From: Pseudobutyrivibrio sp. OR37
GTDB lineage: Bacteria; Bacillota; Clostridia; Lachnospirales; Lachnospiraceae
Length of the DNA stretch: 64,000 nucleotides
NCBI RefSeq assembly: GCF_900113655.1
Contig: NZ_FOQF01000005.1
Location: forward strand, 1 to 64,000
Direction: 5' to 3'
The notes beneath the pieces were generated by a model. It searched no databases. It was given only the letters and a program-made list of their open reading frames with translations, and had not been told where the DNA came from. The position numbers and the translations under genes are program-made. Below, piece after piece: positions 1 through 64,000 of this stretch. Within the stretch, counting starts at the first letter, position 1; every line of letters starts with the position of its first letter.

Positions 1-182
1 ATTGGATGATTGATTGTTCTATTTTTCACTCCACGCGAATGCATCTTATAGCCACAAGAGGGGCAGAAGTGTGCTGAAGGAACAGTTTCAATCGTAAGTG
101 TTTTTGTGTTACCTTGAATTGAAATATCGCTGATTATTACTTCGTTATCTTCAAGGTCTAGTAATTGTGTGATACTATTCAA
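1..182 (-). CDS. ISL3-family transposase, N-terminal fragment (cut by window edge)
   Basis: The visible 60 residues begin at a TTG preceded by GGGAGG seven bases upstream; an in-frame ATG at 200 overlaps that ribosome site and is less likely. The fragment carries a zinc-finger pair FCPSCGYKMHSRG followed by KNRTINHP, the arrangement I associate with the N-terminal zinc-binding domain of ISL3 transposases. The gene runs off the left edge, so the DDE catalytic domain is not visible and intactness cannot be judged. If real, an insertion sequence borders the window. Family assignment rests on the short zinc-finger region only. Confidence 0.7.
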   Translation of the reverse strand, partial: MNSITQLLDLEDNEVIISDISIQGNTKTLTIETVPSAHFCPSCGYKMHSRGVKNRTINHP

Positions 183-259
183 TGTGTATCCTCCCTTCAT
201 ATGATTTGCTCAAAAATATGATATTCAAAGAGGATAACAAGGACAATAAAGTCCTAAAA

Positions 260-307
260 AAGCCAGGCTATTCAGTAACCAAACTGAACATCCTGGCTTA
301 TTTTTTT
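260..307. terminator. Bidirectional rho-independent terminator
   Basis: Inverted repeat AAGCCAGG/CCTGGCTT with an inner TTCAGT/ACTGAA stem. A T7 run follows on the plus strand and a T6 run follows on the minus strand, so it can stop transcription from either side. It sits between the transposase start and the end of the isomerase gene, and probably ends the isomerase transcript. Confidence 0.75.
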
Positions 308-319
308 ATGTAAATGGAG

Positions 320-412
320 CTAGCCCCTCAAACCGAACCCTCAAACCAGCCCCTCAAAAGTGCCCCTCAAACCGTACCCTCAAACTAGCCCCTCAAAAAG
401 ACTGCCCCTCAG
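320..412. repeat. Degenerate CCCTCAAA tandem repeat, two ~40-bp higher-order units
   Basis: The octamer CCCTCAAA, or a one-base variant, recurs seven times at 11 to 17 bp spacing. The first three and the next three form two similar ~40-bp units with the same order of sub-repeats. The minus strand is therefore a series of TTTGAGGG(G) blocks. The array lies between the isomerase stop and a terminator and is non-coding as far as I can see. Confidence 0.8.
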
Positions 413-467
413 ATAGTTTGATTACCCTTAATTTGGCTTATTTTAGGCAACTGCATAATCTGCCAAT

Positions 468-1691
468 TTATTTAATGGCTGCTGCAATGGATACTCCAAC
501 CTTTTCATTGTAAGGAATCATTGTAGCTTGCAATGCATGATAAATATCAGATTTGCCTGGCCATACAGTAGTAAGCAACTGATTATTCCGATCAAGCTGA
601 TGGAACCAAGAGCCTGTCTCATGGTCCAATACCTTAGTATCAAGATATTCCATAAATGCAGCATAATCATTTTTGTATTTTTCGTTGCCAGTAACTCTGT
701 AAAGCACTGCAGATGCATTTATGGCCTCCGCCAAGGTCCAATGCATTCTATCGTGGACGATTGGCTTGCCATCCCAACCAGTGGTGTAGCAAATGCCAGG
801 TGCTCCATCAACATTCCAGCCATCCTCTACTGCTCTGTTATATAGCTTTTCAGCAATCTTAATGTAATCTGCTGTATTTTCACCATCATTTCCATAGGTG
901 GAAACTGCCCACTGAACAATCAAACGTGACCACTCAATTCCATGACCTGGTGTTGCACCATAAGGCTTGAAATTATCATCAGGCTTATCCTTATTACACT
1001 CTAAATCCGGCTTCCAATCACTTGTAAAATGCTCAGGAATCCTGTAATTATTCTCCCTTGCCCATCCAATCACATGACTGATAATGCGCCCAGCTCTAAG
1101 TCTATAATTCTCATTATCAAGGGCATCAGCTGCTGCAAGGAATGCCTCTACTGTATGCATATTTGCATTGATTCCTCTGTAGTCATCAAGCTGTGTAAAC
1201 TCAGTATTCCAGGTATCTACAGAAAGCCCCAGCTTTTCATCCCAAAAGAATTTATCGTATATTTCAAGAGCATCCTTCAAAAGTTCTCTGGCTCCTGGTC
1301 TATCGGCCAGCAAGGCTGAAGATGCAGCCAAAATAACAAATGCATGAGCATAGCACTGCTTAGTTGGCAAAACCTGCCCATCAGCTGTCAGACCTGCATA
1401 CCATCCACCGTGTTCGTCATCGTGGAGCTCGCCTCGAAGTCCCTTAATTGCAGCATCTGCTAAAGCCCCACTTCCTTCATGGTTCATCATAGTCCCCATT
1501 GAATAAACATGAGCCATTCGACTTGTTATCCAGGTTTCTCTAGGCCTATCCTTCCAAGGAGAGCCATCATCTCCTAAATAGTAAGAACCTCCGCCAGGTG
1601 ATGGAAACTGATGACCAAAGGACAACAAGCTATTCCTCATCTCTCTAACAAAGACTTTATTCTCTGCAGTACCTAATATATATTTTTCCAT
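468..1691 (-). CDS. AGE-family sugar isomerase/epimerase (YihS/mannose-isomerase-like)
   Basis: A 407-residue cytoplasmic protein of the N-acylglucosamine 2-epimerase (alpha/alpha barrel) superfamily. Visible family landmarks are TWITSRMAHVYS near residue 55, GGWYAGL near 95, NANMHTVEAF near 175, EHFTSDWKP near 220 and TPGHGIEW near 250. These match YihS-type aldose-ketose isomerases (mannose/fructose or sulfoquinovose) better than true GlcNAc 2-epimerases. No sulfoquinovose pathway genes are nearby, so mannose or a related aldose is the likelier substrate; this is inference. AAAGGGG six bases before the ATG supports the start. It lies downstream of xylulokinase, separated by a hairpin element. 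Confidence 0.8.
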   Translation of the reverse strand: MEKYILGTAENKVFVREMRNSLLSFGHQFPSPGGGSYYLGDDGSPWKDRPRETWITSRMAHVYSMGTMMNHEGSGALADAAIKGLRGELHDDEHGGWYAGLTADGQVLPTKQCYAHAFVILAASSALLADRPGARELLKDALEIYDKFFWDEKLGLSVDTWNTEFTQLDDYRGINANMHTVEAFLAAADALDNENYRLRAGRIISHVIGWARENNYRIPEHFTSDWKPDLECNKDKPDDNFKPYGATPGHGIEWSRLIVQWAVSTYGNDGENTADYIKIAEKLYNRAVEDGWNVDGAPGICYTTGWDGKPIVHDRMHWTLAEAINASAVLYRVTGNEKYKNDYAAFMEYLDTKVLDHETGSWFHQLDRNNQLLTTVWPGKSDIYHALQATMIPYNEKVGVSIAAAIK

Positions 1692-1757
1692 ATTGTACCC
1701 CTTTCCCCCAAGGCAACCAATCTAATTATAATTTAACATATCCTGAAGAATACTAAA

Positions 1758-1851
1758 AGCCATTCTATTACGGTTACAAGCCTACTATTTCTACGCTCAT
1801 CTAACATGATTCGCTTTAGAAATAATAGAGCTTGTTACCTATAGAATGGCT
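1758..1851 (+). repeat. Dispersed hairpin element, copy A
   Basis: A ~94-bp palindromic element with outer stem AGCCATTCTA/TAGAATGGCT, junction TTACGG...ACAAGC with its partner GCTTGTTACC, inner stem ending in ATTTCT/AGAAAT and a loop containing CGCTCA and TTCGCTT. The same layout, with different but complementary stems, occurs at 14635, 22758, 39169 and, inverted, 44188. It lies in the gap between xylulokinase and the AGE isomerase and may also act as a terminator. Confidence 0.8.
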
Positions 1852-1878
1852 CTCTATAATTCAAAAATAAAATATAAA

Positions 1879-3336
1879 TTAGAACAATGATTTTACTGTT
1901 GGATAAAGCTTCTTGAACTCCTGATATCTCGCTTCGTATTTACGAATTAATTCTGGATCAGGCTCAACTGTTGTCTTTACCTTTACAAGCTTGTCGCAAG
2001 CCTCTTCAACTGATGCGTACTCGCCACAACCTACTGCTGCAAGGATAGCACCACCAAGACCTGGGCCTTCCTCGTTCTCAAGGATATCAAGCTTAAGGTT
2101 CATAACTGATGCGATAATCTGCTGCCATAATGGCGACTTAGCTCCACCACCGCAAATCTTGGAACGCTCGATTACGATTCCCTGGCTTCTAGCAACCTCA
2201 AGTGAATCACGAAGACCGAAAGCAACACCTTCAAGAACAGCCTGTGTCATATCCTCACGAGTTGTGTCCATAGACATACCGATGAACATAGCACGTGCAT
2301 CTGGGTTGTTGTGTGGGCTACGCTCTCCCATAAGATATGGAAGGTAGAATACACGGTTCTCACCAAGCTTCTTGATGCCAGCCTGCTCTGCTGGATAATC
2401 CTTTGTCTTAAGGATTTCATCCATCCACCACTTGTTGCAAGATGCAGCTGAAAGCATACATCCCATAAGGTGGTAACCACCATCAGCGTGGTCAAATGAG
2501 TGAAGTGCGTTTGCAGGGTCTACTGTAAAGTTCTTGCTAGAGATGAAGATTGTACCTGATGTACCGATTGAAAGGTTGCACTTGCCCTCTCCTACTGTAC
2601 CTGTACCAACAGCTGCTGCAGCATTGTCGCCAGCACCTGCGATAATCTTAACATCATTTGTAAATCCAAGCTCAGAAGCAACTTCAGGCTTGATATTGCC
2701 TACTACCTCATAGCTTTCATAAAGCTTTGGAAGCTGAGACTCTGAAACGTGGCAGATGTCCATCATTTCCTTACTCCAGCAGCGATTCTTAACATCTAAA
2801 AGAAGCATACCGCTGGCATCAGAATAATCTGTGCAGAAGCTTCCTGAAAGCTTGTAAGCAATGTAATCCTTAGGAAGCATAATCTTTGCTACCTTTGCCC
2901 AAAGGTCTGGCTCGTTCTCCTGCATCCAAAGAATCTTTGGAGCTGTAAAACCAGCGAAAGCGATGTTTGCTGTGTACTGAGAAAGCTTGTCCTTTCCGAT
3001 TACGTTGTTAAGGTATTCAGTCTCTTTTCCTGTACGTCCATCATTCCAAAGGATAGCTGGACGGATAACATTATCATCAGCATCAAGTGTTACAAGACCG
3101 TGCATCTGGCCACCGAAAGAGATACCTGCCACTAAAGTCTTGTCAACCTCTGAAGTAAGCTCCTTAATACCAGCTACTACCTGAGTCCACCAGTCCTCTG
3201 GCTTCTGCTCAGACCAGCCTGGATGTGGGAAGCTGAGGTCGTATTCTTTTGAAACGATTTTTGCAATCGTGCCATCCCCTGACATCAGGAGTAGCTTAAC
3301 TGCAGAAGTTCCTAAATCAACTCCGATATAATACAT
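1879..3336 (-). CDS. xylB: Xylulokinase (FGGY family)
   Basis: A 485-residue sugar kinase that would phosphorylate D-xylulose to D-xylulose 5-phosphate in the cytoplasm. The N-terminus IGVDLGTSAVKLLLM is the FGGY ATPase signature. Further landmarks are GGQMHGLV (substrate loop, near residue 80), ILWNDGR, AGAGDNAAAAVGTG near 255 and CGGGAKSPLWQQI near 405, where xylulokinases are well conserved. The start is the ATG at 3336 with AGGAG nine bases upstream, not the longer frame to 3399, which would run into a repeat. It follows the fucose-isomerase-like gene, with two inverted repeats and a T-rich hairpin between them that could attenuate it. Confidence 0.9.
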   Translation of the reverse strand: MYYIGVDLGTSAVKLLLMSGDGTIAKIVSKEYDLSFPHPGWSEQKPEDWWTQVVAGIKELTSEVDKTLVAGISFGGQMHGLVTLDADDNVIRPAILWNDGRTGKETEYLNNVIGKDKLSQYTANIAFAGFTAPKILWMQENEPDLWAKVAKIMLPKDYIAYKLSGSFCTDYSDASGMLLLDVKNRCWSKEMMDICHVSESQLPKLYESYEVVGNIKPEVASELGFTNDVKIIAGAGDNAAAAVGTGTVGEGKCNLSIGTSGTIFISSKNFTVDPANALHSFDHADGGYHLMGCMLSAASCNKWWMDEILKTKDYPAEQAGIKKLGENRVFYLPYLMGERSPHNNPDARAMFIGMSMDTTREDMTQAVLEGVAFGLRDSLEVARSQGIVIERSKICGGGAKSPLWQQIIASVMNLKLDILENEEGPGLGGAILAAVGCGEYASVEEACDKLVKVKTTVEPDPELIRKYEARYQEFKKLYPTVKSLF

Positions 3337-3367
3337 AACTATAATCTCCTTTATAAAAATAAAAAAA

Positions 3368-3415
3368 GCCTTCCCCCTCTGGGGGAAGGGGGACCGCATT
3401 AGCGGTGGATGAGGG
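3368..3415 (-). repeat. CCCTCATC double-hairpin repeat, copy 1
   Basis: Minus-strand copy of a ~48-bp repeat: GATGAGGG/CCCTCATC end, a first small hairpin (here ACCGCtaatGCGGT) and a second hairpin CTTCCCCCAGAGGGGGAAGG. In this orientation it is followed by a T7 tract just upstream of xylB, so it could act as a terminator or attenuator between the isomerase-like gene and xylB. Confidence 0.8.
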
Positions 3416-3432
3416 CATATTATAGTAAATAT

Positions 3433-3480
3433 CCCCTCATCAGTCAGCTACGCTGACAGCTTCCCCCAGAGGGGGAAGCC
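3433..3480 (+). repeat. CCCTCATC double-hairpin repeat, copy 2
   Basis: Plus-oriented copy: CCCTCATC, hairpin GTCAGCtacGCTGAC, then CTTCCCCCAGAGGGGGAAG. It faces copy 1 across 17 bp, so the two form a large inverted repeat spanning about 110 bp in the xylB upstream gap. Confidence 0.8.
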
Positions 3481-3485
3481 TTATA

Positions 3486-4970
3486 TTATCTCCAAGGATT
3501 CTCTGTTGGATATCTTACACCTGCTGGCTGATTGTAACCAATCTCATCTACTTCTACGCCGATATATTTGAATACTTCAAATAATGCCTTTCCGAAGTGA
3601 CCGAATGCAACAGCTCCGTGATGTGGGAATCCCTTCTCGATTAACCAGTGACGGTAGAAGCGTCCCATTTCTGGAATAGCGAATACACCGATTGAACCGA
3701 ATGACTTTGTGCGAACATCAAGAACTTCACCCTGTGCAATGTAAGCGCGAAGCTTGTTGTCAGCTGTAGACTGGAGTCTGTAGAATGTGATTTCACCTGG
3801 AGCGATATCACCTTCAAGTGTTCCGTTTGTAACCTCTACAGGAAGTGCTCTAGCCATGATTTTCTGGTTTCTCATCTCGCAGAATGCAAGCTTTCTAGAG
3901 CATGTATTTCCGCAGTGGAATCCCATGAATGTATCCTCAAGTGTGTAATCTGTCTTACCCTTGATTTCCTCATTGTACATATCCTTTGGTACTGAGTTGT
4001 TGATATCAAGAAGTGTTACAACATCCTCTGATACAACTGTACCGATGAACTCTGAAAGACATCCGTAGATATCAACCTCGCATGATACAGGGATTCCTTC
4101 ACCTGTAAGACGTGAGTTTACATAGCAAGGAACGAAACCAAACTGTGTCTGGAATGCAGGCCAGCACTTGCCAGCGATTGCTACGTATTTACGATATCCC
4201 TTGTGATCTCTTACCCAATCCTTAAGTGTAAGCTCGTACTGAGCAAGCTTCTCAAGAACCTCTGGCTTCTTGTTACCAGCGCCAAGCTCCTTCTCCATAT
4301 CTGCAACAACTTCTGGGATACGGCTATCACCAGCGTGCTTGTTGAATGCTTCGAAAAGGTCAAGCTCTGAGTTCTCTTCGATTTCAACACCAAGGTTGTA
4401 AAGCTGCTTGATTGGTGCGTTGCAAGCAAGGAAGTTCATTGGTCTTGGACCAAAGCTGATAATCTTAAGGTCTGAAAGTGCGATTACGGCACGAGCGATA
4501 GGCTCAAAATCGTGAATCATATCTGCACAATCCTCAGCATCACCTACTGGATACTCTGGGATGTAAGCTTTAACATTGCGAAGCTGAAGGTTGTAAGAAG
4601 CATTAAGCATACCGCAGTAAGCATCTCCTCTACCATCGAGAAGGCTATTGCCTGTCTCCTCAGCTGCTGCACAGAACATCTTAGGTCCATCAAAGTGCTT
4701 AGCAAGAAGTGTCTCAGAGATTTCTGGACCAAAGTTTCCAAGGTATACGCAAAGTGCGTTACATCCAGCTTTCTTGATATCTTCAAGAGCCTGAACCATG
4801 TGGATTTCGCTCTCTACGATACATACTGGGCACTCATAGATGTGCTCTGAACCGTACTTCTTTGTATAGGCCTCGATAAGTGCCTTTCTTCTATTTACTG
4901 ATAAGCTTTCTGGAAAGCAGTCACGAGAAACTGCTACTACACCAATTTTAACATTTGGCATGTTTGTCAT
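3486..4970 (-). CDS. L-fucose/L-arabinose isomerase-family protein
   Basis: A 494-residue cytoplasmic protein that I place in the FucI/AraA-related isomerase superfamily (COG2407-like). The N-terminal part has the Rossmann-like region KIGVVAVSRDCFPES, CVYLGNFGPEISE and an EVDIYGCLSE stretch (near residue 300) where the metal-binding acidic residue lies in relatives; FHCGNTCS and HHGAVAFGHFG follow. Its immediate partner is xylulokinase and no canonical xylA is visible, so the substrate may be a pentose (D-xylose, D-arabinose or L-arabinose) rather than fucose. The start has GGAGGG eight bases upstream. The exact substrate cannot be read from sequence. Confidence 0.75.
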   Translation of the reverse strand: MTNMPNVKIGVVAVSRDCFPESLSVNRRKALIEAYTKKYGSEHIYECPVCIVESEIHMVQALEDIKKAGCNALCVYLGNFGPEISETLLAKHFDGPKMFCAAAEETGNSLLDGRGDAYCGMLNASYNLQLRNVKAYIPEYPVGDAEDCADMIHDFEPIARAVIALSDLKIISFGPRPMNFLACNAPIKQLYNLGVEIEENSELDLFEAFNKHAGDSRIPEVVADMEKELGAGNKKPEVLEKLAQYELTLKDWVRDHKGYRKYVAIAGKCWPAFQTQFGFVPCYVNSRLTGEGIPVSCEVDIYGCLSEFIGTVVSEDVVTLLDINNSVPKDMYNEEIKGKTDYTLEDTFMGFHCGNTCSRKLAFCEMRNQKIMARALPVEVTNGTLEGDIAPGEITFYRLQSTADNKLRAYIAQGEVLDVRTKSFGSIGVFAIPEMGRFYRHWLIEKGFPHHGAVAFGHFGKALFEVFKYIGVEVDEIGYNQPAGVRYPTENPWR

Positions 4971-5007
4971 TTTAATTACCCTCCTTAAAATACCGGCTCC
5001 TTTTACA

Positions 5008-5072
5008 AAAAATAAAGCCTCATAAACGATTTGTTTGATAATGCTATAATATCAAACAAAAATTTCATGAGA
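5008..5072 (-). terminator. Long terminator-like hairpin after ribH
   Basis: On the minus strand CTCAT...TTGTTTGATA pairs with TATCAAACAA...ATGAG, followed by TTTATTTTTT. It lies 40 bp after the ribH stop and just before the isomerase-like gene. It most likely ends the riboflavin transcript, though the symmetric TTTGATA arms could also be an operator for the gene downstream. Confidence 0.6.
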
Positions 5073-5113
5073 CTTTTAAATCTTTACTATGTGATGTCAA
5101 TTTTTTGTCTTTA

Positions 5114-5581
5114 TTATTTTTTCAGCTCGTTGATAAGATTAACCATCTCGATTGCCCCCTGGGCACACTCAAAGCCTTTGTTGCCAGCCTTAGTGCCGGC
5201 GCGCTCTACAGCCTGCTCTATTGTGTCTGTTGTAAGCACCCCAAACATTACTGGGATTCCTGCGTTCATGCTAACCTGAGCCACACCCTTTGAAACCTCT
5301 GCACATACATAATCGTAGTGAGATGTTGCCCCACGGATAACTGCTCCAAGACAAATTATTGCATCATATTTTTTACTATCAGCCATCTTTTTGGCAATAA
5401 GTGGGATTTCAAAGGCACCTGGCACCCAGGCCACTTCGATGTTTTCTTCCTTTACATTTTCACGCTTTAGGCCGTCGATTGCACCACCTAAAAGCTTTGA
5501 TGTGATGAATTCGTTGAAGCGGGCTACTACAATGCCTACTTTTACACCTTCTGATACTAATTTTCCTTCGTAAACTTTCAT
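5114..5581 (-). CDS. ribH: 6,7-dimethyl-8-ribityllumazine synthase
   Basis: A 155-residue enzyme condensing 5-amino-6-ribitylamino-uracil with 3,4-dihydroxy-2-butanone 4-phosphate to give lumazine, the penultimate riboflavin step. Landmarks are [13 protein letters not shown] at the N-terminus, WVPGAFEIP near residue 55, [16 protein letters not shown] near 80 (with the conserved His) and [12 protein letters not shown] near 110. The start is the ATG at 5581 behind AAGGAGG; a longer in-frame extension would read back through a repeat. It is the last gene of the rib operon, after ribBA and a 47-bp palindromic repeat. Confidence 0.96.
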
Positions 5582-5603
5582 TTTTATCCTCCTTTTAAAT
5601 ATG

Positions 5604-5650
5604 CCCTCATCCGTCTGCTTCGCAGACACCTTCTCCCAGAGGGAGAAGGC
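5604..5650 (+). repeat. CCCTCATC double-hairpin repeat, copy 3
   Basis: CCCTCATCC, hairpin GTCTGCttcGCAGAC, then CTTCTCCCAGAGGGAGAAG. Placed in the 71-bp space between ribBA and ribH inside the rib operon; it ends three bases from the ribBA stop codon. Confidence 0.85.
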
Positions 5651-5652
5651 TT

Positions 5653-6849
5653 TTAGACTTCCAATATATGTCCCATGCGTGCTTTCTTTGTTTTTAGATA
5701 GAACACATCATATTTGTTTGCTTCTATTTCGATTGGAACGCGGCGGGCTATCTCCATTCCGTAATCACTTAGCTGGTAGACCTTGTCGGGATTGTTTGTA
5801 AGAAGATTTAGGGAATGGATTCCAAGGTCCCTAAGAATCTGGGCACCGGTGTAATACTCTCGCATGTCTCCTGGGAACCCTAATGCTATGTTGGCATCTA
5901 GTGTATCCATGCCTTCATCCTGAAGCTTGTATGCCTTTAGCTTATTCACAAGTCCAATGCCTCGGCCCTCCTGGCGCATGTATAAAAGCACTCCTCGGCC
6001 TTCCCTTGCGATTGCCTTCATGGCTGCGTCAAACTGCTGGCCACAGTCACAGCGCATAGAACCAAATACATCTCCTGTCAGGCATTCAGAATGAACACGA
6101 CATAACACATCTTGCCCATCACTGATATCTCCCATGACAAGGGCCACATGGTGTTCTCCATTAAGCTTATTGATGTAGCAGTGAGCCATAAACTCTCCGT
6201 AGCGTGTTGGCATTTTTGCGATAGATACACATTCCACCAGCTTGTCGTACACCTTTCTGTATTCCACAAGCTCTGGGATTGTGATAAAGCTTATCCCCAA
6301 TTCCTCTGCCAGCTTGCGCAAAGCCTCGCCTCGCATCATATTGCCATCCTCTGCCATAATCTCACAGCAAAGTCCACATTCCTTTAGCCCTGCCAGCTTC
6401 ATCAAATCCACTGTGGCCTCTGTATGGCCTGGGCGCTCAATTACGCCTCCTGGCTTTGCCACCAGCGGAAACATGTGGCCTGGGCGTCTGAAATCAAATG
6501 GTGTCACCGCATCATTTACACAGCTTCTGGCTGTATGGGCACGTTCTGCTGCCGATATGCCAGTGGTTGTTTCCACATAATCAATGGATATCGTAAATGC
6601 GGTTTCGTGATTGTCTGTGTTATGGGCAACCATAGGAGACAGCGCCAGCTTTTCTGCAAGGGCCTCGCTCATTGGCATACAGATTAATCCCTTTCCCACT
6701 GTGGCCATGAGATTTACATTTTCAGTAGATGCAAACTCTGCTGCACAAATGAAGTCTCCTTCGTTCTCTCGCCCTTCATCATCCATCACCATAATGACCT
6801 TGCCATTTTTCAAATCATCAATAGCTCTTTCAATCGACTCTCTTTGCAT
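5653..6849 (-). CDS. ribBA: Bifunctional DHBP synthase / GTP cyclohydrolase II
   Basis: A 398-residue fusion. The N-terminal RibB half (1-200) shows [34 protein letters not shown] and [11 protein letters not shown], forming dihydroxybutanone phosphate from ribulose 5-phosphate. The C-terminal RibA half (205-398) shows [19 protein letters not shown], with the zinc cysteines, and RQEGRGIGL, opening the GTP ring. Both supply riboflavin precursors. The start overlaps the end of ribE by 40 bp and has AGGAAAGGAAG upstream, so translation is probably coupled. Length and motif order are normal for the family. Confidence 0.97.
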
Positions 6850-7442
6850 TGTTCTTCCTTTCCTAAAAGCTTCATTATATATTTTCCAACTACATCATTT
6901 TCCAGATTCACTATATCTCCATTTTTCCTGTGACCTAGCACTGTCTCCTGCAGGGTGTGTGGAATGATGCTGACCTTAAAGCTATCTCGCCCCACTTCTG
7001 CCACCGTAAGGCTGATTCCATCTATTGTGATGGAGCCTTTTTCCACGATACCATCTAGGATTTTTTTCTCAGCCTTAATCTCAAACCAGACTGCATTTGC
7101 ATCTAATCTGATGCTTTTTATCACACCTGTGCCATCAATGTGACCGCTTACAATATGTCCGCCAAATCTGCCACCTGCAAGCATAGCCCGCTCCAAATCT
7201 ACAGGGCTTCCTGATTTAAGCGCCCCAAGGCTAGAGCGCATAAAGGTTTCATTCATTACATCAGCTGAAAAGCCATGGTCTGTGAATTTCACCACTGTTA
7301 GGCACACACCGTTTACTGCAATGCTATCGCCTATATGAATATCCTCAAGGATTTTGCTACAGCCTATAGATATCCGCTGCCTGCTACTGCCCCTTATGAT
7401 TCTTGCAACTGTTCCCAGCTCCTCAACTATTCCTGTAAACAT
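6810..7442 (-). CDS. ribE: Riboflavin synthase, alpha subunit
   Basis: A 210-residue enzyme that dismutates two lumazines to riboflavin. [10 protein letters not shown] is the hallmark N-terminus, and the two lumazine-binding repeats are visible: [11 protein letters not shown] with MNETFMRS in the first (residues 1-95) and [11 protein letters not shown] with IPHTLQET in the second (100-190). [13 protein letters not shown] lies between. The start codon shares one base with the ribD stop (TGATG), typical of translational coupling. The C-terminal tail contains the ribBA ribosome site. Confidence 0.96.
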
Positions 7443-8539
7443 CAGTACACCACCTCGTTTTCTATAATCAAATCCGTCCCTGCCCAGGTTGTATTGATAG
7501 GATTCAGCTTGATGGCCTTTGTGATGTCATCAATCCCAAGCCCTTCCACAGGTGATTTGCTGCTTCCTCCAAAAATCTTTGGAGCCATGTGGATGTGAAT
7601 TTCATCAACAATTTTGCTTTCCAAGGCGCTGTAATTTAGTGTTCCACCGCCTTCAATAAGCACGCTATCAATCCCCATTTTTCCAAGCTCTAGCATAAGA
7701 CTTTTTAAATCAATCCCAGTCTTTTCCTTTGGAAGAATCAATATCTTACAGCCTCTTTTTTCATACTCAGCGACCTTTTTTTCATCATCACATGCTGTGG
7801 CAATAATGGTATCAATTTTATCTGCTGTTTTTACCACATTAGAATCCAGGGGAGTTCGTAAATACGAATCACATATAATTCGAACAGGATTTTTTGCAGC
7901 TTCATCAAGGCGACAATCAAGCATTGGATTATCCGTAATTACGGTATTCACACCTACCATAATTCCCGACAAATTCTTGCGAAGCCTATGCACATTTTCT
8001 CTTGCCTCATCACCTGTTATCCACTTTGATTCCCCACTGGCTGTGGCTATCTTTCCATCAGCTGTCATGGCATATTTCATAACGATGTAGGGCTGGCCAG
8101 TGACTACATATTTGTTAAACACCCGGTTTAGCTTTTTGCACTCTTCAGCAAGAATCCCCACCTCAACTCTTATGCCATTTGCCCTTAGTATTTCTGCTCC
8201 CTTTCCTGCCACCACAGGATTCACATCAAGGGTGCCTATGACCACTCGGCTTATTCCACTTTCAATAATGGCCTCTGTGCATGGTGGTGTTTTGCCATAA
8301 TGACAGCAAGGCTCTAATGTCACATACATGGTGGCTCCTGAAGGCGAAGTGCCTTTTGCCTTACAGTCTTTTAATGCATTTCTTTCAGCATGTAGCCCAC
8401 CAAATTGTTCATGATATCCTTCTCCAATAACTTTCCCGTCCTTGACTATAACAGCTCCCACCATCGGATTGGGATTTACAAAGCCTGCTCCTTTCTTTGC
8501 CAGCTCAATTGCTCGCTGCATGTAATTTTTGTCTTCCAT
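7442..8539 (-). CDS. ribD: Bifunctional riboflavin deaminase/reductase
   Basis: About 365 residues. The N-terminal deaminase domain (1-145) has the zinc motif HAERNAL and PCCHYGKTPPC; the C-terminal reductase domain (150-365) has YAMTADGKIATASGESKWIT, GVNTVITDNPMLDCR and a VLIEGGG motif. It carries out the two steps after GTP cyclohydrolase II. The start chosen is ATG 8539 with GGAGG five bases before it; a longer reading frame would run back through the riboswitch terminator. First gene of the operon. Confidence 0.96.
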   Translation of the reverse strand: MEDKNYMQRAIELAKKGAGFVNPNPMVGAVIVKDGKVIGEGYHEQFGGLHAERNALKDCKAKGTSPSGATMYVTLEPCCHYGKTPPCTEAIIESGISRVVIGTLDVNPVVAGKGAEILRANGIRVEVGILAEECKKLNRVFNKYVVTGQPYIVMKYAMTADGKIATASGESKWITGDEARENVHRLRKNLSGIMVGVNTVITDNPMLDCRLDEAAKNPVRIICDSYLRTPLDSNVVKTADKIDTIIATACDDEKKVAEYEKRGCKILILPKEKTGIDLKSLMLELGKMGIDSVLIEGGGTLNYSALESKIVDEIHIHMAPKIFGGSSKSPVEGLGIDDITKAIKLNPINTTWAGTDLIIENEVVY

Positions 8540-8553
8540 CTTTTCCTCCCACG

Positions 8554-8584
8554 AAAAAAAGTCCCAGATTTCTCCAGGACTTTT
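8554..8584 (-). terminator. Rho-independent terminator of the FMN riboswitch
   Basis: Minus-strand stem AAGTCCTGGA/TCTGGGACTT capped by GAAA and followed by T7, ending a few bases before the ribD ribosome site. Its location between the aptamer and ribD indicates a transcription-terminating riboswitch. Confidence 0.9.
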
Positions 8585-8616
8585 ACACAAATAGAATCCA
8601 TCAATAAATCAACAAA

Positions 8617-8645
8617 CGCCCTGAGATTACAATAATCCCAGGGCG
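8617..8645 (-). promoter_or_regulatory. Second hairpin in the riboswitch expression platform
   Basis: Near-perfect stem CGCCCTGGGATTA/TAATCTCAGGGCG between the aptamer and the terminator. It is bracketed by similar 17-base direct repeats (TGATTTATCAATGGATT and TGATTTATTGATGGATT on the minus strand), which could form alternative pairings. Its role is not clear. Confidence 0.6.
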
Positions 8646-8670
8646 TAATAATCCATTGATAAATCACATA

Positions 8671-8776
8671 TCTTCTTTCATCCAGACTATACTGTCGGCT
8701 TCGGAATCACACCGAATCATGCCTTGCGGCTCGTGGGCTATACCACCGGTAGGGAATCACACCCTGCCCTGAAGAT
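8671..8776 (-). promoter_or_regulatory. FMN riboswitch (RFN element)
   Basis: Minus-strand RNA begins ATCTTCAGGGCAGGGTG and ends GTCTGGATGAAAGAAGAT. It contains the conserved segments GATTCCCTACCGGTGGTA, AGCCCACGAGCC and GGATTCGGTG-like/GTGATTCCGAAGCCGACAGT, which define the FMN aptamer. It lies directly upstream of ribD and, with the terminator at 8554, should switch the rib operon off when FMN is abundant. Confidence 0.97.
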
Positions 8777-8793
8777 GTTATTTAATTGAGAAG

Positions 8794-8822
8794 ATTTTAC
8801 GACAAGACCTATATAGTGTCAA
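8794..8822 (-). promoter_or_regulatory. Sigma-A-type promoter of the rib operon
   Basis: TTGACA (8822-8817) and TAAAAT (8799-8794) separated by 17 bp on the minus strand, with the aptamer beginning about 18 bases after the -10 box. Confidence 0.85.
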
Positions 8823-8846
8823 GCATTTGTTAAAAGATTTTTTCCA

Positions 8847-8874
8847 TTGAGTATTTCAATCTTTCACTTATAAT
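8847..8874 (+). promoter_or_regulatory. Probable promoter of the aldo/keto reductase gene
   Basis: TTGAGT, 16-bp spacer, TATAAT on the plus strand, 22 bp before the start codon. It is divergent from the rib promoter. Confidence 0.6.
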
Positions 8875-8896
8875 ATCTTTAAAAGGAGGATTTCAT

Positions 8897-9931
8897 ATGA
8901 AGGAAATCATTTTAGGAAGTACTGGCATAAAGGTTCCTCAAAACGGATTTGGCGCTCTACCAATCCAGCGCGTATCTGTTGATGAGGCCGTTAAGATTCT
9001 TAGAAAAGCATACGACGGTGGTATGCGATTTTTTGACACTGCGAGAGCATATTCTGACAGTGAAATAAAGCTTGGAGAGGCCTTCGGCACAGGCTATGTT
9101 AAGCGTGAAGATATTATCATCGCCACAAAAACTGCTGCAAAAACTCCAGAGGATTTTTGGAAGGATTTAGATACCTCTCTCACCAATCTAAAAACTGATT
9201 ACATCGACATATATCAGTTCCACATGATGCCTGAATGCTTTAAGCCTGGTGATGGCACCGGATTATACGAGTGCATGCTTGAAGCCAAGGCTCAGGGCAA
9301 GATTCGTCACATTGCAGGCACTGCCCACAAGCTTGGTGTTGCAAAAGCCATTATCGAATCAGGTCTTTACGAGACCTTGCAATATCCTATGAGCTACCTT
9401 GCCACTGACAAGGAGCTAGAGCTTATCAGGCTTTGCAATGAACACAACATGGGATTCATCGGTATGAAGGGCTTGGCTGGAGGACTTATCACTCACTCAA
9501 AGGCTGCCATGGCATTCGTTTCTCAGTTTGATGGAGTTGTTCCTATTTGGGGAATTCAGCGTGAATCTGAATTAGACGAATGGCTTGCAATGATGGATAA
9601 CACTCCAGAAATGGATGATGAAATCAAAGCATATATAGAAAAGGAACGTACAGAGCTTATGGGTGATTTCTGCCGTGGCTGTGGCTACTGCATGCCATGT
9701 ACCGTAGGCATCCAAATCAACCAATGCAACCGCATGTCCCTAATGCTTCGCCGCGCACCTAGCGCTTCATGGCTAAGCGACTACTGGCAGGCAGAAATGG
9801 AAAAAATCAACGCCTGCGTAGACTGCGGCAAATGCATGACCCACTGCCCATACGAGCTACAAATACCTACACTCTTAAGAAAGAACCTTGAGGATTACCA
9901 CGAGGTACTGGCTGGGAATAGAACTGTGTAA
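8897..9931 (+). CDS. Aldo/keto reductase with C-terminal 4Fe-4S ferredoxin domain
   Basis: A 344-residue cytoplasmic protein. Residues 1-245 form the aldo/keto reductase barrel, with the catalytic tetrad visible as FDTARAYSDSE (Asp, Tyr), IATKTAA (Lys) and YQFHMM (His). Residues 250-330 carry two cysteine clusters, CRGCGYCMPC and CVDCGKCMTHCP, suited to iron-sulfur binding. This AKR-ferredoxin fusion is common in anaerobes; the substrate is unknown. AAGGAGG lies upstream of the ATG. It stands alone on the plus strand between the rib operon and a convergent gene. Confidence 0.88.
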   Translation: MKEIILGSTGIKVPQNGFGALPIQRVSVDEAVKILRKAYDGGMRFFDTARAYSDSEIKLGEAFGTGYVKREDIIIATKTAAKTPEDFWKDLDTSLTNLKTDYIDIYQFHMMPECFKPGDGTGLYECMLEAKAQGKIRHIAGTAHKLGVAKAIIESGLYETLQYPMSYLATDKELELIRLCNEHNMGFIGMKGLAGGLITHSKAAMAFVSQFDGVVPIWGIQRESELDEWLAMMDNTPEMDDEIKAYIEKERTELMGDFCRGCGYCMPCTVGIQINQCNRMSLMLRRAPSASWLSDYWQAEMEKINACVDCGKCMTHCPYELQIPTLLRKNLEDYHEVLAGNRTV

Positions 9932-9943
9932 TAAAAACCAGGC

Positions 9944-10921
9944 TTACTGGCGGTAATCCGCCAGTCTGTCTGATACTCCGTTTAGGAATTCTGCCATTTC
10001 AAATGGAAGTTTTGGAATGTCCTGAGATTCGTAGACACTTCTGCCCTTTGTGGCCTTAGATTTGTCCTTGTAGGCAGCATGTTCAGAAGGAACGTATAAG
10101 AAATTTACATCCATACCCTGCTTTAAATACTGGATGCTGGCGTTGATGAAAATCTGAAGCATGTAATCATCCAGCTTGTGGATTTTCTTGAAGGCGCCAG
10201 AATAGTATTTGGCAGGAAGATTGTTGTCCTGATAGATATGAAGCTGCTTTAGGCCTAATCTGCTGGCGATATAGATGGCAAACAAAGCAGCAAGCTCTTC
10301 TCCAGCTACGTTGCTGGCTCTAAACAGCCAATCAAAATCTTCACCACGCTCTAGCGCATAGCGATACATAGAAAGCTGATTTTTGCTGGCGTCATAAAAA
10401 ACTACACCAAAAAGAATGCGGGTGCTTTCAAAATTAGCCCCCACCTTATCTCCGCCTCCATCAACGAAGGCAATATTTTCACTTGTATTTATATCTGAAA
10501 AATCGTATCCATAGCGGACCTTAAGAGTCTGCACATCCTCGTTACTGTTTATTAATTCCACATCAACAGGATTTGCGAAGGCGGTCTTGAAGGCCTTTGA
10601 AACAAGGGCAACCTTATCAAGGCACTGATTCTTGATAGTGGCATCCATAATATTGAACTTGCCCCCATCTTCTACAGTGACCTTCTGAAGATTCTCAAAG
10701 GCTGCCTTTGATGAAACAATATCATTCTTAACGGCAACGGATTTAGCGGCGCCAGTAGTGGAAGTGGTGGCTCCTTCCATAAAAGCCTTTGCTTCTTCCA
10801 TAGAAGTAAAGCCCTTGTAGATAGCACCTTTAAAGCCATCTACCTGAGCCTTTGCTTCGTCCCATGTGTTATAAATCCCAGGCTTTCTGCCTGCCTTTAT
10901 TGCATAGACCTTTTTTGCCAT
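9944..10921 (-). CDS. Viroplasmin-domain RNase H-like protein
   Basis: A 325-residue protein. The N-terminal ~50 residues (KKVYAIKAGRKPGIYNTW, then KGFTSMEEAKAFMEG) form a caulimovirus viroplasmin-type domain that in bacteria precedes RNase H1. The C-terminal half has RNase H-like acidic positions: FVDGG, AGEELAAL and HIYQDN. A histidine is seen in PSEHAAY, but I do not find a clear final Asp motif, so activity on RNA-DNA hybrids is probable but not certain. Its ATG shares one base with the stop of the AraC gene upstream (TAATG), so the two are coupled. Confidence 0.7.
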   Translation of the reverse strand: MAKKVYAIKAGRKPGIYNTWDEAKAQVDGFKGAIYKGFTSMEEAKAFMEGATTSTTGAAKSVAVKNDIVSSKAAFENLQKVTVEDGGKFNIMDATIKNQCLDKVALVSKAFKTAFANPVDVELINSNEDVQTLKVRYGYDFSDINTSENIAFVDGGGDKVGANFESTRILFGVVFYDASKNQLSMYRYALERGEDFDWLFRASNVAGEELAALFAIYIASRLGLKQLHIYQDNNLPAKYYSGAFKKIHKLDDYMLQIFINASIQYLKQGMDVNFLYVPSEHAAYKDKSKATKGRSVYESQDIPKLPFEMAEFLNGVSDRLADYRQ

Positions 10922-11754
10922 TATTTATCGTTACTCCTTCTGTATTCGCTAGGTAAAATGCCATATTTATCCCTAAAGGCATTTGAAAATGCCTTAGAAT
11001 TTGGGAAGCCATTTCCAAGAGCAATATCAACTATCTGCCCATTTGTCTCTTCTAATTCGCGTACTGCATGCTCCAATCTAATGCCCAAAAGATAATCCTT
11101 AAAATTAATTCCAGCATGCTTTTGGAACATTCTGGATAGATAAGATGGCGAATAGTTAAACTGCTCTGCCATCGACTCTAGTGTAATGCTCTCTGAATAA
11201 TGGTCCTTCATATATCTTGTGATATTTGAAAGCTTTTTCAACTGCTTACTGTTCTTTAAAATGTCCTCGTTTACATTGAATTTACGATATTTTGTAACCA
11301 GGATGTAAAGAAGCTCGTAATAAAGGCTGAGCACCTGTAGCTTATTAGCCTCTTCACCATTTGTATAAATAAGATACATCTCCTGCAAGAGAGTAAACAC
11401 TCTGTGGTCTGTCTCTCTGTCACCATGTGAAAACCAGATGAACTGATCATCTGTAAAATAATCCTCAAAGGTCTCCTGCGGAATCTGTAACACTACTGTT
11501 CTGTTTGGCTCAGGCGCAACAATGCTATGCACCTCATTGCTGTTTACAATAACAAATTCACCGTTTGTAAGAGGGAACTTCTTCTCGTGAAGTGTAAAAT
11601 CTAGCTTGCCCTCCCACACTGCAAAAATCTCGATAGAGCGATGCCAATGCTTATCTCTAATATAGCCGCCATCCTGCCCTTCAAAGGCGAAGAGCTTGAA
11701 AGGTAGCCCTTCATCAGTCACAATAACTTCATGCTGATAATCTTTTAAATCCAT
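10921..11754 (-). CDS. AraC-family transcriptional regulator with cupin sensor domain
   Basis: A 277-residue DNA-binding protein. Residues 20-110 form a cupin-like ligand domain (KHWHRSIEIFAVWEG; later GEFVIVNSNEVHS) and residues 175-275 hold two helix-turn-helix motifs typical of AraC (YSPSYLSRMFQKHAGINFKD and GFPNSKAFSNAFRDKYG). It probably responds to a small sugar or metabolite. GGGAG lies upstream; the start is two bases after the acetyltransferase stop. The target is not identifiable, though the operon itself is a candidate. Confidence 0.88.
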   Translation of the reverse strand: MDLKDYQHEVIVTDEGLPFKLFAFEGQDGGYIRDKHWHRSIEIFAVWEGKLDFTLHEKKFPLTNGEFVIVNSNEVHSIVAPEPNRTVVLQIPQETFEDYFTDDQFIWFSHGDRETDHRVFTLLQEMYLIYTNGEEANKLQVLSLYYELLYILVTKYRKFNVNEDILKNSKQLKKLSNITRYMKDHYSESITLESMAEQFNYSPSYLSRMFQKHAGINFKDYLLGIRLEHAVRELEETNGQIVDIALGNGFPNSKAFSNAFRDKYGILPSEYRRSNDK

Positions 11755-11756
11755 TC

Positions 11757-12512
11757 TTAAATCTCCCTAAAAAACCTACAATCACCGTCCGCTTCAAAGC
11801 CAACCTGTTCAAATCCCAGCTTTGCTAAAAGTCCCTTGCTGGCTTCGTTATCAGGAGCACATCTTGCAATAAGACTGCTCAGGCCATATTCCTCCTTCGC
11901 CAGCTCCACTATCTTTGAGCATACCTCAAATGCAAGTCCCTGCCTCCATCTGGTGGTACTGATAGCAAATCCTAGCTCCGCCTGATTTTCTTTATCGCAG
12001 GTATCACGGACTTCGATTCCTGCTCTACCTATTAATTTACCTGTGAATCTGTCGAAAATCAACCACATTCCAAAGCCATAGAGCTTATAAATGTATTCAA
12101 TATAATTTCTTTCGTATTCCTTCTCCTCCTGATATTCAAAAAGAGGCTCCATGTAATCGGTCATGTGAGGCTGTGCATATAGTGCAAACAAATCATCCAG
12201 GTCTGCTTCAGAGTACTCTCTTATGTAGCATCGCTTCGTATATGCGATATCCCATGGAATCCCTGCGCATCTTCTATAGATTCTTTCTAAATCCTCATCC
12301 TCCAGCTCCTCAACATCCATCACCAGCTGCTGGCAGCTAAGGCTTTTTCCACCCTCCGTTTCTATGCCGGCAACAGGAATCCCCCGTAAATTGCATTCAT
12401 CAACAACAGCCTGACTTTCAGTGAGCACCAACGTGCCACTTTCATAGTCAGGCTGTAATTCGTTTACATTATTAATAATAATTTTGTTTCGTAAGTAATT
12501 TTTTTCTGTCAC
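11757..12512 (-). CDS. GNAT-family N-acetyltransferase with extra N-terminal domain
   Basis: A 251-residue protein from a GTG start with GGAG six bases upstream. The C-terminal part (95-251) is a GNAT domain: CYIREYSEADLDDLFALY, FGMWLIFDRFTGKLIGRAGI, ELGFAISTTRWRQGLAFE and PDNEASKGLLAKLGFEQVG. This resembles RimJ-type acyl transfer from acetyl-CoA to a protein or small amine. The first ~85 residues look like a separate alpha/beta domain (TLVLTESQAVVDECNLRGIP) reminiscent of a degenerate HAD-like half. Substrate unknown. Confidence 0.75.
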   Translation of the reverse strand: MTEKNYLRNKIIINNVNELQPDYESGTLVLTESQAVVDECNLRGIPVAGIETEGGKSLSCQQLVMDVEELEDEDLERIYRRCAGIPWDIAYTKRCYIREYSEADLDDLFALYAQPHMTDYMEPLFEYQEEKEYERNYIEYIYKLYGFGMWLIFDRFTGKLIGRAGIEVRDTCDKENQAELGFAISTTRWRQGLAFEVCSKIVELAKEEYGLSSLIARCAPDNEASKGLLAKLGFEQVGFEADGDCRFFREI

Positions 12513-12521
12513 TAATTGCTC

Positions 12522-13736
12522 CTAGCTCACATCAATTCTACAAGACATAGTATACACCTTGCCGTTTGATTTTTTCATGCGCACAGTCAGATTTGCTGTA
12601 CCAGAACTAGCTGCAGTGATTTTCCCAGTGGAATCGACAGTAAAAATATTAGCGTCCGAGGTTTTGTAGGTAATATTGTATTGCTTGTCTGTGCTGTTTA
12701 GGTAATCCATATCAAGCGCCACCTGCGCCGTTCCACCTGGCTTCAAGGTATAGGCTGCGTCATCTGGCAGGGTAATATTTCCTACATTAGTACCATTGTT
12801 GGCATAGCTCTTTTTTGCTGTCTTTTTTGTGCTGGTAGTAGCTTTTGCTGTTTTAGTTGTATCTGTAGCCGTTGCTGTGCTTTTTGTTGTACTTGCTGTT
12901 TCTGTAGTCTTCTTGTCGGTAGTTTTATTTGTACTAGTGGCTGTCTTAGAATCCTTTGAGGCTGAATCATCAGCTTCAGGCACGCCCAGTCTGATGTACA
13001 TAGCTGGTCTGATAGAATCTCCGGAATAATAATACTTTCTCTCCACAAGCTTTGTGGTATCGTTTACAAATAGTCCCTGTCCCGGATCATCATAAGCGTT
13101 GGTTCTAAGAGGCCAAATCGCTGTTTCAAACTTGATTGTATCCTTATAAGTGGTAAACTCATCTGTTGATAAGAAGAAAATATGGTCTACACTTGTGGTC
13201 TGAGACTCGTAGATATCCATAAACATTGGATTCTTCTTTCCATTAGCCAGATAATACGCATCTAAGGATGTATCATGGTAAAAATTCTGGATACTGTTTT
13301 TGGCTGCCTCTGCTGTAAGGGTGGTCTTGATTATCTTTGCACGCTCATTATCTGTGAAGCAGTTTTTATAGAAGGTATCGTTCAGCCAACCTCTCCAATA
13401 GTTTTCAGACCATCTCACGTAAGCTGGTGGCTTTCCAGCGATTTTATATACATTTTCAATTGCTCTTCTATAATCCACAATGGATTTAGAATTTAACCCT
13501 TTTCTCGAAATTACAAGGGCAGTTTTTGTGGTATCATCATAGTTCAGAATTGTCCAACTAAGAATGCTACCATCAAGATGTCCAAAGGCAATATCATCTC
13601 CTGCCGCGTATGTTGGGCCAGAAGATTTCTTTTTAGCTGCTTCTGAAATGATGGATGGACTTGCAACAGTGGCAACCATCAGTGCAGCCAAAGATATAGC
13701 CACAAATCTCTTAAATCTGTAGATTCTATTTTTCAT
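12522..13736 (-). CDS. Secreted protein: DUF6273-like domain, Thr/Lys linker, Ig-like domain
   Basis: A 404-residue protein with a signal peptide (hydrophobic stretch after KRFVAI, cleavage likely near SEAAKK). Residues 45-255 resemble DUF6273 domains of Firmicutes surface proteins (SWTILNYDDTTKTALVISRK; YWRGWLNDTFYKNCFTDNE; RPAMYIRLG). Residues 258-310 are a low-complexity Thr/Lys/Ser/Ala spacer, and 320-404 form a bacterial Ig-like (Big_2-type) fold (YKTSDANIFTVDSTGKITA). No sortase motif or C-terminal anchor is seen. It is first in the operon with the acetyltransferase, AraC and RNase H genes. Function unknown. Confidence 0.7.
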   Translation of the reverse strand: MKNRIYRFKRFVAISLAALMVATVASPSIISEAAKKKSSGPTYAAGDDIAFGHLDGSILSWTILNYDDTTKTALVISRKGLNSKSIVDYRRAIENVYKIAGKPPAYVRWSENYWRGWLNDTFYKNCFTDNERAKIIKTTLTAEAAKNSIQNFYHDTSLDAYYLANGKKNPMFMDIYESQTTSVDHIFFLSTDEFTTYKDTIKFETAIWPLRTNAYDDPGQGLFVNDTTKLVERKYYYSGDSIRPAMYIRLGVPEADDSASKDSKTATSTNKTTDKKTTETASTTKSTATATDTTKTAKATTSTKKTAKKSYANNGTNVGNITLPDDAAYTLKPGGTAQVALDMDYLNSTDKQYNITYKTSDANIFTVDSTGKITAASSGTANLTVRMKKSNGKVYTMSCRIDVS

Positions 13737-13847
13737 AGCTCACTCCTACCTTTTAATTGTCATACTCCCCTTTATATTTTTATACTAATATTCGGCAATT
13801 TCAAAGTCAAACTTATCGGAAAAAATTAACAAAATTATCACCTTTAA

Positions 13848-13876
13848 TTGTAAAAATCAACTTCAGTTGATATACT
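13848..13876 (+). promoter_or_regulatory. Promoter with palindromic operator in the spacer
   Basis: TTGTAA and TATACT separated by 17 bp. The spacer contains the perfect 16-bp palindrome ATCAACTTCAGTTGAT (13856-13871, reaching the first base of the -10). It lies 38 bp before the SprT-like gene and is a strong candidate repressor site. Confidence 0.65.
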
Positions 13877-13913
13877 ATTTTTTTGTAAGTTATATCGATT
13901 TTAAGGAGACACA

Positions 13914-14621
13914 ATGACTAAGCAACAAATGTTCAAAATGTTACATGATGAGGAACCTGTGCTTAGAGCAGAAATCACTGCACTATACTCCGTATTGGAC
14001 CACAAGCTTGGCTTGCATGGTGCCGAGGTTCCTATCACCTTTGGAATGGACGAAAAGGCATTAGGCTCTTATCTTCCACCATCTTATGATGATGAAGAAC
14101 AGTTCCAGTTCTCATTATTCTTTATTGGCTTTTGCTTGAATGAGCAGCTATCAAAAACAGACCGCATCAATCTTTACAAGCATGAATATGCACACTATAT
14201 GACACGCCATATCAGTATTCCTAGCGAATACACTTGGCAGCCTGGTGTTCACGGTAGCGCATGGAAATATTGCTGTAGCTTAATCGGCGCTATTCCATCT
14301 GATTACTATGTAGAAGGCCAGAGTCTTAAAAAGGTAGATTATGATTCTGTATTAAAACGTCCAAACGTTGATCACGCTCAGGTGCAGATGCTTGACACAT
14401 ACCGCACACAGCGCGCATATAAAAATATGGAAAATTCCAAGATTAAATATGAAATTGGAGACACAGTATCTCACCCTAAATTCGGTGAAGGCACTGTAAA
14501 GGATATTGAAAAGCAGCCATCATCTGTAAGACTTCACATCGCATTCGGCGATGAAATCAAAATCATCGACCAGAAGTGGCTGGTAAAGACTGGATACAAG
14601 AAGGTATCTGAAAGACAATAA
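13914..14621 (+). CDS. SprT-like zinc metalloprotease fused to a Tudor-like domain
   Basis: A 235-residue protein. The zinc motif KHEYAHYMTRH (HExxH) sits near residue 87 and is followed by HGSAWK, the third-ligand region of SprT/Spartan-type proteases. Residues 180-228 (GDTVSHPKFGEGTVKDIE) match the Tudor-like C-terminal domain of UvrD/PcrA helicases, which binds RNA polymerase or nucleic acid. The fusion suggests a protease acting on DNA- or polymerase-bound substrates; this is inference. AAGGAGAC precedes the ATG. Confidence 0.75.
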   Translation: MTKQQMFKMLHDEEPVLRAEITALYSVLDHKLGLHGAEVPITFGMDEKALGSYLPPSYDDEEQFQFSLFFIGFCLNEQLSKTDRINLYKHEYAHYMTRHISIPSEYTWQPGVHGSAWKYCCSLIGAIPSDYYVEGQSLKKVDYDSVLKRPNVDHAQVQMLDTYRTQRAYKNMENSKIKYEIGDTVSHPKFGEGTVKDIEKQPSSVRLHIAFGDEIKIIDQKWLVKTGYKKVSERQ

Positions 14622-14634
14622 ACTGTGAAATAAC

Positions 14635-14734
14635 AAAGCCATCTAGTTACGGTAACAAGCCAAATTATTTCTTCGCTCAGCATAAAAAGCTTCGCTTAAG
14701 AAATATTTGAGCTTGTTACCTACTAGATGGCTTT
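14635..14734 (+). repeat. Dispersed hairpin element, copy B
   Basis: Outer stem AAAGCCATCTAG/CTAGATGGCTTT, junction TTACGGTAACAAGC paired with GCTTGTTACCTA, inner stem CAAATTATTTCTT/AAGAAATATTTG and loop CGCTCAGC...GCTTCGCTTAAG. It lies between two convergent genes and ends on the first base of the aroK stop codon, so it probably serves as a terminator for both. Confidence 0.85.
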
Positions 14735-15228
14735 TATATTTGCTTTAAAACCTGTGTTAGAGTTTGTTCTAGGTCCAGGCCGCCCTCGTCTACAATCACA
14801 TCGGCATATTTCTCGTAGAGAGGAATTCTTTCATTATACAAATCCTGAAGAGTCTGGCCATCCTTTAAAACCACACCACGTCCCTTAAGATTTCCCAGTC
14901 GGCTATCAAGGGTATCGTAATCCAGCTTCAAATAAACCACTGTTCCAATTTCCTTCAAATGCTCCATGGCCTCTGCTCCATAAATAACGCTTCCGCCGGT
15001 GGCAATTACCGTCTTTTCAGCCCTTATTGAAGCATTAACGTCATTTTCAATCTTAAGAAAGCCTTCCACTCCGTCTTCAGCAATAATCTCCTTTAAAAGA
15101 CGATTTTCACGCTCCTGAATCAGCAAATCTGCATCCACGAACTGAAAGCCCAATTCCTTTGCAAGAACAACCCCAAGAGTGCTTTTTCCAACACCTGGCA
15201 TACCAATCAAAACAATATTTTCCTTCAT
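14734..15228 (-). CDS. aroK: Shikimate kinase
   Basis: A 164-residue kinase that phosphorylates shikimate in aromatic amino-acid synthesis. Landmarks are the P-loop GMPGVGKST, the shikimate-binding DAD (residues 33-35), the IATGGS loop (usually GGG; here the third glycine is serine), lid region LKGRGVVL and RIPLYEKYAD. The start is ATG 15228 with AGGAG seven bases upstream; the longer frame would include a terminator. It follows desulfoferrodoxin, separated by a terminator-like hairpin. Confidence 0.92.
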   Translation of the reverse strand: MKENIVLIGMPGVGKSTLGVVLAKELGFQFVDADLLIQERENRLLKEIIAEDGVEGFLKIENDVNASIRAEKTVIATGGSVIYGAEAMEHLKEIGTVVYLKLDYDTLDSRLGNLKGRGVVLKDGQTLQDLYNERIPLYEKYADVIVDEGGLDLEQTLTQVLKQI

Positions 15229-15281
15229 AGCTATTCTCCTCATGCCTAATAAATTGGAAATATTATGCCATAACAGACTGC

Positions 15282-15312
15282 AAAAAGAAAGGCCTAGCTT
15301 GCAGCCAGGCCC
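15282..15312 (-). terminator. Terminator after desulfoferrodoxin gene
   Basis: Minus-strand stem GGCCTGGC/GCTAGGCC with loop TGCAA, followed by TTTCTTTTT, 13 bp after the stop codon. Confidence 0.75.
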
Positions 15313-15324
15313 AATAATTTTCAA

Positions 15325-15696
15325 TTATTCCGCTTTCCAAAGTCCGTGTAAATTGCAATATGCATATACACCAACCACTGAATCACCATCTGTAAGCAAA
15401 AACTCTGCACATGGCTTATCTCCAGGATTAAGCACCTTGCGCTGAGCACCCTGAGCAGTCTCAACAGCAATCCACTCAATGTAATGCTCTGGAGCCATTG
15501 GATGCTCTACGGAACCAACAGTAACTGTGACTTTATTACCATCTACCTTGTATACAGGTACATGCTTCTCAACTGCACCATCAGATGTTCCAGGAACCAG
15601 TTCCTTCATCTTCTGTCCGCAGCAAGTCATAGGAGCCCCGGATTCCTTAATCATGCTGACAAAATTGCCACACACACTACAAACAAAAAATTTCAT
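15325..15696 (-). CDS. dfx: Desulfoferrodoxin (superoxide reductase)
   Basis: A 123-residue non-heme iron protein that reduces superoxide in anaerobes. The N-terminal rubredoxin-like center shows CSVCGN and TCCGQKM (four cysteines); the catalytic neelaredoxin domain shows KHVPVY, VEHPMAPEHYIEWI and CNLHGLWK, giving the four His and one Cys ligands. Both domains are complete, so this is a two-iron form. The start is ATG 15696 behind AAAGGAGG. It implies an oxygen-sensitive anaerobe coping with transient oxygen. Confidence 0.96.
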   Translation of the reverse strand: MKFFVCSVCGNFVSMIKESGAPMTCCGQKMKELVPGTSDGAVEKHVPVYKVDGNKVTVTVGSVEHPMAPEHYIEWIAVETAQGAQRKVLNPGDKPCAEFLLTDGDSVVGVYAYCNLHGLWKAE

Positions 15697-16219
15697 AGCC
15701 AACCTCCTTTTACTCATACGCCAGTAACAGTAAAAATACCTATAAATACCTTATACCATATTTCTGAGAAGAAAACATCTCATTTCACTGTTTATTGACA
15801 TATTCCTTCAAAAATATATGTAATAGAAATTGCTTATGCATCCCAAATGCTAAAAACCCCAAAACGGGATGCATATTTTTAGAGGGTGTGGCGCAACTAT
15901 GCCACATATATTACATGCCGTATATTATAGTCCGCTTCTTTATCTGTAAATTACGGGATATACCACTAAAATGCAGCTATTACCGTAAACTTCCTAAAAA
16001 CCATGCAGCCCAAATCATGTTTTTTGCCCTCTGGGATGCATAGCTAAAAAAAATAATTCCTAGAGATGCTTCCAGAGCCTCTTTCGGAGCAATTTCCATA
16101 GCCTAGCCGCCTCCTCAACCGGTGACAATTTGTTTCCTCTGCATTTATAAGTTAAACCACAGGTTAAACCTGACAATTTGCTAAACGCACCGATAAGGTC
16201 TTGAAAATCTAATATAAAT
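15697..16219. other. Gene-poor AT-rich stretch with a possible coding relic
   Basis: About 520 bp without a convincing gene. On the minus strand a frame open from 16236 to its stop at 16060 encodes 58 residues ending SPVEEAARLWKLLRKRLWKHL (last 20 shown in part: EEAARLWKLLRKRLWKHL). It has no ATG or GTG and overlaps the end of the protease gene, so it may be the tail of a deleted gene. The plus-strand frame 15795-16043 has no ribosome site and no recognisable content. Confidence 0.35.
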
Positions 16220-16822
16220 TTAATGGTATCTTCTACTTACCGCAGCATTAACCGTGGTTCCCAGTTGGAAATGATTCTCCAAATTCAAAAAATACTCATC
16301 ACACATAGTATTATTAGGACAAGCAAGAAGTAATGTATTTTTCAATATCTTGCTTTCCCCTATATGAACATCCATCCTGCTAAGTAAATCCATACCTAAC
16401 AGAACATTGCCACTAGTTGCAGTAGTAACTCGGATATCAACATCCTCAAAAACTATATCAGCCACCTGTATATAATCAGCGTGTACTTTAATAGCCAGAC
16501 CTGAAAAATTTCTAATAAAATCATCCGACTGAGATATAAGATTTGAAGCACTCAACTTATTAAGTGCCTCAACTCCGTGTACAACGGAGAACTTACTTCT
16601 GTCATTCTCTAAATAATAATCAATAAGATTATTAATCTGTGTTGGTGTCCAGCCAAGAGTCCTTAATGGAATCAATGTTCCAAAAGCACCTGTGTCAATC
16701 TTAACACCTGTTTTTCTTCCCAGATATGGGAACTCCAATTCAATGCCATTTATCGAACAAGCAAAATCTGTTCTAAATTCACGGGATTGCGTTAATTCAA
16801 GCTCAAGAAAACCTCTAGTCAT
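16220..16822 (-). CDS. Retropepsin-like aspartyl protease-fold protein
   Basis: A 200-residue protein whose start ATG overlaps the stop of the gene before it (ATGACTAG), with GAGGTG just upstream; a longer frame to 16870 is less likely. KIDTGAFGTLIPL near residue 42 is the DTG(A) active-site signature of retropepsin-type proteases, and GNVLLGMDLLSRMDVHIG near 140 matches the later hydrophobic-hydrophobic-Gly motif of that fold. One DTG per chain means a homodimer would be needed for activity. No signal peptide, so cytoplasmic. Substrate unknown. Confidence 0.65.
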   Translation of the reverse strand: MTRGFLELELTQSREFRTDFACSINGIELEFPYLGRKTGVKIDTGAFGTLIPLRTLGWTPTQINNLIDYYLENDRSKFSVVHGVEALNKLSASNLISQSDDFIRNFSGLAIKVHADYIQVADIVFEDVDIRVTTATSGNVLLGMDLLSRMDVHIGESKILKNTLLLACPNNTMCDEYFLNLENHFQLGTTVNAAVSRRYH

Positions 16823-17081
16823 CAAACACCTCTTCATCATCCCTATAGAATTCTGGCTGATAAATGACACTTATTTTTCCATACTTCTTAGTAATAGCAT
16901 CAATCTTAGCCTCATCACGAGTCTCGTCTGTACAGAAATATAAAACTTCAATGTACTCGTCGTGAGCAGTCTTAGGATTAATATATATCCAAGCACCATA
17001 TATATCTGAGATTTGTTCAAATTTAACTTTCATTCCTACAGAAAGGTCGTCTATCGTTAACTTTTTATTTGATTTCACCAT
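16815..17081 (-). CDS. Hypothetical protein coupled to the retropepsin-like gene
   Basis: An 88-residue acidic cytoplasmic protein; I do not recognise the family. It is predicted mostly beta at the N-terminus (LTIDDLSVGMKVKFEQI) with a short helix (DEAKIDAITKKYGK) and ends in an acidic tail DDEEVFDD. Its last eight bases overlap the start of the protease-like gene, so the two are translationally coupled and probably work together, perhaps as substrate, inhibitor or adaptor. CAGGAGG lies upstream of the ATG. Confidence 0.6.
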   Translation of the reverse strand: MVKSNKKLTIDDLSVGMKVKFEQISDIYGAWIYINPKTAHDEYIEVLYFCTDETRDEAKIDAITKKYGKISVIYQPEFYRDDEEVFDD

Positions 17082-17206
17082 TATTCTACCTCCTGTTCTA
17101 ATAATATATATACATCCATTATGAACTATAATTCACCTAAACATTTGTTTCTATATACATTTTAACATCCGAAAAAGACTGTGTAAACGTGATATTTGAA
17201 CAAAAA

Positions 17207-17245
17207 CAAAACCCGATGTATTCCTCATTATACATATCGGCTTTT
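17207..17245 (-). terminator. Terminator after the broken thioredoxin region
   Basis: AAAGCCGATATGTAT pairs with ATACATCGGGTTTT around a short AT-rich loop on the minus strand, placed immediately after the last stop codon of the region upstream. Confidence 0.7.
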
Positions 17246-17247
17246 AC

Positions 17248-17875
17248 TCAGCATTTGTCTATATCATACAAAGAAACACCGTCTTTGTTGCCGTTGTAAG
17301 TAAGGTCAATAATTCCTGGAAGCTTAACTGTGTATGAGTAAGTATTTGTGAGAGTTAACTTAGTCTCACCATTTTCTAAAACAAATTTTTCTCCGTCTTC
17401 ATAATATGGCTCTGCATCGAAGAATGAAGTCTTTAAAACTTTCATTTGAAATAACGTTTTTATAAGTTGCGCTATTTTCGTCCATTATAGATTTAGCTTT
17501 AGTTGCTGTGTCTTCCTCAGTAAGAATAGCTCTAATACCTTCATCTTTATCTTGTATCGAAACAGCTCCGATAAGCTGAATGTTATCACCTAATTGTGAA
17601 GCGTACTCTTCAAGATTTGGCATTTCTTCAATGCAGTATGGACAATATACTGCCCAGTAGTTAACTATAGTCACGTCATAATCGCTAAAAATAGAATCCG
17701 AGACTGCATTTCCTTCATTATCTATGGTTGAAAATCTGCCATTTTCAACCGTCTCTAGTTCTGCTATTGATTCTGAAGACAAATCTTCACTTGTTTTAAC
17801 AGATGTCTGTCCACACGCGACAAACATTGCTCCAGTGAATCCTATCACACATAATGTCCTAAATAATCTATTCAT
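17248..17875 (-). pseudogene. Thioredoxin-fold lipoprotein, C-terminus replaced or frameshifted
   Basis: From ATG 17875 a 158-residue frame encodes a lipoprotein signal (GFTGAMFVACG, lipobox cysteine) and a TlpA/thioredoxin-type domain with WAVYCPYCIEEMPNL. It stops early at 17399, where the last fold elements and the usual cis-Pro strand are missing. A second frame (17445 to 17248) overlaps it by 47 bp without a ribosome site and encodes a piece of a different-looking protein (EDGEKFVLENGETKLTLTN). The simplest reading is a deletion that joined the thioredoxin gene to the tail of a neighbour, out of frame. The N-terminal part could still be made. Confidence 0.6.
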
Positions 17876-17940
17876 TTATCTACTCCTTTCGGAAACTTAT
17901 TGCTACTTCTTATATAGGACATTACATATTATAAATGTAT

Positions 17941-17975
17941 AAAAAGAGACCTAGATTTCTCTAGATCTCTAAAAA
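17941..17975 (-). terminator. Terminator with GAAA-capped tip
   Basis: Minus-strand stem AGAGATCTAGA/TCTAGGTCTCT closed by GAAA, followed by TTTTTAT. It lies 11 bp after the Ser-rich protein stop. Confidence 0.8.
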
Positions 17976-17985
17976 TAATTTGATA

Positions 17986-19005
17986 TTACTCTTCATCAGA
18001 ATCAGAGCTTGTAGATGACTCTGATATCGAAGATGAGCTTGATGAAGAAGATGAACTTGAATTTGCATTCTTTGCTGCGTAATAAGCTGCGGTCTCCGCT
18101 TCACGTCTTGTTATAAATTCCATATCTGACTGTTTCTTTGCAATTCTAGATTCTAGATCTGAATAAGATTCAGTATTTGTTTTTGTAATCTGCTGATTCT
18201 CTCCCATTGTATAATATGTAACATATTCTTTTCCATCTGAGCCTGTGTGTGCAACGCCAAATTTTTCTCCGACTGCTCCTGTAAAACCTGTTCGTCCAAA
18301 AACTGTACCTTCAGCCATAGTAGACATTCCATGCTCTACAAAGAAATCTGCCCAAGCAGCTCTATTATAATCTGCAATAATAGTCTGCTCTAAAAGACCT
18401 CCCTTAGTAGCGCCATTAAGAGCACTGTCCTGCGCCTGCTTCATTTTTGCTAAATATGTTGCTGGAGTGTTTATAACTGAACTTGTTGCAGTTGCAACAT
18501 TTGTAGCACTTGCGGAATTGCTCACAGAATCTATTGCAGCTAAAACAACTTGCTGAGCAGCTGGGCTCGCTGTTGAAAATGCCTGAGCAGAAGCAATTCT
18601 ATTTTCCTTGATTCCGTAATTTACATAATGGCTAATATAACCATTTAAGTCCTCTCCATAAATAGCAGTTACATCTGCATTTGCTAAAGAATAAAAACTT
18701 ACATTGAATGACACCGAAGCATCTCTACCTTCATAAATACCATTTGTTATATAATGATTAAAAAGGACGCTCTCATCATTGCCAAGCACAGTAACAATAT
18801 CTGGGTATGTCTCAGCATAATATTTTGCATCAAATACTGCCTTAAGGGCAGAAATGGAATCTGATGTAAGTAAAACTTTAGTTGCCTGTGTCTCAGTTGT
18901 TGCAGCTGCAGTTGCCTCAGCTGCCTGTGTTGTAATACCTGTTGTTAATACTGTTGTAGCAACAATAGCTGCCGCTAAAAATGTCTTAATAACGTTCTTC
19001 TTCAT
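17986..19005 (-). CDS. Secreted protein with YPD-type repeats and poly-Ser acidic tail
   Basis: A 339-residue exported protein: signal peptide of ~29 residues ending TTQAAEA, then two related ~40-residue repeats (FDAKYYAETYPDI...YEGRDAS and FYSLANADVTAIYG...KENRIAS) of the kind often found in multiple copies on Lachnospiraceae surface proteins. The middle is Ala/Ser/Thr-rich, followed by a region with GMSTMAEGTVFGRTGFTG, and the end is a run of serines closing in SDSDEE. No anchor is visible. The ribosome site GGAGG is rather far (14 bp). Function unknown. Confidence 0.65.
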   Translation of the reverse strand: MKKNVIKTFLAAAIVATTVLTTGITTQAAEATAAATTETQATKVLLTSDSISALKAVFDAKYYAETYPDIVTVLGNDESVLFNHYITNGIYEGRDASVSFNVSFYSLANADVTAIYGEDLNGYISHYVNYGIKENRIASAQAFSTASPAAQQVVLAAIDSVSNSASATNVATATSSVINTPATYLAKMKQAQDSALNGATKGGLLEQTIIADYNRAAWADFFVEHGMSTMAEGTVFGRTGFTGAVGEKFGVAHTGSDGKEYVTYYTMGENQQITKTNTESYSDLESRIAKKQSDMEFITRREAETAAYYAAKNANSSSSSSSSSSSISESSTSSDSDEE

Positions 19006-19151
19006 AAATCTTTCTTAAACCTCCGAATTAAAATCGTTTAACTCTGTGTTATATAATACCCCCTCATTGCAATTTTCGTCAATCGATATAATGTTACATT
19101 TTGTTAAATATTTGTGAAAAGCCACAGAGTATGTGTATTATCTTTTTATAT

Positions 19152-19184
19152 AAAAATAGAGACCTAAATTTCTCTAGATCTCTG
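19152..19184 (-). terminator. Terminator-like hairpin with GAAA-capped tip (second copy)
   Basis: Minus-strand stem CAGAGATCTAGA/TTTAGGTCTCT around GAAA, followed by ATTTTTAT. It is nearly identical to the hairpin at 17941, so this may be a duplication. Confidence 0.65.
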
Positions 19185-19303
19185 AGAATATATTATAGTT
19201 AGATTTGAATCTTAGAAGATATTGAATGTAAAAAAATCCTACATACCTTGTAAAAGCGAAGCATCTATACTATTTCATATCTTGCCATTCTAGCCAATAG
19301 TTT

Positions 19304-19333
19304 TTTCATTGCTGGGGCTGAAGAGGCTCGAAT
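19304..19333 (-). other. tRNA-Lys 3'-end remnant (candidate att site)
   Basis: TGCTGGGGCTGAAGAGGCTC followed by GAA at 19310-19332 matches the 3' end of the tRNA-Lys gene at 20312-20334 at 21 of 23 positions, in the same orientation. The flanking TTTCATT is also shared. Such copies are left where an integrase recombined at a tRNA 3' end. Confidence 0.6.
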
Positions 19334-19404
19334 TGAAGTCTGGCCTCAAAATATTCTGAAAGAAAAGGTATAGTTTTTAAAGGGTTGTTGCTTTAGGAAA
19401 TTAC

Positions 19405-19430
19405 GAAAAAAAGCCTTCATATGAAGACTA
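19405..19430 (-). terminator. Terminator of the DUF3791/DUF3990 remnant operon
   Basis: Minus-strand AGTCTTCA/TGAAGGCT stem followed by T7. It overlaps the stop codon of the last gene. Confidence 0.7.
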
Positions 19431-19655
19431 TTTTTCAAACAACTCTGGCTCTGTCTCTTTTAATATATCCGCAAGTACCTTGTAGTCTAGATACTGCATT
19501 CCTTCCTTGCCTTGATTTATTTTATTTGAAAGCTTACTACCATAATAGATAGCCATTGCTTTCTCTAGAGAAACATTGTTTTCTTTTGCTATATAAGAAA
19601 TCAATCTCTCTTCCAAGCTTTCCTGGTATACCTGTTCTAATACTTTATCATCCAT
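19428..19655 (-). CDS. Small third protein of a DUF3791/DUF3990-type cassette
   Basis: A 75-residue protein: helical start (EERLISYIAKENN), then SLEKAMAIYYGSKLSNKI and GMQYLDYKVLADILKETEPELFE. Proteins with the pattern YLDYKYLAEDL...EPELF are, to my knowledge, regular neighbours of DUF3990 genes. Its ATG overlaps the stop of the gene before it by one base. The role in the cassette is unknown; an antitoxin- or adaptor-like role is inference. Confidence 0.6.
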   Translation of the reverse strand: MDDKVLEQVYQESLEERLISYIAKENNVSLEKAMAIYYGSKLSNKINQGKEGMQYLDYKVLADILKETEPELFEK

Positions 19656-20020
19656 TATTTAACCTCATATGAAGAACTATAAGCCAAAAGATTATCTATA
19701 GCTTTTTGTGATATAAAAGCTATCTGGTCATAAGTTTCATATACCTTGATTTCTTTCAAAGCTCTATCTCTATCCCAGATGCCTTGATGATACATATCTA
19801 CAACTCTAAAAACCTTATCATCAGCTACTTTTCCAATGATGATATCATATTGTTTGTATTCTTCATTTCCATCTCTACATGAGCATACAAAATCTATCCA
19901 CTCTATCAAATCATCAGGAATTGTTTTTACCTTAAAGGAATCATAATCAGCTTTCAGTTCGTAACAGTTAACTATAGACACATCCTTATTAAAACAATCA
20001 TATTTTAACACCTCTCGCAT
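19655..20020 (-). pseudogene. DUF3990 protein, N-terminally truncated
   Basis: The 121-residue frame matches the C-terminal two thirds of DUF3990 proteins: EWIDFVCSCRDG, YDIIIGKVADDKVFRVVDMY and YDQIAFISQKAIDNLLAY. Full-length members, as I recall them, carry ~50 more N-terminal residues including a His-Gly motif of the ADP-ribosyltransferase-like fold. Here the frame begins inside the end of the DUF3791 gene (23-bp overlap), and family-like sequence starts at SIVNCYELKADYD. A deletion at the gene junction would explain this. The product is probably inactive. Confidence 0.6.
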
Positions 20021-20180
20021 TTAAATAATCTGTAATGTCATCAATAACATAGGACGTGCTTTGAGTATGAATTATATCAAAATGCTTAACTAAATAATTA
20101 TTTATACAATCAACACTACTAAGCATAGTATAAACCTCGGATGGTAGTTTCCCCCACTTATTAGCACAAGCATGAATCAT
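19998..20180 (-). CDS. DUF3791 protein, possibly with mutated start codon
   Basis: At least 60 residues: SEVYTMLSSVDCINNYLVKH and DIIHTQSTSYVIDDITDYLN, matching DUF3791 (the LHTQG...Y...DI pattern). The frame stays open upstream to 20213, where AGGAG lies nine bases before an ATA codon (ATA AAT CAA GAA) followed by FSFVIYMIH, which looks like the family's N-terminus. This suggests that the original ATG became ATA; the annotated internal ATG at 20180 has no ribosome site. First gene of the decayed cassette. Confidence 0.55.
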   Translation of the reverse strand: MIHACANKWGKLPSEVYTMLSSVDCINNYLVKHFDIIHTQSTSYVIDDITDYLNARGVKI

Positions 20181-20277
20181 GTAGATTACAAACGAAAAAG
20201 ATTCTTGATTTATCTATTTAATCTCCTTTGTTAAATTAACTCCTACATAAATAATATAACAGATTCCTACATAAAAG

Positions 20278-20306
20278 AAAAAGCCTTCAGACGAATCTGA
20301 AGGCTT
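20278..20306 (-). terminator. Terminator of the tRNA cluster
   Basis: AAAGCCTTCAGA/TCTGAAGGCTT with loop TTCG on the minus strand, then TTTTTC, eight bases after the tRNA-Lys 3' end. Confidence 0.85.
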
Positions 20307-20314
20307 TCATTTGC

Positions 20315-20387
20315 TGAGGCTGAGGAGGCTCGAACTCCCGACAACCTGATTAAAAGTCAGGTGCTCTACCAACTGAGCTACAACCCC
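20315..20387 (-). tRNA. tRNA-Lys (TTT anticodon)
   Basis: A 73-nt cloverleaf: acceptor GGGGTTG/CAGCCTC, D arm AGCTCAGTTGGTAGAGC, anticodon stem CCTGA/TCAGG with loop CTTTTAA, and T loop GTTCGAGC. CCA is not encoded (GCA follows). Last gene of a six-tRNA minus-strand cluster; its 3' end is duplicated at 19310. Confidence 0.96.
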
Positions 20388-20440
20388 ATATTAAGTTGGT
20401 AAGTTGAGTATTGCCATAATAAAAAGGCATAGACTCGAAA

Positions 20441-20512
20441 CTGGGCTAGCTGGATTCGAACCAGCGAATGCCAGAATCAAAATCTGGTGCCTTACCGCTT
20501 GGCGATAGCCCA
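20441..20512 (-). tRNA. tRNA-Gln (TTG anticodon)
   Basis: Acceptor TGGGCTA/TAGCCCA with discriminator G, anticodon stem CCAGA/TCTGG with loop TTTTGAT, and T loop GGTTCGAATCC. A 72-nt cloverleaf without encoded CCA. Confidence 0.97.
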
Positions 20513-20559
20513 ACAAAGGACTTAAGTGCCCTTATTTAATTCGTTGCTACCGCAACAAG

Positions 20560-20634
20560 GGTGGGTAGAGGGGTTCGAACCCTCGACCTTCGGAACCACA
20601 ATCCGACGCGCTAACCAGCTGTGCCACACCCACC
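20560..20634 (-). tRNA. tRNA-His (GTG anticodon)
   Basis: Acceptor GTGGGTG/TACCCAC with the extra G at -1 opposite C73, the tRNA-His identity pair. Anticodon loop TTGTGGT; T arm GAGGGTTCGAACCCCTC. Confidence 0.97.
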
Positions 20635-20659
20635 ATACTGATAACTTAAAAGTTATAAA

Positions 20660-20733
<74 letters not shown>

Positions 20734-20758
20734 ATATTAACAAATTTTGAAAATAAAG

Positions 20759-20829
20759 AGCGGGTGATGGGAATCGAACCCACGTATTCAGCTTGGAAGG
20801 CTGATGTTCTACCATTGAACCACACCCGC
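20759..20829 (-). tRNA. tRNA-Gly (TCC anticodon)
   Basis: Acceptor GCGGGTG/CACCCGC, discriminator T, anticodon stem CAGC/GCTG with loop CTTCCAA, T arm GTGGGTTCGATTCCCAT. Confidence 0.97.
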
Positions 20830-20848
20830 AAACTAATTATTTCCTAAG

Positions 20849-20923
20849 TCGGGGTGACAGGATTCGAACCTGCGACCCCCTGGTCCCAAACCAGGTGCTC
20901 TAGCCAAACTGAGCCACACCCCG
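20849..20923 (-). tRNA. tRNA-Pro (TGG anticodon)
   Basis: Acceptor CGGGGTG/CACCCCG, anticodon stem CCTGG/CCAGG with loop TTTGGGA, T arm GCAGGTTCGAATCCTGT. First gene of the minus-strand cluster Pro-Gly-Arg-His-Gln-Lys. Upstream (20924-21175) I see only AT-rich sequence and weak hairpins. Confidence 0.97.
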
Positions 20924-21175
20924 ATATCTTTAAGTTTGCTTCGTTCGTTTCTCTCTCGCGAACAAAAAGAAGTATATATTAGAACCCGCCTAATGTCAAC
21001 AACTTTTTCGAAATTTAATTGTTAGAATTTAATAAAAAGTTTCTGATATTCAGACAGATTCTAAATCTAAAAAATTCCCCCAGGCACTGGCATACCTGGA
21101 GGCTGTAAAAGGAGTCTAATAACTTCCCCAAGAAACCCGGTTAGAAACTTAGGGAAAGGAAATAAGCAAATACAA

Positions 21176-21607
21176 TTAAATAGCTGCGAGAGCCTTTCCT
21201 AATGCCTTACATTCTGCCTCTGCAGCCCCATCTGGAGCTTCCTGACAGATAACGCCCTCACCGTTTACTACTGTTGCGCCTGCGGCTGTCATGCGATCAA
21301 CCCATTCGCGCATCCACTGACCGTCTCCCCAGCCATAAGAACCGAAAAGACCGATTGTCTTACCTGAAACAAAGCCCTCTAAATCTGTAACAAAAGGCTC
21401 CATCTCACCTTCCTCGAGCACCTCTGCTCCCATTGCTGGGCATCCTAAAGCAAAAGCCTTAGCAGATTTAAGCTCATCTATTGAAGCGTCGCCAACAAAT
21501 ACAACATTTGCCTCGCCGCCTGCCTCTGTAATACCAGCACCTACAGCATTTGCCATAGCTTCTGTATTACCTGATTGTGACCAAAATACAACATTTACTT
21601 TACTCAT
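21176..21607 (-). CDS. Flavodoxin
   Basis: A 143-residue FMN-binding electron carrier. The phosphate loop VFWSQSGNTEAMA, the ALGCPAMGAEVLEEGEMEPF segment and GLFGSYGWGDGQWMREW (the FMN isoalloxazine loop) are all present at normal spacing. It replaces ferredoxin under iron limitation in many anaerobes. It lies 32 bp after the DUF3793 gene, with AAGGAGAG upstream, and shares its promoter and palindromic site. Confidence 0.95.
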   Translation of the reverse strand: MSKVNVVFWSQSGNTEAMANAVGAGITEAGGEANVVFVGDASIDELKSAKAFALGCPAMGAEVLEEGEMEPFVTDLEGFVSGKTIGLFGSYGWGDGQWMREWVDRMTAAGATVVNGEGVICQEAPDGAAEAECKALGKALAAI

Positions 21608-21639
21608 GACTTTACTCTCCTTGTAGATAGTTTAATAAA

Positions 21640-22254
21640 TCAGACTGCTACCTCTGTAGCACTGTTTGCATAATACGAAACGATGCTTTTAATTGTGCTT
21701 CCTTTCGAAATCATGCGAACCATATCATCTTTAACAATATCAAACTTTTCAAATAACCCCTTAGCTTTAGCTGCATCGAAGTAAACCTTCCAGTAGCCGG
21801 AAACCAGGAAATTATCTCCCCCGTTTTCTATGAAGCCTTCCACGTCATGAAGTGGGTATCCCAAAAACACTCCCATCTCATGAGGAAAATCTTTTCTATC
21901 ATGAACATAAGAATCATAACGCTTTTGAAAATACCTTAAGCAATATCCGAAGGCATCTGTTCTATATCCATATTTGATAAGAAAAGCTCTAACCTCGTCC
22001 TTTGAAAGATAATCCATCAACATGTCCCTATTGAATACTAGAAAGATTACCCGTTTCTTGTCATACACCAGGCGGTAACCCAACAGCCCGGAGTGCCTAA
22101 GCACCAGTCTGACTTTATCCTCTAAATCCCTAGGTACTATGAGAAGATTAGATGGTTTGAGTCCCGCAATTGTAGGTGCGCACTGTAAAACCAGCTGCAG
22201 CTCTATTTTTCGCCTGTCCATGGAACAAATCATCTCGAATACTTCTTCACACAT
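21640..22254 (-). CDS. DUF3793-family protein
   Basis: A 204-residue cytoplasmic protein recognised as DUF3793 from LQLVLQCAPTIAGLKPSNLL, the LRHSGLLGYRLVYDKKRVIF block and HEMGVFLGYPLHDVEGFIEN. The biochemical role is not known. The family is regularly found next to flavodoxin in Clostridia, as here, which suggests a role in flavodoxin use or iron-limitation response (inference). Start ATG has AGAGGAAG five bases upstream. Confidence 0.85.
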   Translation of the reverse strand: MCEEVFEMICSMDRRKIELQLVLQCAPTIAGLKPSNLLIVPRDLEDKVRLVLRHSGLLGYRLVYDKKRVIFLVFNRDMLMDYLSKDEVRAFLIKYGYRTDAFGYCLRYFQKRYDSYVHDRKDFPHEMGVFLGYPLHDVEGFIENGGDNFLVSGYWKVYFDAAKAKGLFEKFDIVKDDMVRMISKGSTIKSIVSYYANSATEVAV

Positions 22255-22272
22255 GTTGACTTCCTCTTTCTA

Positions 22273-22325
22273 AGTTAGCTTTTGCTAACTGTGGTTATGT
22301 TACTCTACCCGAAGTTTGAAGTCAA
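22273..22325 (-). promoter_or_regulatory. Promoter and palindromic operator of DUF3793-flavodoxin
   Basis: Minus-strand TTGACT, 17 bp, TAACAT, followed seven bases later by the perfect inverted repeat AGTTAGCAAAAGCTAACT (22273-22290). The position just after the -10 suits repression. The arms recall DtxR/IdeR-type metal-dependent repressor sites, which would fit iron control of flavodoxin. Confidence 0.65.
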
Positions 22326-22378
22326 TACTTTTTTCACACTTTTTTTCTTAATGATAAATTGTTTCGATAGTGCAGCGC

Positions 22379-22735
22379 TTATTCCAAAATATGGCTCAAG
22401 CCCTGGGCTATGATTGTGACTACGTGTTCATCGGCAAGGCTGTAATATATCTGCTTGCCCTCACGACGGCTTTTTACAAGCTTGTTGGTGCGTAGTATCT
22501 GAAGCTGATGTGATATGGCTGATTGAGTCATATCTAAGGCTTCTGAAAGGTCGCAGACACATAGCTCTGATTCAAATAATGCAAATAAAATTCTAACTCT
22601 TGTGCTATCCCCAAATACCTTGAAAAGCTCTGCAAGATCGTAAAGGGCATCCTCATCCGGAAGCTCATTAAGCACTTTATTAACCAGTTCTGTATGTACG
22701 CACTGTTCATCACAACACTGTGCATGTTTTTCCAT
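22379..22735 (-). CDS. ArsR/CadC-type metal-sensing repressor
   Basis: A 118-residue winged-helix protein: ALYDLAELFKVFGDSTRVRIL, the metal-site helix ELCVCDL, recognition helix MTQSAISHQLQILRTNKLV and wing REGKQIYYSL. ELCVCDL plus N-terminal cysteines (CCDEQC) is the CadC-type arrangement for Cd/Pb/Zn. It lies downstream of the P-type ATPase and probably represses the promoter at 24984 in the absence of metal. TCAGGAGG precedes the start. Confidence 0.92.
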   Translation of the reverse strand: MEKHAQCCDEQCVHTELVNKVLNELPDEDALYDLAELFKVFGDSTRVRILFALFESELCVCDLSEALDMTQSAISHQLQILRTNKLVKSRREGKQIYYSLADEHVVTIIAQGLSHILE

Positions 22736-22757
22736 GTCTACCTCCTGAGTACTTCTC

Positions 22758-22837
22758 GCTTGTTACGCAAACAATAATAAATATTCTTTCGTCGACTGAT
22801 GTCTCCTTCAGAAAATTTATTATTGTTTACTACAAGC
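22758..22837 (+). repeat. Dispersed hairpin element, copy D (divergent)
   Basis: Outer stem GCTTGT/ACAAGC, junction TACGC, inner stem AAACAATAATAAAT/ATTTATTATTGTTT and loop GTCGACTGATGTCTCCTTCAG. The loop closely matches copy E (CTCGACAACATGTCTCGCTT plus AAG). It lies between the ATPase stop and arsR and may end or attenuate the transcript. Confidence 0.65.
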
Positions 22838-22841
22838 TATC

Positions 22842-24713
22842 TTACACGTTATGTACGCGTAACGCGCGAATAGCGTTGAGCACTGCAATGACCATTACAC
22901 CTACATCTGCAAATATAGCAAGCCACATATTTGCCAAACCAATTGCGCCAAGAATTAAGCAGGCAATCTTTATGCCGATGGCGAAATAGATGTTTTCATA
23001 CACTATTCTCATGCATTTTTTAGCGATGTTTATAGCCTTTGCTATCTTCATTGGGTCATCATCCATAAGAACCACATCAGCGGCCTCTATGGCGGCGTCA
23101 GAGCCTAATGCGCCCATGGCGATTCCAATATCGGCCCTTGATAAAACAGGGGCATCATTGATGCCATCGCCTACGAATATCAGCTGCTCCTTTTCCTTTT
23201 TGGTAGCAAGTAGCTCCTCTACCTTTGTTACCTTATCAGCTGGCAAAAGCTCTGCGTAAACCTTATCAAGTCCTAAATCTCCTGCCACGATTTCTGCCAC
23301 CTGAGCGCTATCCCCTGTGAGCATAACTGTGTTTAGGATACCAGCATGCTTCATTGCTGAAATTGCAGCCTTAGAGGTAGGCTTAAGCTCGTCAGATATA
23401 AGGATATAGCCAGCATAGTTACCGTTAAAGGCAACGTGAATAACAGTGCCTGGCTCACGTACAGACTGGGCTGTCACGCCGATTTTTTCCATCAACTTTT
23501 CATTTCCAACATTAACAGTAATGCCGCCAATAACAGCCTTCACACCATGTCCTGAGATTTCCTCAACATCAGCTACAGAGCCAGTATTTATTGGCTTGCC
23601 ATAGGCTTCCTTTAAGCTCTTTGAGATTGGGTGATTAGAGTACACCTCCGCAATAGCTGTCTTCTCTAGAAGCTCTTCTTTAGTGACATTCACTGGAACA
23701 ATTTTTGTAACCTTAAACACGCCCTCTGTCAGAGTTCCTGTTTTGTCCATAACGGCGATTTTTGCCTTTGAGAGCATGTCTAAATAGTTAGAGCCCTTTA
23801 CAAGCACGCCCGCCTTGCTGGCGCCACCGATTCCTGCGAAAAATGTAAGTGGAATACTGATTACAAGTGCACATGGGCAGCTGATTACAAGGAAGGTAAG
23901 AGCTCTATAAACCCACTGTGACCAGTTAGCATCAATTCCTATGAGTAGGCTAACAACAGGTGGAAGCAATGCAAGTGCCACTGCTGAATAACATACAACC
24001 GGTGTATAAACTCTGGCGAATTTTGAAATGAAATTCTCTGGCTTTGATTTCTTGGAAGATGCGTTTTCCACAAGGTCCAATATCTTTGATGCTGTAGATT
24101 CACCAAATTCCTTTGTAGTTCTGATTTTAAGCACACCAGACATGTTAATGCAGCCTGATATAACCTCATCAGCTGGCTTGACGCTTCTAGGAACGCTTTC
24201 TCCTGTGAGAGCTGCTGTATCTAAGGTAGATGTGCCATCTAAAACCACGCCATCAATTGGAATCTTCTCTCCTGGCTGAACGATGATTTCACTGCCAACC
24301 TCAACCTCATCTGGATCAACCTGAGTAAGACTTCCATCAATCATTACATTTGCAAAATCAGGTCTGATATCCATAAGAGCTGATATGTTGCGGCGGCTCT
24401 TTCCAATAGCGTAGGACTGGAATAGCTCTCCAATCTGATAGAAAAGCATAACTGCCACGCCTTCGGTGTATTCTCCTAAAGCCATAGCGCCTATTGTGGC
24501 TACCGCCATCAGGAAATTCTCATCAAAGACCTGTTTATTTCTGATTCCCTTGAATGCCTTTAGCAAAATATCATAGCCAATAGTAAAATATGGAATCAAA
24601 AATAATAAGAATCTAAATATGCTTTTCTCCTCAAGAGGAAGCAACAGTAATACCACCATCATAGCAGCTGCTGCAATTATCCTCATCAATACCTTCTTTT
24701 GCTTCTTATTCAT
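22842..24713 (-). CDS. Zn/Cd-exporting P1B-type ATPase without N-terminal HMA
   Basis: A 623-residue membrane pump. Six or more membrane spans surround TGES (actuator), SCPCALV (transport-site CPC), DKTGTLTEG (phosphorylation Asp), SNHPISK (P1B His-Pro) and GDGINDAPVL. The sequence places it with ZntA/CadA exporters of Zn, Cd or Pb. The usual N-terminal metal-binding domain is missing; the small HMA protein encoded just upstream may substitute. Start ATG has AGGAGA upstream. ArsR follows downstream. Confidence 0.92.
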   Translation of the reverse strand: MNKKQKKVLMRIIAAAAMMVVLLLLPLEEKSIFRFLLFLIPYFTIGYDILLKAFKGIRNKQVFDENFLMAVATIGAMALGEYTEGVAVMLFYQIGELFQSYAIGKSRRNISALMDIRPDFANVMIDGSLTQVDPDEVEVGSEIIVQPGEKIPIDGVVLDGTSTLDTAALTGESVPRSVKPADEVISGCINMSGVLKIRTTKEFGESTASKILDLVENASSKKSKPENFISKFARVYTPVVCYSAVALALLPPVVSLLIGIDANWSQWVYRALTFLVISCPCALVISIPLTFFAGIGGASKAGVLVKGSNYLDMLSKAKIAVMDKTGTLTEGVFKVTKIVPVNVTKEELLEKTAIAEVYSNHPISKSLKEAYGKPINTGSVADVEEISGHGVKAVIGGITVNVGNEKLMEKIGVTAQSVREPGTVIHVAFNGNYAGYILISDELKPTSKAAISAMKHAGILNTVMLTGDSAQVAEIVAGDLGLDKVYAELLPADKVTKVEELLATKKEKEQLIFVGDGINDAPVLSRADIGIAMGALGSDAAIEAADVVLMDDDPMKIAKAINIAKKCMRIVYENIYFAIGIKIACLILGAIGLANMWLAIFADVGVMVIAVLNAIRALRVHNV

Positions 24714-24722
24714 AATCGTCTC

Positions 24723-24941
24723 CTATAAAAAAATCTCGCAATCGTCCTCAACCTTCTTGCAGTTTGCAAGTACCTCTGCCATAACAGCCTTAACATCTAC
24801 TCCTTCTTCAAACTCTACGTTCATCTTGAGAGCCATGAAATTTACAGTAGCATCTGCAACACCTGCTGTATTTTTAGCGGCCTGCTCCATCTTATTAGCG
24901 CAGTTTGCGCAATCAACATCAATCTTATATGTCTTTTTCAT
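24723..24941 (-). CDS. Stand-alone heavy-metal-associated (HMA) domain protein
   Basis: A 72-residue metal chaperone: KIDVDCANCANKMEQAA contains the CxxC motif, and VNFMALKMNVEFEEGVD completes the ferredoxin-like fold. The C-terminus adds a CKKVEDDCE cysteine pair. It starts at ATG 24941 (GGAGG upstream) and ends nine bases before the ATPase start, so it likely acts in trans as the missing metal-binding domain of the pump. Confidence 0.92.
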   Translation of the reverse strand: MKKTYKIDVDCANCANKMEQAAKNTAGVADATVNFMALKMNVEFEEGVDVKAVMAEVLANCKKVEDDCEIFL

Positions 24942-24983
24942 ATTAAATTCCTCCGTCCCCATTTGGGCTTTCTTTTCATTTTT

Positions 24984-25044
24984 ACATATGAGCACTTGTT
25001 CATATGTTTGATTAAAATATAAACCTGCCGACAAAATCTGTCAA
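24984..25044 (-). promoter_or_regulatory. Promoter and ArsR-type operator of the metal export operon
   Basis: TTGACA (25044-25039), 17-bp spacer, TATATT (25021-25016) on the minus strand, then the inverted repeat ACATATGA...TCATATGT (24984-25007), of the size and AT-rich palindromic type bound by ArsR/SmtB repressors. Confidence 0.8.
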
Positions 25045-25051
25045 CAGGTTT
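25021..25051 (-). terminator. Terminator of the SGNH gene, overlapping the metal promoter
   Basis: Minus-strand AAACCTG..GACA pairs with TGTC..CAGGTTT, followed by ATATTTT. The same bases supply the -35 box and spacer of the metal export promoter. Confidence 0.65.
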
Positions 25052-25077
25052 ACTTATAAAAAATATTAAGAACACAA

Positions 25078-25779
25078 TTATTTAACAATATTGTATACAT
25101 AGTCAGCAATGAGCTTATATCCCTCAGCGTCGAAATGAATACCATCACGGTAATTCTTTTCGTGACCAACTGTAACAGAATACAAATCGATTACATCTAC
25201 CCCCTCTTCACTGGCAACCTTCTCTACTATGTCTCTAATCTCTCCTGAAACCACTTTAGGCTGAACCTGATATTCCGCAATATTGCTTCCATCCAGCGAA
25301 AAACAATAAGGAGAAATCATAAGGTACACAGTAGGCTTTGTATTCAAATTACGATAGGTCTGTACCAGATTTCTGATACCCTCTTCGTAAGATTTAGCAT
25401 CCCAATTGTAGGTTTTAGAATCGTTGGTACCCAACATCAAAATGACAATATCAGGCCTAGACTCTAAAGACTTTTTATATGCATTTGATTCGATATAAGG
25501 CACATCTCCATCAGCTGATGCAGTGGCATTTCTCACACCAAAATTGCTAACAAGATGTGATGTTCCAAGCTTTTTCTGGAGCTGGGCAGGGTAAGAATCC
25601 ATCTCTCTGGTCTTGATTACGCCACTTCCGTAGGTGAGGCTATCTCCTACGCAGGACACCCTGACTCGCTCGTCGCTTCCGCCAAAAAAGCCCGAATTAA
25701 ACAAAACAAAAAATACCAGTACAACTGCTGCAAGTAATATAACCATTTTTCTTTGTATAAACCCTCTTATAATTTCCAT
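25078..25779 (-). CDS. Membrane-anchored SGNH/GDSL esterase
   Basis: A 233-residue protein with an N-terminal membrane anchor (residues 12-31) and an extracellular SGNH hydrolase domain: block I GDSLTYGSG (Ser nucleophile), block III LGTNDS and block V DGIHFDAEG (Asp/His). Family members remove acetyl groups from xylan or peptidoglycan; given the polysaccharide-degrading context, a carbohydrate esterase role is plausible but unproven. It sits downstream of the sugar transporter operon, separated by a terminator. Confidence 0.82.
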   Translation of the reverse strand: MEIIRGFIQRKMVILLAAVVLVFFVLFNSGFFGGSDERVRVSCVGDSLTYGSGVIKTREMDSYPAQLQKKLGTSHLVSNFGVRNATASADGDVPYIESNAYKKSLESRPDIVILMLGTNDSKTYNWDAKSYEEGIRNLVQTYRNLNTKPTVYLMISPYCFSLDGSNIAEYQVQPKVVSGEIRDIVEKVASEEGVDVIDLYSVTVGHEKNYRDGIHFDAEGYKLIADYVYNIVK

Positions 25780-25814
25780 ACTTTATATACTAACACTAAA
25801 CCATAAAACTTAAA

Positions 25815-25837
25815 AGCCCGCGGAATTAACCGCGGGC
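25815..25837 (-). terminator. Terminator of the sugar ABC transporter operon
   Basis: Perfect GC-rich stem GCCCGCGG/CCGCGGGC with loop TTAATT, followed by TTTTAAGTTTT on the minus strand. Confidence 0.9.
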
Positions 25838-25874
25838 AAAATTAAGAGAATAATATGAAGATAGTAAACCTTCA

Positions 25875-27056
25875 TTACTTAATTGCATTTTTCTTGTTGT
25901 TAAGAATTTCAAAAACTACAGCGCCTAGAAGAACCACTCCCTTTACAACCTTCTGCCAGTTAGCATCGATTCCCATAAGGGACATACCAAGGTTGATTAC
26001 ACCGATAAGTGTAGCACCAACAATCATTCCGAATACTGTACCAGAACCACCATAAGCACTTACGCCACCAACTACGCAGGCTGAAATTGCATCCATCTCG
26101 TAGTTTGTACCAGCTGTAGAGTTTGCAGCCGAGAAACGTGACATTGTAAGGAATGCAGATATAACTGTAAGCACTGCCATGTTAAGGTATGCAAGGAACA
26201 TGATTCTCTTGGTGTCGATACCTGAAAGTCTTGTTGCCTCTGAGTTACCACCGATTGTGTAGAAGTAACGTCCTACATCTGTCTTAGATGTGATGAAGCT
26301 GTAGATAAGAACGATTACTGCCACCCAAATGAGTGCGTATGGAATACCACCTGCAAGTGCGAATTTGTATGCAAATAGCATAATTACAAAATCAATAAGC
26401 ACGCATTTGATAATAACTGCAAGGAGGCTATCAGCTACATATCCCTTCTTAAGCTTTGTTGAACGGCTTCTGAAAAGAAGTAATACAACAATAACTGAAG
26501 CGATTAGACCAGCCACAATACTTGTCATATTGTACTGAACGCCGTTAATTCTTGGACCACCAAAAAGATCGTTCATCTTGCCTGTAAACATTGCGCAAAA
26601 TTCCTTTGGAAGTGGGCTGATGTTTGAAGCACCGTGCATCAAAGCTACGCCCCAGCCACGAAGTGCAAGGAAGCCTGCAAGTGTTGCAATCCATGGTGGA
26701 ATGTTGATGTAAGCAATTACAAATCCAAGAACGCATCCATAAATCACACCGATAAGAAGCATCACCAATATTCCTACTGGAGTAGATGCTTTCATATCTA
26801 CCATAACCTTTGCACCGATAACACCTACGAAGCAAACAAAAGAACCGCAGGACAAATCGATGTTACCACCAGTAAGCATACACATCAGCATACCTGTTGC
26901 AAGAACATATACATATGCGTTTTGTGTAATCAGCGCATTGAACTGGCTTGGAAGAAGCATTGTACCATTTGTCATCACATTAAAGAAGAGGACAACAAGG
27001 ACCAGTACAATGAGCATTGTGTTTTCTTTAAATACTTTTAATACTTTGTCTTTCAC
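25875..27056 (-). CDS. Monosaccharide ABC transporter permease, second copy
   Basis: A 393-residue polytopic membrane protein of the MmsB/GguB/XylH class, from a GTG start with AGGGAGG upstream. Landmarks are VLATGMLMCMLTGGNIDLSCGS, split here as VLATGMLMCM and LTGGNIDLS, then PPWIATLAGFLALRG, YTIGGNSEATRLSGIDTK and VVGGVSAYGGSGTVFGM. It begins 18 bp after a paralogous permease gene and is the last gene of the operon. The two may form a heterodimeric channel, or each may form its own. Confidence 0.9.
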   Translation of the reverse strand: MKDKVLKVFKENTMLIVLVLVVLFFNVMTNGTMLLPSQFNALITQNAYVYVLATGMLMCMLTGGNIDLSCGSFVCFVGVIGAKVMVDMKASTPVGILVMLLIGVIYGCVLGFVIAYINIPPWIATLAGFLALRGWGVALMHGASNISPLPKEFCAMFTGKMNDLFGGPRINGVQYNMTSIVAGLIASVIVVLLLFRSRSTKLKKGYVADSLLAVIIKCVLIDFVIMLFAYKFALAGGIPYALIWVAVIVLIYSFITSKTDVGRYFYTIGGNSEATRLSGIDTKRIMFLAYLNMAVLTVISAFLTMSRFSAANSTAGTNYEMDAISACVVGGVSAYGGSGTVFGMIVGATLIGVINLGMSLMGIDANWQKVVKGVVLLGAVVFEILNNKKNAIK

Positions 27057-27074
27057 TATTTTGATCCTCCCTTC

Positions 27075-28244
27075 CTACTTCTTTTCTCTCTTTGAAACTA
27101 CATCAAAGATAACCGCTATAAGAAGTACAAGTCCCTTTACTACCTTTTGGTAATTGGCGTCAACACCCATGATTGACATACCCTGGTTGATAACACCCAT
27201 CAGAAGGGCACCGATGATTGCTCCAAATACTGAACCTGTTCCGCCGTAAGCACTTGCTCCACCGATGAAGCAGGCACCGATAGCATCCATTTCGTAGAAC
27301 ATACCGTAGGTAGGCTGAGCACTTGCAGCACGAGCTACTGTAAGGATACCAGCTAAAGCTGTTAAAAATCCCATATTCGTATATGCGAAGAAGTAAACCT
27401 TCTTTGTGTTGATACCTGAAAGCTGTGTAGCCTTCTCATTTCCACCTACTGCATATAGGTAACGTCCCATTGTAGTCTTTGTGGTGAAATAATGATATGC
27501 AAGAACTACTATGATAATCCAGATGAGTGATGTAGGAATACCCTTGTAGCCTGCAAGCTTGTAAGAAAGGAACAGGATTACTGCTGAAATAGCAACAAGC
27601 TTAACATAAAAGCCAACTGCTGATGTTGTAGCATATCCCTTTCTTGCTGCTGAAATTCTGCTTCTAAGAGAACCCAGAACATACACAGCTACTGCAATGA
27701 TTCCTGCCAACATACATGTGGTGTTAAGCTTTGCACCGTGGAAGAAATCTGGAATGTAGCAATCGGCTCCACCGCCAAACACATTAAGATAGGTTGTGTT
27801 TGTAATTGAAACTGCATAACCGTTAAGGACTACATTCGATAATCCTCTGAAGGCGTACATACCAGCAAGTGTAGCGATAAATGGTGGAACATTTACATAA
27901 GCTACCCAGAAGGCCTGCCATGCACCTACTGCAATACCTACAAGAAGCATTACAAGCACGGTGAACCAAACGTTCATACCTTTGCTCATCATAACAGCGC
28001 CGATACCACCTACGAAGCAAACCACTGAACCAACGGAAAGATCGATGTTACCACCTGTCAAAATACACATCAGCATACCTGTTGCAAGCACGAACACGTA
28101 AGCATTCTGTGAAAGCAGGTTATTGATGTTTTGTGGTAGTAAGATTGTTCCGTTTGTACCAACATAAAAAATTGCGATGATAACCACCAGGGCGATAACC
28201 ATGGTGTATTTTTTGATGACTTCTGAAAATTTGAATGAAACCAT
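27075..28244 (-). CDS. Monosaccharide ABC transporter permease, first copy
   Basis: A 389-residue membrane protein of the same MmsB/GguB class: VLATGMLMCILTGGNIDLS, PPFIATLAGMYAFRG, YAVGGNEKATQLSGINTK and FIGGASAYGGTGSVFGA. The start is ATG 28244 behind AAGGGAG; a longer frame would reach into the ATPase gene. It would import aldoses such as xylose, arabinose, glucose or galactose with the double ATPase upstream. Similarity to the next gene is obvious throughout, so the pair arose by duplication. Confidence 0.9.
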   Translation of the reverse strand: MVSFKFSEVIKKYTMVIALVVIIAIFYVGTNGTILLPQNINNLLSQNAYVFVLATGMLMCILTGGNIDLSVGSVVCFVGGIGAVMMSKGMNVWFTVLVMLLVGIAVGAWQAFWVAYVNVPPFIATLAGMYAFRGLSNVVLNGYAVSITNTTYLNVFGGGADCYIPDFFHGAKLNTTCMLAGIIAVAVYVLGSLRSRISAARKGYATTSAVGFYVKLVAISAVILFLSYKLAGYKGIPTSLIWIIIVVLAYHYFTTKTTMGRYLYAVGGNEKATQLSGINTKKVYFFAYTNMGFLTALAGILTVARAASAQPTYGMFYEMDAIGACFIGGASAYGGTGSVFGAIIGALLMGVINQGMSIMGVDANYQKVVKGLVLLIAVIFDVVSKREKK

Positions 28245-28258
28245 GTTTTCTCTCCCTT

Positions 28259-29785
28259 CTATGATTTTAAGATACATGACATGATGCTTTCCTGAGAGGC
28301 CTCCGCACCAGCCATCTCACCAACCATCTTGCCTTCATTCATAACGTATATACGGTCTGACATTCCAAGAACCTCTGGAAGCTCTGAAGAAATCATAATT
28401 ACCGATTTTCCTGCTGCAACCAAATCATTGATAATGCAGTAGATTTCATATTTAGCACCAACATCGATACCACGAGTTGGCTCGTCAAGAATAAGTACAT
28501 CTGGGTTTGCAAACATCCATTTTGCAAGAAGCACCTTTTGCTGGTTACCACCTGAAAGATTACCAACGTTCTGCTCTACTGTAGGACATTTTGTTTTAAG
28601 CTTGTCCCTGTATTCCTCTGCAACCTGATATTCCTTATCCTGGTCAATAACGTGCTTGCTACAAATTTCTGAAAGATTTGCAAGGGTTGTATTAATCTTG
28701 ATAGGATTTGTAAGAACAAGTCCGTTGCCCTTTCTATCCTCAGTAACATAAGCAATTTTATGCTTAATGGCATCCTTGATGTTCTTAAGCTTAACCTCCT
28801 GGCCATTTAATAAAAGCTGACCAGAAATGTTTGTGCCGTAGGCCTTTCCAAATATACTCATTGCAAGCTCTGTACGTCCTGCACCCATAAGACCTGCTAT
28901 ACCAACAACCTCGCCCTTGCGGACATTCATTGATACACCGTCAACCACCTTTCTTTCAGCAAACTGTGGATGATATACGGTCCAATCCTTGACCTCCATT
29001 GCGACATCACCAATATGAACATTATGTCTCTTAGGGAATCGATCTGTCATTTCACGACCAACCATGCCCTTGATAATTCTGTCTTCAGTGATCTCATCAA
29101 CGTTCTTATCAAGTGTCTCAATTGTAGAACCATCACGGATAACTGTGATTTTATCTGCTACGTAAGAAACCTCATTAAGCTTATGAGAAATGATAATGGA
29201 TGTCATTCCCTCCTGCTTAAACTTAAGTAACAAATCAAGAAGTGCCTTTGAATCTGTCTCGTTAAGAGATGATGTAGGCTCATCAAGAATCAAAAGCTTT
29301 GCATGCTTTGCAAGAGCCTTTGCAATTTCAACCAGCTGCTGCTTACCAACACCGATATCCTTTATAAGAGTACGGCTGCTTTCTGTAAGTCCAACCATTT
29401 TTAGGAACTTGTCTGCCTCTGCATAAGTTTTGTCCCAGTCAATTGCTGCCTTGCTTCCCTGCTCATTTCCAAGGAACATGTTCTCTCCAATTGACATGTA
29501 AGGAATAAGTGCAAGCTCCTGATGTATGATAACGATTCCCTTCTCTTCGGAATCTTTAATTTTCTGGAATTGGCAAATCTCACCATTGTATACGATATCT
29601 CCAGTGTAAGAACCAAATGGATAAATACCACTTAATACGTTCATAAGAGTAGATTTTCCCGCACCATTCTCGCCAACAAGAGCGTGAATCTCGCCTTGCT
29701 CTACTTTAAGATTAACGTTATCAAGGGCCTTTACTCCAGGGAACTCTTTGGTGATATTTTTCATCTCAAGTAATATATTTCCCAC
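28259..29785 (-). CDS. Monosaccharide ABC transporter ATPase (two ABC domains)
   Basis: A 508-residue double ATPase of the MmsA/GguA/XylG class from a GTG start with GGAGGGAG upstream. Domain one (1-245) has GENGAGKST, the variant signature [16 protein letters not shown] and [13 protein letters not shown]; domain two (250-508) has a degenerate P-loop GLMGAGRTE, signature [14 protein letters not shown] and [13 protein letters not shown]. Domain two's altered P-loop is normal for the class. It energises the two permeases downstream. Confidence 0.94.
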
Positions 29786-29840
29786 TTAAGTCTCCCTCCT
29801 TATATCTTTTTGCTATCTTCAAGATATTCTCTTAAAAATA

Positions 29841-29859
29841 GGGCGAGCAGTGCTCGCCC
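29841..29859 (-). terminator. Partial terminator between binding protein and ATPase genes
   Basis: GGGCGAGCA/TGCTCGCCC hairpin followed by TATTTTTAAG. Placed after the binding-protein gene, it would leave the membrane components at lower expression. Confidence 0.75.
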
Positions 29860-29877
29860 CGCTAAAACCCATTCATA

Positions 29878-31002
29878 TTATTTCAACTGATCTTCTGTAT
29901 AATATCCAGAATCGATAAGAAGCTCTTTGTAGTTGTTTGCATCTGCAAATACAGGATCGCAAAGGTATGAAGGAATTACTGCATTACCATTGTTGTATGT
30001 CTCTGTATCGTTAACATCTACTTCCTCACCATTAAGAATCTGGCCTACCATCTTAACAACCTGCGAAGCAAGTGTACGTGTATCCTTGAATACTGACATT
30101 GACTGCTTTCCAGCGATCATGTTCTTTGTATTTTCAATATCGCAATCCTGACCAGTTACGATTGGATATTCACCGTTGTAGTTTGCTGCAAGAGCGTTCT
30201 CAACACCAAGTGCTGTAGAATCGTTTGAGCAGAGGCAGATGTCAAGGTCTGTGCCATCAGCGTAGTAAGAAGAAAGGATATTCTCCATACGTGACTGAGC
30301 TGTCTCTGTAGCCCACTGTGCTGTAGCAACATCAGAGAACTCTACCTGACCAGACTTAACTGTGATTGTTCCGTTGTCGATGTATGGCTGAAGAACATCC
30401 ATAGCGCCCTGATAGAAGAAACCAGCGTTGTTGTCGCCTGGGTCACCAGCTGTGATTTCCATTGTGAACTTATCAGATGTGTTCTTAAGGTCTAATTCCT
30501 TCTCAATATATTCACCCTGAACTGTACCTACCTTGTAGTTATCAAATGTTGCGTAGTATGAAACAGCGTCTGTGTTCATAATCAAACGGTCATAAGCGAT
30601 AACTGGGATACCAGCTTCTGCTGCCATATCCATAGCCTCACCAAGTGATGAAGCCTCGATAGCTGCAACTACAAGTACGTTACATCCTGAGTTAATCATG
30701 TTCTCAATCTGAGAAATCTGTGTCTGTACATCGTTTGAAGCGTACTGAAGATCTACTGAATATCCTGCAGCCTCAAGCTCCTTCTGCATGTTAGCGCCAT
30801 CCTGGTTCCATCTCTGGAGATCCTTTGTAGGCATTGCAACACCAACCTTTGTGCCGCCAGCTGTGCTTGTCTCTGTAGACTCAGTAGCTGTTTCCCCACC
30901 AGCTGCTCCTGTGTCTGTTGTCTCTGTGCTTGTACCGCAGCCTACAAACATTGAAGCTGCAAGAGCACCTGTCAATAGTACACTTAATAACTTTTTCTTC
31001 AT
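29878..31002 (-). CDS. ChvE-type sugar-binding lipoprotein
   Basis: A 374-residue lipoprotein: signal with lipobox FVGC (Cys near residue 22), a Thr/Gly/Ala spacer, then a type-1 periplasmic binding fold: VGVAMPTKDLQRWNQDGANM, VLVVAAIEASSLGEAMDMA, IPVIAYDRLIMNTDAVSYY and ICLCSNDSTALGVENALA. It resembles ChvE/MmsE receptors, which bind several aldoses (arabinose, xylose, glucose, galactose). The start is ATG 31002 with AAAGGGAGG upstream. It delivers sugar to the permeases encoded downstream. Confidence 0.92.
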   Translation of the reverse strand: MKKKLLSVLLTGALAASMFVGCGTSTETTDTGAAGGETATESTETSTAGGTKVGVAMPTKDLQRWNQDGANMQKELEAAGYSVDLQYASNDVQTQISQIENMINSGCNVLVVAAIEASSLGEAMDMAAEAGIPVIAYDRLIMNTDAVSYYATFDNYKVGTVQGEYIEKELDLKNTSDKFTMEITAGDPGDNNAGFFYQGAMDVLQPYIDNGTITVKSGQVEFSDVATAQWATETAQSRMENILSSYYADGTDLDICLCSNDSTALGVENALAANYNGEYPIVTGQDCDIENTKNMIAGKQSMSVFKDTRTLASQVVKMVGQILNGEEVDVNDTETYNNGNAVIPSYLCDPVFADANNYKELLIDSGYYTEDQLK

Positions 31003-31125
31003 TTCGAAAAACCTCCCTTTCGTTTTAGGTGTGTTTGTTACTAAAAATAATGTAACAGATGGACAGCTGAAAATGGTTGTTACTTTCTTCATATTTTTGT
31101 CATGATTTTCTAGGACATAAAAATA

Positions 31126-31151
31126 GGACTAGCATTTTTTTGTGCTAGTCC
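31126..31151 (-). terminator. Terminator between the two binding-protein genes
   Basis: Stem GGACTAGCA/TGCTAGTCC around an A-rich loop, followed by TATTTTTAT on the minus strand. Confidence 0.8.
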
Positions 31152-31180
31152 ATTTTTACAATCACAATTTTTTACTAATA

Positions 31181-31225
31181 CCCTCATCCGCCCCTTCGGG
31201 GCACCTTCCCCCAGAGGGGGAAGGC
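31181..31225 (+). repeat. CCCTCATC double-hairpin repeat, copy 4
   Basis: CCCTCATCC, short hairpin GCCCCttcGGGGC, then CTTCCCCCAGAGGGGGAAG. It is just beyond the stop of the second sugar-binding protein. The first hairpin differs completely from the other copies but keeps its pairing. Confidence 0.85.
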
Positions 31226-31232
31226 TAAGGGG

Positions 31233-32261
31233 TCATTCCACATTCATATACACATCCTCATGTGAATGAAATCCCCCTGCAATAATCACATCATCGATAT
31301 TATCCTTTGTTACTGCCACAGGATTTATGGTAACGTATGGCACCTCATGGGAGCCATCACTTATAGTAGTTTCCACTGATAGAGCTTGGCCTAATGCCAG
31401 CTTGTAAGAAAGCTCTGCTGCCTGCTTGGCAAGCTCACCTACAGGCTTGTACACAGTCATAAGCTGGGTGCCCTCTACTATGTGTTGGCAGGCTGGTAAA
31501 TCTGCATCCTGCCCTACTACTGGAACTACCCCGGCAAGCTGGCTTACAGCAAGTGCTCTGATAACAGATGTGGCCACATCATCATTTCCACACATGATGG
31601 CATCAGCCTGTCTGATAGTGTCCATGTTGTCGTACACATAAGCTCCACCAAGCTCGGCCTTCCAGCCATCGCAATAATAGCTGTCGATAATCTCCACATT
31701 GTGCTCTTTTATCACTGAATCAAAGCCATCGCTTACAAGAGACACATTGTTGTCTGTGTGTGGGCCGCAAATTTTTACTACCTTTGTTGCGCCTGCATCT
31801 ACCAAAGCTTCCCCAAGCATCTGCCCCACCATATTGTTGTCAAAGGATATGTATAGGTCGGTGTCTGCATTTGGAATCAATCTATCGTAGGATACTACAG
31901 GAATATCTTTTTCATGGGCTAGTGCCACGGCGTCCCCCAGCACGCTACCATCAACAGGAATAATGACCAGGCAGTCTACCCCTTTATCCACAAGATACTC
32001 TATCTGCTCAATCTGCTTATCCACATCACCGTTGGCATTTTGAACATTCACTGTAGCCCCAAGCCCTGATGCTGTGTCTACAAACACATCTCTATCCTTT
32101 TCCCAGCGTTCAATTACAAAGGAATCAAAGCATAAGCCAATTTCTATACCATCCTTATCCTTCGTTTGGGGCTTGTCTGCCTTTGCGGAAATATTCCCGC
32201 ACCCACTAAATAGCAACGTTGATGCAGCTACAAGTGATATTATTTTTGTAAAACCTTTCAT
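31233..32261 (-). CDS. XylF-like sugar-binding lipoprotein
   Basis: A 342-residue lipoprotein with lipobox LLFSGC and a type-1 binding fold: GLCFDSFVIERWEKDRDVF, CLVIIPVDGSVLGDAVALA, IPVVSYDRLIPNADTDLYI, then ICGPHTDNN and MCGNDDVATSVIRAL. The pattern is that of XylF/ribose-type receptors for D-xylose. AGAGGG lies eight bases before the start. It has no ATPase of its own and lies between the response regulator and the ChvE-like protein, so the two receptors probably share one transporter or one acts in signalling. Confidence 0.88.
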   Translation of the reverse strand: MKGFTKIISLVAASTLLFSGCGNISAKADKPQTKDKDGIEIGLCFDSFVIERWEKDRDVFVDTASGLGATVNVQNANGDVDKQIEQIEYLVDKGVDCLVIIPVDGSVLGDAVALAHEKDIPVVSYDRLIPNADTDLYISFDNNMVGQMLGEALVDAGATKVVKICGPHTDNNVSLVSDGFDSVIKEHNVEIIDSYYCDGWKAELGGAYVYDNMDTIRQADAIMCGNDDVATSVIRALAVSQLAGVVPVVGQDADLPACQHIVEGTQLMTVYKPVGELAKQAAELSYKLALGQALSVETTISDGSHEVPYVTINPVAVTKDNIDDVIIAGGFHSHEDVYMNVE

Positions 32262-32283
32262 ACATTATTCCCTCTTTATATAT

Positions 32284-33873
32284 TCAACCCTTAGCATAAT
32301 CAGTAGGTGTCTTTCCTGTATATTTCTTAAAGTTTCTAGAGAAATAATTTGGATCCGGATATCCTACCTCAAGTGCAATTTCCTTCATGGATTTATTTGT
32401 TGTCTTTAGCAGATTTTTTGCTGCCTCAATTCTAAGCTTTGTCAGATAATCAATGAAGTTTTCTCCCGTTTCCTCCTTGAATACCTTTGAGAAATAATAA
32501 GAGCTTATGTTTACCACCCTGGAAACATCATCTAGCGTAAGCTCCTTCATATAGTTTTCATCAATGTACTGCTTGGCCTTGTTTACTGCACTCATGGATT
32601 GCTCCTCGTGCTTGTTTGAAACCCAAAAGGCTGCAGCCTTTATCTTTTCCACAAACCATCTGTTTACCTCTGAAAGCCCTGCAAGACTCAGCAGCTCAGA
32701 CAGGTAATTAGACCTGCTTTGGAATTCATACATTCTGCCTGTCTTTTCATATGCAAGATGCTCTGACCAAAGGACAAATTCCAAGCATTTCAGCCTGATA
32801 CTGTCATTGTCATGGGAATAATTTTCCTCCATCCATTCAAAGAAGGTCTGGGCCAAGGCTGTAGATTCGTTAACATTCCCCAAGGTTACCTCGTTAAACA
32901 GCCTCTTTTCCAAATCCATTGGGTAATCCTCTTCATATCTGCAGGCCACAGGCATATCATCCACATGCGCCACATGACTGGTGGTGGCTATCAGCACTGA
33001 ATTGCCTTCCTCATAGGATTCGCTCATTCGCTCCAGAGGCTTCACCGAACCAAAACCAATTCGAAAATCCATATCAAATCTGTCAGATAGCTTTCTACAT
33101 AGGGCTCTGGCATTTTCCACCACCTGGTTTCTTTCGTTGTAGGAAAGGGTTGGTGAGTCTGTTGGGATGAGGATTGGGATTTTATTGGACATAACAGCAC
33201 CCATAATTCCCTTTATGTAATCCTCTGTTATGGTGTGGATTTCCCTGTAAGCCTTCTGAGCCTGAATGGATACAGCTACGGCACTTGTCATATAGTTGCC
33301 CACCAATTCTCTACCAAACACCATGCATGCCATATAGCCATATTCTGAATCGATGCCAAGAAGAGTTTTGTAATTATCTATATCTTCCTTGAAATATTCC
33401 TTGAAAAGCAAATCCTGAATAAGGCCGTTTTCAATGATAGGAACTACAGTCTCAAGCTTCTCTCTTACCTGCAAATCGTTGCTACGTTTTTTGCGCTCCC
33501 CATCGATTTGCCCCATAGCCTTGTTTAGCACATCAAGGATTGCCTCTCTACTAACAGGCTTATTAAGATAATCAAGGACTCCTAGTGATATTGCTTCTTT
33601 GGCATAATCAAATTTATCGTACGCAGTCATGACGATAAACACCACATGATGATTGGTTCGCCTGATCTCACGCATAGCCTCGATGCCATTTATACCAGGC
33701 ATCTGGATATCCATAAAAGCAATATCTGGCTGAAATTCTTCCGCAACCTCTATTACCTGGCGACCAGTTTTGGCCGTGCGAATATCGCAATTGCTGCCGT
33801 ATTCTTTTTCAATTATGAATTTTAGTGAATCGATGACAATCCCCTCGTCATCGGCTAGTAGTATTTTGTACAT
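32284..33873 (-). CDS. YesN-type response regulator (receiver plus AraC output)
   Basis: A 529-residue regulator. The receiver domain (1-120) has KILLADDE, the phospho-acceptor in AFMDIQMPG and VMTAYDKF and LNKPV; a long middle region (130-420) is typical of YesN proteins; residues 430-529 carry the AraC helix-turn-helix pair ending GYPDPNYFSRNFKKYTGKTP. It likely activates the transporter genes downstream when the kinase upstream senses sugar. The ribosome site (GAGGG) is contributed by the repeat element at 33881. Confidence 0.92.
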   Translation of the reverse strand: MYKILLADDEGIVIDSLKFIIEKEYGSNCDIRTAKTGRQVIEVAEEFQPDIAFMDIQMPGINGIEAMREIRRTNHHVVFIVMTAYDKFDYAKEAISLGVLDYLNKPVSREAILDVLNKAMGQIDGERKKRSNDLQVREKLETVVPIIENGLIQDLLFKEYFKEDIDNYKTLLGIDSEYGYMACMVFGRELVGNYMTSAVAVSIQAQKAYREIHTITEDYIKGIMGAVMSNKIPILIPTDSPTLSYNERNQVVENARALCRKLSDRFDMDFRIGFGSVKPLERMSESYEEGNSVLIATTSHVAHVDDMPVACRYEEDYPMDLEKRLFNEVTLGNVNESTALAQTFFEWMEENYSHDNDSIRLKCLEFVLWSEHLAYEKTGRMYEFQSRSNYLSELLSLAGLSEVNRWFVEKIKAAAFWVSNKHEEQSMSAVNKAKQYIDENYMKELTLDDVSRVVNISSYYFSKVFKEETGENFIDYLTKLRIEAAKNLLKTTNKSMKEIALEVGYPDPNYFSRNFKKYTGKTPTDYAKG

Positions 33874-33880
33874 GAAAAAA

Positions 33881-33929
33881 CCCTCATCAGTCAGCTGCGC
33901 TGACAGCTTCTCCCTAAAAGGGAGAAGCC
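33881..33929 (+). repeat. CCCTCATC double-hairpin repeat, copy 5
   Basis: CCCTCATCA, hairpin GTCAGCtgcGCTGAC, then CTTCTCCCtaaaaGGGAGAAG. It fills the gap between the kinase and regulator genes; its GATGAGGG end forms the Shine-Dalgarno sequence of the regulator gene on the minus strand. Confidence 0.85.
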
Positions 33930-33935
33930 TTCATT

Positions 33936-35408
33936 TTATTTTGGTAGATATAGGATGGTTTCGGTGCCTTTATCTTTTCCTTCTGATATGATATCAAGCA
34001 CGTCATCCCTTTCATAGAAAATATTTAACCTTTCTATGCAATTATTTAATCCAACTCCGTTTGAGCCTGATTTATTAGGGGTGCTTACATAGCTTCCATC
34101 TAATATTCGTTCGATGGTTTCCCTTTCAATTCCAGTTCCATTATCCTTTACGCTTACGCAGGCGTAATCCCCCAGCTCATATACGGAAAGCTTTATCTTT
34201 TTAGTCCATTCTATGTTACGCAGGCCATAGTTGATGCTGTTTTCAACTATAGGCTGAAGAATCATACTTGGGATTTTTATATCAAGAAGTCCCTCATCTA
34301 TCTCCTTTGTAAACTGTATTTCTCCCGCAAAACGTACATTTATAATGTAAATATATATATCCACCAGCTCGATTTCCTCTTTTAGAGTAACCACATCCTT
34401 GTTTTTCTTGATGTTGTATCTAAAGAAATCTGCCACTCGCTGAATGTAGTTGCTGGTCCTATCTGCTCCCTCCATCATGGCCAGCTGGGCGCCAGCATTC
34501 AAGGTGTTAAACAGAAAGTGTGGATTAATCTGTGATTGAAGATATTTAAGCTCTGCATCCTTAACATGGTTTTCCATAATAAGCTCGTTCTCACGAAGCT
34601 TTCTGGTGGCCTCCATCGATTCTGTAAGCTGCTTGATGTAGTCCTTGATAGAAAGCACCATTTTGTTGAAGGCCATGGTAACAACCCCCACCTCATCATT
34701 GCTTCTAACTGTTGGAAGCTGAACATCGAAATCACCACCGGACACAGTGTTGGCTGTAGCTGCCAGCCTTACCAGTGGATCTGCGATAGTGGATGCAATC
34801 AAAACTACGAATGCAAGATTGGCAAGACCTATTATTACAAGTGTTACGATGTTTAGTCGTTCAATGGTCTGCAATGCCGCCATCATAGCACCGTAGGATT
34901 TAGAGTTGTTTACAAACTGCCTGTTGTTTAGGCTGTTTATACTACTATCTATATAGCCAAAGGTTCTGGTGGCCTCCTCGTAAATGCTTTTGTATTTTTC
35001 TACATTTCCTCCTCGCTTGCTTTCCACTGCCTGATTAGTTAAATCCAGGTAGTTTAAGGACATTCGCTTTATATTTCTTTCGATGACACGGTTCTCATTT
35101 TCATCACTGTTATCATCTATAGCTATAAGCAAATCCCTATATTCCTCCTCACGAATATAGTACTGCTCCAAAGCATCACTTGTTTTGGTATTAAGATACC
35201 CCTCGGTGGCGGTCTGGAGGCTATCCAGGCCGACGCTTAGTTGATTCAAATCATTGTTACTTGAATACACCGCATCCAAAGAATTAAGCACTCTGGTGGT
35301 TCCCAAATAAAGCATCATGTTTACCAAAAACAGAAGGATGGTAGGCAAACAGAAGGCCAATATCATTTTTTTCCTTAAGGACATGGATTTGGTCTTAATC
35401 TTCTTCAT
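33936..35408 (-). CDS. LytS/YesM-type sensor histidine kinase
   Basis: About 490 residues: membrane segments near residues 15-35 and 187-210 flanking an extracellular helical region, a HAMP domain (210-262, with DPLVRLAATANTVSGGDF), a kinase core LKYLQSQINPHFLFNTLNAG (phospho-His) and an ATPase domain with ENSINYGLRN and GVGLNNCIERL. The gene overlaps the binding-protein gene upstream; the second ATG (35408) is better spaced from AGGAGG than the first. It forms a three-component system with its neighbours. Confidence 0.92.
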   Translation of the reverse strand: MKKIKTKSMSLRKKMILAFCLPTILLFLVNMMLYLGTTRVLNSLDAVYSSNNDLNQLSVGLDSLQTATEGYLNTKTSDALEQYYIREEEYRDLLIAIDDNSDENENRVIERNIKRMSLNYLDLTNQAVESKRGGNVEKYKSIYEEATRTFGYIDSSINSLNNRQFVNNSKSYGAMMAALQTIERLNIVTLVIIGLANLAFVVLIASTIADPLVRLAATANTVSGGDFDVQLPTVRSNDEVGVVTMAFNKMVLSIKDYIKQLTESMEATRKLRENELIMENHVKDAELKYLQSQINPHFLFNTLNAGAQLAMMEGADRTSNYIQRVADFFRYNIKKNKDVVTLKEEIELVDIYIYIINVRFAGEIQFTKEIDEGLLDIKIPSMILQPIVENSINYGLRNIEWTKKIKLSVYELGDYACVSVKDNGTGIERETIERILDGSYVSTPNKSGSNGVGLNNCIERLNIFYERDDVLDIISEGKDKGTETILYLPK

Positions 35409-36447
35409 CATCCACCTCCTGAAGCTCTTCTGCTATGTTACTAGCATCCACCAGCTTGGCATCTACGCTGATATAGTCCGACACATAGCCTGCATCCCTA
35501 TATTCTACAAAGGCTGCTGCAGCTGCCTCCCCTAGCTTGGAACCGTCTACATATACCGAGCTTGCAATAACCCCCTGCTTTATTCCTGTAAGGATTGTAG
35601 AGGATTTGTCGCTTCCAAATAAAAGGATAGAGCCTACCTTATTGTAATCAATCATAGCCTGATAAAATGACGCAGTGGTTTCCTCATCAAGACAGATTAC
35701 AACAGGTGCCAAATCGTTTTCCTTAAACATGTTCTGGACGTATTCCTCTGTAGCAAATGGCCCAGTTTCTGTAATAGTTCTAGTCTCAAATTCCAAAGGT
35801 GCGTTAGTGATTTCTGCCCCTGTAAGTGCAATTTGAATGTTGTTTACAAATGCATTTTCATCCTCTACGCTCACTCTGTTGGAGCCTAGCACCAAAACCC
35901 TTTTCTGCTTTACCAGCTTGTCCACAAGGGAGGTGCCATATAAACTGGCGATGGAATAGCTGTTGGGACCAATGTAGCTGATACGACTTTCTACATCCAC
36001 ATCTGTTCCCAGGGAAAATACTGGTATTCCCTTTTTCTTGGCGCGTAGCAGCATATTAGCTGTCTCGTCTATGCTATCTCCCTCCAGGAAAATGGCGTCG
36101 CAGTCTGATTCAATAGCCATTTCTAAAAGCTGAGTTTTGCTGTAGCTTTCATCAACTGTTTCGGAAAGCAAATCTACATACACGCCATTTTCTTCCCCAT
36201 ATTTTTTTGCTGTATTATAAACCTGCTGCCAAAAGACAGAATCATCGTCAGAGGAAATCATTACCACATAGGAATCGTACTGGCTGTATTTTGCCTCTGC
36301 CATCAGACTGACTGCCTCTTCCATTCGATGCTTATACAAAATAGTGCTAATAATTGTAGCAATAAACATAAAAGCAACAGCGCAGCCTGCTGCAATAGCA
36401 AGTGCACTGTTGCTTCCTAATTTTCTTTTGCCCCCAATTAGTCTCAT
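35395..36447 (-). CDS. Membrane-anchored sugar-binding sensor protein (XylFII-like)
   Basis: A 350-residue protein with one N-terminal membrane anchor (residues 14-38) instead of a lipobox, then a type-1 binding fold: YVVMISSDDDSVFWQQVYN, CDAIFLEGDSIDETANMLL, IPVFSLGTDVDVESRISYI and ILLFGSDKSSTIL. This layout matches XylFII, the extracellular D-xylose sensor subunit described with LytS and YesN in Clostridium beijerinckii. The acidic tail QEVDDEED overlaps the kinase start. It begins only 20 bp after hisS, so read-through from the housekeeping operon is possible. Confidence 0.85.
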   Translation of the reverse strand: MRLIGGKRKLGSNSALAIAAGCAVAFMFIATIISTILYKHRMEEAVSLMAEAKYSQYDSYVVMISSDDDSVFWQQVYNTAKKYGEENGVYVDLLSETVDESYSKTQLLEMAIESDCDAIFLEGDSIDETANMLLRAKKKGIPVFSLGTDVDVESRISYIGPNSYSIASLYGTSLVDKLVKQKRVLVLGSNRVSVEDENAFVNNIQIALTGAEITNAPLEFETRTITETGPFATEEYVQNMFKENDLAPVVICLDEETTASFYQAMIDYNKVGSILLFGSDKSSTILTGIKQGVIASSVYVDGSKLGEAAAAAFVEYRDAGYVSDYISVDAKLVDASNIAEELQEVDDEED

Positions 36448-36467
36448 AACATTATCCCTACAAAATA

Positions 36468-37727
36468 TTATCTATTGAAAAATTCAACGAATTCCTCGTA
36501 ACCTTCTGCTGAAAGCTGTTCCTTCTGGAACTTTTTATTTTTGTTCATACGAACAACAAGAACTGTCTGGCCCTCTGAACGAGCTGCCTTTGCCTGAGCC
36601 ATAACCTCTGCAAGCTTATCTGCTGGATACCCCTTTTCAACAAGATAAGCAACCTTCTTGTTAGCGCCAGGAACCTTGAAGCCCTGCTCCATAAGAAGAA
36701 GAATGATACGCTCAAAACCGATTGAGAAGCCGCAGGCTGGTGTATTCTGGCCTGTGAAGTTACCAATCATTTTATCGTAACGTCCGCCGCCACCGCAGCT
36801 TCCGCCAAATTCTGGAATAGCGATTTCGAAGATTGTACCTGTGTAGTAGCTCATACCACGTACAAGTGTAGGATCAAATACAAGCTCAAACTCAGCTTCC
36901 TTTGTAGCATTAACAGCTGTTGCGATTTCACGCATCCAATCTGCTACCTCTTCATCAAGGAACTCGCCAAGCTTTTCAAGAAGTACATCCATTCCTGCTG
37001 CAACATCCTTAACACCCTCAAGTGCTGTGAAAAGTCCTACGTATTTATCGATTGATTCCTGTGGGTAACCAGCCTCAAGAAGCTCCTTAGATACTCCATC
37101 AAGACCAATCTTATCCATCTTATCAAGTGTGATGAAGATTGAATCGTAATCTTCCTCTGCAAAGCCAGCGTAAGCTGCCATAGCCTTAAGGATACGACGC
37201 TCGTTAATACGGATTTCGAAATTCTTGAAACCGATGCGGCCAAGTGTTGTAGTAGTTGCAAGGATAAGCTCTATCTCTGCAAGGTTTGATGGCTCGCCCA
37301 AAATATCGATATCACACTGAGTGAACTGGCGATAACGACCACGCTGAGGTCTATCAGCTCTCCAAACAGAACCAATCTGAAGTGACTTAAATGGTGAAGT
37401 AAGCTCGTTAGCATGGTTTGAATAGAAACGGCAAAGAGGTACTGTAAGGTCGTATCTCATACCGAAATCTACAACATCTTCCTCTGTAGTAGCCTCAGGG
37501 ATGTTAAGCTTTTCGCCACGCTTCATTACCTTGAAGATAAGCTTTTCGTTTTCTCCACCCTGCTTATTTGAAAGGTTGCCAATAGACTCCATAGCTGGTG
37601 TCTCGATTGGTGTAAATCCAAATGAGCGATATGTCTCCTTTATGATAGAAGTAACATAGTCTCTAACTTCCATTTCATAAGGAAGTATATCCTTCATTCC
37701 GTTAACTGGTTTCTTGTTTAAAGCCAT
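36468..37727 (-). CDS. hisS: Histidyl-tRNA synthetase
   Basis: A 419-residue class II synthetase: motif 1 region KQGGENEKLIFK, motif 2 RPQRGRYRQFTQCD, the histidine-specific loop LVRGMSYYTGTIFEI and motif 3 CGFSIGFERIILLL are present, followed by the C-terminal anticodon-binding domain (330-419). AGAGAGG precedes the start, which overlaps the hemZ stop by 10 bp, so the two are coupled. Length and order are normal. Confidence 0.97.
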   Translation of the reverse strand: MALNKKPVNGMKDILPYEMEVRDYVTSIIKETYRSFGFTPIETPAMESIGNLSNKQGGENEKLIFKVMKRGEKLNIPEATTEEDVVDFGMRYDLTVPLCRFYSNHANELTSPFKSLQIGSVWRADRPQRGRYRQFTQCDIDILGEPSNLAEIELILATTTTLGRIGFKNFEIRINERRILKAMAAYAGFAEEDYDSIFITLDKMDKIGLDGVSKELLEAGYPQESIDKYVGLFTALEGVKDVAAGMDVLLEKLGEFLDEEVADWMREIATAVNATKEAEFELVFDPTLVRGMSYYTGTIFEIAIPEFGGSCGGGGRYDKMIGNFTGQNTPACGFSIGFERIILLLMEQGFKVPGANKKVAYLVEKGYPADKLAEVMAQAKAARSEGQTVLVVRMNKNKKFQKEQLSAEGYEEFVEFFNR

Positions 37728-39157
37728 TTTAAATCCTCTCTAAGTCTTTCTCTTTTTCTTTCTATCATTTCATCAATTCTATCCATGTAAAGCTGGACAT
37801 CCTTGACATTTTCACATCTTGTAACTGTGGCGCCATGGTCTGCTACAAACTTGCAAGAGCAGCCTGCACCAAGTGCCATTATAGTTTGTTTTTCTTCCAT
37901 TATCAAGATGTTATAAAGTCCCTCTTTACCTGGTGTGGCATATCCAATATTTTCAAGGTTTGCCGCCATATTCTTTTGTCTATATAAATAATATGGTATC
38001 AGATTAAGCTTTTTAGCTGTATCAAGGCAGGCGTCCATGTGTGCCTGCGAGTTTTCGATTAGGTAATCGTCGTATGCTTCTCTATCAATATTAAGCCTTG
38101 CAGAATGCTTCAGTGCCAATGAATGGACTGTCAGATTATCAGGCGCAAGCTTTTCTACCTCTGAAAGTGTGTACTTAACATCCTCAATAGTCTCTCCTGG
38201 AAGACCTAATATCAAATCCATATTGATATCATCAAAGCCCAGCTCTCTTGCCCAGCCGTATACTCTGTAAATATCCTCTACCTTGTGGAATCTTCCGATT
38301 AAATCAAGTGTCTTTTGATTCATGGTCTGAGGATTGATGGAAATTCTGGTAATCGGATGATTCTTCATAACCTGTAGCTTTTCGTAGGTGATGGAATCTG
38401 GACGGCCAGCTTCGATGGTGTATTCCAGTAAATCCTTTGTGTTGAAATATCTATCAACCAATGTTAACAGCTTATCTAAATGCTCTTCATCAAGGGATGT
38501 AGGTGTTCCACCACCGATGTAGATGGTAGTAAGCTCCTTGTCCTTGCATGCTTCGGCTGTAAATGCCATCTCCTTTTCAAGAGCAACCAGATAATCGTCT
38601 AGCTTTTTCTTCCATAATCCGATTGGATATGAAGTGAAGGAGCAATAAAGGCATGTGCTAGGACAGAATGGAATTCCGATGTAAACAGAATAGCCATTGT
38701 CATAATCAATCTTGGATAAAAGCTCGTGCTCCTTGTGTGAAACCTCAAGGCTTAAAGCTATCTTTTCATCTGATGTAAGGTAGGTCTTTCGCATGTAATC
38801 AGCTACCTCTTCATCTGATGCACCCTGCTCTATCATACCAAGGCTGATTTTGGTAGGACGAATGCCTGTAAGTGTACCCCAAGGCAAAGTCTTTCCTGTG
38901 CGCTCGCTTAAGCTTTCATAGATGGCAAGCTTTAAGCGATTTTTTGTATCTGGGCGATTAGAATAATCTATTTCAACCTCACGACCATCTAAGGTAAGCT
39001 TGTGGTCGGCGTATTTAACATCCATGGTAAATAGGATATCCTCATCTGCTGGTGCATCTGCAGTGCCGATGCGCACCTCCTGCTTAGGATAAAATGCCTT
39101 TACCAAAGAATAAATGTCATATTCAAAATTATCTTCGTTTAACTTTACATATATCAT
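37718..39157 (-). CDS. hemZ: HemZ-type radical SAM coproporphyrinogen dehydrogenase-like protein
   Basis: A 479-residue radical SAM protein. The cluster motif CPSTCLYCSF lies near residue 165, followed by YIGGGTPTSL, TIEAGRPDSIT, RISINPQTMN and INMDLILGLPGE, as in HemN/HemZ enzymes. The ~140-residue N-terminal extension and the placement beside hisS are typical of HemZ in Clostridia. The reaction is presumed anaerobic oxidation of coproporphyrinogen III, though some relatives have other heme-related roles. Start ATG 39157 has GGAG seven bases upstream, next to hairpin element E. Confidence 0.88.
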   Translation of the reverse strand: MIYVKLNEDNFEYDIYSLVKAFYPKQEVRIGTADAPADEDILFTMDVKYADHKLTLDGREVEIDYSNRPDTKNRLKLAIYESLSERTGKTLPWGTLTGIRPTKISLGMIEQGASDEEVADYMRKTYLTSDEKIALSLEVSHKEHELLSKIDYDNGYSVYIGIPFCPSTCLYCSFTSYPIGLWKKKLDDYLVALEKEMAFTAEACKDKELTTIYIGGGTPTSLDEEHLDKLLTLVDRYFNTKDLLEYTIEAGRPDSITYEKLQVMKNHPITRISINPQTMNQKTLDLIGRFHKVEDIYRVYGWARELGFDDINMDLILGLPGETIEDVKYTLSEVEKLAPDNLTVHSLALKHSARLNIDREAYDDYLIENSQAHMDACLDTAKKLNLIPYYLYRQKNMAANLENIGYATPGKEGLYNILIMEEKQTIMALGAGCSCKFVADHGATVTRCENVKDVQLYMDRIDEMIERKRERLREDLKWL

Positions 39158-39168
39158 ATCTTTACTCC

Positions 39169-39257
39169 GTAAACTGTTACGTATACAAGCATATATATAC
39201 TTCACTCGACAACATGTCTCGCTTAAGTATATATATAGCTTGTCTACTACAGTTTAC
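39169..39257 (+). repeat. Dispersed hairpin element, copy E
   Basis: Outer stem GTAAACTG/CAGTTTAC, junction TTACGTATACAAGC paired with GCTTGTCTACTA, inner stem ATATATATACTT/AAGTATATATAT and loop CACTCGACAACATGTCTCGC. It lies between the hydrolase and hemZ, with the hemZ ribosome site directly at its edge. Confidence 0.85.
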
Positions 39258-39268
39258 TCCTCTAAATT

Positions 39269-39895
39269 TTAACCTAAATAAGGATTGTATAATCTTTCTT
39301 CGCTAATTGTTGTAGGTTCGTTGTGGCCTGGGTAGCAGATGGTGTCATCATCAAGTGTCATAAGCTTTGATTTGATGCTTCCTACTAACTGAGACATTGA
39401 GCCGCCTGGGAAATCGGTACGTCCCACGGAACCACAAAACAGTGTATCTCCTGTAAATACAATTCCTTCCTTTTCAAAATAATAGCAGCAACCACCTGGT
39501 GTGTGGCCCGGTGTGAACAGGCACTTAACTTTAAGGCCGGCAAGCTCTATTTCCTCATCATCCTTAAGGAAGATGTCTGCTCTATAGGCTTCGCTGCTTC
39601 CGTACATATCACCAGAAAGATTGATAACTGGATTCTTAAGCTCGTCAGCGCAGGCCTCGTGAGCATAAATCTTTATTCCATATTCATCTGCTATTGTAGC
39701 TGCCTCTCCAGCATGATCAAAATGACCATGTGTAAGTAGCACTGCTACAGGCTTTGTGCCTGTCTGAGCTACTGCAGATTTAACTCTTTCTGCAGCTGAG
39801 CCTGGATCTATAATGATACATTCCTTTGTATCTTCGTTAATCGCCAAATAGCAATTTTCCATTGCCGCTGGCAGCATTACTTTTCCTACCTTCAT
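39269..39895 (-). CDS. Metallo-beta-lactamase-fold hydrolase (GloB-like)
   Basis: A 208-residue zinc hydrolase: THGHFDHAG (HxHxDH), TPGHTPGGCCYY, FTGDTLFCGSVGRTDFPGG and CYPGHNEPTT give the complete metal-binding set of glyoxalase II-like proteins. The start is ATG 39895 behind GGAGAGG; a longer frame begins at a TTG inside the ribosome site. It sits between relA and hemZ, a gene order that I recall as common in Clostridia. The substrate is probably a thioester, but this is not shown. Confidence 0.9.
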   Translation of the reverse strand: MKVGKVMLPAAMENCYLAINEDTKECIIIDPGSAAERVKSAVAQTGTKPVAVLLTHGHFDHAGEAATIADEYGIKIYAHEACADELKNPVINLSGDMYGSSEAYRADIFLKDDEEIELAGLKVKCLFTPGHTPGGCCYYFEKEGIVFTGDTLFCGSVGRTDFPGGSMSQLVGSIKSKLMTLDDDTICYPGHNEPTTISEERLYNPYLG

Positions 39896-39971
39896 AATCC
39901 TCTCCAAAATGTTAGAACAGCTATCCTTTGCGAAATAGCTGTTCTATATAGTCGTTACTATTAATTTCAAA

Positions 39972-42275
39972 CTATCCTCTAGGTCTTTCAACATCGATGA
40001 TGGATTCAACCTGCTTAATCTTTTCTACCAAAGAACGAAGCTGCTCTCGGCTCTGGGTGCCGAACTTGATTGTGATTGTAGCAACTCCCTGCTTGCTGGT
40101 TTTAGAATGGATTGAATCAATATCGATTTCTCTTTCTGTAAAGATACGAGTGATATCCACAAGAAGTCCCGTACGGTTGTTACCATAGATATTGATTTCT
40201 GTGAGATATACTCCACCCTTCTTGCCATCTTCCTCTGTATCAGCTGCCCATTCAGCTTCGATTAATCTTTCCTTTTCAAAATCTGGAAGATTAATCATAT
40301 TGATGCAATCGGTACGATGGATGGAAACGCCACGGCCTCTGGTTACGAAGCCAACGATTTCATCTCCTGGCACTGGATTACAGCACTTGGAGAAACGAAC
40401 GGAAACATCATATATACCGCTAACGGTAATACCGTTTTTAGACTTAGGCTTGATTTTATCGCCACCACCTGAATGCTCTGCAAGAACCTCCTCATCAGTC
40501 ATCTTGATTGGGTGGTCCTTCTGCCATTCAGAGAACATTCTATTGATGACAGCGCCTTCCTTGATGGCTCCCTGTCCTACAGCTGCAAGACAATCCTCCC
40601 AACTGTGGAAGCCATATTTATTTTTAATTAGATCCTGATATTTAGGCTTGTTTACCTCACCAAGATCTACACCCTTTTGCTTAGCTGAGGCAATGAGTAA
40701 TTCCTTACCCTTTGCAATGTTTTCATCCTTGGACTGGCTTCTAAACCACTGATTGATTTTATTTTTAGCCTGAGAGCTTTTGACAATGTTTAACCAATCA
40801 CGGCTAGGACCATTAGTGTTTTGAGATGTTACGATTTCGATTCTATCACCGTTTTGAATGATGTAATCGATAGGTACAAGCTTACCATTTACCTTGGCAC
40901 CAATCATACGGTTACCTACGGCTGAATGAATAGCATAGGCAAAATCGATAGGTGTTGAACCATTAGGTAAATTTTTAACATCACCAGATGGTGTAAAGCA
41001 AAATACTGTATCTGAGAAAAGGTTCAAGTCCGACTTAAGCAAGCTAGAGAATTCCTTATTATCGGAAATCTCCTGCTGCCACTCAAGGATTTCACGAAGC
41101 CATGAGAGCTTTTCCTCCTCGCCCATAACAGTGGAGCCTTCGCCACTTTCCTTATATTTCCAGTGAGCTGCGATACCGTATTCACTGGTACGATGCATTT
41201 CGTAGGTACGAATCTGAATTTCAAATGGTGAACCGTTAGGACCAATTACAGTGGTATGCAAAGACTGATACATGTTAGGCTTTGGCATAGCAATATAATC
41301 CTTGAAACGGCCTGGGATTGGAGTGTACATCTCGTGGATGACACCAAGCGCAGCATAACAATCCTTGATAGAATCTACAATAATGCGCACTGCAAATAAA
41401 TCATATATCTGATCGATGGTCTTGTGCTGATTAACCATCTTTTTATAAATACTAAAGAAATGCTTTGCTCTTCCGTAAACTTCTGCATCTATATCTGCAT
41501 CCTTGATGTGCTTTGCCACATCATCCACTAGGGAACTGATATATTCGTTACGCTGATTCTTTCGAAGGGCAACCTTTTCTACCAAATCGTAGTAAGCATC
41601 TGGCTCAAGATATTTCAGTGATAAATCATCAAGCTCGATTTTAACCTTGCTGATACCAAGACGCTGTGCCAAAGGAGCATAGATTTCCATGGTCTCTTTA
41701 GCCTTTTCCTTTTGCTTTTCAGGGCGCATGTACTTCAAAGTACGCATGTTGTGAAGTCTATCCGCAAGCTTGATAAGGATGACACGGATATCCTTTGCCA
41801 TAGCAAGGAACATCTTACGAAGATTTTCAGCCTGGATTTCTACCTTATCCGCATCATAATTCAACTGGCCTAATTTGGTAACGCCATCCACCAGCTCTGC
41901 AACTTCTTCAGAGAACTCTGCAGCTATTTCTTCCTTAGTGTATATGGTATCCTCTACCACATCATGAAGAAGACCTGCAACGATAGTCTCTTTATCAAGC
42001 TCCAAATCTGCAAGAATGATGGCTACACAAAGTGGATGTATGATATAAGGCTCTCCCGACTTGCGCACCTGGCCCTCATGAGCCTTGCTGGCAAGCTGAT
42101 AGCCCTTTTCAATCATAGAAATATCAGTGTTTGGGTGATATTTACGAACCCTGTCGATAAGCTCCTTATACAGAACATCTGGGTCCACAAAATCTTCCGT
42201 AGCGATGACACCATGATTATCCATAGCAACCTTGTGCTCTAGCTGCTCAATTTCAGTTTGATTGTACTCTGCCAT
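39972..42275 (-). CDS. relA: (p)ppGpp synthetase/hydrolase, RelA/SpoT family
   Basis: A 767-residue stringent-response enzyme. The HD hydrolase domain has HPLCVA and LLHDVVEDT near residue 80, so hydrolysis is expected; the synthetase domain has DLFAVRIIVDSIKDCYAALG and PKPNMYQSLHTTVIGP; then TGS (VFCFTPSGDVKNLPNGSTPI, near 400) and a C-terminal ACT domain. It is therefore bifunctional (Rel type). Start ATG 42275 has AAAGGTGG upstream. The 260 bp before it hold only AT-rich sequence with the divergent ABC-F promoter region. Confidence 0.96.
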   Translation of the reverse strand: MAEYNQTEIEQLEHKVAMDNHGVIATEDFVDPDVLYKELIDRVRKYHPNTDISMIEKGYQLASKAHEGQVRKSGEPYIIHPLCVAIILADLELDKETIVAGLLHDVVEDTIYTKEEIAAEFSEEVAELVDGVTKLGQLNYDADKVEIQAENLRKMFLAMAKDIRVILIKLADRLHNMRTLKYMRPEKQKEKAKETMEIYAPLAQRLGISKVKIELDDLSLKYLEPDAYYDLVEKVALRKNQRNEYISSLVDDVAKHIKDADIDAEVYGRAKHFFSIYKKMVNQHKTIDQIYDLFAVRIIVDSIKDCYAALGVIHEMYTPIPGRFKDYIAMPKPNMYQSLHTTVIGPNGSPFEIQIRTYEMHRTSEYGIAAHWKYKESGEGSTVMGEEEKLSWLREILEWQQEISDNKEFSSLLKSDLNLFSDTVFCFTPSGDVKNLPNGSTPIDFAYAIHSAVGNRMIGAKVNGKLVPIDYIIQNGDRIEIVTSQNTNGPSRDWLNIVKSSQAKNKINQWFRSQSKDENIAKGKELLIASAKQKGVDLGEVNKPKYQDLIKNKYGFHSWEDCLAAVGQGAIKEGAVINRMFSEWQKDHPIKMTDEEVLAEHSGGGDKIKPKSKNGITVSGIYDVSVRFSKCCNPVPGDEIVGFVTRGRGVSIHRTDCINMINLPDFEKERLIEAEWAADTEEDGKKGGVYLTEINIYGNNRTGLLVDITRIFTEREIDIDSIHSKTSKQGVATITIKFGTQSREQLRSLVEKIKQVESIIDVERPRG

Positions 42276-42535
42276 GGTATCACCACCTTTCAAAAATTTT
42301 TTATTAAATATTATATAATTTAACATTTTAAAAAGCAATAATACTAATAGCGAAATTTCTATGATTCTCTAGGTTTCTTTTGGAAGTTTTTTGGTGGTTT
42401 GGTTTAGTTTTTCTTAGTTCTATCTGTACAAAAACCCTATTTTTTGATATCATTAACCTGTTTTGATTATTAGTTGGACTTCATTGGCTTGCCTTGTTTT
42501 CCAACTTGTTTTTTTGTATAGAGAAAGGAAGTTAA

Positions 42536-44173
42536 ATGATTCAAGCAAATAATGTCACTCTTCGATTCGGCAAAAAGGCCTTATTTGAAGAAGTTAATAT
42601 CAAATTTACAGAAGGTAACTGCTACGGTATTATCGGTGCTAACGGTGCAGGTAAGTCTACTTTCCTTAGAATCTTATCTGGTCAGTTAGAGCCTACTAGC
42701 GGTGAAATCACTATGAGCCCTGGCAACCGTCTTTCATTCTTAGAGCAGGACCACTTCAAGTATGACGAGTTCACAGCTCTTGATACAGTTATCATGGGTA
42801 ACCAGCGTCTTTACGATATCATGAAGGAAAAGGACGCTATATATATGAAGGAAGATTTCTCTGACGAGGATGGAATCCGTGCTGCAGAGCTTGAAACAGA
42901 GTTCGCAGAAATGGATGGATGGAATGCAGAGTCAGATGCCGCTCAGCTCCTTAACGGACTTGGTGTTGATACTGAATTCCACTACACTCAGATGTCTGAG
43001 CTTCCAGGTGCATTAAAGGTCAAAATTCTTCTTGCTCGTGCACTTTTTGGTTCACCAGATGTACTTCTTCTCGATGAGCCTACTAACCACTTGGATTTAG
43101 ATGCTATTGCTTGGCTTGAAGAATTCCTTATTAACTTTGAAAATACAGTTATCGTTGTATCTCATGATAGATACTTCCTTAACAAGGTATGTACACATAC
43201 AGCAGATATTGATTACGGTAAGATTCAGCTCTACGCTGGTAACTATGATTTCTGGTATCAGTCTTCACAGCTTATTATTCAGCAGCGTAAGGAAGCTAAT
43301 AAGAAAAAGGAAGAGCAGATTAAGGAATTACAGGAATTCATCCAGCGATTCTCTGCTAACGCTTCTAAGTCTAAGCAGGCTACATCTCGTAAGCGTGCAT
43401 TAGAGAAGATTCAGCTTGATGACATCCGTCCATCTAGCCGTAAGTACCCTTACATCGATTTCCGCCCAGCTCGTGAAATTGGTAATGAGGTTCTTTCAGT
43501 TGAGAATCTTACAAAGACTATTGATGGTGAGCTTATCCTTGATCACCTTACATTCAATGTTGGTCGTGAGGACAAGATTGCATTAGTTGGTTCAAACGAA
43601 AAGGCCAAGACAGTTCTCTTCCAGATTCTTGCTGGTGAGATGGAGCCTGATGAGGGTAGCTACAAGTGGGGTGTTACTACTTCACAGTCATACTTCCCTA
43701 AGGACAACACTGAAATATTCAGCACAGACCTTCTTATCGTAGACTGGCTTACACAGTTCTCTGAAATTAAGGATGCTACTTATGTACGTGGATTCCTTGG
43801 ACGTATGCTCTTCGCTGGTGATGACGGCGCTAAGAAAATGAAGGTATTATCTGGTGGTGAAAAGGTACGTGTTCTTCTTTCACGTATGATGATTGAAAAC
43901 TCTAACGTACTTATGCTTGATGAGCCTACTGACCACTTAGATATGGAATCAATCACAGCACTTAATACTGGTTTACAGAAGTTCTCAGGTGTTATCCTCT
44001 TCTCTTCTCGTGACCACGAAATTGTACAGACTACAGCAAACCGTATCATCGAAATTCTTCCAAACGGACAGATGATCGATAAGATGACAACCTACGATGA
44101 GTATCTTGAGTCTGATGAGATGGCACGTAAGCGTACCGTACTTGAAATGGCTTCAAGCGATTTAGATGACTAA
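42536..44173 (+). CDS. ABC-F family ATPase (YbiT-like)
   Basis: A 545-residue soluble protein with two ABC domains and no membrane segments, as in ribosome-acting ABC-F factors. Domain one has GANGAGKST and LLLDEPTNHLDLD; the linker (about 235-300) is rich in Lys and Gln; domain two has signature VLSGGEKVRVLLSR and LMLDEPTDHLDM, but its P-loop reads GSNEKAKTV, departing from the usual GxNGxGKS/T. The departure may be a subfamily trait. AGAAAGGAAG precedes the start. It probably influences translation; resistance is not implied. Confidence 0.9.
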   Translation: MIQANNVTLRFGKKALFEEVNIKFTEGNCYGIIGANGAGKSTFLRILSGQLEPTSGEITMSPGNRLSFLEQDHFKYDEFTALDTVIMGNQRLYDIMKEKDAIYMKEDFSDEDGIRAAELETEFAEMDGWNAESDAAQLLNGLGVDTEFHYTQMSELPGALKVKILLARALFGSPDVLLLDEPTNHLDLDAIAWLEEFLINFENTVIVVSHDRYFLNKVCTHTADIDYGKIQLYAGNYDFWYQSSQLIIQQRKEANKKKEEQIKELQEFIQRFSANASKSKQATSRKRALEKIQLDDIRPSSRKYPYIDFRPAREIGNEVLSVENLTKTIDGELILDHLTFNVGREDKIALVGSNEKAKTVLFQILAGEMEPDEGSYKWGVTTSQSYFPKDNTEIFSTDLLIVDWLTQFSEIKDATYVRGFLGRMLFAGDDGAKKMKVLSGGEKVRVLLSRMMIENSNVLMLDEPTDHLDMESITALNTGLQKFSGVILFSSRDHEIVQTTANRIIEILPNGQMIDKMTTYDEYLESDEMARKRTVLEMASSDLDD

Positions 44174-44187
44174 TACATTTAAATAAT

Positions 44188-44287
44188 AAAAAAGCTCCTG
44201 TAGGTAACAAGCTATTATATTTCTTAAGCGAAGCATTCTAAGCTGAGCGTAGAAATATAATGCTTGTTGCCGTAACAGGAGCTTTTT
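44188..44287 (-). repeat. Dispersed hairpin element, copy C (inverted)
   Basis: Outer stem AAAAAGCTCCTGT/ACAGGAGCTTTTT, conserved junctions GTAACAAGC and GCTTGTTGCCGTAA, inner stem ATTATATTTCT/AGAAATATAAT, and a loop with the family's CGCTCAGC and GCTTCGCTTAAG when read on the minus strand. It follows the ABC-F gene and can terminate transcription in both directions. Confidence 0.88.
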
Positions 44288-44299
44288 AATACTTTAAAA

Positions 44300-44431
44300 C
44301 TACGCTACGGATACGACACGCAACGAATTGTTTGCTACGAATTCAGTAACTATCCCCTGGTTTTTAAGCTCGAAAGCCTTTCTAATAACCTCGTCTACTG
44401 TACAGCAATAAATAATTTGTCCTACTACCAT
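44300..44431 (-). CDS. 43-residue microprotein, copy 1
   Basis: MVVGQIIYCCTVDEVIRKAF is the N-terminus; the rest reads ELKNQGIVTEFVANNSLRVV plus SVA. A strand-helix-strand pattern is likely. It is ~70% identical (30 of 43) and equal in length to the product of 46080-46211, and substitutions are conservative, which argues that it is a real gene. Start is the ATG at 44431, ten bases from AGGAGG and aligned with copy 2; an ATG at 44440 is too close to the ribosome site. Not recognised as a known family. It lies opposite and upstream of the CBM-only gene. Confidence 0.75.
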   Translation of the reverse strand: MVVGQIIYCCTVDEVIRKAFELKNQGIVTEFVANNSLRVVSVA

Positions 44432-44493
44432 TTTCTTCATACCTCCTAAAATTACTTTAATCTCTTCTACGAAAAAGAGTTTATCATGGTATT

Positions 44494-44511
44494 TGTCACA
44501 TAAATGTCACA
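44494..44511 (-). promoter_or_regulatory. TGTGACA direct repeat upstream of microprotein 1
   Basis: TGTGACATTTATGTGACA on the minus strand, 63 bp before the start codon. The same element, with one base changed, stands 59 bp before microprotein 2. It may combine a -35-like box (GTGACA) with an activator site. Confidence 0.55.
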
Positions 44512-44683
44512 CGAAAAACCCCATTTCAGTCTTAAGTAATATTATATATCTATTATCATACTATTTTGTTAATTATTACTCAATAGTCTTTTTGTGTATA
44601 TTTAAGGCAATTTTTCGAAATTAAATGGCAACAAATGCAAAGCCAAGATATTACAAAATTGTTACGATATTCTTGCTCGAGCA

Positions 44684-44697
44684 CGAAAACGTTTACG
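44684..44697 (+). promoter_or_regulatory. Catabolite-responsive (cre)-like site
   Basis: CGAAAACGTTTACG matches the CcpA cre consensus TGWNANCGNTNWCA at all but the two outer positions. It lies 26 bp before the CBM-only gene, where binding would block transcription or initiation. Confidence 0.55.
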
Positions 44698-44722
44698 AAA
44701 AATGAATGGAGGAAATGCCCTT

Positions 44723-46045
44723 ATGAGAAGAATACATAAAAGCCTTCTAAGTGCTTCCTTAGCACTTGGACTCATGGCGTCTTCTGTAACAAGCCTTACA
44801 GCTTTCGCCGTACCAAAAATTAGTCCTTATTCTACACTTGAGGCTGAAATGACAGCTACTAAAAACGGTGTAGATGTTACTACTGAGGGAGATTTAAAAT
44901 ATGTTTCAGGTTTAGAGAGCGGAGATACATTCTCTACTGTACCACTTGAATTTACTTCAGGCGTTGTTTCACTTACAGCAAATGTTCGTACTAACGCACC
45001 TTCATTATTTGAGGTTCGCCTCGACAAGGCAGATGGTGATTTAATCAGTACATTTAGAGTTGGAAACACACATGGTGCCTTCAAGCAGGTTTCTGCTTCT
45101 GCAAAGCAGGTAGAAGGTCATCATACTTTATATTTCGTAGGTAAGGTAGGCGCAACAGATATTGATAATTGGAAAGCACTACTTCCACCTGGTCAGCAGC
45201 CAGTTACTCCAGAGCCTACACCAACAGAGCCTACAGATCCAAGCAACCCAACACCTGCAGATCCTTCTATCCTTACAGGAACAGTTAATCCTTATGAAAC
45301 TGTAGAGGGTGAGAACTCACAGGAAATGAAGGCAGCAGTTGCAATCACAGTTGATAACACAAGATGCGCTATGATTCGTTCTAATGGCTATGCTGCTGTT
45401 AAGAATGTAGATTTTACAGATGGCCTCGCTGTTTTTATCGTTACAGCTAAGGCTTCAAAGCTTGGCGTTCTTGAAATTCGTTTGGACAGCCCAGAGGGCC
45501 AGTTGATTTCAAATGTTAAATTAAACGCTGGCGATTTCTCTACAAAGACTGTAAAGGTTGCTTCTGGTATTGAAGGAAAGCATGACCTTTATTTCGTTGC
45601 AACATTTAAGGGCGCAACTGTTTACTTAGATTCATGGAAGGTTATGGCTCCTCCAACAAAACCAGAGCCAACACCTGTAGATCCTACACCTGTAGACCCT
45701 ACTCCTGTAGATCCTACTCCTGTTGACCCTACTCCTGTTGACCCTACTCCTGCACAGTCAGACTTAAGTCTTCAGTATGAAATCAATAGCTGGGGTGCTG
45801 GTTACACTGTAAACTTCAAGGTTGTAAATAACTCTACAACACAGGTAAATGGCTGGACTTTAAAGATTAAGAAATCAGATATCACAGTTGACAATTGCTG
45901 GTGTGCAAAAGTCGCTGAAGAAGGTGAATACTACGTATTCACTCCTGAGACATGGAATAGCATGATTAATGCTAACGGTAACGCAACCTTCGGACTTAAC
46001 GGTTCAGGTTCAATTGGTAACACCTTAAACTTCATCCTTCTATAA
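44723..46045 (+). CDS. Secreted CBM-only protein: two CBM6-like modules plus CBM2
   Basis: About 440 residues from ATG 44723 (GGAGG ten bases upstream): signal peptide ending LTAFA; two CBM6-like beta-sandwich modules (roughly 40-155 and 185-310; LEAEMTATKNGVDV and FEVRLDKADGDLISTF; VEGENSQEMKAAVAI and LEIRLDSPEGQLISNV), joined by a Pro/Thr linker; a DPTPV repeat linker; and a C-terminal CBM2 module (SLQYEINSWGAGYTVNFKVV, ending NTLNFILL). No catalytic module is present. It likely coats plant fiber or tethers other proteins. The linker and CBM2 resemble those of the GH9 enzyme at 54669. Confidence 0.8.
   Translation: MRRIHKSLLSASLALGLMASSVTSLTAFAVPKISPYSTLEAEMTATKNGVDVTTEGDLKYVSGLESGDTFSTVPLEFTSGVVSLTANVRTNAPSLFEVRLDKADGDLISTFRVGNTHGAFKQVSASAKQVEGHHTLYFVGKVGATDIDNWKALLPPGQQPVTPEPTPTEPTDPSNPTPADPSILTGTVNPYETVEGENSQEMKAAVAITVDNTRCAMIRSNGYAAVKNVDFTDGLAVFIVTAKASKLGVLEIRLDSPEGQLISNVKLNAGDFSTKTVKVASGIEGKHDLYFVATFKGATVYLDSWKVMAPPTKPEPTPVDPTPVDPTPVDPTPVDPTPVDPTPAQSDLSLQYEINSWGAGYTVNFKVVNNSTTQVNGWTLKIKKSDITVDNCWCAKVAEEGEYYVFTPETWNSMINANGNATFGLNGSGSIGNTLNFILL
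45671..45752 (+). repeat. 15-bp tandem repeat coding the DPTPV linker
   Basis: Five near-identical copies of a 15-bp unit (GATCCTACTCCTGTA-like) encode DPTPV. The same peptide repeat is coded in the GH9 gene near 54970-55040. Confidence 0.8.
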
Positions 46046-46053
46046 AAATAAAT

Positions 46054-46075
46054 GGGGCTGTTTACGAACAGCCCC
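46054..46075. terminator. Terminator between the CBM-only gene and microprotein 2
   Basis: GGGGCTGTT/AACAGCCCC with a TACG loop, followed by AAATTT; it lies between convergent genes and may serve both, although the T-runs are short. Confidence 0.7.
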
Positions 46076-46079
46076 AAAT

Positions 46080-46211
46080 TTATCCGATGCACACAACTCT
46101 TAGTGCACAGCTAGAAATAAATTCTGTCATTATTCCCTTATCTTTTAACTCAAAAGCTTTTCTAATAACCTCATCTACTGTACTGCAATTAATGATCTGT
46201 CCTACAACCAT
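46080..46211 (-). CDS. 43-residue microprotein, copy 2
   Basis: MVVGQIINCSTVDEVIRKAF then ELKDKGIMTEFISSCALRVV and CIG. Start ATG has GGAGGG eight bases upstream. It is the paralog of the microprotein at 44300. Identical stretches MVVGQII, TVDEVIRKAFELK, TEF and LRVV mark the conserved surface; the C-terminal strand varies and gains cysteines. Both copies are on the minus strand, flank the CBM-only gene and share upstream control elements, so an entire cassette was duplicated. Function unknown; a small regulator or a metal- or protein-binding peptide are possibilities. Confidence 0.78.
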   Translation of the reverse strand: MVVGQIINCSTVDEVIRKAFELKDKGIMTEFISSCALRVVCIG

Positions 46212-46269
46212 TTTTATACCCTCCAAAATTCTTAATTTGTTGTTTCTGAAAGAATAATATCATCACTTT

Positions 46270-46287
46270 TGTCACATTAATGTCACA
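46270..46287 (-). promoter_or_regulatory. TGTGACA direct repeat upstream of microprotein 2
   Basis: TGTGACATTAATGTGACA on the minus strand, including the palindrome ACATTAATGT. It corresponds to the element at 44494; a GATATTAT box follows about 12 bp downstream. Confidence 0.55.
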
Positions 46288-46372
46288 CTGAAAATATTAT
46301 TCTTTAATGGTACCGATTTAGTTATCGGCAGAATCATCAATTTGCTTAGATGTGAGGGCAAATATTTTTTAA

Positions 46373-48106
46373 TTAAGCCATTGAGCCTTCAATATTGAAG
46401 TAATTCATCTTTTCGTTAAGGTTTACAGCTAAATCTCTGAGCTCATCAGCAGCCTCTGTAATAACTGCAAATGTTGCATTCAACTCTTCCATTGATGCTG
46501 TTGTTTCCTCTGATGATGCTGCGTTCTGCTGAGAAATAGCAGAAAGCTCAGAAATAATATCATTGAAGCTTACCTTTAATCCGTTTAATAAATCAACCTT
46601 ATCAGCGATTGTCTTTGTGCTGTTATCTACGCTATTAACATTCTTTACTACATAATCCATATCAGCCTTTGTGTTGTTAAGCTGGCTATTCTGCTGATTA
46701 AATGCAGCATTAAGCTTTTCAATAGTATCAACACTCTTCTGAGATTCCTCAACAAGCTTAGCAACAATATCGTTGATTGAAACAGATGCATCCTTTGACT
46801 GAACGGCAAGTGAGCCGATTTCAGATGCAACTACAGCAAAGCCTCTACCTGCATCACCTGCACGTGCAGCTTCAATAGAAGCATTAAGTGATAGAAGGTT
46901 TGTCTGGTCTGAAATAGATGTAATTGAGTTTGACGCATCAGCGATATTCTTTACAGCCTCGTTTGTAGCCTGAATCTGAGCATGGATTTCTGACATAGCT
47001 GACATAACTCGCTGGTTCTGAAGCATAAGCTCGTTAATTGAATCAACTGTCTTGCTAGCATCCTGAAGCATCTCTGTAGCTGCTTTTGAAAGCTCTTTTA
47101 CGCTATCAGAAATATCATCAATGCTCTCGCCCATCTCTAATGTATTATTAAGTGAATTTTCAACGCTCTCTGCCTGCGATACAGCACCCTTGCTGATATC
47201 CTCTACGGCATTTGAAACCTGATCAGCTACATGTAAAGCAGTATCAGCACTGGTTGCAAGGTTTTCACCTGCGTTTGTAACCTGGTCAGAAAGATCAAGT
47301 GATGTCTTAATAACATCCTGAAGCTTATCTCGAAGTTCAGCAGATGTTTCAGCAATAACACCAATTTCATCTTTTCTATCAAATGCATGGTCTTCAATAT
47401 AGAAGGATAATTCACCATCCTCGAGCTTCTTAAGGCCTGAAACAATTTCTTCTATAGCTTTTGTAGATTTGATAATCATCATGTGGCCAAGCACAAGTAC
47501 TAAAATAACGAAGAATGCATAAACTCCCATCATAATGAGTCTTGCATGTAATAATGCTGCCTGTACAGTATCTGTCTCACGGCCAGCAAAAATCATACCA
47601 ACAACTGTGCCATCTGCATTTTTAAGTGGAATATAATATGCATACCACTTGCTATCGCTACCACCAATCTTGATATTAGTAGCTAAATAATCTTCTCCAT
47701 TCTCAACGACCTTGGCCACAACTTCTTCTGAAGCCTGTGTGCCTTCCATACGCTCACCTTTCTCATCTGTAAGAGATGTAATATATCTTGTATCTCCATA
47801 GAAAATAGTGAAGTTAACTCCTGTCTGCTCATGTAATGCATCTAACTGAGCTTGGAAATCATCATGTACTGCATAATTTCCCTTGAGAATCTTTCCTGTA
47901 GATGTAACTTCCCAGTCACCCTTCCACTGAGTATCAAGTGCATTCTGTAAAAACATTGCAGAAGTATGTAATTCCTCTGAAAAGGAATCAAAATATGCCT
48001 TCTTAACATAAGACATACCGATAACTGCAATTGAAGTAGACATCATTAACGCTAAAACAGCAGCAAACCATAATATTTGACGAACTAGTTTTTTATTCTT
48101 TTTCAT
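46373..48106 (-). CDS. Methyl-accepting chemotaxis protein with Cache sensor
   Basis: A 577-residue chemoreceptor: membrane segment near 10-33, extracellular single-Cache-type domain (35-185; [18 protein letters not shown] and [20 protein letters not shown]), second membrane segment (190-212), HAMP (215-268) and a cytoplasmic signalling coiled coil with the CheA/CheW tip [19 protein letters not shown]. It implies a motile cell. Its place among polysaccharidase genes suggests attraction to a sugar or breakdown product, but the ligand is not readable. Confidence 0.93.
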
Positions 48107-48156
48107 AATCTTGCCTTTCTAAAAAACGTTCACATTTATTTCACAAAACAATGAGA

Positions 48157-48185
48157 ATTATAATGGGCATTTGAGTGGTTTTCAA
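48157..48185 (-). promoter_or_regulatory. Sigma-A-type promoter of the chemoreceptor gene
   Basis: TTGAAA, 17-bp spacer, TATAAT on the minus strand, about 50 bp before the start codon. No sigma-28 (flagellar) promoter pattern was found here. Confidence 0.8.
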
Positions 48186-48469
48186 GTATATTGTTATAGT
48201 TTAATAATATTTATCTGTTTAGCACATATCTATAACGTTTGATAATCATTTATATAGTCATATTGCACTTGAAAATATAACTTAGGAAACTGAATCGCAA
48301 GTTTTGAGTTTCTAAAATAATAAAAATCTTGAAAATACCCACAAATTTCAAGTGTAATTTTTTGTGCACTTCGTGGATATTGTTGCAAAATACACAGTTT
48401 AATCTTTCACTCCTGCTACCATTTGATACAATTACGGTGTTGCTTAACTGAGGGATTGGGGGGAGTAAA
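48186..48469. other. AT-rich divergent intergenic region
   Basis: About 280 bp between the divergent chemoreceptor and pectate lyase genes. It contains AT-rich inverted segments around ACAAATTTCAAGTGTAATTT and an AACGTTTGATAA stretch, but no convincing gene. Confidence 0.5.
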
Positions 48470-48508
48470 ATGAGTTTTGAAGAAAATTCAAAACAAGGAG
48501 AACAATGA
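48470..48508 (+). CDS. Possible 12-residue leader peptide before the pectate lyase
   Basis: ATG at 48470 has a strong GGGGGGAG site five bases upstream and encodes MSFEENSKQGEQ before TGA at 48506. The lyase GTG start begins two bases later, and its own ribosome site lies inside this leader, an arrangement that suggests translational coupling. No regulatory codon run is evident. Confidence 0.45.
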   Translation: MSFEENSKQGEQ

Positions 48509-48509
48509 A

Positions 48510-51044
48510 GTGAAGAAGAAGTTAAGGAAAGCATTGGCATTATCGGCTGCTTTAGTGTTTACGTTAATGTCATTTGTAGCTTTACCTGTGCTAGAGGTTC
48601 ACGCCGCAGCGGTGACGCCCGAAACAGGAAACATCTATTACATCAAGAACAAGAACAGTGGCCTTTACCTGACTGTTGAAAAGGATTCATCAGCCGATGG
48701 TGCCAATGTAGTGCAGGCTACTGGTACTGGTTCAGAGGGCCAAAGATGGATTCTTGAAAAGAACAGTTCAACTGGCAATTATAGAATTCATCCTGCTACA
48801 GATATGACTGGCGGTATGTCATTAGATGTAGCAAATGGTTCTGCAGAAAACAAAACTAACATTCAAATTTGGAGTAATAATAGCTGCTCAGCTCAGAATT
48901 TTGCAATCAAGCCAGCAGATTCTAACATGGGCTATTTTATTGCATCTGAAGTAACAAATTTCAATTCCGTACTTGATGTTAACAGTGCTAAAACAACAAG
49001 TGGCGCTAATGTACATCAATACGCCAACACAGGCAAGGACAATCAAATCTGGTATTTTGAATCTGCACCCTGGCCATCTAACAATAACTCAAACAATTCA
49101 AGCAACAATTCCTCAAACAACACAACTTTAGCACTAACAACAGGCTACATTGCTGATGGTTGGTACTACATCAAAAACATCAACAGCCAGAAGTATGTAG
49201 AGGTAGCTGACGGCAAGGATGAAAACGGAGCAAATGTACAGCAGTATCAAGGCAACGGTTATCCATGTCAAAGATGGTATGTTACAAATGTGGGAGGAGG
49301 ATATATCACCCTCAAAACAGGTATGTCCAGCGGAAGAATGATGGATGTAACTGCAGGAAAAGCAACAGATGGAACAAACGTAGAACTCTACAATGCAAAC
49401 GGACTGGACCCTCAAAAATTCAAGCCTATTAAAACCGCTGAGGATGGAGTCTTCTGCTTAACAACAAAGTGTTCTGGGGACAAGCAGGCACTTGATGTTT
49501 ACGGATGGTCTACAGAAAACAAAGGAAATATTAATACATGGACCTATAATGGTTTAGCATGTCAGCAGTTTAGATTTGAAGCTATTGCCAATGAAAGCTC
49601 TTCAAGCCAGGGCAACAACAGCGGCAATACAAACGCTAAATCCACTCTTAGCAATGTTTATCCAAATCAGCAGATTAGCTTTGTAAACTGCAGTGATGGA
49701 AAATACCTAAACGATAACGGCACTCATGGTGGAGCAATTACATCCAATGGAACAAGTGGCGCTTCTAACAGATGGATTCTTTCCTTTACAAATAATGGCG
49801 TTTTCAGAATTGTAAACGTAGCAACAGGCTACTGCCTCACTCCTTTTTCTAGCAAGGTATCAGATGGAAATGGTGTAGCTGGAGCTACTGTTTCTTCAGG
49901 CGACAAATCTCAATACTGGAAAATTGTTGCTGTAAAGAATGATGCAAATAACATTGCGTTAAATTACAAGATTGTAAATTACAACAACTCTAATCTCGCA
50001 CTTACTCTTTCAAATGGAAGCTACAAGCTAGCAAACTATAATGGTTCTACTAGCCAGTGCTTCAGAGTAAATTCCTATGGAGTTGAAGGCTTTGCAGGAT
50101 ATTCAAAAGATATGTCCGGTCGCGAAAAGGCTTGTATCACTGGTGGTGTATTTGGACAAACTGTAACTGTTAAGTCATTAAATGATTTGCAGAAATATGC
50201 AACTGGCTCAACACCATACACAATTATCATCGGTGCAAACCTGTCACAGAATGCTCTTACAAAGGTCAATGTAGGAAGCAACAAAACATTCATCGGCTCT
50301 TATGGAGTGCATACACTTAACAATATTCATTTTAGAAACATTCAGGCATCTGGAAATAATATCTACAAGAATATTACGTTTACTCATTCTGTAAACATCA
50401 ATAACAATGATGATATTCAGATGTACATTTCTGATGGAAATAACTTCTGGTTAGACCACTGCTCTTGGCCAGGACATAACATGAATCAGGACACAAGCAT
50501 TCATCATAATGACACAGATAAGTTCCTCTATGTTGGACTTAAGGCAAACTTTGTTTCAGTTAATGATTGCTTCTTCGGTGGACACAAATATGGATTAATT
50601 CTTGGTTATCCAGGTGAAGACGGCCATGGTACATACACAGGCTATCCTTGCATGACCATAAGCAACTGCTACTTCAATCAGACACTTACACGCGCCCCTG
50701 GATTAATGAGATATGGTTACTTCCACTGCTACAACAACTATGTATATGACTTTGACTTAGGCTATACACCTTATACTGACTGCAATATCTATTCTGAGAA
50801 GAACTGCTTCGAGGCAGGCAGCCACAAAGGATGTGTTGTAAATGCAATGGATTACATCGGTAGATTTACCGATAGCGGAAGTATTTTATCTTGGAATATT
50901 TCTAGCGCAAAGATTGCAGGTCCATCAAGCTTTAGACCTGGCAACAATTATGGATACAGTACTCGCGACCCACAATCCGCAAAAAATTGGACTGTAAAAT
51001 ATGCTGGAGCTCAGAATGGTGCTTTGACATATTCTACTAATTAA
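48510..51044 (+). CDS. Secreted pectate lyase (PL1) with three ricin-type lectin domains
   Basis: About 844 residues from GTG 48510, with AAGGAG nine bases upstream; upstream TTG 48477 is an alternative. The signal peptide ends near VHAAA. Three beta-trefoil ricin/CBM13-type domains follow (about 40-190, 208-365, 383-533), each with QxW-like repeats such as GQRWILEK, DNQIWYFE and CQRWYVTN; an Asn/Ser linker separates the first two. The C-terminal PL1 beta-helix has FWLDHCSWPGHN and the TRAPGLMRYGYFHCYNNYVY segment with catalytic-type Arg. It cleaves polygalacturonate by elimination. Confidence 0.9.
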   Translation: MKKKLRKALALSAALVFTLMSFVALPVLEVHAAAVTPETGNIYYIKNKNSGLYLTVEKDSSADGANVVQATGTGSEGQRWILEKNSSTGNYRIHPATDMTGGMSLDVANGSAENKTNIQIWSNNSCSAQNFAIKPADSNMGYFIASEVTNFNSVLDVNSAKTTSGANVHQYANTGKDNQIWYFESAPWPSNNNSNNSSNNSSNNTTLALTTGYIADGWYYIKNINSQKYVEVADGKDENGANVQQYQGNGYPCQRWYVTNVGGGYITLKTGMSSGRMMDVTAGKATDGTNVELYNANGLDPQKFKPIKTAEDGVFCLTTKCSGDKQALDVYGWSTENKGNINTWTYNGLACQQFRFEAIANESSSSQGNNSGNTNAKSTLSNVYPNQQISFVNCSDGKYLNDNGTHGGAITSNGTSGASNRWILSFTNNGVFRIVNVATGYCLTPFSSKVSDGNGVAGATVSSGDKSQYWKIVAVKNDANNIALNYKIVNYNNSNLALTLSNGSYKLANYNGSTSQCFRVNSYGVEGFAGYSKDMSGREKACITGGVFGQTVTVKSLNDLQKYATGSTPYTIIIGANLSQNALTKVNVGSNKTFIGSYGVHTLNNIHFRNIQASGNNIYKNITFTHSVNINNNDDIQMYISDGNNFWLDHCSWPGHNMNQDTSIHHNDTDKFLYVGLKANFVSVNDCFFGGHKYGLILGYPGEDGHGTYTGYPCMTISNCYFNQTLTRAPGLMRYGYFHCYNNYVYDFDLGYTPYTDCNIYSEKNCFEAGSHKGCVVNAMDYIGRFTDSGSILSWNISSAKIAGPSSFRPGNNYGYSTRDPQSAKNWTVKYAGAQNGALTYSTN

Positions 51045-51050
51045 AATACG

Positions 51051-51077
51051 AAAGAGACGCCAGCGGAGCGTCTCTTT
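51051..51077 (+). terminator. Terminator of the pectate lyase gene
   Basis: AAAGAGACGC/GCGTCTCTTT with a seven-base loop, eight bases after the stop codon. Confidence 0.85.
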
Positions 51078-51096
51078 CAAAAGGGAGAATAATGTT

Positions 51097-51162
51097 ATGA
51101 AAAAATTGTATCTCTCTCGAGATGAGTATATATTAACTGATAATTTTGTCAAAATAATGTAA
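51097..51162 (+). CDS. Possible 21-residue ORF or gene relic
   Basis: ATG preceded by AAGGGAG encodes MKKLYLSRDEYILTDNFVKI and a final Met. The MKKLYLSR start recalls PspC-domain proteins, so this may be the 5' end of a deleted gene. It lies right after a terminator, with no continuation in other frames. Confidence 0.25.
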   Translation: MKKLYLSRDEYILTDNFVKIM

Positions 51163-51208
51163 GTTGTGTGAATACTCTGTGAACTGAATGCGACATTGAA
51201 ATAAAAAA

Positions 51209-51233
51209 TGGCTTCCCCACAAGGGGAAGCCAT
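51209..51233 (-). terminator. Terminator of pyruvate kinase gene
   Basis: ATGGCTTCCCC/GGGGAAGCCAT stem followed by TTTTTTAT on the minus strand, 16 bp after the stop. Confidence 0.88.
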
Positions 51234-51248
51234 AATTTATTACTATTA

Positions 51249-52661
51249 CTAAATTGTCTCAACCTTGATTGTATTTGTGTTTCCTACAGAACCATTGATT
51301 GGGCCACCTGTAAGAACTACCATATCACCCTTGTTAAGATCTAACATTTCCTTTGTACGCTCAACTGCACGCTCGAACATAACATCAAGAGCCTTGTACT
51401 TGTCAACAAGAACTGGTGTAACACCCCAGCTAAGAGCAAGTCTTAACCAAACCTTCTTGTCTGTTGTCATAGCGATAACGTCTACTGGGCAACGGAAACG
51501 GCTAACACGCTTTGCTGTGTAACCTGACATTGTACAAGCAACGATTGCCTTTGCGTTAACATCGATAGCCATTGAACATGTAGAGTGACAAACAGCATCT
51601 GGAGTAGAAGCGATTTCCATATCTTCCTTGCGGAAACGTCTCTCGTAGTTGATATCCTTCTCTGTTGTCTCAGCGATTTCTGCCATTGTAGCAACAGCCT
51701 CAACTGGGTACTTACCCTGTGCAGACTCACCTGAAAGCATGATAGCTGATGTTCCATCATATACAGCGTTAGCAACGTCAGAAATTTCAGCACGTGTAGG
51801 ACGTGGATTAGAAATCATAGACTCAAGCATTTCTGTAGCTGTAACAACGCTCTTTCCAAGTGAACGAGCTGTTGAAATAAGCTCCTTCTGAACTGCTGGA
51901 AGGTTAACGAATGGAATTTCAACACCAAGGTCACCACGAGCAACCATGATACCGTTAGCAACTTCAAGGATTTCCTTAACATTGTCAACACCTGGCTGGT
52001 TCTCGATCTTAGCGATAACAACAACATCCTTACCACCGTTCTCATCAAGGAAAGTTCTAAGCTCAATCATATCCTGCTTTGTAGAAACGAATGAAGCAGC
52101 AACGAAATCAATGTCGTTCTCGATACCGAATAAGATATCCTTCTTATCCTGCTCTGAAAGGTATGGGCCTGACATTACCTTGTTAGGGAAGCTCATAGAC
52201 TTCTTGTTTGACATTGTACCGCCTGCAGTACACTTTGTGATAACGTCATGTCCCTTAATATCTGTAACTTCGAAGAATACGATACCGTTACATACTGAAA
52301 GTGTATCACCTACATTAAGATCCTTGTGAAGGTTCTTATGTGTTACAGAAACACGTGTCTGATCACCTTCTACATCGTCTGTTGTGAAAATGAATGTATC
52401 ACCCTCTTTAACAGTAACAGAACCGTCCTTAAATGTCTTAATACGGTACTCAGGTCCCTTTGTATCAAGAAGAATGGCGATTGGAAGGTTAAGCTTCTTA
52501 CGAACTTTCTTAACTAAATCCATCTTCATGCCCTGCTCTTCATGATCACCATGAGAGAAATTCATACGGGCTACGTTCATACCAGCCTTTGCCATCGCTG
52601 TAAGAGTCTCCTCATTCATTGATGCAGGTCCGATTGTACAAATAATCTTTGTCTTTCTCAT
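51249..52661 (-). CDS. pyk: Pyruvate kinase
   Basis: A 470-residue glycolytic enzyme converting phosphoenolpyruvate and ADP to pyruvate and ATP. Landmarks are KIICTIGPAS at the N-terminus, MNFSHGDHEE, DTKGPEYRI, AKIENQPGVDN (active-site KIEN), ARGDLGVEIPF and TATEMLESM. It ends after the allosteric C domain, so it lacks the extra PEP-utiliser domain found in some Firmicutes. Start is ATG 52661 with AAGGAG upstream; the longer frame has no support. It is a housekeeping gene set among polysaccharidase genes. Confidence 0.97.
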   Translation of the reverse strand: MRKTKIICTIGPASMNEETLTAMAKAGMNVARMNFSHGDHEEQGMKMDLVKKVRKKLNLPIAILLDTKGPEYRIKTFKDGSVTVKEGDTFIFTTDDVEGDQTRVSVTHKNLHKDLNVGDTLSVCNGIVFFEVTDIKGHDVITKCTAGGTMSNKKSMSFPNKVMSGPYLSEQDKKDILFGIENDIDFVAASFVSTKQDMIELRTFLDENGGKDVVVIAKIENQPGVDNVKEILEVANGIMVARGDLGVEIPFVNLPAVQKELISTARSLGKSVVTATEMLESMISNPRPTRAEISDVANAVYDGTSAIMLSGESAQGKYPVEAVATMAEIAETTEKDINYERRFRKEDMEIASTPDAVCHSTCSMAIDVNAKAIVACTMSGYTAKRVSRFRCPVDVIAMTTDKKVWLRLALSWGVTPVLVDKYKALDVMFERAVERTKEMLDLNKGDMVVLTGGPINGSVGNTNTIKVETI

Positions 52662-52784
52662 TTCAACACTCCTTCTATATAAACAATAACTACTATAACT
52701 AAAATTTAACCCAAGATATATTAACACTATTTGGATAAATAGTAAACATAAGAAATCATTTTTTAACAAAATATTAACATAAAA

Positions 52785-52814
52785 AAGCCTTGCCAGATTT
52801 CTCTAGCAAGGCTT
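52785..52814 (-). terminator. Terminator of the GH9-GH5 operon, GAAA-capped
   Basis: Minus-strand AAGCCTTGCTAGA/TCTGGCAAGGCTT closed by GAAA, then TTTTATG, a few bases after the GH5 stop. Confidence 0.9.
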
Positions 52815-52818
52815 AATT

Positions 52819-54633
52819 TTAGTTGTAATATGTAGTTACTGTCTCACCATTACTTCCTAATGGAATCTCATGATCAAGACCAACAAACTTACCTGTTTTT
52901 GAATCAGACCAAAGGGTCTTTTTCATCATATTATACTTTGCAGTATCCCATGACATCCAGTCATCCTTGAGGAGGCCGCCGGTGTCACCTGAATTAGGAT
53001 TAATGCACCAGAAGGTATGATTGATGTGGTTTTTAGCAATGAAGTTTGCCATAAGATTGAGGTACTTTTCATTGTCTCCTCCATCCATAAAGCCACCCCA
53101 CTCTCCAATAAGAAGAGGAGCAATTTCCTGATCCTGAAGGTAGAACCAGCTATCATACCAAACATCATCTAATAATGTCTGTTCAGTGAAATCCTTATCG
53201 AACCAAACCTGCTTGTAAACAAGTGGGCCATAGTCATGTGGAGAATAAACTAACTGGCTCTGATGGCTGCCTAAGTCTACTGGATATTTTCCGGCATTTC
53301 TTAGGTTTCCGCCCCACCATCCGCCATAGTATTTAAGCTCATCCTCTGTTGCATTAGGATTCTGTGTACCAGAGTTAAAATCATATCCTGCTCTTGGTGT
53401 TTCTTCTGTACCCTCTACCATAATGAGAAGGTTTGGATTTACATCAAGAATTGCCTTACCACAACGGCTGGCAGCGTAGCGCCAATTGTTTTCATCTGTG
53501 GAATCATCCCACTTAGCTGCTACTGCTTCTGCTTGGGAGAATTTGCCATGTGGTTCATTCTTAAGGTCGCAAGCGACGATTGTATCGTCATCCTTATACT
53601 CATTTACAAGCCATGTCCAGCCTTCAATCCAATCTTCAGTAGTAAAGCCCTTTGGTCCATACCAAACATTGTAATTGTGACCAGAATTGTTGGCATCTGC
53701 ACTATGGCAATCAACCATAATCTTGATACCATTTTCCTTGCAAAGCTTTACGAAGGTGTCAAAGATTTCTCTTGAGCTCATGTCTGAGCCATCAGCTCTC
53801 TTTAACTCAGGATTTGCGTAAGTGTTTACGTTAACCTTTACGTTCTTTCCTGACTTCCACTCTAATAAAAGCTCTGTAGAAACAGGTACTCTTACCAGGT
53901 TGATTCCATGATCTGCCATGCTTTCAACAACGTTCTTCATATTTGCACTCCATAATCCATGGAATACACGCTCTGAACAGTTAAATCCAAACCAGTTCGC
54001 ACCAGTCAGATATACCTCATGACCGTTCTTGTCATAGATTCTTGCTCCATCTGTGTGAAGCCAATCATCACCTACAACTGCTTCAGATGGTTCTGTAGGC
54101 TCTGGCTTGTCAGGAATATCTGGTATTTCTGGCTCGTCAGGCTTGTCTGGAACCTCTGGCTCGCTAGGTTCTGGTTGCTCTGGTTGTGATGGCTGATCAG
54201 GCTCAGTTGGCTCTGGTGTAACAGTCTGGCTCTGTCCGTTTACAGAAATATCAATAGCTGTGCCGACGTGACTAGTGCCCTGAATGCCAAATTCAACTGC
54301 CTGTCCTGGCTCGATTACTGAATTCCACTCCATTGGAGTGATTTCATAGTAACCGTCAACCTCTTTAACATTCACATTCCAGCTTGAATCAATTCCAACG
54401 TCATCTTTATTAATTCTAAGAGTCCACTTATCTTCTCTCTTGTTTGTATCGTTCTTAACTTTTATAAGAACCTGATAACCTGAACCCCAGTTGTTGATGG
54501 TGTAATCTGAAACAAGTCCAGCCTCTGCTGCAAGTGCAACATGATTTGGAATGCTCACTCCACTAAATACAAGTGAAGCAGATAAAACCCCTAAGAATGC
54601 TTTTTTGCAAAAAGCATTTCTTCCTCTACCCAT
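52819..54633 (-). CDS. Secreted GH5 endoglucanase with N-terminal CBM2
   Basis: A 604-residue cellulase: signal peptide to about residue 36; CBM2 cellulose-binding module (40-130; [33 protein letters not shown]); a Pro/Glu/Asp-rich linker (139-185); and a GH5 catalytic barrel (190-590). Acid/base Glu360 in DLKNEPHG and nucleophile Glu511 in LIGEWGG are present. It would cut beta-1,4-glucan internally. The start has GGAGGAG nine bases upstream. It follows the GH9 gene by 35 bp, forming a two-cellulase operon, and its CBM2 is almost a copy of the one ending that gene. Confidence 0.94.
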
Positions 54634-54668
54634 TTTCTCGTACTCCTCCTCAAAAACCGTCTGTTATG

Positions 54669-57134
54669 TTATTTTCCTATCGCTATAATTTCTACCTTAT
54701 CTCCAATGTGAGAAGATCCCTGAATACCAAAATCAACTGCCTGACCTGGCTCGATTACTGAGTTCCAGCTCATTGGAGTGATGATGTAGTAATCACCGTC
54801 TTCTTCAATATTTACATTCCAGCTTGTGTCGATACCAACATCATTCTTGTTAACCTTTAATGTCCAAGAATTTGTTCTTGTAGCTGTATCGTTCTTTACT
54901 TTGATAAGAACCTGATAACCTGAACCCCAGTTGTTGATTGTGTATGTTGCAGCTAAATCTGCAGCTACTGGAGTAGGATCTACTGGTGTTGGATCCACTG
55001 GTGTTGGGTCTACTGGTGTTGGGTCTACTGGTGTTGGGTCTACTGGCTCTGGCTCAACTGGCTCTGGATCAACTGGCTCTGGATCAACTGGTTCTGGCTC
55101 TACTGGTTCTGGCTCAATTGGCTCTGGCTCTTCTGGCTCTGGAGCTACGATGTTCTCATCACCAAGTACAAGCTTGCTGCCTTCGAATAACTGCATTCCG
55201 CTTGGTGTAGACATCTGTGAGTTGCTTGTTCCGCCAAGACCTGTGATGCATGGGCTCTTAGAGAAATCCCACTTTCCAGGAGCTGTGATTCTTGTCTGAA
55301 GCTCGCACTTGCACTCGCTCTGTCCACCTGGATAAATCTTAGCACCTGCTAAGTTAAGGTCGATGTAGTAGATGCCCTTCTGGTCAGATTCCTTGAACTC
55401 AGAAATCTTTACTGGATGCTGATTGTAAGTCATAGAAACCTTCATGTCTGAAGCTGAATGACCCTGTGCAATAACATCGCTTAAATCAAAGAACATACGA
55501 AGATTTAAGTTGTCTGTAACTCTTGCTGGCCAAGCTGTGTGATTCTCAACAACAGTCTTAAGCTCTACAAAGTTTACAGCATTGTTCTTGTCCTGGCAGT
55601 TAATTCCACCCTTAAGAGTGAACTCTGCGCCATCTGTCTGCTCGATTGCAGAAGGTGTAACAACTGTACCAAATCCGTTTTTCTCATATAGATAAGCACA
55701 TGCGCCTGTGAAGCCTGCATTGTAGTCACAAGCTACTTCGTTTGCCTGATAATCACTTCTAACGTCCTTGTAAGAATCGTTAGCAGAACCTGGACCACCT
55801 ACGATAGCACCTACAAGTGTATGTCTTGAATTTTCTGGTGCAGCATTGAGGTTGTTTGACCAGCAGCCGTGAGCAGCTCTATGATGAGGATTCTTTGGTG
55901 ACTGTGCATTGTATCCAACCATAAAGTTCTGGCCATTGCTACCAAGTACGTAGTTGATTGTTCTTTCAATGTATGAGTTTGCGCCAGCAATATGCTCGCT
56001 ATCAGCCTTCTCCAATCCTAAATAGATTGTGTCGATAAATGCCTGATTACATGCATATCTAACTGAACCCCACTCGCTTAAGAATGAAAGTCCGCCAGGT
56101 GTGATTGTAACTGGGTTTGAACCAGGCTTCTTACCGTTGTAGCAATCAATACTGTTCTCGATTGGTGTGTAATATTTTTCCTTACCTGTAAGCTCTGCTA
56201 AAAGTAAGCAAGCTCCCATGTGTGTGTCATCCCATGACATTGTCCAAGAATATGCCATCTCGTCTCCACCCTGGAATTCTGTTCCAAAGTTGTTTGCATA
56301 TTCTTCTGCTTTTGCAAGATATGTCTTATCTCCTGTTGCTTTGTATAACCAGCAGCCTGCTAATGCCAACTCATCATAAAATCCGCTGTATGATGTGTAG
56401 AAGCCGCTTGCAGCTGTGTAGCCCTTATCGCTCTTTGCTCTATCTGCCATGCCATAAAGTGTTTTAGCATGTGAAAGATATGTAGCGCTTCTTGAAGGAT
56501 CTGTATCCTTAAGAACAAGTGATGCTACTGCAAGAGATGCTGCTGCCTCACCTGTAACACAAGAACCACCATTAGCAGCTGTATCGCCAACTTTGAATGC
56601 TGGTCTATCCATTTTTGTTTCAACTAATTCAGGTGCGCCCCAGAAACCGTGGTCTTTGCCGCCGTCACCTACCTGATAGAAGTATGTGCTTGAATCAGGA
56701 TTACATTTTACAAAATAGTCGTTTGCCCACTTGATATCGTGAAGCATCCATTTTGCCTGACCTGATTTCTGATATGCCTCAGGATTGTTCAAATAAGACC
56801 ATCCTAAAACCATTGATGAGTATGCCATTGGAAGATTGAACTTTACGTTATCTCCGGCATCATACCAACCACCTGTTAAATCTAAGTTAAAATCTGAACC
56901 ATCTTTTAGGCCTGAATCTGCTCTCCAGTTTGTTCTAGAAAGTGTTTCCTCTGAAAGCTTTCCAGATTCCTGTAGCTGATAGAATAATAATGATTTTGCT
57001 AAAGCATCACCATAATTATAATTTCCGGCTGCATCCGCCTTCACTGATGGAAAGCTTACCCCTGTAGCAACCATGAACACTGATAATGAGCAGGCTAAAG
57101 CCTTTTTGCAAAAAGCTTTACTAACTTTATGCAT
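54669..57134 (-). CDS. Secreted GH9 cellulase with CBM3 and C-terminal CBM2
   Basis: An 821-residue cellulase: signal peptide to ~36; GH9 (alpha/alpha)6 barrel (37-487) with catalytic Asp92/Asp95 in GGWYDAGDN, the HHRAAHG signature near 417 and acid Glu466 in [11 protein letters not shown]; a CBM3-type module (495-660), of the kind that makes GH9 enzymes processive; an [10 protein letters not shown] linker (664-725); and CBM2 (730-821, [18 protein letters not shown]). AAGGAGGG precedes the start. It acts on crystalline or amorphous cellulose with the GH5 enzyme encoded downstream. Confidence 0.95.
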
Positions 57135-57316
57135 AGTAACATACCCTCCTTAATAATTATATATAATGACACCTGCGCGCCTGGCGTCTTTATATCCCCT
57201 CTCCGTTTGTAAAAAAGATATGCATGAGTATAAAAACTCATTTTTATTATGTTGGTCTTTATCTGTCATCTGTATTTAATTGCGTGTATTATCTGTCTAT
57301 TTGATTATTATAATAA

Positions 57317-57330
57317 CTTAAACGTTTTAG
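57317..57330 (-). promoter_or_regulatory. LacI-family-type palindrome upstream of the GH9 gene
   Basis: CTAAAACGTTTAAG, centred on AAACGTTT, with TTATTATAAT just downstream on the minus strand. It resembles the site before the CBM-only gene but fits the cre consensus less well. Confidence 0.4.
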
Positions 57331-57351
57331 TTTGTAAATATTCTGATTAAA

Positions 57352-57384
57352 AAAAACCAGGGAATTTTTTTCCCTGGTTTAAAA
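57352..57384 (-). terminator. Terminator of the LamG surface-protein gene
   Basis: AAACCAGGGAA/TTCCCTGGTTT stem with an A-rich loop and an eight-T tract on the minus strand. Confidence 0.9.
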
Positions 57385-57397
57385 ACTCAAATTAGTT

Positions 57398-60046
57398 TTA
57401 TAGTTTTATAATTCCACGCTTTATAAGAAGGCCAACAACTGCTGCTGCAAGTATTGCTATAAATGCAATTATAAGTGCAACTGGGCTTGATTGAGACTGC
57501 TCTCCTGCCTCTGGTGTTTCTTCCTCCTCAATCGTAGTCTCTTCTACTGTCTCTTCGGCTTCTTCTGTGTCTTCTTCTACAGCTTCAGAAGTGTCTTCCA
57601 CTACTTCATCCTCTGTCTCATCCACAGTTTCTTCAGTAGATGCAGATTCTACAACCTTCTCATCTGCCTTGTTATTCTTATTGCTTGCAGACTGCTTGCC
57701 GCCTGTAGTAGGAACCTGTGCATCTGCAATCTGAGTCTGATTTCCTGTAGCTCCTGCAACTGCTGGTGTTGTTGCTGGTGTTGTAGCTGCTGCACCACTA
57801 CCTGAGCTTGAGCCGCTACCTGAACCTGAGCCACTTCCTGAGCCTGAGCTGCTGCCTGAGCCTGAGCCGCTTCCTGAACCTGAGCCACCAGGTGTTGGTG
57901 TAGGTACTACTGGCTCATCCTTTGCAACATTTACAGCTGTTGAATATTCCATTGAAAATCCATCGCTAAGAGCTGTTACCTTTGCTGTAACAATAGCCTT
58001 ACCCTCTTCATTAGCTGTAGCCTTTCCATCAACAAAGCTTACTGCTACATCATTTGATAAGTATTCAACCTCAACCATCTTTTCAATAGCATCTGGAAGG
58101 ACGAATAATTCCTGTTCCTCACCTGGCTTCATAGCTAGTGTAGCCTTTGATTCTGGAATCATATCAAATGGGTCTTCATACTCATCTGCTGGTGTAAGTG
58201 CTTTGATTGAACTTTCAATGTGAAGAGTTGCATTGTCAATCTCATCGAATGAGGTTGCAGCCTTGGCTTCCTCAATAGCACTACGAAGTCTGTCTGCTGA
58301 TTCTTCTGTCATGTAAGTAAGGTCATAGCCTTCTGCAGTTTCGATAAGTGCATTCAGATTAGTCTTATCAAATGCATCAACAACAAGCTGAAGCTCTACA
58401 TGTCCTTTAGTTCCATCCACCTTAACATCTGCTGTTAGTGTAACCTCATGCTTCTTGTTGTCGATAGCAACTACACCCTTCTTTGAAATCACTGATTCGT
58501 CAGAAGATTTCCATGTAATTGTGCTACCAAGCACTGATGTAGGAAGTGAAAGGTCATATCTAATCTTGCCTGCCTCTGTATTGCTGCCCTTGATTGCATT
58601 AAAGCCACATGCAAGCTCTAAGCTACGCTGAACTCTGCTATTTATGAAGGCTTCTGCAATATCCTCAACAGTGCCTTCGTTCATGGCCTTATTGTAAATC
58701 TTGATATCATCAACCTTTCCATCGAAGCATGCATCCCAATTGTTAGCACCAAAAAGGATAGAATCATTTTCACTTCCCAATGGATTGTTGGAGATACCAC
58801 TTACAACCTGTTCGCCATCTACGTACATTGTAATTTTGCCATCTGTACCAACAATTGCTACCTGTGACCAAACTCCATTTGGAACTGTTGGATTACCTAC
58901 TGTTGTCCAGCTCATTGGCTGAGCATTTCCAATAGTCTTTACTCCATCTGTTCTTCCCCAGAGCTTGTACTCCTGGTCTGCGCCATCACCTGATAGTGCC
59001 AACCAATGCTCCTTATTATGATACCCAAGTAACATCAGCACCTGATTGTCTGCCTGTGATTTGTCTGGGCAAACAGAAAATGTAATTGTAAAGTCTGTTC
59101 CATTAATCTTGTTTCCAAGGTCCAAACCAAAATCGTTGAAATCTACAGCCTTGCCATTGATTCCATCTACGTAGGTTATCTCACCGTTATAGGCTCCCAT
59201 GCCCTTTACAATAGCCTTGGCATCACCAATGCCATCTTCAAAATCGTAGGAAGAAACAAGATTCTTCTCAAATTCCTTATCTGCAGGCTCAACCGGCTTA
59301 ACATCATCGGTAAACAGTCTGCTTACCTCGTCAGCTGATATGGTACGGTCATAAACCATTACATCGTCAATAAGACCGCTGTAGCAATTATCCCAATTGT
59401 TAGCTCCAATGATAATATCCTGATTTTCACCATTCATTACCTCAAGGAACTCATCTGTTGCTAAAAGCTTTCCGTCAAAATATGATTTGTTTTCAGTTCC
59501 ATCAGCTGTAAGCACGATGTGGTGCCACTCAGTAGCATTATAATCGGCATAGTTTTTTGTAACCCACTTAAATTCAGCACCATTGTTGTACCAGAACTTC
59601 AATCTGTTATTATCATCATTTCCAGAAACCGAATACCAAAGCTCTGGGTCATGATATCCAACAAAAACAACTGGTGTATTCACAGGAACCTTTTTCTCTG
59701 GCTTTACCCAAAGTGATACTGAATAGTTTTCCCCAAGGTTCTTTGTGTTTAGTTTAACACCATATTTGCCATCAAGTCTTAAGGAATGTCCTGCGATATT
59801 TTCATCTCTATTGGCATCGTATTTTACTTCCCCGTTGTAGCCTCCAAGGCCCTTTACAATTGGTGTTGCAAGGCTCTCACCCTTACTGTTTGTAAGGGTG
59901 CCGTCATTAAAATCGTACCAAGCCACCAAATGTCTATGTAAAGTATCGGCCTTTGCAATGCTTGCTCCTACAAAGGGTGTTGCCAAAGCAAGTAAAGTGA
60001 CGCCAGCTATTAGCCCATAAAATCTCTTTTTATTTTTCATCATCAT
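57398..60046 (-). CDS. Wall-associated protein with two LamG domains and C-terminal membrane anchor
   Basis: An 882-residue exported protein; three ATGs in a row lie at the start and the third (60040) has the best spacing from GGAG. After the signal peptide (ends IAKA) come two LamG/concanavalin-like domains (about 38-250 and 262-470; SVSLWVKPEKKVP, DIIIGANNWDNCYSGLIDDV; DSILFGANNWDACFDGKVDD), an Ig-like region (ITWKSSDESVIS), a FIVAR-like helical segment (near 560-610), a further Ig-like domain, a Gly/Ser repeat, an acidic Glu-rich stretch and a membrane anchor (SPVALIIAFIAILAAAVVG) with a basic end. No catalytic domain is seen. It likely binds carbohydrate at the cell surface beside the GH43 enzyme. 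Confidence 0.78.
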   Translation of the reverse strand: MMMKNKKRFYGLIAGVTLLALATPFVGASIAKADTLHRHLVAWYDFNDGTLTNSKGESLATPIVKGLGGYNGEVKYDANRDENIAGHSLRLDGKYGVKLNTKNLGENYSVSLWVKPEKKVPVNTPVVFVGYHDPELWYSVSGNDDNNRLKFWYNNGAEFKWVTKNYADYNATEWHHIVLTADGTENKSYFDGKLLATDEFLEVMNGENQDIIIGANNWDNCYSGLIDDVMVYDRTISADEVSRLFTDDVKPVEPADKEFEKNLVSSYDFEDGIGDAKAIVKGMGAYNGEITYVDGINGKAVDFNDFGLDLGNKINGTDFTITFSVCPDKSQADNQVLMLLGYHNKEHWLALSGDGADQEYKLWGRTDGVKTIGNAQPMSWTTVGNPTVPNGVWSQVAIVGTDGKITMYVDGEQVVSGISNNPLGSENDSILFGANNWDACFDGKVDDIKIYNKAMNEGTVEDIAEAFINSRVQRSLELACGFNAIKGSNTEAGKIRYDLSLPTSVLGSTITWKSSDESVISKKGVVAIDNKKHEVTLTADVKVDGTKGHVELQLVVDAFDKTNLNALIETAEGYDLTYMTEESADRLRSAIEEAKAATSFDEIDNATLHIESSIKALTPADEYEDPFDMIPESKATLAMKPGEEQELFVLPDAIEKMVEVEYLSNDVAVSFVDGKATANEEGKAIVTAKVTALSDGFSMEYSTAVNVAKDEPVVPTPTPGGSGSGSGSGSGSSSGSGSGSGSGSGSSSGSGAAATTPATTPAVAGATGNQTQIADAQVPTTGGKQSASNKNNKADEKVVESASTEETVDETEDEVVEDTSEAVEEDTEEAEETVEETTIEEEETPEAGEQSQSSPVALIIAFIAILAAAVVGLLIKRGIIKL

Positions 60047-60057
60047 TCTCCTTGCTT

Positions 60058-63000
60058 CTAATCCTTGTAATCCTTGTCTACTACATTGATAACAACTGTA
60101 GTTTCGTATTCGTTACCCATGTATGAATATGTAACCTTAAGCTCCTTCTTGCCTGCAGCTGCTGTTACATCTGCTGGAATTTCAAGCTTAATACCATCCT
60201 TGATTGTTACCTTACTTCCGTTATCAAGAGTAGCTCTAATTCTGATATCGCCATCAGAAACAGTCTCACCTACAGCGTACATTCTTACAGTCTTACGAGC
60301 CTTTGCTTTTTTAATAGTCTCTGCTGCAAGCTGACCGCCCTCAGCAATCTTTTCTGTATTGAAGCTTGCTGCATTCTTATCAGGTGATTCTGTAAGGATG
60401 AGCTTGCCACCTACTGATGCGATATAGTAGCCATGGTAAAGGGCACTTTCAAAGGTTACGCCTCTGCCATTTAAGCCCTTGATTGTTCTGAAGGTCATGG
60501 CCTTTGCTTCATCTTTGGTGCCATTTACATCCTGTGAAAGAACCAGATTGTAGCTTCCATCAGCTAAAGCCTTTCCAACTGTCAAATACATACCTGGCTT
60601 ATAATTAGATTCAAGTGAAACAAGAGCCTCATTGTTCTTATTAAGCTTACCAGGATTGATTTCCCATTCAGCAGTTTCACCATCATATTTGCTGTCACAG
60701 CCAACCTTCTTTCCAGTCATTGGATAGTCGCTGTCGCTTAATGTATTTTCAAACTTCTGAACGTAGATAGGATTCTTGTAGTAGTCGTAAATCTTGCTTA
60801 CTGTTCCTGTTAAACCTACTGCAGTCTTTTTGATGTATGGGATTGTGCCATCCTCATTTACCTTGAACTCCTCGCAGCAAGCAACTCGTCTGAAGCCGCT
60901 ACCGTGTGGAAGACTTCCATCATGGTAAACGAAATATGTATGTCCCTTGAAATCAAATACTGCCATATGGTTTGTGTTGGATGTTGCTGAAGGCTCCATT
61001 ACAACACCACCAAAGGTCCACTCGTTGTTAAGGAAGTCCTCTAAGCTGTCGCAGTATGCATAAGCCATCTGCTCACGCCAATCGTAAGCGAAGAACATGT
61101 AATAACGGTCCTTGCCATCTACATTGTGCTTGTAGTAATATGGCGCTTCTGTATACTGATGTCCTGAAGGCATTCCATTGATTACACCAACCTTGATATC
61201 AGCGTTCTTTTTGTCAGATGCCTTTTCAACTGAAAGCTTATCCTCATCACCATCCTGATCCTTGATAGAAATCATGTCCTCATTCAATTCGCAATTGAAG
61301 AAACGAACATTACCCCATCCAAGGATTCTATGCTCTACTCCCTTTTCATCCTTCTCAATCCAGAAGGTTGGGTCGATATCTTCCCAAGTAGATACACCTT
61401 TGTAGGTATCTTCATTCTTAACAAGTGGATGTCCAATATCCTTGAAGCCACCTGTTGGTGAATCAGATACTGCAACACCGATGCACTTGCCACCACCGTA
61501 GCTGCTCTTTGCCTCTGAGCAATAGTAGAAGTAATACTTGCCGCCGTACTTAACCACCTGACCAGCCCACGCGCTATTCTTGTCCTGTACCCAGCTGATA
61601 TCAGAATCGTTAAGGAACTCGCCCTCATACTTCCAATTCTTCATATCCTTTGAAGAATAGCATCTCCAATCAGGCATTACATAGCTTTCATTTGTAGATG
61701 TGTCGTGTCCAACATAAGCATAAACTGTATCACCATCAACTAAGATAGATGGGTCGCCGCCATAAAGCACATCACCATTTTCATCAAAGCCAAGCATTGG
61801 GTTGCCTGATTTACTCTTTTCAAGAGTAACCTCCTCTGCCTCTTCAAAATCGTTCCAGTCACTGCCTGTAAGAGCTGAATATTCATCAGCTGTAATTGGC
61901 ATTACATAACCGTGACGATATTTAATCTTGTTGTATGAACCAAGCTTGTCATCAGATACGAACTCAAAATCGCCTGATGCCAAATCAGTAGTTACTACTG
62001 GATAGTAGCCCTGTCCTCTTTTGAATCTGTCTATGAGCAGGCACCACTGGTCCTTACCTTCTTCATTCTTCTCATTTAACTTGAAGATGATAGGTCCTTC
62101 TACTGCATCAACCTTTCCAGGCAATGTCTTATCTAAGAACTTAGAACCTATATCTGTAAACTGACCAAGTACCTTGTCAGCTACATCAATCTTGATTGAG
62201 CCGTTTGACTCATTCTTTGTGTAACGATAGTACTTGCCATCGTTACCCTTAATCATTGTTGAATCGATTACCTTGATGATTCTTCCACTGGCATCTCTTC
62301 CGCCCTCGTGATAAAGCTGTGGTTCTGTGAAATGAACAAAGTCACGAGTCTTTGCGTAGTAGATTGCGTGGTTCTCATAATCCTGAGTAATCTTTTCATT
62401 CTCATCTACCTCTAATCTTGTTGCAGACCAATAAACAACATATTCACCTGTCACATCATCATAAACAAATTCTGGTGCCCATGTGCAGCCAGCGTTTTCA
62501 GGAGCTATTTCTGCAAGCCATGGCTTTGACCAGTGAACCAAATCATTTGATTCCCAAACAACTATGCTGTGGCTACCGTTGCTTCCTGCCTGACCCCAGT
62601 CTCTGTTATGGTAGATGCTAAGGTCTGTAGAAATCATGTAGAATTTGTCTCCCTCAGGAGTACGAGCAATGTACATATCTCTAAGACCACTTTCACCGAT
62701 TGTGCTTTCGATGATTGGATTGTTGTTGTTCAAATCCTCCCAGTTGAATCCATCCTTTGAAACTGAGAAGTAAACCTGCTCATCTGTAGCTGCCCCTTCA
62801 GTTCCTGTAAAGTGAACGAATAAGTAACCTACATAATCCTCCACTTTCTTTGGTGCTGCCACTACTGTGCAGTTGTATTCCTTTGTAACAGATGTATCAC
62901 CCTTACTAAAGGTTGCTGTAAGTGTTACATCAGTATTACCCGACTGTCTTGTAACTACACCTGCTGGTGTGCTGTCGTAACCAGCATTAGTCTTTGTCTT

Positions 63001-64000
63001 TGTGCTGATAATCTTTTCGTCAGATGATGTCCATGAAACTGATACTCCATTTACTTCTGATGGAAGTGAAATGCTGCCTTTAATCTTTTTCATATTAGGA
63101 ATCACATAGCTGTCTGCTACATATTCCACATCACTGATTTCCTGCAATCTGGCTGTCTTACCTGCTGAATAAAGTCTTGCAACATCGTCAGCCTTATATG
63201 CTCTTTCGTATACCTTAACATTGTCAAAATATCCTCTGAAATAATCATCACCTGTGTAGAATGACTTACCCAAATATCCAAGTAAATCCTCACCTAAATC
63301 AGAAACCTTAACACCTGTGTTTTTGTTTACACCGATAAGCTTGCCGTCTCTGTAAAGTGACATCTTGTTGCCATCCATTACGATGGTGATGTTAATCCAG
63401 GTTCTTGATGTGTTTGGATATTTAGCTGATGTCTCAACCTTCTTTTCGCCGCTACTGCTTTCTGCTGTAATAGCAAGCTTTTCAGCTGTTGGCATTGCCT
63501 TGTAGAATAAATACTTTGTATTATCCTGACCAAAGGTGAAGGTGAAGTAATTTCCTGTACGTGTAACCTCATTTACATCAAAGGAAATTGTCATCTTGTC
63601 TCTGCCATCAAAGAATCCCTTAGGAAACTCAAGGTATGCATTGTGGCCACCTACATTTGAACTACCATCAAGATAAAGTACCTTACCGTAATCCTTGTCC
63701 TCCACAATCTGTCCTTTTACAGCCTTACCGTCGTTACCATTTCCTGATGCATCCTTTACAACATTCTTTTTGATTTCTTCATTGAAGTTGTATTCAAGGA
63801 CTGGTTCAGCCTTAATCTGCTCACCCTGAACAGTAACCTTAACCTGGAATTTAGCTCCTTCCTTTAAGAACTCCTCATCTGTCATATTGAAGATTGGAAG
63901 TCCGTCTCTATCAAAGAACACTGCCTTCACATAAGCATTTCTGCATGGGTCATAAAGTGGATCACCTGTATGTGTAGCATGAGTCTTTGATTCTCTTGCA
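60058..64000 (-). CDS. Giant multi-GH43 arabinosidase/xylosidase, 5' end beyond window
   Basis: The frame is open to the right edge, so the start is not visible. In order: the end of a first GH43 domain (GDPLYDPCRNAYVKAVFF, near 63960-63900); a LamG domain (63813-63151); an Ig-like domain; a GH43 domain (62838-61861) with LRDMYIARTPEGDKFY, VIDSTMIKG and DAVEGPIIF; another GH43 domain (61818-60721) with GGDPSIL, DIDPTFW and YTEAPYYY; a CBM42/AbfB-like beta-trefoil (60720-60361, VSLESNYKPGMYL, VTFESALYHGYYI); and a Big_4-type Ig domain to the end. Each complete GH43 keeps its three acidic residues. Substrates are probably arabinan or arabinoxylan. It ends 11 bp before the LamG surface-protein gene. 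Confidence 0.9.
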   Translation of the reverse strand, partial: ARESKTHATHTGDPLYDPCRNAYVKAVFFDRDGLPIFNMTDEEFLKEGAKFQVKVTVQGEQIKAEPVLEYNFNEEIKKNVVKDASGNGNDGKAVKGQIVEDKDYGKVLYLDGSSNVGGHNAYLEFPKGFFDGRDKMTISFDVNEVTRTGNYFTFTFGQDNTKYLFYKAMPTAEKLAITAESSSGEKKVETSAKYPNTSRTWINITIVMDGNKMSLYRDGKLIGVNKNTGVKVSDLGEDLLGYLGKSFYTGDDYFRGYFDNVKVYERAYKADDVARLYSAGKTARLQEISDVEYVADSYVIPNMKKIKGSISLPSEVNGVSVSWTSSDEKIISTKTKTNAGYDSTPAGVVTRQSGNTDVTLTATFSKGDTSVTKEYNCTVVAAPKKVEDYVGYLFVHFTGTEGAATDEQVYFSVSKDGFNWEDLNNNNPIIESTIGESGLRDMYIARTPEGDKFYMISTDLSIYHNRDWGQAGSNGSHSIVVWESNDLVHWSKPWLAEIAPENAGCTWAPEFVYDDVTGEYVVYWSATRLEVDENEKITQDYENHAIYYAKTRDFVHFTEPQLYHEGGRDASGRIIKVIDSTMIKGNDGKYYRYTKNESNGSIKIDVADKVLGQFTDIGSKFLDKTLPGKVDAVEGPIIFKLNEKNEEGKDQWCLLIDRFKRGQGYYPVVTTDLASGDFEFVSDDKLGSYNKIKYRHGYVMPITADEYSALTGSDWNDFEEAEEVTLEKSKSGNPMLGFDENGDVLYGGDPSILVDGDTVYAYVGHDTSTNESYVMPDWRCYSSKDMKNWKYEGEFLNDSDISWVQDKNSAWAGQVVKYGGKYYFYYCSEAKSSYGGGKCIGVAVSDSPTGGFKDIGHPLVKNEDTYKGVSTWEDIDPTFWIEKDEKGVEHRILGWGNVRFFNCELNEDMISIKDQDGDEDKLSVEKASDKKNADIKVGVINGMPSGHQYTEAPYYYKHNVDGKDRYYMFFAYDWREQMAYAYCDSLEDFLNNEWTFGGVVMEPSATSNTNHMAVFDFKGHTYFVYHDGSLPHGSGFRRVACCEEFKVNEDGTIPYIKKTAVGLTGTVSKIYDYYKNPIYVQKFENTLSDSDYPMTGKKVGCDSKYDGETAEWEINPGKLNKNNEALVSLESNYKPGMYLTVGKALADGSYNLVLSQDVNGTKDEAKAMTFRTIKGLNGRGVTFESALYHGYYIASVGGKLILTESPDKNAASFNTEKIAEGGQLAAETIKKAKARKTVRMYAVGETVSDGDIRIRATLDNGSKVTIKDGIKLEIPADVTAAAGKKELKVTYSYMGNEYETTVVINVVDKDYKD

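Follow-up and report, generated by a model that had tools for sequence, protein, structure and literature searches.

Five copies of a hairpin element lie in the 64-kb window (the whole stretch of DNA that was analysed), all at the sites named by the first-pass annotation, and a covariance model of the element, R1, recovered the same five, its other rows in the window being weaker opposite-strand shadows and nothing else. The window also holds an FMN riboswitch (8666-8780, - strand; Rfam, 115.3 bits) and a cluster of six tRNA genes (20315-20923, - strand). The copies, denoted e1 to e5 and given with their R1 scores, their neighbours and the parts of e5 are the following, P1 being the outer stem and the conservation values referring to 131 copies from relatives:

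1752..1856, - strand: e1, 97.6 bits, in the gap between a xylulokinase gene (1879-3399, - strand) and a mannose-isomerase-like gene (468-1691, - strand), both named by family matches; outer stem of 13 bp with four U at its end
14631..14737, - strand: e2, 100.9 bits, in the convergent gap between the genes 13914-14621 (+ strand) and 14734-15324 (- strand); outer stem of 12 bp with a U-run of 3 on the - strand and of 4 on the + strand
22747..22847, - strand: e3, 67.3 bits, in the gap between a P-type ATPase gene (22842-24713, - strand) and an ArsR-type regulator gene (22379-22735, - strand), both named by family matches
39161..39264, - strand: e4, 90.6 bits, immediately 5' of hemZ (start 39157; family match above the cut-off), its end coinciding with the GGAG of the ribosome site
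39269-39907, - strand: metallo-hydrolase-like gene upstream of e4 (family match below the cut-off); e4 lies 3' of it
42536-44173, + strand: ABC-F-like ATPase gene upstream of e5 (matches below the NCBIfam cut-offs)
44186..44291, + strand: e5, 106.4 bits, z -9.91, a full element of the terminator type
44189..44201, + strand: 5' arm of the e5 outer stem P1, partner of 44275-44287 (sequence and fold)
44202..44202, + strand: 5' side of the e5 basal internal loop, the A of UAG (99%)
44207..44213, + strand: ACAAGC of the e5 inner stem, then the conserved bulged U (conservation and fold)
44272..44274, + strand: 3' side of the e5 basal internal loop, GUA (97-100%)
44275..44287, + strand: 3' arm of the e5 outer stem P1, with five U at its end (sequence and fold)

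Fold z-scores of the five copies ranged from -6.2 to -10.5 in the orientation given in the first-pass annotation and from -6.2 to -10.3 on the reverse complement, and on either strand none of 200 shuffles was as good. The energies of the reverse complement (-51.4, -55.0, -35.2, -39.4 and -53.1 kcal/mol) were lower than those of the originally described strand (-41.0, -49.2, -26.6, -34.6 and -46.3 kcal/mol) in 5/5 copies, so that the strand described was the complement of the better-structured one. On the structured strand, a variable P1 leads up to an A/GUA internal loop (U-A-G ... C-GUA-A); above this come a short helix that covaries, ACAA[GC]/[GC]UUGU with its bulged U, a variable helix rich in A and U, and at the apex a GA/GA loop, which may form sheared pairs. 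The common ground plan proposed for the five copies is thereby borne out, except that the ACAAGC...GCTTGTTACCTA junction is not present in all five (it reads ACAATA..TATTGTTTACTA in the 22.7 kb copy and GCTTGTCTACTA in the 39.2 kb copy), and the supposed loop of ~25 nt is actually a stem at the apex, interrupted by a GA/GA internal loop. The description of the copies as lying mostly at gene ends was half correct: two copies, at 22.7 and 39.2 kb, are directly 5' of the next same-strand gene, and the 1.76 kb copy is flanked by two genes of one strand.

The covariance-model search suggested by the first-pass annotation found further copies both in the genome and in its relatives. R1 was built from an alignment, A3, of 17 own-genome copies, and with it at least 57 copies, on one strand each, were detected in the own genome at E ≤ 2.1e-11, a count that is a lower bound because 150 of 1,449 candidates were scored. 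Further rows comprised a 58th copy (E 1.7e-7) and, from a tandem array, two units that overlap; of the rows left, almost all were opposite-strand shadows of the palindrome. A strict sequence pattern gave 16 matches in the 3.56 Mb genome vs 0 for a reversed-pattern control. Element size, taken over 191 copies, was 87-112 nt. All 19 genomes of a Pseudobutyrivibrio panel, the own one included, had matches, from 1 to 122 rows per genome when shadows are counted, and R1 matched none of 12 genomes from other families. Among 299 genomes drawn from Lachnospiraceae and searched with strict filters, the matching ones were the two Pseudobutyrivibrio, with 0/297 for the other genera at 13 candidates scored per genome; ordinary filters returned a single weak match (E 0.002) in 1 of 39 genomes of other genera. 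The element was thus not found in related Lachnospiraceae beyond the genus, where a search had also been proposed. Among the matches listed, 78 of 80 named loci with the pattern were titled Pseudobutyrivibrio; the other two, L121 and L127, carried the pattern without matching the model and were taken as chance. The model search of relatives' loci covered 100 of the 108 loci L047-L154. On a contig of P. ruminis AD2017 (L126), the flanks of two elements were 97-99% identical to own DNA, and in two further AD2017 loci, L134 and L135, one flank was 97% identical and the other 86% (L134) or 92% (L135), which suggests that the window belongs to P. ruminis or to a species close to it. That the element is not a named one agrees with the lack of any Rfam 15 match for the five copies at the gathering score or at E ≤ 5; the Rfam scan of the window gave the FMN riboswitch, tRNAs and weak unrelated matches only. 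A literature search, with preprints and most subscription papers outside its scope, found no such element in Pseudobutyrivibrio, and the word 'butyrivibrio' has 0 occurrences in the main texts of PMC3733652, PMC2267715 and PMC11109978. The element thus represents a family of dozens of hairpins of ~100 nt, limited to Pseudobutyrivibrio in what was searched.

Stems that covary had been claimed from the five copies. In A3, both-side changes were present in 22 of 31 pairs, and covariation reached 0.495 vs 0.149 in shuffled alignments, a value attained by 0 of 500 shuffles, slid structures giving at most 0.083; selection on structure, as suspected from the outset, is supported. Moreover, the helices carry a strand signature. 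G.U exceeded A.C by 61:4 in 59 own copies (binomial p 4e-14), by 93:4 in the 131 relatives' copies, counts that are not independent because orthologues are included, and by a weaker 14:4 in a 17-copy alignment made without the model, which corresponds to an excess of 15 to 23x in the model-based alignments and 3.5x in the model-free one. The own-copy set was reduced from 84 rows to 59 by removing opposite-strand shadows and one long low match, and the relatives' set, with 150 of 160 matches aligned, from 150 to 134 and then 131 after removal of shadows and identical sequences. Other mismatches in the own copies amounted to 59 cells vs 1,679 Watson-Crick cells. Separated by setting, G.U:A.C was 56:0 in sense, 24:2 in convergent and 8:1 in antisense copies. 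Mutation alone is expected to give both G.U and A.C; a transcription-linked C-to-T bias could tilt their ratio, yet not in the same way in antisense copies. Conservation was 92-100% for U-A-G opposite C-GUA-A, 100% for CAA/UUG, 99% for the bulged U and 87-95% for GA opposite GA at the apex, and the inner hairpin has at its foot a GTAG (columns 15, 16, 20 and 21) that was conserved at 95, 98, 99 and 92%. An outermost helix of UUUAG/CUAGG flanks that would hide the ribosome site was considered and rejected, its pairing being inconsistent by eye.

The genomic setting was recorded for 191 copies (60 own rows and 131 from relatives) on crude longest-ORF gene maps: 121 copies were co-directional and sense, 25 antisense, 31 convergent and 1 divergent, and 13 lay at locus edges. 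Gaps with an element were co-directional in 124 cases, convergent in 29 and divergent in 1, as compared to 158, 13 and 39 gaps without one; as most loci had been selected for the presence of an element, weight is placed on the divergent deficit alone (Fisher p 2.3e-9). In co-directional sense copies the model end preceded the following ORF start by a median of 15 nt. Genes found directly downstream were cysK, der, hypE, purE, araD, a truncated polA match and hemZ, and no pathway was shared by the named neighbour genes. P1, scorable in 185 of the 191 copies, had 87 distinct arms with pairing kept. Its median length was 11 bp in convergent copies, where a U-run (≥4 U) was present in 16 of 30 scorable copies, and 5 bp in co-directional sense copies, where a U-run was present in 7 of 118, e1 and e5 among these. 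P1 length and U-run follow gene context, with one head on two kinds of base.

We propose that the element is a non-autonomous repeat of the ERIC/REP kind that is kept as an mRNA punctuation hairpin, is probably bound by a protein and acts in transcripts, a reading that appears somewhat probable from the sequence comparisons. The hairpins would be transcribed within mRNAs and act there, and their constant loops and bulge look like the site by which a single trans-acting factor, for instance an RNase or an RNA-binding protein, would recognise them; the first-pass guess of a protein-binding RNA may thus catch part of this reading, the constant loops being what suggests the putative site. In convergent gaps the longer P1, with a U-run in about half of the scorable copies, would serve as a terminator, and in gene runs a P1 of ~5 bp without a U-run stands a few nucleotides ahead of the start codon that follows. 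The likely role would be punctuation of this kind, setting the 3' terminus of the preceding message together with the 5' end of the next one or the access to its start site, and the copies would have spread as a non-autonomous repeat. The proposal is favoured by the covariation, the lower energy of one strand in 5/5 copies, the G.U excess, the prevalence of sense over antisense copies, the divergent deficit, the dependence of P1 on context, the both-side changes that arose in place at orthologous sites and the nested and tandem copies. Several observations speak against it: orientation is not always kept (the e5 site and the der block of L242, described below), G.U prevails over A.C in antisense copies as well, the U-run is present in just 16 of 30 scorable convergent copies while e1 and e5 have one in spite of being co-directional, some orthologous pairs are broken, the named neighbours have no common pathway, many orthologous sites do without the element and the strand bias is weaker without the model. 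A further step, possible but rather doubtful, would be that one RNA-binding protein or endonuclease reads the A/GUA loop, the bulged U and the GA/GA apex at dozens of operon joints; with its head placed on a terminator or on a short start-codon stem, and spreading or being lost like a mobile element, the family would then be a dedicated punctuation code evolved in the genus.

Intergenic hairpin repeats of the ERIC/REP type are often viewed as selfish DNA with an occasional effect on mRNA. The family combines a strand signature and context-following stems with copies recently gained, lost or inverted between sequenced species, some of them isolates, and it allows the direct question of whether such repeats are kept for RNA function. 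It would also matter for annotation, since many genes of this rumen genus may receive their terminators or leader structures from the element.

Orthologous sites, selected for being occupied in the own genome, were compared in 29 genus genomes, the own one included. The e2 site was occupied in 8 of 26 loci (L333 being without the gene's 3' end), with 8/8 orthologous copies antisense to the queried gene and carrying several different P1 sequences. The e4 site was occupied in 5 of 28, all sense, with an additional weak antisense match in L345 and just ~46 nt of upstream DNA visible in L335. The e5 site was occupied in 4 of the 20 loci compared (28 matches), the own copy being sense and those of L221, L232 and L236 antisense. 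The gap upstream of der was occupied in 14 of 29 (L263 without the upstream region) and that upstream of cysK in 7 of 29 loci (L286 without the upstream region). Since it is absent there, the element is dispensable at many orthologous sites. At the der site, a two-element block is inverted in L242 and half an element is present in L257, and copies nested in one another were found at C52:32688, C23:11683 and probably C58:97316; occupancy thus differs between species through gain or loss, and flips, nesting and precise losses occur. In-place changes on both sides of a pair numbered 7 at e4, where L343, the sequence that diverges most, contributed the majority, 4 at cysK, 2 in der type A, 1 in der type C, 2 at e5 and 0 at e2, and orthologous pairs with a broken cell were found at e4 (3), in der type A (3) and in der type C (1). 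Viral contigs gave 0 matches to one exact pattern, so that carriage by phages is not supported. In L041, L207 and L215, elements have inserted into the apex region of another element or of a hairpin with identical flanking bases, and in L211 (C74:4913-5195) partial element units of ~90 bp form a tandem array. The 3' end of one gene bears elements of opposite orientation in two strains (L126 3221-3326 vs L210; L082 3923-4027), and the own genome is without either copy, probably by deletion. A second, G+C-rich repeat, like CGCTTGCC(T/A)AGGTTGAGTAGCCGC, directly adjoins the element in L044, L057, L088 and L208.

The family looks like a variant of the intergenic hairpin repeats of other bacteria, and the closest in kind is ERIC. 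Compared by description with PMC2229807, it resembles the MITE-like repeats ERIC, IRU and RU-1 (~100-200 bp) in being dispersed and intergenic, in its long predicted stem-loop and in its many copies within a limited bacterial group. For ERIC sequences co-transcribed with their neighbours, orientation-dependent mRNA destabilisation is reported in that source. Unlike in ERIC, the outer stem varies from copy to copy with pairing kept and follows context, and the family is so far restricted to Pseudobutyrivibrio. Comparison of filled and empty sites by eye showed no clear TA or target duplication, and the edges vary by subtype. With the GTAG REP/RAYT elements, as presented in PMC3733652, it shares dispersed copies and an imperfect hairpin with GTAG at its 5' foot, whereas its size is 87-112 nt vs 20-40 bp and its GTAG stands inside a longer hairpin with the GT paired with AC. 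A Y1 (IS200/IS605-type) transposase is present in 10 of the 29 genus genomes without a match in the own one; mobilisation by a RAYT/REP system was rejected on the lack of a PF01797 match in the own genome, and the family is not filed as GTAG REP because the size and transposase tests fail. In a structured-RNA survey (PMC11109978), mobile or repeat candidates are recognised by their copy number, by an orientation that is not consistent and by transposases or integrases in the vicinity. The element is like these candidates in being a structured motif with many copies per genome, and unlike them in being mostly sense in co-directional gaps, 121 to 25.

Alternatively, the family could be a selfish non-autonomous MITE- or REP-like element whose single-stranded DNA hairpin is read by a transposase or recombinase, with position and structure reflecting the mobiliser. 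Nested and tandem copies, presence or absence between species and flips are in line with this, as is the 92-99% conservation of GTAG at the inner-hairpin foot, which recalls the GTAG REPs (PMC3733652), and a single-stranded DNA structure would likewise yield strand-biased G.T. However, the Y1 transposase family (PF01797) is unmatched in the own genome and in 18 others of the 29, no target duplication was seen by eye in filled and empty pairs, and the avoidance of divergent gaps and the context-following P1 implicate transcripts. We therefore consider a purely selfish element unlikely, though not far-fetched; of the earlier guess of a mobile hairpin, the presence/absence pattern, the flips and the nesting stand, whereas a Y1 transposase match is missing from the own genome. 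That the family consists of intrinsic terminators only, the remaining copies being decayed or borrowed ones, is improbable. Like such terminators, about half of the convergent copies are a stem plus U-run (16 of 30 scorable, median P1 of 11 bp), and the 44.2 and 1.76 kb copies have stems of 12-13 bp with ≥4 U at the end. Unlike them, most copies have conserved internal loops and no U-run: 111 of 118 co-directional copies are without it, with a median P1 of 5 bp, and the conservation of loops and bulge would go beyond the known needs of termination. The first-pass guess of a terminator class is consequently right for part of the family; because the U-run is present in just 7 of 118 co-directional copies, it does not extend to the whole.

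Finally, the inner hairpin is absent and the terminator stem kept in L220 and L222 (e5 site) and in L313 (e2 site), the residual loops being TTACCTA or TTACGCTA. The absences would be in keeping with deletion between short direct repeats located at the base of the hairpin. Template-switch correction readily affects palindromic DNA, and it is very improbable that such correction of quasi-palindromes keeps the arms complementary without RNA selection while the copies hitchhike, an explanation that the base-of-hairpin losses might suit as slipped deletions, whereas asymmetric loop and bulge bases, which correction should erase, are kept at 97-100% and the excess of G.U over A.C, unexpected under it, opposes it in the present counts. 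Small hairpins with a TTAC(G)CTA loop were also considered as pre-existing insertion targets and rejected, deletion appearing to fit better; with a perfect stem, two occur in 1.39 Mb, both at the e5 site, and a third at the e2 site (L313). Upstream of cysK in L270, the left edge of the element is partly repeated with another top (ATGAGCCTGT ... ATGAGCCTGTAG), which suggests that the base of the element can carry other apices.
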